DNA of 32,910 bases, taken from contig CAMDPX010000062.1 in NCBI GenBank assembly GCA_945905295.1, positions 1-32,910 on the forward strand, written 5' to 3'. How positions within the stretch are numbered: the stretch's first letter is position 1; the number at the start of each line of letters is the position of its first letter. Below are positions 1 through 32,910 of this stretch, piece by piece. Under the pieces are notes generated by a model. That model worked only from the letters and a program-made list of their open reading frames with translations. It ran no database searches and was not told the origin of the DNA. This stretch comes from Planctomyces sp. SH-PL62 (GTDB lineage Bacteria; Planctomycetota; Planctomycetia; Planctomycetales; Planctomycetaceae). Both the position numbers and the translations under genes were made by a program.

Positions 1-1941
1 CGCTGTCGCGAAGTCGCTTGTGGTCACCACCGACGGCTCGGCGGGAGCCTCGCCCTCCCGGTTCATCAACAGGAGCACTCGATCGGGCAATTGATTTGAC
101 GGAACCGCGAACAACAACCGGCTAGGGATCTGTGGATTGCCATCCAAATCGCGGCGACTGACCAACCACACGACCTCGCGCCGCGCGTGTTGCAGCAGCG
201 TCACCGCATACGCATCGCGGGCGTATCGCCGAGCGTTATCGTTCAGCCCCAGTCGCTGCCGCAGTTCATTCGGCAGAAATAAATCCGAGTTCAAACTCGT
301 CGGCACAAACCCCTCATTGAACGAGGTGACGATCGCGGCCGGTGTGTCGTCCAACGGCAACTCCAGCCAGCCGAGCAGTTCGACGGCATCGGCTTCGGAC
401 TCCGGCGGGACGACCTCTTCGGACAGGCGTTTGACGGCGCAACGCACGGCATCCGCCGCACTCACCAGCGGCGCGATCGACGGCGGAACCTCAGCTAGTT
501 CTCCGATCGCCTGACTCAGTTTCTGGAGTGCTTTGACCAGAACGCGACCTTCGCGGGTCAAGTCGTCAACTTCGCGTTCGCCATAAATCCCGGCCAACCA
601 GGTTCGCAGCGGAATCGCCCATTCGTTCAAAGCTCGCGACGCCCCCTGCAAGGAAGAGAACAAATTGCGCAAGGTTCGCAACAGTTCGTGGGGCAGGTTT
701 TCAACCTGCCCGTCCCCCTTGGAAGAACGACGTCGCCGCGCATTCGGTTGTTCAAGAATCGCCAGCAGCGTCTCCGGCCCCAACGGCAGATGCGTTTGAT
801 AGAGCGCATCCAACTCCGCCAAGTCGATTGGATTCTTCCGCGCCAACGCGGCATCGAGGTCAGGGTGCCGCACGAGCGCTGCGAAATCATCGAAGCGGCT
901 GCGCTCCAGAAAGTCCGCCAGCGCGGTCAACAATCGACAGGGACCAGAGTCCGCCAGGCGCGTCCCTTCGATCCAGTGAGTCGCCACGTCGCACTCGGCA
1001 AGCCGACGTTCGACAAACGACCCCAAGCGATCATCGGCCAAACCGATGACGACTTCATCGGCTCGGAATCGCTCGCCCATTGCCGACAGTTCGCGAGCGA
1101 CCTGCTCTGCTTGCTCGGTCGGGCCATCGCAAACTCGAAGCCGATCCGCCGGGATATCCACCGCGATCTCGGTCCAGGCCGCAGGTAACAAGCAGCCTTG
1201 CGAGTCAAACGACTCCGCGCGATCGGGCGGCGCGGCGATCAGTGCGGTCACTCGTTCTGCCACGAGATTCAGAATCTGCTGCGTCGATTGATTCTGATCG
1301 ACAGTCCCGACCAGCACGATGTCACGATCTGTTTGTGGCTCACGGTGCTTGATCGCCACCAGCCGAGCCGTCTGAACGTCCCACAATTTCAATTCGTCGA
1401 GCGTCCGCAGATACGCTTTCTGTACCTTCTGTAACGTGTCCCAACGGGCCGCCTCCGCGAAGTCCGGCAATTGACGGCCGAGCTTCGCCACATCGCCGAA
1501 GCCGCGACCATCCGCTGCGAGTTCTCGATGCTGATTCCACAACAGCGTCCCCAGCGACCACCAGGCGAGCACGTCGTCCTCGCCAGGGGGACGAGGGATG
1601 ATTTTCTCCAACAGGCTGCGGTCTGATTCGCGCAGCACCTTCGCCCACGTCAGTTGTTGAACCAGATCGCTCGCCAGCGGCTTCTGGAGCGGATACAGCC
1701 GCTCCGGCAATTCCCCGAGCGTCACGATCTGCGGCGGCGTGAGCCGGAGACGTTCGTTCTCCGCCCGCAGGACTAGCAGTTCCAACAACCGCCGTCCCGC
1801 TCGCCGACCGGGCACAACGACAATCACTTCGCCCAGATTTAGCTCGTCTTTTGCCGCATATTTCCGAGCAAGCCACTCGACTGCTGATGGCAACAGCGGC
1901 TGCTCCCAACCCAGAAATTCTCGCGAGATCGACGTCGGCAT
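1..1941 (-). CDS. AddB-like PD-(D/E)XK nuclease/helicase protein, N-terminal part (runs off left edge)
   Basis: An uninterrupted minus-strand frame reads about 647 codons from an ATG at 1941 to the window edge, so the C-terminus is missing. The start (MPTSISREFLGWEQPLLPSA) leads into a Rossmann-like strand, VIVVVPGRRAGRRLLELL, then TPPQIVTLGELPERLYP. This matches the opening of alphaproteobacterial-type AddB proteins (typically VPTRRAARxL), which work with AddA in double-strand-break end processing. The Walker A lysine seen in Bacillus AddB is absent, as in that subfamily. Later segments (DIVLVGTVDQNQSTQQIL; LLGWLELPLDDTPAAIVTSF; a region ending RDLDGNPQIPSRLLFAV) fit the inactive UvrD-like helicase fold. 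The PD-(D/E)XK nuclease domain would lie beyond position 1 and cannot be checked. No convincing ribosome binding site precedes the ATG, so the start is uncertain. It is divergent from the pseudouridine synthase gene, with 264 nt between them. Confidence 0.75.
   Translation of the reverse strand, partial: MPTSISREFLGWEQPLLPSAVEWLARKYAAKDELNLGEVIVVVPGRRAGRRLLELLVLRAENERLRLTPPQIVTLGELPERLYPLQKPLASDLVQQLTWAKVLRESDRSLLEKIIPRPPGEDDVLAWWSLGTLLWNQHRELAADGRGFGDVAKLGRQLPDFAEAARWDTLQKVQKAYLRTLDELKLWDVQTARLVAIKHREPQTDRDIVLVGTVDQNQSTQQILNLVAERVTALIAAPPDRAESFDSQGCLLPAAWTEIAVDIPADRLRVCDGPTEQAEQVARELSAMGERFRADEVVIGLADDRLGSFVERRLAECDVATHWIEGTRLADSGPCRLLTALADFLERSRFDDFAALVRHPDLDAALARKNPIDLAELDALYQTHLPLGPETLLAILEQPNARRRRSSKGDGQVENLPHELLRTLRNLFSSLQGASRALNEWAIPLRTWLAGIYGEREVDDLTREGRVLVKALQKLSQAIGELAEVPPSIAPLVSAADAVRCAVKRLSEEVVPPESEADAVELLGWLELPLDDTPAAIVTSFNEGFVPTSLNSDLFLPNELRQRLGLNDNARRYARDAYAVTLLQHARREVVWLVSRRDLDGNPQIPSRLLFAVPSNQLPDRVLLLMNREGEAPAEPSVVTTSDFATA
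691..711. repeat. Perfect 9-bp hairpin (gggcaggtt-ttc-aacctgccc) inside the addB-like gene
   Basis: A perfect 9-bp stem with a 3-nt loop sits in frame in the addB-like gene and encodes roughly GQVENLP on the minus strand. It follows an arginine/serine-rich stretch that looks like a linker. It resembles the short hairpin repeats elsewhere in the window, although no second copy of this exact family is present here. Confidence 0.6.
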
Positions 1942-2205
1942 GGGGGCGAATTGTGATGCTCCCCAATGACGATTGCCAGCCGCGCCGGTTCCGACCTCGC
2001 TCGCCATTCTGGGGCGTGGCGATACACTCTGCCCCGCCTTACGGCTGAAAACGACCGACGGTTGCGACAACTCGACGGTCAACCCATCACGCTTTTTGCG
2101 AATCCCTGCCTATTCCGCTTCACATTGCTACTGCGGCCATCCGTTGCCGCCACTTCCGAGGTTCGCCTTGTGGAGTGATCTTCTCGCCCACGAAAGGGGC
2201 CGATC

Positions 2206-4674
2206 ATGTCTGACGACACACAACAACCCATTCCCGATATCGAAGCCGCATTGCCGCTTGAGCATGTCGAGCCAATCGAAACCAGCGCCGATTGTCACGA
2301 CGGCGACTCCATCAGCCGCAGGGCGCTAGCCCTCGGTTCGAGCGAGGAATCCGACCTGGAACCGGACGCTAGCGCGTGCCGGCTGATCTCGTCAGAAGAG
2401 CCGGCTGCCATTGATGACGGCGAACCGGAGGCTGAAGTGATCGAACACGGAATGTTCGACGATGCCTCGGACGACTTCGCCTATGAAGCAGCGGACGAAG
2501 AAGAGGCCAATGCCGACATGGAGTCCGAGGACGACTCGGCTCCGTATGACTATGACGGCGTTGTTGACGAGGAATTCGATCCGGCCCCGAAGCAGGAACG
2601 CGAGAACTCCTACGGCAAAAAGAAAGACAAGAAGAAGAAAGCACTCGCCGACGAGTCGGGCATTTCTGAAGTGAGCGAGTTCGATGGCGACAACGATCCG
2701 TCGCCGGGCATGCGTTTGAAAAAGCATGAGCACACCGGGCCGGCGAAGTTTGCTCCACAACGGCTGGCGAAGATTCTGGCGGCGGCGGGAATTGATGCTC
2801 GGCGGAAGTGCGAGGAGTTCGTCACGACCGGCCGCGTCACCGTCGATGGTAAGGTCATCACCGACGTCGCGTTTCGAGCCGATCCGTACTCGCAGAAGAT
2901 TGAGCTTGATGGTGAGAAGCTCAAGGTGCATCGCAAAGTTTACTTCGTGCTCAACAAGCCGCGCGGAGTGCTCTGCACGAACTTCGACCCCTCGGGCAAG
3001 CCGCGAGTCATCGACTTGTTCCCACAGTTCAAGGAGCGAATCTTCGCGATCGGACGTCTCGACGAAGAATCCGAAGGTTTGTTGCTGGTCACGAACGACG
3101 GCGAGCTGGCCAATCGCATGGCTCACCCGCGTTACCGCGTGCCGAAGTTTTACATCTGCCATGTGAAGGGAGTGCCGACTTCCGAAACGCTCGCCGAACT
3201 GAAGCGCGGCATGTACTTCGACGAAGGCAAGTTTTCCGTCGAAGGGGTGCGGATGAAGAAGGCGGTGGGGGACAGCTCGTACTTGGACATCGTGCTGAAC
3301 GAAGGCCAGAACCGCGAGATTCGCCGACTGCTGGCTCGCGTAAATCACAAAGTCATGCGTTTGAAGCGCGTTGGCTTCGGTCCGATCCGGCTCGGCGATT
3401 TGCCGGTCGGTGCGTTTCGGCAACTGACGACTCCGGAAGTCGCGTTGCTCAACGATCTCTCGCAACAGCGAGCCCATCTCGACAACACGGCCGGCCGCGG
3501 TCGCAAGAAGAAGTTTGGCGAGAAACCAAAATTCGGTAGCAAGCCGTTTGGCGCTCGGAGTGAGTCTCCCGCCCCGGCCGAGTTTTCGAGTGAAGGTCGC
3601 CCGCCGCGCAAATCCAACTACGGGAAACCTGCGGCCGGATCAGGACAACCGGAGCGAGCACCTCGTGGTGGTGAATCGTCCTACGGAGATCGTCCGCCAC
3701 GTCGCAAGTTTGTTTCGCAGACCGACGACGGAGTGATTCCTTCGTCGGGCAGCGATGAGGCGGCTCAAGGCAACACACGCCAACGCCGTCCTGAAGGCCG
3801 GCCGCGCCCCGGTGGATATTCTCAAGGGGGCCAAGGCGGACCGCGCAACTACACGCGACGCGATGACGAACAACAAGGGGGCGAGCAAGCTCAAGGGCAA
3901 CGCCGCTACGGACGTCGCGACGACAATCAACAGCAAGGTGACTCGCAAGCGGGGCCGCCACGTCGGTACTCGCAAGGGAGTCGTCCACCGAATCGCCAAG
4001 GTGGCTACGGTCAAGGTGGTCCGCCCGCTCAGCGTCGATCCTCACAAGGGGACGGTGATTCGCGAGGGGGCTACTCATCGGGTCCGCCACAAGGGAGCCG
4101 TCCGCCGCGCCGCTATCAATCGGATCAAACGGGCGAGTCATTTCAGTCGCAGTCCAACCAATCTCAGTCGCAGTCCAACGACAACGACGGGGACTTCAAT
4201 GGTGGCCGTCGTCGATTCGTCACCGATGACACTCCCGAATCGTCATTCACTCGCCGTCCACCCGCTCAGGGCAGCGCACCGCCGCAGCAACGGCGCGGCT
4301 ACAACGACGAGAACTCTCAGCCGCAACCGGGTGGATACTCGTCACAACGGCGACCGGCTCAGCGACGGCGCACTGGCAACGATGAGAGCGCACAGCCGCA
4401 AGCGGGCGGATATTCGTCGCAACGGCGGCCTGCTCGCGGGCCGCCGCGTCCGTACGGCCAAGCGGGAAACCGGGAACTGCCCAGTCGAGGCCAGCGCGGT
4501 GCTCGGCCGCCGAAGCCCATGACGGCTGACGGAAAAGAAATTCTCGAGGGCAAAGTGACTGGGTATCGGTCACTGACCAAAGATGGTCCGGCTCGTCGTC
4601 GCTTCAAGCCGATTCTCGGAATGCAGATCAATCGCAAGAAGCGGCAGGAAAAACGCAAGAAGACTGAAGAATAA
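2206..4674 (+). CDS. RsuA/RluB-family rRNA pseudouridine synthase with long disordered N- and C-terminal extensions
   Basis: An 822-residue protein; family members are usually about 230-300. Residues 1-180 are acidic and low-complexity, ending in a lysine run (KKKDKKKK). An S4 RNA-binding domain begins near residue 184 (QRLAKILAAAGIDARRKCEE). The catalytic domain follows (VLNKPRGVLCTN) with the GRLD motif; the presumed catalytic Asp is residue 286 (IGRLDEESEGLLLVTNDG). The core ends near 425 (EGQNREIRRLLARVNHKVMRLKR is typical of the family). Residues 425-822 are rich in G, Q, R, P and S with repeated SQRRPA/RPPRR-type units and end in a strongly basic KKRQEKRKK segment. The reaction is isomerisation of uridine to pseudouridine in rRNA; the target site cannot be read from sequence. 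The ATG follows a good ribosome binding site (gaaagggg). A hairpin repeat lies in frame at 2314-2384. Confidence 0.93.
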   Translation: MSDDTQQPIPDIEAALPLEHVEPIETSADCHDGDSISRRALALGSSEESDLEPDASACRLISSEEPAAIDDGEPEAEVIEHGMFDDASDDFAYEAADEEEANADMESEDDSAPYDYDGVVDEEFDPAPKQERENSYGKKKDKKKKALADESGISEVSEFDGDNDPSPGMRLKKHEHTGPAKFAPQRLAKILAAAGIDARRKCEEFVTTGRVTVDGKVITDVAFRADPYSQKIELDGEKLKVHRKVYFVLNKPRGVLCTNFDPSGKPRVIDLFPQFKERIFAIGRLDEESEGLLLVTNDGELANRMAHPRYRVPKFYICHVKGVPTSETLAELKRGMYFDEGKFSVEGVRMKKAVGDSSYLDIVLNEGQNREIRRLLARVNHKVMRLKRVGFGPIRLGDLPVGAFRQLTTPEVALLNDLSQQRAHLDNTAGRGRKKKFGEKPKFGSKPFGARSESPAPAEFSSEGRPPRKSNYGKPAAGSGQPERAPRGGESSYGDRPPRRKFVSQTDDGVIPSSGSDEAAQGNTRQRRPEGRPRPGGYSQGGQGGPRNYTRRDDEQQGGEQAQGQRRYGRRDDNQQQGDSQAGPPRRYSQGSRPPNRQGGYGQGGPPAQRRSSQGDGDSRGGYSSGPPQGSRPPRRYQSDQTGESFQSQSNQSQSQSNDNDGDFNGGRRRFVTDDTPESSFTRRPPAQGSAPPQQRRGYNDENSQPQPGGYSSQRRPAQRRRTGNDESAQPQAGGYSSQRRPARGPPRPYGQAGNRELPSRGQRGARPPKPMTADGKEILEGKVTGYRSLTKDGPARRRFKPILGMQINRKKRQEKRKKTEE
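2314..2384. repeat. Two-arm hairpin repeat, GCTA-loop family, in frame inside the pseudouridine synthase gene
   Basis: Arm 1 (2314-2338) and arm 2 (2360-2384) are 25 nt each, in inverted orientation, with a 21-nt spacer. Each arm folds as stem, single-base bulge, stem, with loop GCTA/TAGC. Arm 2 reversed matches 24 of 25 bases with the arm at 20507-20531. Arm 1 has different stem bases (agggc/gccct in place of acgc/gcgt) with pairing preserved. The element contributes roughly 24 codons (SRRALALGSSEESD then LEPDASACRL) to the disordered acidic N-terminus. Confidence 0.85.
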
Positions 4675-4692
4675 GCGGGGCGGAGCCGCAGA

Positions 4693-4786
4693 TACGTAGC
4701 CGTCATCGCTCCGCGTGACGAGCCGAGCGCTTCACCGGCAGGGTTTGGCAACTCGACTCGTCACGCGGAGCGATGAAGGCTACGTA
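4693..4786. repeat. 30-bp inverted repeat (two-arm hairpin element), possible terminator
   Basis: Arm 1 is 4693-4722 and arm 2 is 4757-4786. They pair over 30 bp with one mismatch across a 34-nt spacer (outer end tacgtagcc, inner end cgcgtgacgag). The element begins about 18 nt after the pseudouridine synthase stop codon, so it could end that transcript, although no T-tract follows. Its architecture matches the other two-arm elements in the window. Confidence 0.9.
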
Positions 4787-4956
4787 GCTCGCGTCCCGAC
4801 TCTATTGTTTTCGGCGCTGACGAACTAAACCGACAGCCTCAATCAGCCGATGAATGGTCGTGCCTCAAGTTCGACTGACCGGCAGGGATCGCTCAATTGA
4901 CAAAGTCCCCCGAAAGTCGAGACAACTTCGGGCGTCTCGCATCGCGGCAGTTCGTC

Positions 4957-5016
4957 GGTTGTGTCTCCAACCTGACGGAATGTTCTCAAGCGGGTCGGGT
5001 CGGAGACCCAACCTAC
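4957..5016. repeat. Two-arm hairpin repeat, same family as 26563-26619
   Basis: The right arm (4994-5014) matches 19 of 21 bases with the reverse complement of the arm at 26563-26584. The two differences are partners in the stem (gggAC...GTccc against gggTC...GAccc), so pairing is kept. The left arm near 4957-4973 (gtctccaacctgac) is a diverged inverted copy. Confidence 0.75.
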
Positions 5017-5109
5017 TTCCCACCATCAATCCACATCTGGCTCAGCGTCTCGTCCTCTGAGCTGTGATCCTCGGCCTTCTTAACGGCAATACCAGGAGTC
5101 GCACCCGCA

Positions 5110-6987
5110 ATGTCCACCGCCACCTTGGAAGCTCCCGCATCCAGCAACGGCAAGAAGTTAGAGAATCTCGAAACAGTCGTCATCCGCTTCTGCGGTGACT
5201 CCGGCGACGGAATGCAGTCGGTCGGAATTCAGATGACGAACGCATCGGCGATTTTCGGCAACGACGTTTGCACGTTCCCCGATTTCCCCGCCGAGATTCG
5301 TGCTCCTGCCGGTTCGCTCTTCGGAGTGTCGGGCTATCAGTTGTGCTTCTCGAATCACGACATCTTCACGCCTGGCGATGACGTGGACACGCTGGTCGCG
5401 ATGAACCCCGCGGCGCTCAAGACCAACATTGGCGACCTCAAACGTGGCGGCACGCTGATCGTCAACGAGGAAGAGTTCAACAAGGGTGGGCTGCAAAAAG
5501 CGCTGTACGAAGCGAACCCGCTCGACGACGAAACTTTGATGGCAAAGTTCCGTGTTCACAAAGTGCCGATGACCCGGCTCAATCGCGATGCGGTCGAGGG
5601 TCTGGGACTCAGTTTGAAAAATGCGGACTTGTGCCGCAACTTCTTCGCGCTCGGTTTGGTGTACTGGCTGTACGACCGAGATCCGAAGCCGACCGAAGAG
5701 GCCGTTCGGGCGAAGTTCGCCAAGAAGCCGGATGTCGTCGAAGCCAACTTGCGGGCTCTGCGAGCCGGCATGAATTACGGCTTCTCGACGGAATCGTTCA
5801 CTGTCCATTATCACGTCCCGCCGGCCAAGCTTTCGCCGGGCAAATACCGCAAGATCACTGGCAACGAAGCAGTCGCGATGGGTTTGGCGGTCACGGCCAA
5901 GCTCTCTGGCAAGACAGTCGTCTTCAGCGGCTATCCGATCACGCCAGCCAGCGACATCTTGCATGACCTGTCGATGTTCAAGCACTTCGGCGTGAAGACG
6001 TTTCAGGCCGAAGACGAAATTGCCGCGATGGCTTCCTGCGTGGGAGCCGCCTTCGCCGGAGAATTGGCAGTCACCGCCAGCAGCGGCCCCGGCATCTGCC
6101 TGAAGGGCGAGGCGATGGGGCTGGGAATGATGACCGAGCTGCCAATGGTCATCATCGACGTTCAACGCGGCGGGCCGAGCACCGGTCTACCGACCAAGAC
6201 AGAGCAATCTGACTTGTTGCTCGCGATGTTTGGCCGCAACGGTGAATCGCCGCTGCCGATCGTCGCGGCGAGTGGCCCCGGCGATTGCTTCACGATGATT
6301 CAAGAAGCGTTTCGTATCGCCACCGAGTTCATGTGCCCGGTGATCTTCCTCTCCGACGGCTACATCGCGAACGGAGCTGAACCGTGGCGCATCCCGAACG
6401 TGGAAGACTTACCTCGTTTGAAGATCGACCACCTCGCTACTGCAAACGGTGAAAACGGCGAATACTTGCCGTACAAGCGAAACGAAAAACTCGCGCGCCC
6501 GTGGGTCAAGCCGGGCACGAAGGGCTTGGAGCATCGCATCGGAGGACTCGAAAAGAAGGACGTCACCGGCAATATCGATTACTCGCCGAAGAACCATCAG
6601 CACATGACCAACACGCGAGCCCAGAAGGTCGCGAACATCGCCAATTACATTCCAGAACAAACGGTGGATGGTCCGGCGAATGGCAAGGTGCTCGTCATCA
6701 GTTGGGGCGGCACGTTTGGAGCCGTTCGCACAGCGGTGCAGCAATCTCAGGCGGCGGGCAAATCGGTCGCACACACACACCTGCGATACATGAACCCGTT
6801 CCCACGCAATCTCGGCGCGATCCTGAAGAGCTACGAGAAAGTGCTCGTGCCGGAATTGAACTGCGGCCAGTTGAGTTTGTTGCTACGCAATAAGTACCTC
6901 GTCGACGCCAAGGGCTACAACAAAGTCGAAGGCAAGCCGTTCCTCGTCAACGAACTGGTGAGCGTGATCAGCGAGTTCCACGGTTAA
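5110..6987 (+). CDS. korA: 2-oxoacid:acceptor (ferredoxin) oxidoreductase, alpha subunit with fused gamma domain
   Basis: A 625-residue KorA-type subunit. The N-terminal gamma domain (about residues 20-220) starts with [20 protein letters not shown]. The alpha/pyrimidine-binding domain starts near 245 ([20 protein letters not shown]) and contains the [10 protein letters not shown] motif and [19 protein letters not shown], both hallmarks of this family. With the beta subunit it would oxidatively decarboxylate a 2-oxoacid, most likely 2-oxoglutarate, to the acyl-CoA, passing electrons to ferredoxin in the cytoplasm. Substrate assignment rests on overall resemblance; pyruvate or another 2-oxoacid is not excluded. 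The ATG is preceded by an aggag site. The beta subunit follows after 57 nt, so the two form an operon. No separate delta (ferredoxin-like) subunit is present, as is usual for KorAB. Confidence 0.93.
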
Positions 6988-7044
6988 TGCCCACAACTTT
7001 CAATTTCAAATCACAAGTCTGAAATCACAAAAGGTACCTCCGCG

Positions 7045-8079
7045 ATGTCTGTCGATCTTCCCACTCTTCCGACTCCGACTCTTCAATCGAAGGATTTCGC
7101 CAGCGACCAAGAAGTCCGCTGGTGCCCGCGCTGCGGCGATTACTCGATTCTCGCCCAGATGAAAAAGGTGCTGCCCACGTTGGGCATCCCCAAGGAAAAG
7201 TTCTGTTTCGTGTCCGGAATCGGATGCAGCAGCCGCTTTCCGTATTACGTCAACACCTACGGCCTGCACAGCATCCACGGCCGAGCTCCGGCAGTGGCGA
7301 CGGGCGTGAAGTTGGCCAATCCCGAACTGCAAGTCTGGGTCATCACCGGTGACGGCGATGCCCTATCGATCGGCGGCAATCACTTCCTGCACGCGATCCG
7401 CCGCAATATCGACATGAAGATCATCCTCTTCAACAACCAGATTTATGGTCTGACCAAAGGGCAGTACTCGCCAACCAGCCCGCTCGGCCAGAAGAGCAAG
7501 AGCACACCATACGGCTCGATCGATCACCCGCTCACGCCGCTGTCGGTGGCGATCGGAGCCGAAGCCACGTTCGTCGCTCGTTCCGTCGACGTGGACATCA
7601 AGCATCTCACGATGGTTCTGGAACGCGCCGCACACCACAAAGGGACGGCATTCGTTGAGGTCTATCAAGACTGCAACGTCTTCAATCAGGGAGCGTTCAG
7701 CTATGCCACCGAGAAAGAGACTCGCAGCGACAGCATCGTTTACCTCGAACACGGCAAGCCCTTGATCTTCGGCAAGAACCGTGAGAAGGGCGTTCGCGTT
7801 GCCGAAGGGAATCGCGTGGAGATCGTCCAACTCGGCGGCGACGTGAAAGAAGACGACCTTCTTTTCCACGACGAGAAGACTCCGGAGCCGTCGCTGGCGT
7901 TTTTGCTGTCCCGCATGAGACATCCAGAATTCCCCGAACCGATGGGCATCTTCCGAGCCGTCGAACGTTCGACCTACGACGAGTCTGTCACGAAGCAAGT
8001 CGAAGCCGCTCGCGCGAAGCTCGGCGAAGGCAGCGTCGAAAAACTGCTCAATAGCGGCGACACCTGGTTCGTGAACTGA
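7045..8079 (+). CDS. korB: 2-oxoacid:acceptor (ferredoxin) oxidoreductase, beta subunit (thiamine diphosphate-binding)
   Basis: A 344-residue KorB-type subunit. Cysteines for a 4Fe-4S cluster are visible as WCPRCGDYSIL (about residues 31-34), GIGCSS (about 60) and CNVFN (about 211). The thiamine diphosphate/Mg site is the GDGDALSIGGNHFLHAIRRN segment, closing with ILFNNQIYGLTKGQYSPTS. It binds the cofactor and iron-sulfur cluster and completes the KorA enzyme, which supplies or uses reduced ferredoxin in the citric acid cycle. An aaaagg ribosome binding site precedes the ATG. The short AT-richer spacer before it holds repeated tttcaaatcaca-like words that resemble the ATCTCAA repeat at 11390. 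Confidence 0.93.
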   Translation: MSVDLPTLPTPTLQSKDFASDQEVRWCPRCGDYSILAQMKKVLPTLGIPKEKFCFVSGIGCSSRFPYYVNTYGLHSIHGRAPAVATGVKLANPELQVWVITGDGDALSIGGNHFLHAIRRNIDMKIILFNNQIYGLTKGQYSPTSPLGQKSKSTPYGSIDHPLTPLSVAIGAEATFVARSVDVDIKHLTMVLERAAHHKGTAFVEVYQDCNVFNQGAFSYATEKETRSDSIVYLEHGKPLIFGKNREKGVRVAEGNRVEIVQLGGDVKEDDLLFHDEKTPEPSLAFLLSRMRHPEFPEPMGIFRAVERSTYDESVTKQVEAARAKLGEGSVEKLLNSGDTWFVN

Positions 8080-8141
8080 CGAAGTGCTCGCGGCCGAACA
8101 CCGAAGCCACATGCCGATCGCCGCGATGCCGTTTTTCGATC

Positions 8142-8606
8142 ATGGCTCAACCAGCAATTCTTGTTGTCGGCGATTGGCAGCGTTCCGAGATGTCGCAGGT
8201 CCGTGACTGGATCACTTCCATTGAGTCACGAACTTGTGTGCGGCAGATCAATCATTTGCCCAATGTCGTTATTGAGCCGCCCGATTTGGTCATCGTCTGC
8301 CAATCGTGGTCCGACGAGTTTTCTGCGGACGAAGTCTCCGCAGCGTTGGGACGTTGGCCGCTGGCAATGTGGGTTTGCTGTTACGGTGCTTGGTGCGACT
8401 CTGACGGTCGCACACGCTCGATCTGGCCGATCAGCGTGCGAGTTTCCGCGAGCGACGCCTCCTCCCGATTGAACCACGTCTGGAAAATCCTCACCGAACA
8501 GCGCGGAGAGCCGCTTCCGCTCACCGCCTCACGCGACGAAGCGTTTGCGTTCGATCACGGCGTTGGCGACTTCATTCCCGCCGACTCGACGGCTACCCTA
8601 AACTGA
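8142..8606 (+). CDS. Hypothetical protein, 154 residues
   Basis: Not recognised. The start MAQPAILVVGDWQRSEM and the strand LVIVCQSWSDEFSADEVSAA suggest an alpha/beta fold, perhaps a response-regulator- or flavodoxin-like Rossmann domain. No phospho-acceptor Asp or nucleotide motif can be identified. It contains a cluster of W and C residues (MWVCCYGAWCDSDGRTRSIW). It lies 62 nt after korB on the same strand and 122 nt before the DUF4058-like gene. No signal peptide or membrane helix is visible. A planctomycete-specific protein of unknown function is the honest call. Confidence 0.6.
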   Translation: MAQPAILVVGDWQRSEMSQVRDWITSIESRTCVRQINHLPNVVIEPPDLVIVCQSWSDEFSADEVSAALGRWPLAMWVCCYGAWCDSDGRTRSIWPISVRVSASDASSRLNHVWKILTEQRGEPLPLTASRDEAFAFDHGVGDFIPADSTATLN

Positions 8607-8728
8607 TCGTCGCCGACTCTGTGATTGGATATGGCGAGCCAGGCGGCACCCGATACATTGCCGGCCGTCAATGCCATGAGTCGTCCGTGAGACTGACTGG
8701 GCTCGTGCCCGCAAAAAACGAGTGCGCC

Positions 8729-9439
8729 ATGCTTCGAGACCACTTTCATCCGCCGCTGTCCCGTCGTCGACCTTGGCATGCCACTCACCATGCTTGGGCG
8801 ACTGCGATTGCGGCTGACCTCAACGAACGATTGCCGGACGGTTGGTTCGCGGCTCCCAATGTCCAGTTTGGAATCGAGATCGACGTGGCGGGGTTCGAGG
8901 AGTCTGAAACGCTCGCCGCAAACCGTCACGAATCGGCCGATCCTCTCCGCGCCGTGGCATATGCTCCGCCTCCGCCTGCCATGACTCTGGAGTTTCCCGT
9001 GGAAACAGGTGTCGTCGAAGTGGAGATCTTCCTTGAAGAAGAAGAACTGCGACTGGCCGGTGCGATCGAACTGGTCAGCCCGGCCAACAAGGACCGTCGC
9101 GAGCATCGCCGAGCCTTCTTGGCCAAATGCGAAACATTGTTACGGCGCGGCATCGGCGTCACCATCGTCGATATCGTGACGACACGACGAACCAATTTTC
9201 ACGCCCGCCTGCTCAAACGATTTGGCGTCGCGGCGGTCGCTCAACCGGGTGAGTTGTATGCCTGCAGCTATCACCCCGTTTCGCGAGATGACCGTGACGA
9301 ATTGGATGTCTGGGAAGAACGACTGTTGATTGGCACTCCATTGCCCGTCTTGCCGCTACCGCTATTAGGTGGCCCGACCGTCCCCCTAAATTTGAACGAG
9401 ACCTACGAACGTGCTTGTCGGGAACAACGCATTGTTTGA
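8729..9439 (+). CDS. DUF4058-like protein
   Basis: A 236-residue protein. The open frame extends upstream to 8621, but conserved-looking sequence begins at the ATG at 8729 (MLRDHFHPPLSRRRPWHATH), so that start was chosen; no strong ribosome binding site is visible. The core AIELVSPANKDRREHRRAFL, followed by TLLRRGIGVTIVDIVTTRR, matches the signature of DUF4058 (typically VIEVLSPANK...LL.SGVHLVEIDLLR). That family is related to Uma2-type restriction-endonuclease-like folds and its cellular role is not known. The Glu and Lys of the IEL...PANK block could be the E and K of a PD-(D/E)XK-like site, but this is inference. The C-terminal LPLPLLGGPTVPLNLNETYE resembles DUF4058 ends. Confidence 0.7.
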   Translation: MLRDHFHPPLSRRRPWHATHHAWATAIAADLNERLPDGWFAAPNVQFGIEIDVAGFEESETLAANRHESADPLRAVAYAPPPPAMTLEFPVETGVVEVEIFLEEEELRLAGAIELVSPANKDRREHRRAFLAKCETLLRRGIGVTIVDIVTTRRTNFHARLLKRFGVAAVAQPGELYACSYHPVSRDDRDELDVWEERLLIGTPLPVLPLPLLGGPTVPLNLNETYERACREQRIV

Positions 9440-9463
9440 TGGCTCCTTGGGAAGTATGCACTG

Positions 9464-12034
9464 ATGATCGCAGGAAATCGCGCGGCATTCCGCTGTTTGT
9501 TGTTGATGCTGGTGAGCGTTCTGGTTCTTTGGAAGGCCGTCGCCGGCTCACAGCCGGTGGTTGCCGAGGACAAGCCGAATGCCACCGCCGTCGATGTCGC
9601 CTTCTTTGAGAAGGACGTCTTGCCCATCCTCAAAGCCAACTGCTTCGCGTGTCATGGTTCAGAGAAGAAGCTGCAAGGCGGGTTGAAGCTGACTAGCCGC
9701 GAAGAAATCCTAAAAGGGGGCGAAAGCGGACCGGCCGTGGATTTGAAGAAGCCGGACGAAAGCCTGTTGTTGCAAGCGATCAATTACGACGGCCTGATGA
9801 TGCCGCCGAAAGGCCGGTTGCCGAAGGCGCAGATCGACACACTGACGAAATGGGTGACGCGCGGACTCGCTTGGTCGGACAAAGCGGTCGAGGCCGCGAC
9901 GAAATCTCACGGCGTGCCGGTCGTCGATGACGAGGCCCGTAACTTCTGGGCGTTCCGTCCGGTCGTGCGAAACGAACCTCCGCCAGTCATAGACAAGAAT
10001 TGGGTGCGGACACCAATCGACGCCTTCGTGCTCGCCAAGCTCGAAGCCAACGGCGTTCGTCCCGCGCCGGCGGCCTCGAAAGAGACTCTGCTGCGGCGAT
10101 TGTTCTACACGCTCACTGGCTTGCCTCCTTCGCCCAAGGAGGTGGCCGAGTTCGTCAACGATCAATCGCCCGATGCCTACGAAAAGGTCGTCGATCGGCT
10201 GCTGGAATCGCGGCACTACGGTGAGCACTGGGCGCGGCACTGGCTCGACCTCGTCCGCTATGCGGAGTCGAACAGTTTTGAACGTGACAATCCCAAGCCG
10301 TTCGTCTGGCGGTATCGTGATTACGTCATTCGGGCGTTCAACGCCGACAAGCCGTATGACCAATTCATCCGCGAGCAATTGGCTGGCGACGAACTCGAAG
10401 AAGTCACTCCCGATTCGATCATCGCCACCGGTTACTATCGGCTCGGCTTGTGGGATGACGAACCGGCCGATCGGCCGCTGGCGTTTTACGACGGGCTGGA
10501 TGACATCGTGGGGACTACTTCGCAGACGATGCTCGGTCTGACAGCCAATTGTGCCCGGTGCCACGACCACAAGATCGACCCGTTCACGCAGCGCGACTAC
10601 TACTCGCTGCTGGCATTCTTTCACGGCATCAAGCCCTACGGCGGCGACAACGAGATTTTGAGATTCATTGGCGATGCCGCGGCTCGTGAACGGCAAGCGG
10701 CCGCGACTGCCGACTGGGAAGCCAAGCTGGCCGAGGTAAAGAAACAGATCCTCGCCGTCGAGGATGCGATCAAGGACAAACTTCCCGGCGGTGAGATCGA
10801 CGATTTCAAGTTCGACGGCAAACGTCGCGAGATCCTCCGCAAGCAACGTGGCAAGCTGATCTCGAAAGACGACCACGACCGTTACGAGTCACTGCATAAA
10901 GAACGCAACGAACTCGAACGTCAGCGGCCACGCTCTCTCGAACAAGCATTGTGCGTTAAAGAAGAGGGCAGACCGCGCGACACGTTTCTCTTGTTGCGAG
11001 GCAATCCGCAGTCGCAAGGAGATCGCGTCGAACCGGCGTTCCCATCCGTGCTGCAAGCGGCGAATGTCGAACCTCCGGAGTTACCCACGCGCCGCGAAGG
11101 ATCGGAATCCTCCGGCCGCCGCCGAGTGCTCGCCGATTGGATCGCGAGTCCGACGAACCCGCTGACCGCGCGGGTGATGGTCAATCGCGTCTGGCAATTC
11201 CACTTCGGCCGCGGCCTCGTCCGCTCGTCGAGCAACTTCGGTTACATGGGATCGCCGCCAACGCATCCCGAGCTACTCGACTGGCTGGCCAGCGAATTTG
11301 TTCGCAATGGTTGGAAGCTGAAGCCGCTGCATCGGCTGATCGTCACGTCTAACGCGTTTCGGATGTCGAGCGTTGTTTCCAAATCGGAGATCTCAAATCT
11401 CAAATCTCAAATCTCAAATTTGAAATCGCACGATTCAGATCCAGAAAACGACTTGCTCTCGCACTTCGACTTGCGCCGCCTCTCTGCTGAGGAAGTCCGC
11501 GATTCGATCCTCGCCGCCTGCGGGAACTTGAACCTCAACAAGACGGAAGGGCCAAGCGTCTATCCGGTGATCCCGCGCGAGGTTCTCGCCGGCCAGTCTG
11601 TGCCCGGACGAAATTGGGAGAAGTCGTCTCCCGAAGAAGCCGCATCGCGCAGCGTGTTCGTCCACATCAAGCGATCGTTGGCGGTGCCGTTGTTGTCGGC
11701 GTTCGATGCCGCCGATCCCGATTCCCCCTGTCCAGTCCGCTTCGCGACGACTCAACCTGCGCAGGCGCTTGCACTCATCAACAGCACTTTCGCGAACGAG
11801 CAAGCCGCCCTCTTCGCGCGAAATCTGCGCCGCGAGGCTGGCGACAACACGGCGACTTGCGTGAAAGCGGGACTGTCTCGTGTCTTGCAACGCTCACCGA
11901 CCGAACGAGAGATCGCTCGCGGTGTGAAGTACATCGAAGACAACATCCAGCAGGACAAAGTCTCGGCCGATGAGGCTCTGCGACGATTTTGCCTACTGGC
12001 GATCAACCTGAATGAGTTTGTGTATCTCGATTGA
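9464..12034 (+). CDS. PSCyt1 cytochrome / DUF1549 / DUF1553 planctomycete protein
   Basis: An 856-residue exported protein. A signal peptide or N-terminal anchor covers residues 10-30 (LLLMLVSVLVLWKAVAG). A planctomycete cytochrome-c-like domain follows, with heme motif CFACH near residue 60. DUF1549 starts near 160 (NFWAFRPVVRNEPPPV) and includes a second conserved CxxCH motif, NCARCHDHKIDPF, near 364. A coiled-coil segment lies around 410-490. DUF1553 starts near 545 (RRVLADWIASPTNPL; NRVWQFHFGRGLV). The family is extracytoplasmic and is thought to act in polysaccharide or sulfated-glycan handling, but no reaction is established. It is paired with the DUF1501 gene 42 nt downstream, the usual arrangement. 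An in-frame ATCTCAA tandem repeat interrupts DUF1553 at 11390-11426. Confidence 0.95.
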   Translation: MIAGNRAAFRCLLLMLVSVLVLWKAVAGSQPVVAEDKPNATAVDVAFFEKDVLPILKANCFACHGSEKKLQGGLKLTSREEILKGGESGPAVDLKKPDESLLLQAINYDGLMMPPKGRLPKAQIDTLTKWVTRGLAWSDKAVEAATKSHGVPVVDDEARNFWAFRPVVRNEPPPVIDKNWVRTPIDAFVLAKLEANGVRPAPAASKETLLRRLFYTLTGLPPSPKEVAEFVNDQSPDAYEKVVDRLLESRHYGEHWARHWLDLVRYAESNSFERDNPKPFVWRYRDYVIRAFNADKPYDQFIREQLAGDELEEVTPDSIIATGYYRLGLWDDEPADRPLAFYDGLDDIVGTTSQTMLGLTANCARCHDHKIDPFTQRDYYSLLAFFHGIKPYGGDNEILRFIGDAAARERQAAATADWEAKLAEVKKQILAVEDAIKDKLPGGEIDDFKFDGKRREILRKQRGKLISKDDHDRYESLHKERNELERQRPRSLEQALCVKEEGRPRDTFLLLRGNPQSQGDRVEPAFPSVLQAANVEPPELPTRREGSESSGRRRVLADWIASPTNPLTARVMVNRVWQFHFGRGLVRSSSNFGYMGSPPTHPELLDWLASEFVRNGWKLKPLHRLIVTSNAFRMSSVVSKSEISNLKSQISNLKSHDSDPENDLLSHFDLRRLSAEEVRDSILAACGNLNLNKTEGPSVYPVIPREVLAGQSVPGRNWEKSSPEEAASRSVFVHIKRSLAVPLLSAFDAADPDSPCPVRFATTQPAQALALINSTFANEQAALFARNLRREAGDNTATCVKAGLSRVLQRSPTEREIARGVKYIEDNIQQDKVSADEALRRFCLLAINLNEFVYLD
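11390..11426. repeat. Four tandem copies of ATCTCAA inside the PSCyt1/DUF1553 gene
   Basis: Four exact 7-nt units at 11390-11417 are followed by a diverged, partly inverted unit (atttgaaatc). Because seven is not a multiple of three, three units make a 21-nt period, giving the in-frame peptide pattern ISNLKSQ-ISNLKS. AT content is far above the surrounding gene. The insertion falls just after SNAFRMSSVVSKS, in a likely surface loop of DUF1553. Confidence 0.9.
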
Positions 12035-12038
12035 ATTT

Positions 12039-12062
12039 CTCTGCGTTGTCGACGACGCAGAG
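12039..12062. repeat. 24-nt near-perfect palindrome between the DUF1553 and DUF1501 genes
   Basis: The sequence runs from ctctgcg to cgcagag around a GTCGAC centre, with a single mismatched position on each side. It fills most of the 42-nt spacer between the two genes. It could be a processing or attenuation hairpin, or a reduced repeat. Confidence 0.6.
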
Positions 12063-12076
12063 GCAGAGAGGAAATC

Positions 12077-13534
12077 ATGACGGCAAACTTTTGCGGCCGA
12101 ACCCGACGAGAATTCTTATGGCAAACTGGTGGCGGTTTCACCGGTGTCGCGCTGGCCGGGATGCTCGACCAACCGTTCTTTGCCAATTCAGCGGGTGCCG
12201 CTGATGGAGGCGCAAAGGTTTTTGCGAATCCGCTGGCACCGAAAAAGCCCCACTTCGATGCGCCGGCCAAGAGCGTCATTTTTCTCTATATGTATGGTGG
12301 TCCTAGTCATATCGACACATTTGATTATAAGCCGACGATGATCGGCCGCGACAACGAGACGATCGCCGTCAAAACGTTCGGCCGCGGCGGAAAGAAGAAC
12401 CAGGGGCGGATCGTCGAGCCGCGTTGGAAGTTCCAGCAGTACGGCCAGTGCGGCCATTGGGTCAGCGAACTGTTTCCGAATCTCGCGAAGCATGTGGACG
12501 ACATCGCGTTTCTGCACTCGATGACAGCCGACTCGCCGATTCACGGTTCGGCGATGTTGCAGATGAATACGGGCAAGGTGCAAAGCGGCTCGCCGTGTAT
12601 CGGTTCGTGGGTGAACTACGGACTCGGCACCGAGAACGAAAACTTGCCGGGCTTCGTCGTGATGCTGGATCCGCGCGGCGGCCCGATCAGTGGCGCGAAG
12701 AATTGGAACAGCGGCTACATGCCGGCGCAATATGAGGGGACCATCTTCCGTTCGCAGGGGACGCCGATTCTCGATCTGGCTCGGCCGGCAGAATTGAGTG
12801 AGTCCGGGCAACGGCGATTGCTCGACACGTTGCGCGAATTCAATGACGACCACGCGGCGCGGCTGGGCAACGATTCAAAACTCGCCGCTCGTGTCGCGAG
12901 CTACGAGTTGGCGTTCAAGATGCAATCCTCTGCGCCGGAAGCGGTCGATTTCGCTCAGGAACCGCAGCACATCCAAGAGATGTATGGCCTCAATGACAAA
13001 CGTTGCGGCACGGTTGCTCGGCAATGTTTGCTTGCTCGGCGGTTAGTCGAACGAGGCGTCCGCTTCGTGCAGATTTATTCCGGCGGAGCACACAACGACG
13101 ACAACTGGGACGCTCACGGCGACCTCAAACAAAATCACGACCTGCACGCGGGTGAGACAGACCAGCCGATCGCCGCGCTGCTGACTGATCTCAAAGCTCG
13201 CGGGTTGCTCGATTCGACGTTGATCGTCTGGGGCGGCGAGTTCGGCCGACAGCCGACCGCCGAGTACGAAAAGGGAACCGGCCGCGACCACAACGCCTAC
13301 GGCTTCACGATGTGGGCTGCGGGCGGCGGCGTCAAAGGGGGCATCTCCGTCGGCACGACGGATGAACTCGGCAGCGCGGCGGTCGAGAAGCCGTTCCACG
13401 TCAAACACCTGCACGCCACGATGCTGAATCAACTCGGCCTCGATCCGGATCGGCTGACGTATTTCTACGGCGGCCTCGATCAAAAACTGGTCGGCGTCGA
13501 AGGGGCCGAACCGATTCGTGAGATCATGGGCTGA
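12077..13534 (+). CDS. DUF1501 Tat-exported protein
   Basis: A 485-residue DUF1501 (alkaline-phosphatase/sulfatase-like superfamily) protein. A twin-arginine signal is at residues 9-30 (RTRREFLWQTGGG followed by VALAGML), so it should be folded in the cytoplasm and exported. Family landmarks include VIFLYMYGGPSHIDTFDYKP, HSMTADSPIHGSAMLQMNTG, RFVQIYSGGAHNDDNWDAHG and WGGEFGRQPTAEYEKGTGRD, followed by HNAYGFTMWAAGGGVKGG. The His and Asp residues in these blocks are the likely metal ligands. The real substrate is unknown. A clear agaggaaatc ribosome binding site precedes the ATG. It is co-directional with, and 42 nt after, the PSCyt1 gene, so the two are probably co-transcribed. Confidence 0.96.
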   Translation: MTANFCGRTRREFLWQTGGGFTGVALAGMLDQPFFANSAGAADGGAKVFANPLAPKKPHFDAPAKSVIFLYMYGGPSHIDTFDYKPTMIGRDNETIAVKTFGRGGKKNQGRIVEPRWKFQQYGQCGHWVSELFPNLAKHVDDIAFLHSMTADSPIHGSAMLQMNTGKVQSGSPCIGSWVNYGLGTENENLPGFVVMLDPRGGPISGAKNWNSGYMPAQYEGTIFRSQGTPILDLARPAELSESGQRRLLDTLREFNDDHAARLGNDSKLAARVASYELAFKMQSSAPEAVDFAQEPQHIQEMYGLNDKRCGTVARQCLLARRLVERGVRFVQIYSGGAHNDDNWDAHGDLKQNHDLHAGETDQPIAALLTDLKARGLLDSTLIVWGGEFGRQPTAEYEKGTGRDHNAYGFTMWAAGGGVKGGISVGTTDELGSAAVEKPFHVKHLHATMLNQLGLDPDRLTYFYGGLDQKLVGVEGAEPIREIMG

Positions 13535-13550
13535 CTCACGCTGCGGTTTA

Positions 13551-13612
13551 TCATTCTGTTCCCCATGATTCTGCCACCAAGTTTTTGGGCAAAATCATGG
13601 GGAACAGAATGA
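13551..13612. terminator. Bidirectional hairpin between convergent genes (also a repeat-like element)
   Basis: Arm 1 (13551-13575) and arm 2 (13588-13612) pair over about 24 bp with one mismatch around a 12-nt loop. The element fills the 79-nt gap between the convergent DUF1501 and giant-protein genes, so it probably ends both transcripts. There is no long T-tract. The stem motif (cattctgttccccatgatt) and the two-arm layout resemble the dispersed repeats elsewhere in the window. Confidence 0.7.
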
Positions 13613-13613
13613 T

Positions 13614-16600
13614 TTAAGCCAGAGGGTCGGGCGGCTTCTTCTTGGTGGCGCGCTTGCGGGGCGTGAGTTGCAGCCACGAGTCGAGTTGTTTGCTGACGTC
13701 ATCCATGCTGACGATGCGCGGGGTGACGTTGAACTCGGCTTCGGCGGGGGAGTTGGCGGACGACGGGAAGTTGAGTCGCAGGACTTCCTTTTCGAGGTTC
13801 TGCATCCAGGCGGGGAGTTCGATGCCGGAGCCGGTGCTGTCGGCGAGATAGGCGTCGATCTCGCGGCGCAGGCTGTCAAAGGACGGCGACTCAGCGCGTT
13901 GGGCTTGAGCGTCGGCGACGACTTGCGGCAGGTGCGCGAGCATTCGATTTACAGCGAGCGGCTTCGTGAAGTGTTCGTTGAGGCGATCGCTGACAGCGGG
14001 CAATCTCATGCCGTATTTGCGTTCGGCGGCGTTCAAGCGGCGGAGGTGGCCAGCGGCGGATTCGCGGGCGCGCTTCTCGAAACTGCGTTCCCAGGCGGCG
14101 ACGGCCTCTTGCAGGTTTCCATGACAGAGGACTTGGTGGACTAGATTCAGCGGCGTGAAGTTCCAAGCGTCGCGGTCGTAATCTGCTTCGACGCGCAGGA
14201 AGTCGAGTAGGAAGAAAAACTTCTCGCCGTAGTCGGACTGAGTCGTGGTCGTGTTGTATTCCAGGAAGCGATCAAACTTGTCGACGACGGTCATATAGAT
14301 CAGTTCGAGCACATGCACGACGTGATCGGTTTCGATCGCGCCGCTATCGAGCGCCTCCAGCAGCGGGCTGGGACGCAACGGATCTTGGGACTCGGCGAGG
14401 AAATTCAAGAACCACGGAATGCCGTTATGCAGGATTGCTCGCACGTTGCCGAGCGTCAGCATCTTGGCGTGAAACAGTTCGGCTCCAAACTTGGTGATGA
14501 ACTCGCGGACTTCGTCCCAGACGGCGTCCCGTTTCATACTCTCGACGGCCGAGAGCCGCATTGTCGCACTGTGGCTCACCCATTCCTCGACGAAGGGTTT
14601 CATCAGGCTGTGCAGCAGTTCGACAAGTTTTTCTTGCGGAAACGTGCCCTCGTCCCAGGTCGCGGCCGAACGGAGCAATGCTTCGGCGGAGGACCGCACA
14701 GCCGTGCGAAACAGGCGGTCGAATTCGGTGACGGCCATCTCGCCGGGACGCGACGATTTCTCCATGCGATGCGCGGTTCGCAGCAGATGCCACGTCTCTT
14801 TGAGCAATCCGAATCGCGGAAGTTGCGTGAGCAGAAAGCGGATGTCCGATTGCAGCAGCCTCGCGGCGAGTACTTGCTTGGGATGCCCGCCGACATCGAG
14901 CGGCACATACAAGAGCGGCTTGCGGGCGAGCATCGTCAGCAGACTGGGGAGCGTCGCTTTGACCTCGTCCACGTCGCCACGCAGGACCGCTCGGTACAGC
15001 GCGGTCATGTGCAGGTCGTCGTTCGCGGCCTTGGATTTTTTACGAGTGTCACCGCCGGGCAGGAAACAGCCGAGACCACGCTCACCAATCCGACACGCGA
15101 GTTGCGCGGCGATCACCGTCTGCACCATGTAGAGCTTCGTCTGCAATTGCAGGTCGTATTCGACGTTCGAGTCGTGCTCGCCCGACGGAGTGGCGATCTC
15201 GAAATCCCATAACGCTCCCATCAGCTTGCGGAGTCCATGCTGCATCTCGCCGAGATGTTTGACCCAACCGCTGATCACCGCTTGCGGGTCTTCGAGATCG
15301 GGCCGCCGAGCTTCCTTTGGATTGCGTTGCAGACCGGCGGGTGGATTGCGCATCAAGCATGCGACCGCCATTTGCCACAACTGCGCCAGCGTGACCGAGA
15401 ACTTCAGCCGCGGTTCGAGCGCCTTGCTGAGAAACTCCATTTCGGTCGAGCCAGGGGCAGCGCCGTCGTCCATCAGTTCGCCGGAAACGCCGTCGTCGGC
15501 ACTGTCTTTGAACGAGACATCTTCATACGCATTGCGGAACGGATTGTCTTCGTCATCCTCGTCGTCCGGGTCGAGCAGTCCGCCGTCATCGTCATCGAAG
15601 TCGCCGAGATCATCGTCCAGCGATTCCTGTTTCGGCTTCTTCTTTTTCTTGGGCCGATCATCGGCCAGACCGTCGAGCACGGGGACTTCCCAGAACTCGC
15701 CAGCGTTGACTTCGAGGTAGGAGAAGAACCGTCGGATCAGCGGCCAACGATCAGGCTGCGGCGAGCCGTCGGTCGGCTCCGCGGTGACTTGCGTCATCCA
15801 TTCGGTCAGCAGCGCGGGAAGCGAGTATGAGCCGGACTCGATGCCGACCTCTTCGTTCTGACTCAGCCACTGCATCAACAGCGCCATCGCCGCGACATAG
15901 TCTTCCTTCTCGAGCAACGCTTTCACCACGAGCGCATACGACTTCGCAGTCGTGAACCGGTCGATGTGCCGCCGCCAGAAGCTGACGTCACCGGCCGCTT
16001 CACCCGCCGCTCGCCATTCGGAGAGAACGTCGGCAACGTGCGTGGCCGATTCCCAACTTTCGCGACCCGCGACGTGCGGCATGTCTTCGACGGTGACGCT
16101 CGCGAATTGATCCCAATACTCGGCAAACGTGCGGAAGCATTCGGACAACCGGCGTGTGAGTTCACGATCCCCCTGCGCGGCCGATTCGCCCAAGGCTCGC
16201 GAATAGACCGAAAGGTACTGCTCGACGATCGACAGCAATTCTTCGAGTCGCTGATCGGGGATGCTGTCCTCACGCGACGAGAACAACGGAAACAGACCTT
16301 GAAAGCCGAGAATGTTCCAAGGATCGGGGAACGCTCCGCATTCGATGCCCCGTTTGAAGTAGTCTTCGATTTCCGCGATCAGTGACACTGCCGGCAGAAG
16401 CTGGCCGGAACTGAGATGCCGATGCGCGGCGGTCATCCGCCAATGCACTTCGCAGGCGAAGCGTGCGGCGACCGATGGGATCACGGCAGCAGTCTCTCTC
16501 GCGGCCTGTGGCCGACCGAGCATCGCGTACAAGCCCGCGAGATGCCGGTACTGAATTTGTCTCGCCCCATAATTCGCGAGATACAGATTGAGCGACTGTC

Positions 16601-17750
16601 GCACATGCCCGAACGGCTGTTGCGTTTTCTTGGCCGCAGCTTTCAGACGTTGACCGCGTTCGCCTTTCGCATCGTCCAGCAGGCGTTCGTAGAAGGCGTC
16701 GCGTTGCCGAGCGACCCGCGGCAGCAGCGACGTCAGCGTGATCGTCGAGTCGTGCGTATCCGGCCCCGATCCGCTGATCGCCGAGGCCATCAGCATCGTG
16801 CCGCACAGCACCGAGGCCGCGTCGAACAGCGATTCCTCCGGCGGTTGCTCGGTTTGCTCGGCCATCCAATTCAGCAGCGAATCGAGAATGATCTTCCGCA
16901 AAATGAACCGGCGGAAGTTCCCCTTGTTGTCGATGACGTGCGGATCCCATTCGCCGAACATGTAGTTCGTGCGTTTGTAAACCGGATGATTGTGATCGTG
17001 AGCACGCACGTCGCAGGCGATCTCCTCCAAATTCCGCAGATCAAAGAACGCGTTCTGCAACAGGTTCGCCGGCACCCCCTGCATCAACTCCATCGTCTTC
17101 GTGATGAGTTCTTGATACGGACCGCGCCCCGCCCCGACTCCTTGAAAATAGATCGGCACCGGCCGGAAGCGTTCCTTCGGATACGGCTCCATCTTGCGTT
17201 CGTTTTCCAGAATCGCCACCGGCCGAAAGCCAATGAAGTCGTTGAGTGAATCGAGTGCTCCGCTGACGACCCGCTCGGTCTCCTCCCAGGGGGAACCTTG
17301 AGCGAGCACTGCCTCAAACAACCGCGCAAGAAACAACGGCTGCTGGAAGTCGGCGTCGCTGAGATGAAACAGCAGGTCGCCATGATGCTGCCGATACGCC
17401 GGCCAGAGATCATGAAACGTGAGCTTGAGAACCGCTCGCGCCTGTGCCGAATCCTTGAACGCCGCCGAAGTCGTTTCGAGTTCGCCGAGCCGTGCGAGCA
17501 GCGCCGCCTCAAACGAACCCCACGGATTCGGCCAACCCCACTCCGGATGGCAGCGATTCAAGCGATCCTGGAATTTCACATCCGGTTTGCCGCCAGAGAA
17601 ATTCAGATAACCCAGAATGTCCTGAAACCCGCTGACCAGCGCGGCGGTCGGGACATCTTTCGGGACACTAGGAGCGAGAGCGTTCGGCAAACTCTCCGGT
17701 TCAGGCGGAGTTGACTCGGCGGCATCCCCGGTTGGCTGGCTTCCCGACAT
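13614..17750 (-). CDS. Giant conserved-looking hypothetical protein, 1378 residues
   Basis: Not recognised. The frame opens at 17777, but the ATG at 17750 (MSGSQPTGDAAESTPPEPES) has a better upstream ggggat site and was chosen. A disordered N-terminus leads to a tryptophan/proline-rich block (HPEWGWPNPWGSFEAALLAR) and FRPVPIYFQGVGAGRGPYQE. A long, almost wholly helical body follows, which looks like a solenoid of helical repeats (for example RQIQYRHLAGLYAMLGRPQA). At residues 700-765 a lysine run (KKKKKPK) leads into a very acidic linker with DDDLGDFDDDD and DPDDEDDEDN. A second helical half (about 780-1340) ends in a basic tail (RKRATKKKPPDPLA). No signal peptide, membrane helix or catalytic motif was found. 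The monocistronic layout gives no functional hint; a scaffold role is only a guess. Confidence 0.85.
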   Translation of the reverse strand: MSGSQPTGDAAESTPPEPESLPNALAPSVPKDVPTAALVSGFQDILGYLNFSGGKPDVKFQDRLNRCHPEWGWPNPWGSFEAALLARLGELETTSAAFKDSAQARAVLKLTFHDLWPAYRQHHGDLLFHLSDADFQQPLFLARLFEAVLAQGSPWEETERVVSGALDSLNDFIGFRPVAILENERKMEPYPKERFRPVPIYFQGVGAGRGPYQELITKTMELMQGVPANLLQNAFFDLRNLEEIACDVRAHDHNHPVYKRTNYMFGEWDPHVIDNKGNFRRFILRKIILDSLLNWMAEQTEQPPEESLFDAASVLCGTMLMASAISGSGPDTHDSTITLTSLLPRVARQRDAFYERLLDDAKGERGQRLKAAAKKTQQPFGHVRQSLNLYLANYGARQIQYRHLAGLYAMLGRPQAARETAAVIPSVAARFACEVHWRMTAAHRHLSSGQLLPAVSLIAEIEDYFKRGIECGAFPDPWNILGFQGLFPLFSSREDSIPDQRLEELLSIVEQYLSVYSRALGESAAQGDRELTRRLSECFRTFAEYWDQFASVTVEDMPHVAGRESWESATHVADVLSEWRAAGEAAGDVSFWRRHIDRFTTAKSYALVVKALLEKEDYVAAMALLMQWLSQNEEVGIESGSYSLPALLTEWMTQVTAEPTDGSPQPDRWPLIRRFFSYLEVNAGEFWEVPVLDGLADDRPKKKKKPKQESLDDDLGDFDDDDGGLLDPDDEDDEDNPFRNAYEDVSFKDSADDGVSGELMDDGAAPGSTEMEFLSKALEPRLKFSVTLAQLWQMAVACLMRNPPAGLQRNPKEARRPDLEDPQAVISGWVKHLGEMQHGLRKLMGALWDFEIATPSGEHDSNVEYDLQLQTKLYMVQTVIAAQLACRIGERGLGCFLPGGDTRKKSKAANDDLHMTALYRAVLRGDVDEVKATLPSLLTMLARKPLLYVPLDVGGHPKQVLAARLLQSDIRFLLTQLPRFGLLKETWHLLRTAHRMEKSSRPGEMAVTEFDRLFRTAVRSSAEALLRSAATWDEGTFPQEKLVELLHSLMKPFVEEWVSHSATMRLSAVESMKRDAVWDEVREFITKFGAELFHAKMLTLGNVRAILHNGIPWFLNFLAESQDPLRPSPLLEALDSGAIETDHVVHVLELIYMTVVDKFDRFLEYNTTTTQSDYGEKFFFLLDFLRVEADYDRDAWNFTPLNLVHQVLCHGNLQEAVAAWERSFEKRARESAAGHLRRLNAAERKYGMRLPAVSDRLNEHFTKPLAVNRMLAHLPQVVADAQAQRAESPSFDSLRREIDAYLADSTGSGIELPAWMQNLEKEVLRLNFPSSANSPAEAEFNVTPRIVSMDDVSKQLDSWLQLTPRKRATKKKPPDPLA

Positions 17751-17943
17751 AAACGATGCGATCCCCGGCAGGCACAAAGAAACTATTCGGGCGGCAGTTT
17801 CGCGAACGGTCGAAGGGTTGGGAAGGATCGCGACTTGGTACGTCGAACGACTCTGAAAAGATCGTGCTTGGGACAGACTTTGGCGGTTGTTAGAATGCTC
17901 GCGTTTCAGAGGTATGGCAATTCAAACTCTCAAGGAATCGCGA

Positions 17944-18231
17944 ATGGCAACTCGACCTCTGACGGCTCGCTCCCCTCGCGCGAACACCCTGCGAGACCTT
18001 GCACCGGCAATTGACTTGCTGAAGAAGCTCGCCGGTTATGAATTGGAAACGGGCGTTGACCGCTTGATGCTGGAACTGGGCGAGAACAAGGAATCGCTGA
18101 CTCCGGCACAGCACCGCGTTCTCTCCGATCTGGTGGAGTTCACTCAGCAACGGACGATCGAGAAATTTGAAGCTCGTGTCGCCTTGCAACGGTTGAAGCA
18201 TTTCGCCCCGCAGCTTGTGGACGAACTGTGA
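17944..18231 (+). CDS. Small helical protein overlapping the HNH endonuclease gene
   Basis: A 95-residue protein. The ATG at 17944 was chosen because aaggaatcgcga precedes it at good spacing; upstream in-frame ATGs lack a site. It starts MATRPLTARSPRANTLRDLA and continues with an alpha-helical body (LAPAIDLLKKLAGYELETGV; LTPAQHRVLSDLVEFTQQR). No known family was recognised. Its stop codon overlaps the GTG start of the HNH gene (GTGA, 18228-18231), so the two are translationally coupled. That coupling makes a regulatory, antidote-like or partner role for the nuclease plausible, but nothing in the sequence proves it. It is divergent from the giant hypothetical gene across a 193-nt gap. Confidence 0.75.
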   Translation: MATRPLTARSPRANTLRDLAPAIDLLKKLAGYELETGVDRLMLELGENKESLTPAQHRVLSDLVEFTQQRTIEKFEARVALQRLKHFAPQLVDEL

Positions 18232-18653
18232 GCAAGATCCCACTCCGAATTCGTCAGGCCGTGGCCGAACGCGCCGCCAAACAGTGCGAATACTGCCAGC
18301 TTCCAGTGGAGGGACAGGTTGCCACGTTTCCCGTCGATCATGTCGTTCCCGAAAGCCAGTCAGGACCGACGTCGATCAGCAACTTGGCTCTGGCCTGCCC
18401 GCATTGCAACAGTTCCAAATGGGCTTGCGAGCGTGATGTTGATCCCGTGACCGGCCAAGTCGTCGCACTGTTCAATCCGCGCACTCAGGTCTGGTCTGAG
18501 CATTTCCAATGGTCTCGACGAAATTCACTGCGCCTTGACGGCTCTACTCCGTGTGGACGGGCCACCGTCGAGCGATTGCAAATCAATGCTCCAGCGATGC
18601 TCGAAGCACGTCGAATCTTGCGGCTCGCCAGACTGAAGGTCGGCGGACGATAA
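18228..18653 (+). CDS. HNH endonuclease
   Basis: A 141-residue protein starting at a GTG that overlaps the upstream stop codon. The HNH domain is complete: zinc-binding cysteines C20 and C23 (CEYC), the catalytic DH pair at 37-38 (PVDHVVPES), the central Asn at 52 (ISNLALAC) and the second Cys pair C57/C60 with N61 (CPHCNSSK). It is expected to be a metal-dependent DNA nuclease. Standalone proteins of this type are common in planctomycetes and cyanobacteria and their targets are generally unknown. The remaining C-terminal half (FNPRTQVWSEHF; GRATVERLQINAPAMLEARR) is typical of the family. Its stop lies 11 nt from the convergent transporter stop. Confidence 0.92.
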   Translation: MSKIPLRIRQAVAERAAKQCEYCQLPVEGQVATFPVDHVVPESQSGPTSISNLALACPHCNSSKWACERDVDPVTGQVVALFNPRTQVWSEHFQWSRRNSLRLDGSTPCGRATVERLQINAPAMLEARRILRLARLKVGGR

Positions 18654-18664
18654 TCCGCGCTTCC

Positions 18665-20491
18665 TCACACCAGACCAGCGAACTTGAGCACCCCCATGAC
18701 GCCGAGGAATGAGAAGTACAAGCCACCAAACGCCATCAGTACGCGGATGAGGAGGCTCGGACGGAGTTCGCGTGGAAGCAGGACCGTGTTGACGGCAATT
18801 GTGTGCCAGCAACTGAACGCAAACGCGAAGTTGTAGCCGGTCGTCGCCAGTTGAAAGACCTTGGCTGCCCCGCTACCGGCAAACCAAATGATCGAGAGGC
18901 ACGCGATGGAGTACGCGACCAACACACCGAAATAGACGTACTTGATGAACTTCGTATCGAGCAATCGGAGTTGCGGAAGCGCCGTCCAGCAGACATCGAC
19001 CCAACGACGGATGAAACCATCCACGGTCGAAATCATGCTCGTCATCAGAACGAGAAAGCCGCAGAACAGAGTCGCAATACGCAGCCCAAACGACCAGCTT
19101 GGCCCCGTCAGCCACGACATCGACGGCAGTGCAGCCAAAGTTCCCTCGTTCGGATTCAATGCCGTTTTCGCCATCCCTTCGGAAGTCATCGCCGCCACGA
19201 GATCCCCATCCACCTCCATGCCACGTTGCAGAAAGCCGACCGACAAGATGCTCGGCAAAGAGACGCCGATCAAGCAGGCCATCATCCAGACGCAAACTTG
19301 ATCGCGAGCCACATGCCGATACCAACCCTTCCAGCGCGGAAGCGATTCCTCCGTCACTTGGAAGACGCAGCCGACGTGCGACAACTCGATTCCGTGGCCG
19401 CCGACGATGCTGGGAATCGCGCCGACGTGATGCCCCATGCCCCAGCCTTGGTCGCGAGTGAAATTGCTGATCGGAGTGTTGGTCAGTCCGCCATTTCCGG
19501 CGATCGCGGCCAATCCGGCGATGAAGCCGATCAGCGCCCAATCGACTTTCGGAAACCGTCCCTCGGTCAGCAGCGAAATTACGAAGTTGTCGATGTTCGG
19601 GCCATCGGCTTTTCCGTCGCCATCCTCATCAACAAACTTCTGCGGCCGGCCCGAGCAGTCTTTCTCCCACTCATCGGGCTTGCCATCGCCGTTCGTATCC
19701 ACCGTCTTCGGGAGCTTCTTTTCAACAACGTCCAGATGTCCGTCGCCGTCGAAGTCCTCACCCGGATCGAGCGTGCCGTTTCCATTGCGATCCTCGCCCG
19801 CGTTGATCGGCACGGTGCCGACTTTGAAGAGTCCCGACGCAATCTCGAGCCAGTGAGAAGGACGCGAATAGACCGCCGACACGAACAGCAGGAAGCCGAT
19901 CACGACGACCAGCTTCACCGACATGATGACTTTCAGTGAGTTGAAAATCTTGCCGCCTATCAACAGCGGAAAGACGCACAGAAAGAAGATGCCGGTCGAG
20001 ACCGACTTATGCAGCAGCCAGTGCGTCGTCTCTGGCTCGAATTTGAGGATGAACATCTTCTCGATGACGACCGCCGCGTTGACGACGAGATACGGGAAGA
20101 TCGCTCCCCAATCGAGCAGCACATAAAACACCAGCCAGAACATCGGATGCGGCGGGATGCGAAACTTGCCGGTGAAGATCGGCTCGCCGGTGTAGAGTGC
20201 GTAGCGGCTGATCTCGATGTTGTAGAGCACCTGCACCAGAATGCTGACCGTCGCGACCCACAGCAGTGCGGCACCGTACTTCGCTGTCACAGCCGGGCCA
20301 GAGAGCCACTCGCCGCCACCGATGGCTGAGGCTCCCATGACCAAGCCCGGCCCGATCATCGCCAGAATGCTCTGCTTCGTGAACTTCGGAGCGTTGATCA
20401 ATTCGCCCGTCGTCCATCGCGGCATGACCTGCGAGCCGGGATGTGGAGCCTGAAACGCAGCGGCGGACGACGACGGAGATTGATCGGACAT
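18665..20491 (-). CDS. Nramp-like transporter with an inserted block of EF-hand-like calcium loops
   Basis: A 608-residue multi-pass membrane protein of the Nramp/LeuT-fold type. TM1 is recognisable (MIGPGLVMGASAIGGGEWL), but the family's DPGN metal motif is replaced by GASAIGGG. The TM6 region reads GAIPSIVGGHGIELSHVG rather than the usual MPH motif. Residues 227-300, between two membrane segments, contain four acidic loops of the DxDxDG type (DRNGNGTLD, DFDGDGHLD, DTNGDGKPD, DEDGDGKAD), like thrombospondin type-3 or dockerin calcium repeats. Transport of a divalent cation is likely, but selectivity probably differs from Mn/Fe Nramps, given the altered motifs. The C-terminal helices (TALPQLRLLDTKFIKYVYFG onward) are intact. 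It is divergent from the ExbD-like cluster and 16 nt upstream of it lies a perfect inverted repeat. No clear ribosome binding site is visible. Confidence 0.85.
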   Translation of the reverse strand: MSDQSPSSSAAAFQAPHPGSQVMPRWTTGELINAPKFTKQSILAMIGPGLVMGASAIGGGEWLSGPAVTAKYGAALLWVATVSILVQVLYNIEISRYALYTGEPIFTGKFRIPPHPMFWLVFYVLLDWGAIFPYLVVNAAVVIEKMFILKFEPETTHWLLHKSVSTGIFFLCVFPLLIGGKIFNSLKVIMSVKLVVVIGFLLFVSAVYSRPSHWLEIASGLFKVGTVPINAGEDRNGNGTLDPGEDFDGDGHLDVVEKKLPKTVDTNGDGKPDEWEKDCSGRPQKFVDEDGDGKADGPNIDNFVISLLTEGRFPKVDWALIGFIAGLAAIAGNGGLTNTPISNFTRDQGWGMGHHVGAIPSIVGGHGIELSHVGCVFQVTEESLPRWKGWYRHVARDQVCVWMMACLIGVSLPSILSVGFLQRGMEVDGDLVAAMTSEGMAKTALNPNEGTLAALPSMSWLTGPSWSFGLRIATLFCGFLVLMTSMISTVDGFIRRWVDVCWTALPQLRLLDTKFIKYVYFGVLVAYSIACLSIIWFAGSGAAKVFQLATTGYNFAFAFSCWHTIAVNTVLLPRELRPSLLIRVLMAFGGLYFSFLGVMGVLKFAGLV

Positions 20492-20506
20492 GGAGTGAAC
20501 CCAATC

Positions 20507-20576
20507 AGCCGGAACGCGCTAGCGTCCGGTTCGGAAAGAACAACGGCAACAAACCGGACGCTAGCGCGTTCCGGCT
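20507..20576. repeat. Perfect 25-bp two-arm inverted repeat, GCTA-loop family
   Basis: Arm 1 (20507-20531) and arm 2 (20552-20576) are exact reverse complements over 25 bp, separated by 20 nt. Each arm also folds alone as a bulged hairpin with loop GCTA. The other member of this family is inside the pseudouridine synthase gene at 2314-2384. Confidence 0.95.
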
Positions 20577-20743
20577 CACAAGGGTGTCAAAAGTCGCGTG
20601 ACGATATCCCTGCCCACTCGCGCTTGCCAGCGACTGCGCGGGACTCCGGGCTTCGGCCGAACCGGCCGGAGGAAGCTGACTTCCGAGCAAGGCCCGGATT
20701 GAGTTCAACCGTTTGCGAGTCTGCGCCGATGTTAGGGGTCGTA

Positions 20744-20841
20744 GCGCTTGTAGTGACCGCATTCATGCGGTCGATCGGCCCAAACAGCCGGTCGAGATGC
20801 CTGGCGTGCATCGGCCGGATGAATCCGGCCACTACGAGCGC
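20744..20841. repeat. 32-bp two-arm inverted repeat with covarying stems, TTCA-loop family
   Basis: Arm 1 (20744-20775) and arm 2 (20810-20841) pair over 32 positions with five differences. Each arm has its own hairpin with loop ttca: gaccgca/tgcggtc in arm 1, ggccgga/tccggcc in arm 2 when reversed. The differing bases are partners in the small hairpin, so pairing is kept in both arms. Confidence 0.9.
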
Positions 20842-20970
20842 ATGAAGGGGAACCATGACGCAGGCGATCGCAGCCTTGTCGTCGACGGAGGACGATGCAC
20901 TTCGCCATCGCTGGGTGAAGGTGTCGAAATCGGTGGGTCTCCCGTGGGTTCACGAACACGACGGAGCACC

Positions 20971-23037
20971 ATGAGTCGCCGACACAGAAACAACACCGCC
21001 AAGGTGTCGCTGTTTCCGTTTCTCGACGTGCTGGTCTGCACGATGGGATCGCTGATCTTGTTGTTGTTGGTCGCGACCAGTCGCATCAGAGCGGCTGCCG
21101 TGGACAAGGCCAAGCAGGCGGCCGTTATGGCGAGCGTAAAGCGCGTTGAACCGCCCGCAGCCGAGCCGGCAACGATGATTCCCACGGAACCGGAGCCAGA
21201 AGACGATCCCACTCCCGAATGGCAAACGCGCGTCGAACAACTCACGGAAGAACGGGACTCGCTGCGGAGTCGGCTCTCTCCGCTGAAGAATCAATTGGCG
21301 ACGGCTCAATCGGCTGTGATGCGAACCAAAGTCAAAACGGCCTCGACCGAAGATCGGCTCAAAGAGATCCGCGCCCAGCAACAGGCGGCAGCAGCCGAGC
21401 AGCAGCGATTGCAAGACGAAATTGATTCGATGCAAAGTGACCTGACGGACGCGGAACTGCGGCTCGCGAAAGCCCAGGAACGACAGCAGACCGCGAAAAG
21501 CAAATTCGCGTTCCTGCCGTTTGACGGTCGCACTGGGACGACCAAGCGGCCGATCCTCATCGAATGCACTCAGGACCACATCCGCTTCTTGCCCGAAGAC
21601 GTCCGGCTGACTCCCACCGACCTCAATGGGTTCACGTCCGGATTTAATCCCTTGCTGATCGCGTCTCGCGAACTCGTCCACTATTGGAAAGCCTACGAAC
21701 GAGTTCACTCCGGAGATGCCGATGCCAACAAAGATGCGGATGCCTTCGAGACCGACTTAGCCGCGCTCAACGATAAAGAGCGCGAGCCGTATGTGTTGTT
21801 GCTGGTTCGGCCGAACGGGGCGGTCGCGTTTCACATCGCCAAGGGATTCCTGACGCAGCTCAAGGTGCCGCACGGCTACGAACTGATTACCGACGATATG
21901 GAAATCGATTCATCCAATCCCGATCCCGAAGCCAAACAAATCTGCCAAACCGCCGTCACGCAAGTCTTATCTGAACGAGACAAACTGACGCTGGCACTGA
22001 CCCGCAATCGCGATCAGCAGCGCGATCAACTTCAGCTCGATCCCGACTCGCGAACGTTTGTGCCGAAAGAAATTGACGACTCGGCGACTGGATTCAATCG
22101 TCCGAAATCCGGCGCGTCGTCCAAGCTATCCGCAGCCAATGGATCAACATCCGGCTCACAATCCAGAACGGCCGGGACTGGCTTTCAATCCAATGGACCT
22201 GCGGCTGGCTCGCAATCCAATGGACTAACCTCTTCACCGCCAGATGGGTTCTCGAAGGGCCAGGGGACAGCGAATGGTTCCAACTCCGCGGGTGAACCTG
22301 GGACGGGCGCTTTCCCACGCACCGGGGGGCTGACGCCCCCCGCTCGCCAGCAACGCGGTGGGGAACAACAAGTCGCGCAGACTGGTCGCTCGCAACTTGA
22401 CGAGGAACCTTCCGAAGAGCCATTGCCGCAATCGAATGGACGGCGTTACGAGAACGACGACTCGAAGCCGTTTCCTTTCAATGGCGAGCGAACAAAGCCA
22501 GCGTCCTCCAAGAACGGTGCTCCCGGAGCGAATGCGAGCAAGCCCAACGCGATGCGGACCAATTCAAAACCGAGCAACGATCCTCGTGCTGCCAACAACT
22601 CGACAAACGGGGCGGCGGGCAGCAGCAACCTTGCACGCATGAAGCGGCGATACTTGATGCCTCGATCCGGCATCGGACTCGAAAAAACGATTGCGATTCG
22701 CATTTCGTCGAAGCGTGTGATGATCGGTGGCGAGTACGAAATTCCCGTCGAAGCCGGCGTGAAGACCGAAAGCCTGATCGACCGCGTCTTGATGGCGATG
22801 GACCGCGTGCAGTCCGGTTGGCCGAGCGCCGGCGAAGGATATCACTGGGTGCCGACGATCAAGTACGAAGTTGTCCCCGGCGGCGAGCAGACTCATCAGC
22901 GATTGAACTCCGCGCTCTTCGACCTCGGACTCCAGTCGAACGTTGAATACCTCGATTCTGACCCTGATGCACCGAATCCGTTGCGCGAGGCTTCCCGCTC
23001 TCGCGCGACGACGCCCACCGGCGGAGGTGCGCGATGA
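20971..23037 (+). CDS. Large ExbD/MotB-like single-pass protein (B subunit 1)
   Basis: A 688-residue protein. The start at 20971 (MSRRHRNNTAKVSLFPFLDV) follows a ggag site; the upstream in-frame extension crosses a repeat and was rejected. One membrane helix covers residues 15-36 (VLVCTMGSLILLLLVATSR) and carries Asp19 in an FPFLDV context, matching the ion-channel Asp of ExbD/TolR (PFIDV). A coiled coil follows (about 85-170). A globular domain spans about 175-360 (RPILIECTQDHIRFLPEDV; PYVLLLVRPNGAVAF). A low-complexity SN/G/Q-rich linker covers about 375-560, and a C-terminal domain about 565-670 (MKRRYLMPRSGIGLEKTIAI). The N-in, C-out topology would put the domains in the periplasm. It overlaps the next gene by 4 nt (ATGA). 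The channel Asp call is inference from motif position; no peptidoglycan-binding OmpA domain was recognised. Confidence 0.8.
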   Translation: MSRRHRNNTAKVSLFPFLDVLVCTMGSLILLLLVATSRIRAAAVDKAKQAAVMASVKRVEPPAAEPATMIPTEPEPEDDPTPEWQTRVEQLTEERDSLRSRLSPLKNQLATAQSAVMRTKVKTASTEDRLKEIRAQQQAAAAEQQRLQDEIDSMQSDLTDAELRLAKAQERQQTAKSKFAFLPFDGRTGTTKRPILIECTQDHIRFLPEDVRLTPTDLNGFTSGFNPLLIASRELVHYWKAYERVHSGDADANKDADAFETDLAALNDKEREPYVLLLVRPNGAVAFHIAKGFLTQLKVPHGYELITDDMEIDSSNPDPEAKQICQTAVTQVLSERDKLTLALTRNRDQQRDQLQLDPDSRTFVPKEIDDSATGFNRPKSGASSKLSAANGSTSGSQSRTAGTGFQSNGPAAGSQSNGLTSSPPDGFSKGQGTANGSNSAGEPGTGAFPRTGGLTPPARQQRGGEQQVAQTGRSQLDEEPSEEPLPQSNGRRYENDDSKPFPFNGERTKPASSKNGAPGANASKPNAMRTNSKPSNDPRAANNSTNGAAGSSNLARMKRRYLMPRSGIGLEKTIAIRISSKRVMIGGEYEIPVEAGVKTESLIDRVLMAMDRVQSGWPSAGEGYHWVPTIKYEVVPGGEQTHQRLNSALFDLGLQSNVEYLDSDPDAPNPLREASRSRATTPTGGGAR
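22319..22348. repeat. GGGGGGC-TGAC-GCCCCCC hairpin repeat in frame inside the first ExbD-like gene
   Basis: A perfect 7-bp GC stem with a 4-nt loop, encoding RTGGLTPPARQ within the disordered linker. The reverse complement matches the element at 32861-32890 along its whole length apart from two bases of the stem and a 1-nt length change. Confidence 0.85.
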
Positions 23038-24089
23038 GCCGCCGGGATTTTCGTGAAGAAATGGAATTTGGCTCCGACTCGTTTCTCGATGTCGTCGCCA
23101 ATGTCGTCGGCATTCTGATCATCTTGATGGTGCTGGCCGGCATTCGAGCCAAGACCGCGCCGGTCAACCTTTCCGAAGAGGCACCGGAAGCGACGCCGGT
23201 TGCAACGACACCGCCAATCTTGATCGCGGCAGAACCTGTGGACGACGAAGCGAAAGCCGCTCGCCAGCGCGAACTGGCCGCGCTGCAATCGCAGTCCGAT
23301 TCGTTGCAGCAAGAGCTCGAACGCCTGCACCAAGCGGCTCAGGAAAATGAAACCAAGCTGACGGAACTGCAATCGCAGGACGCCGTGCAGCGGAATCGTT
23401 TCACGGCACTGAAGTCGAACCTCGAAGGAGAGGCCGCCGCGTTGCGGGACAATCAGCAAGAGACCGACGTTTTGGAGGCCGCCGTCCACGCCGTGCGAAT
23501 GCGGTTGAAGAAGCGGAAGGCGGAAGTCGCCGCTGCTGAGAAACAGCCGAACCGCGTCGAGAAACTGGAACATCGCATCACGCCGGTCAGCCGAGTTATC
23601 AGCGAGAACGAAACCGAACTGCACTTCCGCTGTCAGAGCAGTGTCGTCACGACCGTGCCCATCGAGGAATTGGTCGATCGCATGAAAGCCCAAATGGAGC
23701 GGCAGCGCGAGGTCATCCTGCGACTGAAGAAATACTCTGGCTCCGTCGGCCCGGTGCGCGGCTGGAATCTCAACTACGTCATTGAGACGCAGCAGCTTCT
23801 CGGCATGGTCAAAGCCAGCGTATCGCAGTTTGAACTCTTGCCCGAACCCGACCTGACGGGCGAACGCAGTGAAGTCGCGTTACGACCTGACTCCGCATTC
23901 CGCAATGAACTCCGCAAAGCCGAGCCGGGCAGCACGATCACGTTTTGGGTCTATCCCGACAGCTTCGTCTTGTTCCGCAAACTTCAAGCTCTCGCGCATC
24001 GCGAAGGCTTCACCGTCGCCGCTCGCCCGCTGCCCGAAGGGACACCCATTATGGGTTCGCCCAACGGCAGCCGTTCCGCAGCCCAATAA
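23034..24089 (+). CDS. ExbD/TolR-like single-pass protein (B subunit 2)
   Basis: A 351-residue protein, starting at an ATG that overlaps the previous stop codon (ATGA) with a strong ggaggt site. It also begins MSRR and has one membrane helix (VVANVVGILIILMVLAGI, residues 20-37), with Asp19 preceded by SFL (DSFLDV), the same position as in the upstream protein. A coiled coil covers about 75-175, and a C-terminal globular domain about 195-345 (ETELHFRCQSSVVTTVPIEE; GSTITFWVYPDSFVLFRKLQ; HREGFTVAARPLPEG). That domain resembles the middle domain of the upstream protein in strand order and in the pattern x(R/W)VYP..FVLFRK..AL, so the two look like diverged paralogues. Together with the channel protein downstream it probably forms an ion-driven complex in the cytoplasmic membrane. 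Confidence 0.8.
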   Translation: MSRRDFREEMEFGSDSFLDVVANVVGILIILMVLAGIRAKTAPVNLSEEAPEATPVATTPPILIAAEPVDDEAKAARQRELAALQSQSDSLQQELERLHQAAQENETKLTELQSQDAVQRNRFTALKSNLEGEAAALRDNQQETDVLEAAVHAVRMRLKKRKAEVAAAEKQPNRVEKLEHRITPVSRVISENETELHFRCQSSVVTTVPIEELVDRMKAQMERQREVILRLKKYSGSVGPVRGWNLNYVIETQQLLGMVKASVSQFELLPEPDLTGERSEVALRPDSAFRNELRKAEPGSTITFWVYPDSFVLFRKLQALAHREGFTVAARPLPEGTPIMGSPNGSRSAAQ

Positions 24090-24173
24090 CGTAGGTCAGC
24101 CTTTCCAGGCTGACCTCTGAAACCATCGACCGTCAATTGAGCGTTCGGGGCAGGCTGGAAAGCCTGACCTACG
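24090..24173. repeat. Two-arm inverted repeat with TTCC loops
   Basis: Arm 1 (24090-24114) and arm 2 (24151-24173) pair over 23 bp. Each arm forms its own hairpin with loop ttcc. The stems read cagcct/aggctg in arm 1 and caggct/agcctg in reversed arm 2, a compensated C-G to G-C swap. The element fills the gap between the stop codon of B subunit 2 and the ribosome binding site of the channel gene. Confidence 0.92.
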
Positions 24174-24192
24174 AAAAAAGAAGGACCACCGC

Positions 24193-25467
24193 ATGTCGCC
24201 ACAATCGCCAACCACTCGTCGTCACGGGATGGATTTTTCTTTCATGCTGGGAGTCGCCGCGACGGCCGGCTTCTATGCGATGGTCTTCTTCACGCCGCTG
24301 CGTAACACGATGCTTTATACCTACACGACGGAGCACGCCGTCGAGTACGTCATCGTCGCGCTCTTCTGCTGGGGCCTGATGGATGTGCTGATGAAGGTCA
24401 TCGCCTTTCCGAAAGAGAGCCTCGCACTGCGGCAAGAGTGGCTGCCTCAACGAAACGGCCGCGAGCCAATCGAGAACGCGCAGGCCATGCTGGATCGAGT
24501 CCGTTCGCAGCCGCAATGGATGCAAGACACGAAGGTCGCCAAGCGTCTGGTCGCCGCGTTGAGCTTCGTGACCGAGAAGGGGACGGCCGACGATTATCGC
24601 GAGCATGTGCAATACCTCGCCGATCTCGATGACGAGAACTCGCACGCCAGTTACGGCTTGATTCGCTTCGTGGCTGGCGTATCGCCGGTGCTGGGCTTCC
24701 TGGGGACCGTGATTCACTTCGGCACGGCTCTGAGCGGCATCTCGTTCGACGACTTGGTCGAACGTCTGCCGGGCGTCGTCAGCGAGATGGGTTCCGCATT
24801 CAACACGACAACGTGTGCCCTCGCGGCGGCGATGACGATGATGTTCGCGCTGTTCGTCTGCGAGCGGATCGAACGGGGCATCGTCCACGCGATTGACCGC
24901 CTGATCGAACGCGAGTTGCTCAACCGCTTCGAGATCAAAGACCCCAGCATTCTGCCGTTCCTGTCGGTCGTTCAGTCCGCGAATCAAGAGGCGTTGGCCT
25001 CGATCGGAGCAACGCTTAAAGGCCAAATCGAAATCTGGGGCCGCACGCTCGACGCGCTCTTCCAACGCTTCGATCAACGCCAGCAGCACGAACTGCAATC
25101 CTGGCAAGCCGCGCTCGACGTGTTGCAGCAGCGGCACGAAGCCTACGACAACAATCTCGAAGAGCGGCTGCATCAGTCGCTGGTCATGGTCGATGACAAA
25201 CAAGAACAACACCTGTCGTTCATCCACACCGCCGTTGCGAAAGCGGTCGACGTGCGCAACGACTTCGCGGGATTGGCCAGGTCGTTGGAAACGATCGCTC
25301 GCGGCGAAGGCAAGCTGGCCGAGACTCAAGCCGTCTTGTCCGACAACCTCCGAGTGATTCGCGAGACTCAGCAGATCGACGAAGCCTTGCACGGCCTCAC
25401 CGCTGCGATCCACTTGCTCACGACCCGCCACAGCGTCCCGGGAACACGCGGGGCGGCCGCAGCCTGA
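24193..25467 (+). CDS. MotA/TolQ/ExbB-like proton-channel protein (A subunit) with a long coiled-coil tail
   Basis: A 424-residue protein. The ATG follows an aagga site. Four membrane helices are visible: about 17-37 (FMLGVAATAGFYAMVFF), 48-70 (VEYVIVALFCWGLMDVLMK), 155-180 (VAGVSPVLGFLGTVIHFGTA) and 200-228 (TTTCALAAAMTMMFALFVC). The third and fourth match the MotA_ExbB family core, including the Gly-rich LGFLGTVIHF and AFNTTTCALAAA segments. From about 250 onward a cytoplasmic coiled coil runs for roughly 150 residues (ERLHQSLVMVDDKQEQHLSF), longer than in ExbB/TolQ and recalling ZorA-like tails. It is expected to form the pentameric ion channel with the two upstream ExbD/MotB-like proteins. 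Next gene: a double-FHA protein 122 nt away. Confidence 0.88.
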   Translation: MSPQSPTTRRHGMDFSFMLGVAATAGFYAMVFFTPLRNTMLYTYTTEHAVEYVIVALFCWGLMDVLMKVIAFPKESLALRQEWLPQRNGREPIENAQAMLDRVRSQPQWMQDTKVAKRLVAALSFVTEKGTADDYREHVQYLADLDDENSHASYGLIRFVAGVSPVLGFLGTVIHFGTALSGISFDDLVERLPGVVSEMGSAFNTTTCALAAAMTMMFALFVCERIERGIVHAIDRLIERELLNRFEIKDPSILPFLSVVQSANQEALASIGATLKGQIEIWGRTLDALFQRFDQRQQHELQSWQAALDVLQQRHEAYDNNLEERLHQSLVMVDDKQEQHLSFIHTAVAKAVDVRNDFAGLARSLETIARGEGKLAETQAVLSDNLRVIRETQQIDEALHGLTAAIHLLTTRHSVPGTRGAAAA

Positions 25468-25483
25468 CGCCGGACGCTGTTCC

Positions 25484-25535
25484 GTAGCCGCACTCGCCAG
25501 AGTGCGGGCCACCCGCGTTCTGGCGAACGCGGCTA
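25484..25535. repeat. Two adjacent hairpins with CGCCAG loops
   Basis: Arm 1 (25484-25506) and arm 2 (25513-25535) are inverted copies. Each forms a 6-bp hairpin with loop cgccag: cgcact/agtgcg in arm 1, cgcgtt/aacgcg in reversed arm 2. Two stem pairs differ, and both are compensated. The element lies between the channel gene and the FHA gene and overlaps an in-frame but unlikely GTG extension of the latter. Confidence 0.88.
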
Positions 25536-25588
25536 CGACCCCGTTAGACTCGCGCGGCGAAAACGTTCCTCTCGTCTTGGCACACGCG

Positions 25589-26560
25589 ATGTTTGGGCAT
25601 CTCGTCCCCTGCTCTGGGGGCAAATCGATTGATCTGGCACGGACCAATGTCTATCTGGGCCGACGGCCTGACGCGGATCGAGATGCCCCGTTGAACGCGC
25701 AGACGGCCCTGTGTCGGTTGCGATTCGTCGATGGCTGGTGGCACGTCGATGACTTGCTGGGACGTGGCGATGTCCGCGTCAATCACGAACGTGTCCAGTC
25801 ATGCCGTTTGAATCGGCTGGATGAATTGGCGATCGGCCGAGCACGCTTTCGCATCGACTACATTCCGCCAGAAGACTTCTCCGTTCTGAGCGAGACGCTG
25901 GAAGAGATCGCGGAGTCGGTCTTGTCCAGCCAAAGTAATTTGGGCCTCTTGAAAAGTTCTCAGCCTGCGAGTGCGCCCCCACCCGTGAGCCTCGCTGCGG
26001 TGCGTCCGGCAAGAACGCCTCCGAGTCCACGATCACCTCCCGCTGTGCCATCGACCACAGGCATGTCCACGACGACGGACCTGTTGATTGTTGCCCCATC
26101 GCTGCCGAGTGAATTGTTAGGGCGTTTGATACCGCTTGGCGGTGGAGCCGACTATCCGCTGATGAAGCCGACAATCCTGGTGGGTCGGCAACCACCGTGT
26201 GACATTATTTTGCGTGTGGCAACGGTCTCGTCGAAGCACTGCACGCTGGAACTGACCGAGGGTTATTGGCAAGTGAAGGATCTCGGCAGCCGCAACGGAG
26301 TCCGGGTCGACAGCGTGCGCTGCGATCAAGCGTGGATATTTCCCGAAAGCCGACTGTCGATTGCCGACCAACGCTTCCGGCTCGATTACACGCCTGAAGG
26401 ATTACCGCCCGTGCCGAATCCCGCGCAGCGACCATCGCTGATGGCCCAGGCGGGACTCGTGGGCGAGGAACTCGAACGCATGATGACCAGGCCTGCTGGG
26501 CCGGGAACTCAGGACCGAGACTCGGAACGGAAGCGGTTTGAATTGTTGGAAGAGGGATGA
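25589..26560 (+). CDS. Double FHA-domain protein
   Basis: A 323-residue cytoplasmic protein. The frame extends to a GTG at 25502, but that runs through a repeat, so the ATG at 25589 (MFGHLVPCSGGKSIDLARTN) was chosen. An N-terminal FHA-like domain (residues 1-95) keeps LGRRPDADRD and a C-terminal strand RFRIDYIP but lacks the Ser and His of the SxxH motif, so it is probably degenerate. A linker of about 80 residues is rich in P and S. A canonical FHA domain follows (about 180-270): ILVGRQPPCDIILR, SSKHCTLELTEGYWQVKDLG and GSRNGVRVDSVRCD, expected to bind phosphothreonine. The tail is helical and charged. Its position next to an ion-channel gene suggests phospho-dependent control of that complex; a kinase was not found in the window. 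Confidence 0.9.
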   Translation: MFGHLVPCSGGKSIDLARTNVYLGRRPDADRDAPLNAQTALCRLRFVDGWWHVDDLLGRGDVRVNHERVQSCRLNRLDELAIGRARFRIDYIPPEDFSVLSETLEEIAESVLSSQSNLGLLKSSQPASAPPPVSLAAVRPARTPPSPRSPPAVPSTTGMSTTTDLLIVAPSLPSELLGRLIPLGGGADYPLMKPTILVGRQPPCDIILRVATVSSKHCTLELTEGYWQVKDLGSRNGVRVDSVRCDQAWIFPESRLSIADQRFRLDYTPEGLPPVPNPAQRPSLMAQAGLVGEELERMMTRPAGPGTQDRDSERKRFELLEEG

Positions 26561-26562
26561 TG

Positions 26563-26619
26563 CAGGTTGGGACTCCGTCCCGACCCGAAACGAAAAGAGT
26601 CGGGACAGAGTCCCAACCT
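26563..26619. repeat. Two-arm inverted repeat, same family as 4957-5016
   Basis: Arm 1 (26563-26584) and arm 2 (26599-26619) pair over 21 bp with one mismatch across 14 nt. Each arm also contains a short gggac/gtccc stem. Its relative at 4994-5014 shows a compensated A-T to T-A swap. It separates the FHA stop codon from the GTG start of the response regulator gene. Confidence 0.92.
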
Positions 26620-26640
26620 ACGCAACTGCGGAGACAAATC

Positions 26641-27552
26641 GTGGCCAACATACTTGTCGTCGATGATTCGGCGGTCGATCGAATGCTCGCGGGACGGCTG
26701 TTGCAGCAGGACTCTCGTTTCCAGGTCAGCTTTGCCGAGAATGGTCTCGAAGCGTTAGCCAAAATTCGCACGCGCGCGCCCGATATCATCGTCTGCGACT
26801 TGCAGATGCCGGAGATGAACGGCCTCGAATTAGTCGAAGCCGTGCGAGAAGAGTTCCCGTCGATCCCCGTCGTGCTGATGACGAACCGAGGCAGCGAAGA
26901 AATCGCCGCCGAAGCTCTGCGCCGCGGAGCCGCCAGCTACGTTCCCAAGGTGCGGCTGGCGGATCATCTCTGCGACACGGTTGGCCGAATCCTCAAAGCC
27001 GCCCACGCCGACCGCATGCACTCGCGACTGATGCACTCGCTGGAACAATGCGACTCCCGCTTCCGACTGCGGAACGATCCCGAACTGATCGAACCGTTGG
27101 TCAGCCATATCCAGGAAATGTTGTGTTGCGTGCCGCTCGGTGACGAGGGGGTACGTCTGCGCGTGGGAGTCGCCGTCAAGCACGCGCTGTGGATCGCGCA
27201 TCACCACGGCAACTTGGAAATCCCGTTGAGCGGCATACAAACCGACGACGACGTCCAAACGCTTGCCGCCGAGCGGCGCAATCAAGCCCCGTACTGCTCG
27301 CGCAGCCTGACCCTGAGCATCCATATTTCCACGACCGAGACGATCTTCAAAATCGGCCACGACGGCCCCGGAATCGACGTCTCGCAATTACCTCCGCAGC
27401 TTGAGACCGCCGCCGTCGATCGCTCCTGGCTGCGAGGCTTCGTGCTGATCCCCTCCGTGATGGACGACCTCCGCTACGACGACCACGGCCGCACGCTCTG
27501 CCTGCTCCACAAAGCCGCAGTCAACGACGAGGCCGAGTTGGAATGGGAATGA
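26641..27552 (+). CDS. Response regulator fused to an RsbW-like ATPase fold
   Basis: A 303-residue protein. The frame begins at 26557, overlapping the FHA stop, but that part is the repeat at 26563-26619. The GTG at 26641 has a ggag site and starts directly at the receiver domain (VANILVVDDSAVDRML), so it was chosen. The receiver keeps Asp8/Asp9, the phosphoacceptor Asp53 (VCDLQMPEMNGLE), a Thr in VVLMTNRG and Lys near 102. The C-terminal half (about 140-303) resembles anti-sigma-factor/RsbW HATPase domains: a helix ending HHHGNLEI, a DGPGID box and RGFVLIPSVMDDLRYDD. In the N-box the usual Asn is Ile185 and the usual Glu is His181, so ATP binding or kinase activity may be lost. Last gene of the channel cluster. 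Confidence 0.88.
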   Translation: MANILVVDDSAVDRMLAGRLLQQDSRFQVSFAENGLEALAKIRTRAPDIIVCDLQMPEMNGLELVEAVREEFPSIPVVLMTNRGSEEIAAEALRRGAASYVPKVRLADHLCDTVGRILKAAHADRMHSRLMHSLEQCDSRFRLRNDPELIEPLVSHIQEMLCCVPLGDEGVRLRVGVAVKHALWIAHHHGNLEIPLSGIQTDDDVQTLAAERRNQAPYCSRSLTLSIHISTTETIFKIGHDGPGIDVSQLPPQLETAAVDRSWLRGFVLIPSVMDDLRYDDHGRTLCLLHKAAVNDEAELEWE

Positions 27553-27615
27553 GTCAAAGCCAAGGAGCCAATGAAACCAAACCAAAACGCAAGCACGGCT
27601 CAAGTCCAACGCCTC

Positions 27616-27647
27616 AATGAGCGGAACGCGGAATGAGCGGAACGCGG
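27616..27647. repeat. Tandem duplication of a 16-bp unit
   Basis: Two exact copies of aatgagcggaacgcgg lie head to tail in the gap between the convergent response regulator gene and the small gene ending at 27657. No function is suggested. Confidence 0.9.
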
Positions 27648-27656
27648 GCTATCACG

Positions 27657-27914
27657 TTACGCTTTGGAACGGGCGACGCTGCGTGGTTTGCGTGAGACAA
27701 CCACCGCCGCTGCGCGTGGCAGTTCGATCGCAACAAACCGGTTTTGTGGATACAGGTAGTCCTCGCCGGATTCGTCGATGACTCGCATCATTCGGTGGGT
27801 CTCTGCTTCAGGGTCTTCGATGACTCGGTAGACCTTGCACGGCTCCAGCGATGCCGGATAGCCATCATTGCGGACGCAGATCACAAACCGTGGAGTCGCT
27901 TTTTCACGTGGCAT
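27657..27914 (-). CDS. Small conserved-looking hypothetical protein, 85 residues
   Basis: The start is MPREKATPRFVICVRNDGYP and the core continues ASLEPCKVYRVIEDPEAE, then a tightly conserved-looking block, MRVIDESGEDYLYPQNRFV. The C-terminus is basic. Proteins of this shape (about 70-90 residues, containing DESGEDYLYP) occur as unnamed small proteins in planctomycetes and some other bacteria. The function is unknown and no membrane helix or metal motif is visible. There is no ribosome binding site upstream: the sequence 3 bp before the start codon is already the end of the palindromic element at 27918-28159. That element must therefore supply, or has displaced, the 5' control region. Confidence 0.8.
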   Translation of the reverse strand: MPREKATPRFVICVRNDGYPASLEPCKVYRVIEDPEAETHRMMRVIDESGEDYLYPQNRFVAIELPRAAAVVVSRKPRSVARSKA

Positions 27915-27917
27915 AAC

Positions 27918-28159
27918 TACTCAAACTGAGCGGTTTTGTTTTTGTCCCGTCAGGGACACTCGAAAATAGCCCAGCACGTCAGTGCTGGGATGACCGTTCA
28001 ACGTGCCTCTTGAGTCCCGTCAGGGACGATAGAGCAGGATCGCCTTCTGTCGTCCCTAACGGGACTTTGTGAAGATTTTCGCCACGAAACCCAGCACTGA
28101 CGTGCTGGGCTATTCTCGATACGTCCCTAGCGGGACTCAAAAACCGCACAGTTTGAGTA
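27918..28159. mobile_element. 242-bp MITE-like nested palindrome with 20-bp terminal inverted repeats
   Basis: Terminal inverted repeats 27918-27937 and 28140-28159 match at 19 of 20 positions (tactcaaactg-gcggtttt). Inside, three pairs of smaller palindromes are mirrored about the centre near 28038: gtcccgtcagggac-type at 27944-27957 and 28123-28136, agcccagcac...gtgctggg-type at 27968-27989 and 28090-28111, and gtccct-type at 28014-28027 and 28052-28065. There is no open reading frame and no clear target-site duplication. The element fills the gap between two minus-strand genes. Confidence 0.88.
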
Positions 28160-28186
28160 ACTATCTACCCAAGAATCGTTTGATCT

Positions 28187-28567
28187 TCATTTCGTTCCGA
28201 CGGATGCCATGAATGGCAAGACGTAGGTGTCGAAATCGCAACTGAAGCCGATCTCGCGATCTATACGAAGAATTTCCCACCAATTGCTTCTCGCAAATTC
28301 AATCGTTAATTCCCTCTCGCACTCCATGACTTCATCGCGGCTCTCATTCGGATCGAGAAGCATCTGAAGGTGAACGGCGATTGCATACAGAATTTGATCA
28401 CGCCGACTCGGTAAAGCTCCGGGAGTTTGATAAAGACCAATCAGTGTTGAGGTTGGAAATTCGGACGAGATGCACCACACGCCGTCTTGGTGGTCGATCC
28501 AATCGACTGTTACGGCCGGATCGAGCAACCATCTCTGAATCAAATCGTTGTTGGTTTCCTTTGACAC
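28187..28567 (-). CDS. Hypothetical protein, 126 residues
   Basis: Not recognised. The frame opens upstream inside the sialidase-like gene, where the sequence has no protein character. The GTG at 28567 (VSKETNNDLIQRWLLDPAVT) lies 31 nt after the sialidase stop and is the likely start. It contains a compact alpha/beta-looking body (VDWIDHQDGVWCISSEFPTS; RRDQILYAIAVHLQMLLDPN; NWWEILRIDREIGFSCDFD) with many aromatic residues. Codon use is less GC-rich than in neighbouring genes (the sequence around it is near 50% AT), so acquisition by transfer is possible. No signal peptide is visible. Confidence 0.6.
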   Translation of the reverse strand: MSKETNNDLIQRWLLDPAVTVDWIDHQDGVWCISSEFPTSTLIGLYQTPGALPSRRDQILYAIAVHLQMLLDPNESRDEVMECERELTIEFARSNWWEILRIDREIGFSCDFDTYVLPFMASVGTK

Positions 28568-28598
28568 TCTGTGAGCCTCCGAATCTGAAGCGACAGAA

Positions 28599-29660
28599 TC
28601 ACGGGCTGATCGCTTTCGCGGGGTCGAGGACGACGTGACGCACGCGCTGGCGTTTCCAGGTGTAGGTGATGTGGACGAGTCCGTCGGCGGTTTGAATGAT
28701 CGTGGGGTAACTGTATTCACCGGGATCGCTTTCGAGTACCAGCGCGGGCTGCCAGTCTTTGCCAACTCGCGAGACCGCGACGTTGAGCGGTGAGCGGCCC
28801 TTCGGCGTGTGGTTGTAGACGATCAAGTGCCGGCCATCTTTGAGAGTGACCGCATCCGTCCCCGCATTGGGGTTCGGTAGCGAGGTTGCCGTCAGCGGTC
28901 CCCACGTGCGGCCCAGATCGTCAGAGGCGACTTGAAAGACCTTGCTTTGTTTCGTGCGTCCGACGGCCAACAATTTCTCGCCGCCGAGGAACAAGATGCT
29001 CGGTTGAATCGCGCCGATCTCTTGGCCGTCGTTGACCGGCCCCGTGCGCTGCCATGTTCGACCGAGATCACTGGTTCGCTCGAAGTGAACTCGCCATCCA
29101 TCGGACTCGGTGCTGGAACCGCAGAGCAAATCGCCGTTCGGAAGCTGCACCGGTTTGTTCTTCACGGGACCGTCGATGTGTTCGGGCAATCGGCGCGGCG
29201 TTGACCATGTCACGCCGTCATCGTCGCTGGTCATCAACATGCCCCACCAAGTGCTGGGACTGGGGCCGACTTTGTAGAACAGCATCAGCGATCCGCTCTT
29301 CGGCTGGAACAGGACCGGATTCCAACACGGATGCCGATGCACTGAGCCATCCGCTTTCTCGTACTGCACGCCGTTCGCGACCTCGGCCGGTGCGGTCCAG
29401 TGACCATCGACTTGCCGTGTCACCCACACGCCGACGTCAGGATGTTTCTCATACTTCCCGCCAAACCACGCGGCGACGAGCGCCCCCTTCGTCGTCTCCG
29501 CGATCGTCGAAGCGTGACAACTTGGAAACGAAGCGGTTTCAAACAGGAACTCGGACTTGAGAACGCCGGGCGGCAACTGCGGCGACTTATCCTGAGAGAT
29601 CGCTGCGGAACCAGACAATACGAAAATCGCGAGCACTGCAAATGCGAGAAGCGATTTCAT
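28599..29660 (-). CDS. Exported sialidase-like (BNR/Asp-box) protein
   Basis: A 353-residue protein. A Sec signal peptide is at residues 1-22 (MKSLLAFAVLAIFVLSGSAA), with a gaggaa site before the ATG. The fold is a sialidase-type six-bladed propeller: three Asp boxes are clear (SDDDGVTWSTP, TSDLGRTWQRT, SDDLGRTWGPL). The N-terminal FPSCHASTIAETTKGALVAA and GGKYEKHPDVGVWVTR match the exo-alpha-sialidase-like family widespread in planctomycetes (BNR repeat-like/neuraminidase COG4409). The substrate is probably a glycan outside the cytoplasm, but true sialidase activity is not shown because the catalytic Arg triad cannot be placed with certainty. It is co-directional with the thioredoxin gene 11 nt upstream. 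Confidence 0.88.
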   Translation of the reverse strand: MKSLLAFAVLAIFVLSGSAAISQDKSPQLPPGVLKSEFLFETASFPSCHASTIAETTKGALVAAWFGGKYEKHPDVGVWVTRQVDGHWTAPAEVANGVQYEKADGSVHRHPCWNPVLFQPKSGSLMLFYKVGPSPSTWWGMLMTSDDDGVTWSTPRRLPEHIDGPVKNKPVQLPNGDLLCGSSTESDGWRVHFERTSDLGRTWQRTGPVNDGQEIGAIQPSILFLGGEKLLAVGRTKQSKVFQVASDDLGRTWGPLTATSLPNPNAGTDAVTLKDGRHLIVYNHTPKGRSPLNVAVSRVGKDWQPALVLESDPGEYSYPTIIQTADGLVHITYTWKRQRVRHVVLDPAKAISP

Positions 29661-29671
29661 CGGAGAGTTCC

Positions 29672-30532
29672 TCAGTACCACGCAGTCGCCAGTTTGCGGC
29701 GGTACTCGCCAGCGAGTTCCGAAGCCGGACCGAGCAGTCCGAGGATCTTGACCATCGCCTCTTTGGCCTGCGGGCCGATGCCAGCTTTGTCGCGAGCGAT
29801 CAATGCCAAGCACAGTTCCAACGCTTCCGTATGCTTGCCCGCGACGGCGAGCGCATCGGCTAGGCCGATTTGTAATGCGAGATCGTTCGGATTCGCGGCG
29901 GCCGCTCGGCGAGCTTCTTCGACGCCACCCGATTCCTCGGCCGAGGCGCGGACTTCGAGTTCGTCCTTGATCGCCTGGCCTTCCGGTTCCAAGAAGCCAC
30001 GCTCTTCGAGTTGTTCGATCAACCGCCGAGCTTCTTCGTCGCGGTTCTGAGCCATGATGACTCGCGCCAAGGCGATCTTCAGCACGTCCGCTTTCGGTTC
30101 GAGATTCAGTGCCTCGCGGAACTTTATTTCGGCCCCGGCCGGGTCGGTCTCTTCGAGCTTCATCCCTGCCATCATCGCCATCTGCGCGGCAGAGGGCAGG
30201 AACGTCGCCAACCATTCTCGAATCTGCGGCTCCGGCACCACACCGACGAATTCGTTGACCAGTTGCCCGTCGCGAAACGCCACGACCAGCGGGATCGACT
30301 GAATCTGAAAGGCTTGAGCAATCTGTGCCTCAACCTCGACGTTGATCTTCACCAGCATGAACTTGCCGGCGTACTCGTCCGCGAGCCTCTCCAGCACGGG
30401 ACCAAGCTGCTTGCACGGTTGGCACGACGGCCCCCAGAAGTCGACGACGATGGGCAGCTCGAATGATTTCTTGATGACGTCCGCATCAAACGTGGCGGTC
30501 GTCGTATCTTTGATCCAAGCAGAGGTGGGCAT
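29672..30532 (-). CDS. Thioredoxin-TPR co-chaperone (CnoX/YbbN-like)
   Basis: A 286-residue cytoplasmic protein. The N-terminal thioredoxin domain (1-115) has the active site CQPC at 37-40 (DFWGPSCQPCKQLGPVL) and the cis-Pro loop QSIPLVVAF. The C-terminal half is a run of tetratricopeptide-like helices (IKFREALNLEPKADVLKIAL; NPNDLALQIGLADALAVAG). This layout matches CnoX/YbbN, which holds unfolded proteins for GroEL and protects them from oxidation. Both active-site cysteines are present, unlike E. coli CnoX (SxxC), so redox activity is likely. No strong ribosome binding site is visible. It is transcribed with the sialidase-like gene 11 nt downstream, although no functional link is obvious. 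Confidence 0.93.
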   Translation of the reverse strand: MPTSAWIKDTTTATFDADVIKKSFELPIVVDFWGPSCQPCKQLGPVLERLADEYAGKFMLVKINVEVEAQIAQAFQIQSIPLVVAFRDGQLVNEFVGVVPEPQIREWLATFLPSAAQMAMMAGMKLEETDPAGAEIKFREALNLEPKADVLKIALARVIMAQNRDEEARRLIEQLEERGFLEPEGQAIKDELEVRASAEESGGVEEARRAAAANPNDLALQIGLADALAVAGKHTEALELCLALIARDKAGIGPQAKEAMVKILGLLGPASELAGEYRRKLATAWY

Positions 30533-30629
30533 AATGAGGTCGCAGACGTTGTGAGGGCAGAGGGATGGTGTCTCGCACGAAGTAGACCGGCCCAGCTTCG
30601 ATGACGCAAGCGGTTCGGCGACGCTGACC

Positions 30630-32129
30630 TCATCTTGTCCAAGCGAACCACTTCGCGAACAGCCATTTCACGGTTGGCGTCAGCCGTCGCCGAGAAAACT
30701 GGTCGGCCAGCCGTTTGATCACTTCGCTTTGAGTCGGATAAGCATGAATGGTCCCAGACAACGCTCCCAAGCCGAGCGATCGAGTCATCGCCAAGGTAAT
30801 CTCGTTGAGCATGTCACCCGCATGTGAGGCCACAATCGTTGCGCCGACGATCTCGTCGGTCCCCCGCTTCAGCAACAACTTCGCGAAGCCTGCGGTTTCA
30901 CCATCGAGGACGGCTCGGTCGTTGTGTGACATTTCTTCGACGAGCACATCTACCGCAACACCTCGCTCGTGAGCCTCCGCTTCGGTCAGCCCAACGGCGG
31001 CGACTTCGGGATCGGTGTAGGTACATCGCGGAATCACCAGCGACGAGCCTTTGCCACGTCCCGGAAACAGCGAGTTCTGCAAAACGATACGAGCCATCGC
31101 ATCCGCCGCGTGCGTGAACTGATACCGCGAGCAGACGTCTCCCGCCGCAAAGACAGCTCGATTCGTCGTGCGAAAGTGATCGTCGACACGGACGCCGACT
31201 TGTGAATCGAATTCGACACCAGCATTCGGCAACCCCAAGTCGCTCACGTTCGGCGTTCGACCAACAGCGACCAGCAACTCGTCCGCAACTCGGCGGCACG
31301 AGTCGCCGCCTTGTTCAATCGCAACATGCTTCCCGCCCGCATCGCGGCTGACCCGCGAGACACGCGCGTTCGCCAGTAACTCAATCCCGTCTCGCCGCAA
31401 CGCGGCTTCCACGACAGATGCCGCGTCGACATCCTCCTTCGCCAGAATGTTTGGCCGGGAAGCAATCAACGTCACTTGCGATCCAAACCGCGCGAACGCT
31501 TGAGCCAACTCGCAGCCGATGGGTCCGGCTCCGATCACGACCAAACGGCGCGGCAACGACGTGAGCGAGAAGACCGTCTCGTTTGTGACAAAACCGGCCT
31601 CGGCCAATCCGGGAATGTTGGGGACTTCCGCACGTCCGCCGGTCGCGATCAACGCCCGGCGGAATCGCAGTGTTTGACCGGCAACATCAATCGTGTCGCG
31701 GCCCGCGAACCTCCCTTCGCCGAAAAAGACATCGACGCCAAGTCCTCGAAACCGCTCGGCCGAATCGTGCGGAGCCAGCGATGCCCGCAGTTGTCTCATT
31801 CGATTCAACACCGCGTCGAAATCAACGCGAGCACCGGCCGGCACCTCGACACCGAACTCGGCCGCATCGCGAATCGTCGCGGCGACACGAGCCGACTTCA
31901 GCAGCGCCTTCGAGGGGACGCAGCCATAAATCAAGCAGTCACCACCAAGCCGATGCTTCTCGATCAACGCGACCTTCGCGCCGAGTCCCGCCGCTCCCGC
32001 CGCCGCCACGAGCCCCGCAGGTCCGCCACCGATCACGATCAGATGATAGCGCTTCGCCGGAATCGGATTGATCCAATCCGCCGGAGCGACATGCCGGTCG
32101 AGTTCGCTGTCGCAGGGATCGCCGCTCAT
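30630..32129 (-). CDS. Mercuric-reductase-like pyridine nucleotide-disulfide oxidoreductase
   Basis: A 499-residue flavoprotein. The ATG at 32129 (MSGDPCDSELDRHVAPADWI) overlaps the stop of the membrane-protein gene (ATGA). It contains the FAD site VIGGGPAGLVAAAGAAGLGA, the redox disulfide GGDCLIYGCVPSK, the NAD(P)H site VVIGAGPIGCELAQAFARFG, the FAD-ribityl site VFAAGDVC and the C-terminal dimerisation domain with HAYPTQSEVIKRLAD. It lacks the MerA N-terminal metal-binding domain and C-terminal Cys pair (the end reads KWFAWTR), so mercury reduction is unlikely; a disulfide or quinone substrate is possible. Pairing with a TVP38/TMEM64 gene is common, and in some bacteria the two are fused, which points to a joint but unknown role at the membrane. 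Confidence 0.93.
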   Translation of the reverse strand: MSGDPCDSELDRHVAPADWINPIPAKRYHLIVIGGGPAGLVAAAGAAGLGAKVALIEKHRLGGDCLIYGCVPSKALLKSARVAATIRDAAEFGVEVPAGARVDFDAVLNRMRQLRASLAPHDSAERFRGLGVDVFFGEGRFAGRDTIDVAGQTLRFRRALIATGGRAEVPNIPGLAEAGFVTNETVFSLTSLPRRLVVIGAGPIGCELAQAFARFGSQVTLIASRPNILAKEDVDAASVVEAALRRDGIELLANARVSRVSRDAGGKHVAIEQGGDSCRRVADELLVAVGRTPNVSDLGLPNAGVEFDSQVGVRVDDHFRTTNRAVFAAGDVCSRYQFTHAADAMARIVLQNSLFPGRGKGSSLVIPRCTYTDPEVAAVGLTEAEAHERGVAVDVLVEEMSHNDRAVLDGETAGFAKLLLKRGTDEIVGATIVASHAGDMLNEITLAMTRSLGLGALSGTIHAYPTQSEVIKRLADQFSRRRLTPTVKWLFAKWFAWTR

Positions 32130-32833
32130 GCCTTCTCCTCTTCGACAACAGCGGTCGCGTCCGCCAATGCTTTCCTGGCAATGCGTGCCATCACAACCGT
32201 GACCGCCAGCGTCGCGAGCAGCCCGACACCCAACAGAACTTTCTGAGCGACGCCGCCTTCGGATCGTCCCGACACGATATCGCTCAAACTCTTCGCCGCG
32301 GAACCGATCGAGACATACAACAGCGTCCCCGGAAACATGCCGATCCACGAGGCCAACACGAAGTCGCGCAGCCGCACCTTCGTCAGTCCAAAAGCGTAAT
32401 TCAGCAGATTGAACGGCAGCACCGGCGAGAGCCGCGTCAGGAACACGATTTTGAAACCTTGCTCGGCGACGGCCGCATCGAGTGCTCGAAACCGCGCGTC
32501 CCCCGCGATCTTGTGTTCGATGAACTGTCGCAAAAACGTCCGCCCGGCGAGGAACGCCGACGTCGCCCCGACTGTGCTGCCAATCGACACGGCGACCAGA
32601 GTCTTCACCACGCCGAATGCGAAGCCGCCCGCCAATGTCAGCAGCGACGCCGGAAAGAAGAACAAGCTCGCCGGAATGTACGACAACGCCAGCCACACCA
32701 GTCCGGCGTCGCCCTGAGCCTGCAACGCTTCAACGAATCGCTTGGTCTGCGCGGGGACATCAAGTCCCGAATTCGCGGCCAACACGGCAACGACGGTCAG
32801 CAGCAACAACACGATTCCGATTCGCCACTTCAT
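32126..32833 (-). CDS. TVP38/TMEM64 (VTT-domain) membrane protein
   Basis: A 235-residue membrane protein. The frame reaches 32902, but MKWRIGIVLLLLTVVAVLAA at 32833 looks like the true start with its first membrane helix. The VTT core is clear: FFPASLLTLAGGFAFGVVKT, STVGATSAFLAGRTFLRQF, FLTRLSPVLPFNLLNYAFGL and SWIGMFPGTLLYVSIGSAA. The last membrane helix is near the C-terminus (VLLGVGLLATLAVTVVMARI). Family members include DedA relatives and scramblases; the physiological role here is unknown. It is the first gene of the two-gene operon with the flavoprotein. A copy of the GTCAGCCCCCC repeat lies just upstream. Confidence 0.92.
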   Translation of the reverse strand: MKWRIGIVLLLLTVVAVLAANSGLDVPAQTKRFVEALQAQGDAGLVWLALSYIPASLFFFPASLLTLAGGFAFGVVKTLVAVSIGSTVGATSAFLAGRTFLRQFIEHKIAGDARFRALDAAVAEQGFKIVFLTRLSPVLPFNLLNYAFGLTKVRLRDFVLASWIGMFPGTLLYVSIGSAAKSLSDIVSGRSEGGVAQKVLLGVGLLATLAVTVVMARIARKALADATAVVEEEKA

Positions 32834-32860
32834 CGGGTTTGCATTTCTTTGAAACGTCAT

Positions 32861-32890
32861 GGCGAGCGGGTTGGCGTCAGCCCCCCGGTG
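32861..32890. repeat. GTCAGCCCCCC repeat, second copy (partly decayed stem)
   Basis: The sequence ggcgagcggg-ttggc-gtca-gcccccc-ggtg matches the reverse complement of 22319-22348 throughout, except that the stem has tt where the other copy has gg, breaking two pairs. It lies just upstream of the VTT gene start. The shared flanks (ggcgagc, cggtg) show that the repeated unit extends beyond the hairpin. Confidence 0.85.
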
Positions 32891-32910
32891 AATTCGCCAC
32901 ACGACCGGGG

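Follow-up and report, generated by a model that had tools for sequence, protein, structure and literature searches.

Among the closest described systems is the AglR-AglQ-AglS gliding motor of Myxococcus xanthus, in which two different genes of the TolR/ExbD type accompany a single MotA/TolQ-like gene (PMC3169522), and for which it is stated as unknown whether AglQ and AglS form a heterodimer or homodimers (PMC9389320). One ring gene is also accompanied by two ExbD genes in ExbB-ExbD1-ExbD2 loci, and heterologous B pairs beside a TolQ-like gene are known from further loci, planctomycetes included. The MotAB stator has four hydrophobic segments in its A subunit and an Asp in the axle transmembrane (TM) segment near the N terminus, and in ZorAB of the Zorya system the ring protein is MotA-like and carries a long tail on the cytoplasmic side. 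For each turn, the canonical 5:2 motor consumes ten protons (PMC9389320).

We analysed a 32,910-nucleotide stretch of DNA from Planctomyces sp. SH-PL62 (contig CAMDPX010000062.1; hereafter the window), which carries one gene of the ring type (A) and two different genes of the axle type (B1 and B2). All five open reading frames (ORFs) listed by a sequence-only reading of this DNA are present at their coordinates, and both B1 and B2 have the MSRR start, the single TM helix and the F17-L18-D19-V20 motif that it described. The features are as follows:

13614..17777, minus strand: P6, a conserved protein of 1387 aa, not counted as a motor part
20855..20974, plus strand: vestige of an old A gene, 39 codons (MTQAIAALSS...); the intact old A of locus L066 begins MTQATTASS
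20971..23037, plus strand: B1, ExbD/MotB-like predicted axle subunit, TM 16-56 including Asp19
21025..21027, plus strand: B1 codon 19, GAC (Asp) in the sequence, Ala in most orthologues
23034..24089, plus strand: B2, ExbD/MotB-like predicted axle subunit, TM 15-40 including Asp19
23088..23090, plus strand: B2 codon 19, GAT (Asp), present in all intact modules read
24090..24173, plus strand: dispersed inverted repeat separating B2 from A
24193..25467, plus strand: A, ring subunit of the MotA/ExbB/TolQ family (PF01618), 'AFNTT' type, with a C-terminal coiled-coil tail
25502..26560, plus strand: double-FHA protein (FHA over cut-off), neighbour only
26557..27552, plus strand: response regulator with a weak HATPase_c_2 match, neighbour only

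The starts of B1 and B2 are fixed by homologues; the two genes overlap by 4 bases (ATGA), and the stop of the old-A vestige overlaps the B1 start (20855..20974 vs 20971). The left arm of the inverted repeat between B2 and A, GTAGGTCAGCCTTTCCAGGCTGAC, has 264 copies in the genome at ≤2 mismatches, as a REP-like dispersed element. Two other inverted repeats (palindromes at 25483-25537 and 26564-26619) cover the starts of the FHA and response-regulator ORFs, so the first codons of these ORFs are probably too far upstream and not real starts; the true FHA start probably lies downstream of the 25483-25537 repeat and that of the response regulator near 26641 (GTG, ANILVVDDS). The FHA and regulator domains proposed for these two proteins were recovered, and the RsbW-like part of the regulator fell below the HATPase_c_2 cut-off (19.1 vs 27.4 bits).

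The assignment of A to the MotA/TolQ/ExbB family, made earlier from the sequence, holds: A matches MotA_ExbB PF01618 with an E-value of 2.6e-9 (37.3 bits vs a curated cut-off of 22.9), it has four hydrophobic segments, and the GFLGTV and (N/D)TT motifs by which membership among PF01618 ring proteins was judged are invariant in the ring-protein alignment (A4). Residue 204 of the window A is Asn (AFNTT), and is Asp in an older type of ring (AFDTT). The AFDTT type was found in 88 genomes, using a strict pattern, and the AFNTT type in 26. The AFNTT rings fall into a single clade (100/100 support), which indicates one origin and adjoins the rings of another family of the class. At the same position, two ExbBs of the window's own genome have a hydrophobic residue ahead of TT. 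Other ring variants were also observed: in G008, an additional MotA-like gene (AFETT) precedes a gene with MSRRGRSGPVISLFAFQDIITS (L116 3-3000), apparently another related motor family, and in the A genes linked to the module in G019 and G139 (L110, L111) both the Thr of TVxG and the DTT are gone (AFAPL/AFVPL). G019 has in addition an unlinked AFNTT A, so that its genome encodes ring proteins of two kinds.

In the B1 model, the TM is followed by a coiled coil (81-174), an alpha/beta domain (192-307), a disordered stretch (373-549) and a second alpha/beta domain (552-665); in the B2 model, by a coiled coil of 100 residues (71-170) and a single alpha/beta domain (193-342). The TMs of B1 and B2 are homologous (hhalign probability 95.5, E 1.5e-8), as are the two alpha/beta domains of B1 (hhalign 95.4). 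Domain 2 of B1 aligns with the periplasmic domain of E. coli ExbD (8p9r; Z 7.6, rmsd 2.6, 69 of 73 residues aligned) and domain 1 with TolR (5by4; Z 7.5, 86 residues aligned); these matches are suggestive rather than conclusive, as common folds also reach Z 7-8. For the B2 domain, the best matches (Z 6.3) are RNase H-like folds, and ExbD is absent among the matches listed. Foldseek searches of the PDB with the B1 and B2 models returned nothing significant, and the sequence profiles of both proteins matched mainly coiled coils there. No PF02472 match was listed for B1 or B2, nor among the most-matched families of their alignments (A1/A2); neither protein is among the PF02472 matches of its own genome, and their profiles gave no significant match to the ExbDs of that genome. 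A single N-terminal TM with an ion-binding Asp, which characterizes an axle protein, is found in B2 in all intact modules read, and in B1 in a minority of genomes only.

We then compared the locus with the described systems. It resembles AglRQS in joining A and two different B genes in one locus; however, the Asp is retained in both AglQ and AglS, which also match PF02472, whereas B1 is Asp-less in most species, B1 and B2 are far larger, and the ring has AFDTT or AFNTT. Asp is present in both B proteins in the window, as in AglQ and AglS, and B1 has Ala in ~120 of the 170 family genomes. The likeness to ExbB-ExbD1-ExbD2 loci is found within the same genome, where six of the eight ExbB loci have two ExbD genes (C201, C22, C69, C158, C19, C170); unlike B1 and B2, these ExbDs have no long coiled coils, and both members of the four pairs read with an LDM/IDV-type motif have the Asp. 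Both ExbDs of C22 carry GDIAFNL in place of the usual TPMLD motif. Known loci with heterologous B pairs have vWA/TPR genes, none of which recurs around the module, and the latter differs from MotAB by lacking a flagellar context and an OmpA-like domain in the B models, and by having two B genes. Paired B genes are already known; for a partner that lacks the Asp (an Asp-less ExbD paralogue), or for its co-evolution with the ring, no description was found in a literature search that covered few subscription journals.

To describe the distribution of these genes, A was searched in 99 related genomes, about 50 loci were read and a profile was built per gene. In most of the loci read, the three genes are linked. 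Neighbourhood clustering placed A, B1 and B2 together in 39 loci outside the genus of the window, usually in the order A-B1-B2, a recurrence beyond chance, and A, B1, B2 and P6 are the only families that recur widely. With a threshold of E ≤ 0.001, B2 was detected in 92 of the 99 relatives. Of these matches, 86 lie below 1e-20, and the remaining ~6 are much weaker and possibly represent other paralogues. Among 294 genomes drawn from across the phylum, B2 is essentially confined to the class Planctomycetia, with two weak relatives in another family. One of the two, G414, also carries an A gene, together with a B1-like gene that lacks the Asp (FLS) and a B2-like gene that has it. A-B1-B2 is a conserved three-gene module of the class Planctomycetia. 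P6 is a highly conserved, single-copy core gene (86 of 99 genomes), often divergently transcribed beside the module, with no match in Pfam, NCBIfam or PADLOC; we rejected it as a sixth component, as it is a core gene also in families without a clear B2 (f3) and is missing in another (f2).

The contrast between B1 and B2 in the conservation of Asp19 is the interesting part. The sequence-only reading expected this residue to be conserved in homologues of both; this is the case for B2, in every intact module read, and not for B1, in which column 19 is mostly Ala, occasionally Ser or Thr. A pattern search of the 170 family genomes gave 15 with B1-Asp and 123 with B1-Ala, a few of the latter being off-target or chance matches; reading of loci added G099 and the hybrid G052, leading to ~17 B1-Asp genomes and the ~120 B1-Ala genomes given above. 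Residue 19 of B1 goes along with the type of ring. An AFNTT ring is present in 13 of the 15 B1-Asp genomes that the pattern search had found; in the other two, the linked A of G139 is AFVPL and has lost DTT, and G050 (AFDAT) is a true exception. In a table of 67 genomes, the ring Asp is missing in 16 of 17 B1-Asp genomes and kept in 45 of the 50 others (Fisher 3e-10). Dependent models of evolution were preferred to independent ones in Pagel-type tests, both on the B1+B2 tree (LR 34.4, p 6e-7) and on a B2-only tree (LR 27.1, p 2e-5), these trees being built from B1/B2 themselves and some genome states resting on one locus. The B1-Asp label requires seven parsimony changes on a B1 tree computed with the TM left out, at least five of them forced by well-supported branches, and seven also on the B2-only tree: B1-Asp arose about seven times.

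The B1 residue was predicted in six genomes ahead of reading. The prediction was correct for G043 (B1-Asp) and G072 (B1-Ala), partly correct for G019, which has B1-Asp with a linked A of a third type, and for G052, which has the Asp by way of a B2-type TM, and wrong for G045 and G059, which combine AFNTT with B1-Ala. A strict rule that AFNTT means B1-Asp is broken by G045, G185, G188 and G059; the g35 subset and g32 (AFGTT with B1-Ala) likewise break the rule in this direction, from an Asp-less ring to B1-Asp, and G050 is the exception in the other. Together with the 67-genome table, these outcomes indicate that B1-Asp nearly always accompanies an Asp-less ring, and that an Asp-less ring does not require B1-Asp. 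The B1 of G052 (L092 6142-10223, minus strand), with both the TM and the coiled coil of B2 type, is a natural domain swap.

How the ring came to change can be followed in part. The genomes with AFNTT rings are scattered on the B1/B2 tree while the rings themselves are one clade, for which horizontal spread is the simplest account; the same discordance disfavours block transfer of the new A together with B1-Asp. Within the genus of the window, three arrangements were found. In G002 (L066), whose flanking DNA is 88% identical, the old A precedes a B1-Ala gene and no new A is present; in G009 (L069), old A, B1-Ala and B2 are followed by a new A that is truncated and has four stops; the window has B1-Asp, B2 and the new A, and the first codons of old A survive directly 5' of B1. 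The same vestige is found in L009 and L011, and the alignment of window positions 20596-20898 with L069 extends into the intact old A of that locus, over about its first 40 bp. The simplest history is that a foreign A was inserted after B2 in this genus and that the window lineage deleted the old A: an ancestor with old A-B1-B2-new A underwent opposite losses, with B1-Asp in the line that retained the new ring.

The opposite situation, loss of the ring, is seen in family f2. In four loci (L137, L138, L139, L140), B1 and B2 are still adjacent and keep their periplasmic parts (of B1, only the end lies on the L139 contig), but no A was found there, and both B proteins have lost their TM motifs, including the Asp of B2. 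This joint loss ties both TM motifs to A, and the retention of the periplasmic parts without A shows that these domains have a use of their own; the f2 set is possibly a motor-free version of the system.

We consider it rather probable that the module encodes a membrane motor of the 5:2 type, built from A, B1 and B2 with an obligate B1/B2 heterodimer as axle, and that in several lineages an AFNTT ring replaced the resident one, most of these having gained B1-Asp. With a mixed axle in the A ring, three observations would be accounted for: the retention of B1 despite its missing ion site, the covariation of its residue 19 with the ring, and the disappearance of both motifs together with A. Of the sequence-only reading, it is the heterodimer of specialised B subunits that came out as best supported, and not its five-gene, phospho-controlled setting. 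Two separate homodimeric motors could instead share the ring protein (A with a B1 pair, A with a B2 pair), as is theoretically possible for AglRQ/AglRS and left open in the literature for AglQ/AglS (PMC9389320). This would suit the window, in which both B proteins have Asp19 and each could work alone, but we hold it to be improbable: in the ~120 genomes where B1 is Asp-less, yet kept beside B2, a B1 homodimer would lack an ion site. B1 might also be a side-bound force transducer, similar to TolA or TonB, or a plug of a B2-homodimer motor. Its greater length, its ~175-residue disordered linker and its terminal ExbD-like domain give it a transducer-like layout, and its TM is mostly Asp-less; such a role is nevertheless rather unlikely, given that its TM is homologous to that of B2, that it has repeatedly gained an Asp, in step with the ring residue, at precisely the position of the Asp in B2, and that in G052 a B2-type TM was placed on B1.

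The FHA and response-regulator genes are adjacent to the module and co-directional in the window, and the same pair follows it in L010, from the same genus, in favour of a five-gene, phospho-controlled motor that includes both proteins. Among the loci read, however, they accompany the module only in these two genomes; the pair is absent beside it in L009, L011, L013, L014 and L066, all of the same genus, and elsewhere, and neighbourhood clustering found no recurrent FHA or regulator family. The five-gene unit is therefore very improbable, both proteins are ruled out as motor components by their neighbourhoods, and phospho-control loses its support. (The contigs of L010, L014 and L019 are titled Candidatus Kuenenia stuttgartiensis yet hold a Planctomycetia genus; they are probably misnamed MAGs.) Membership of a Zorya-type anti-phage system is suggested by the long, ZorA-like coiled-coil tail of A, with weak matches to ZorA models over the coiled coil (E 4e-4) and to 8vvi (E 5e-6). 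We rejected it as scarcely credible: when P6 and the five genes were scanned with PADLOC, ZorB, ZorC, ZorD and ZorE were absent among the matches listed, which bears out the earlier remark that ZorC and ZorD are lacking, and the module, with its two B genes, has the class-wide distribution of a core gene set, present in nearly every genome and not patchy.

Returning to the heterodimer motor, we infer that B1 and B2 share one pore in a pentameric ring, with ion flow and rotation. The axle, a single B1 paired with a single B2 inside a ring of A subunits, would be turned by ions flowing past its Asp, and force would reach the periplasm through the coiled coils and the ExbD/TolR-like domains of both B proteins. 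Ancestrally, it is likely that only B2 had the ion-binding Asp and that the ring had an Asp in AFDTT. A horizontally spread AFNTT ring gene would then have displaced the resident one in several lineages, that of the window included, and B1 would have acquired an Asp in most of these, so that the axle there is of the familiar two-Asp kind. A one-Asp axle would take five ions per turn. It is conceivable, if doubtful, that the ancestral planctomycete motor, with a single axle Asp and a ring of aspartates, advanced in 72-degree steps using about five ions per turn instead of ten, and that ring replacement followed by B1-Asp gain converted it to a two-Asp, ten-ion gearing; if true, evolution would have repeatedly altered the gear ratio of a rotary motor. 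As for the cellular role, our best guess, weakly held and based on the near-universal distribution in the class and the long coiled coils, is a near-universal transduction of force in the envelope of these bacteria, like that of Tol or Ton.

Whether the axle of a 5:2 motor can be mixed, and how many ion sites it needs, is the question stated as open for AglQ/AglS. The Planctomycetia apparently offer a class-wide motor in which one half of the axle lacks the ion site, together with natural gains of the site, swaps of the ring and losses of the motor. With the residue pairs that are available to test, the question of the mixed axle would become one of point-mutation experiments in culturable planctomycetes.
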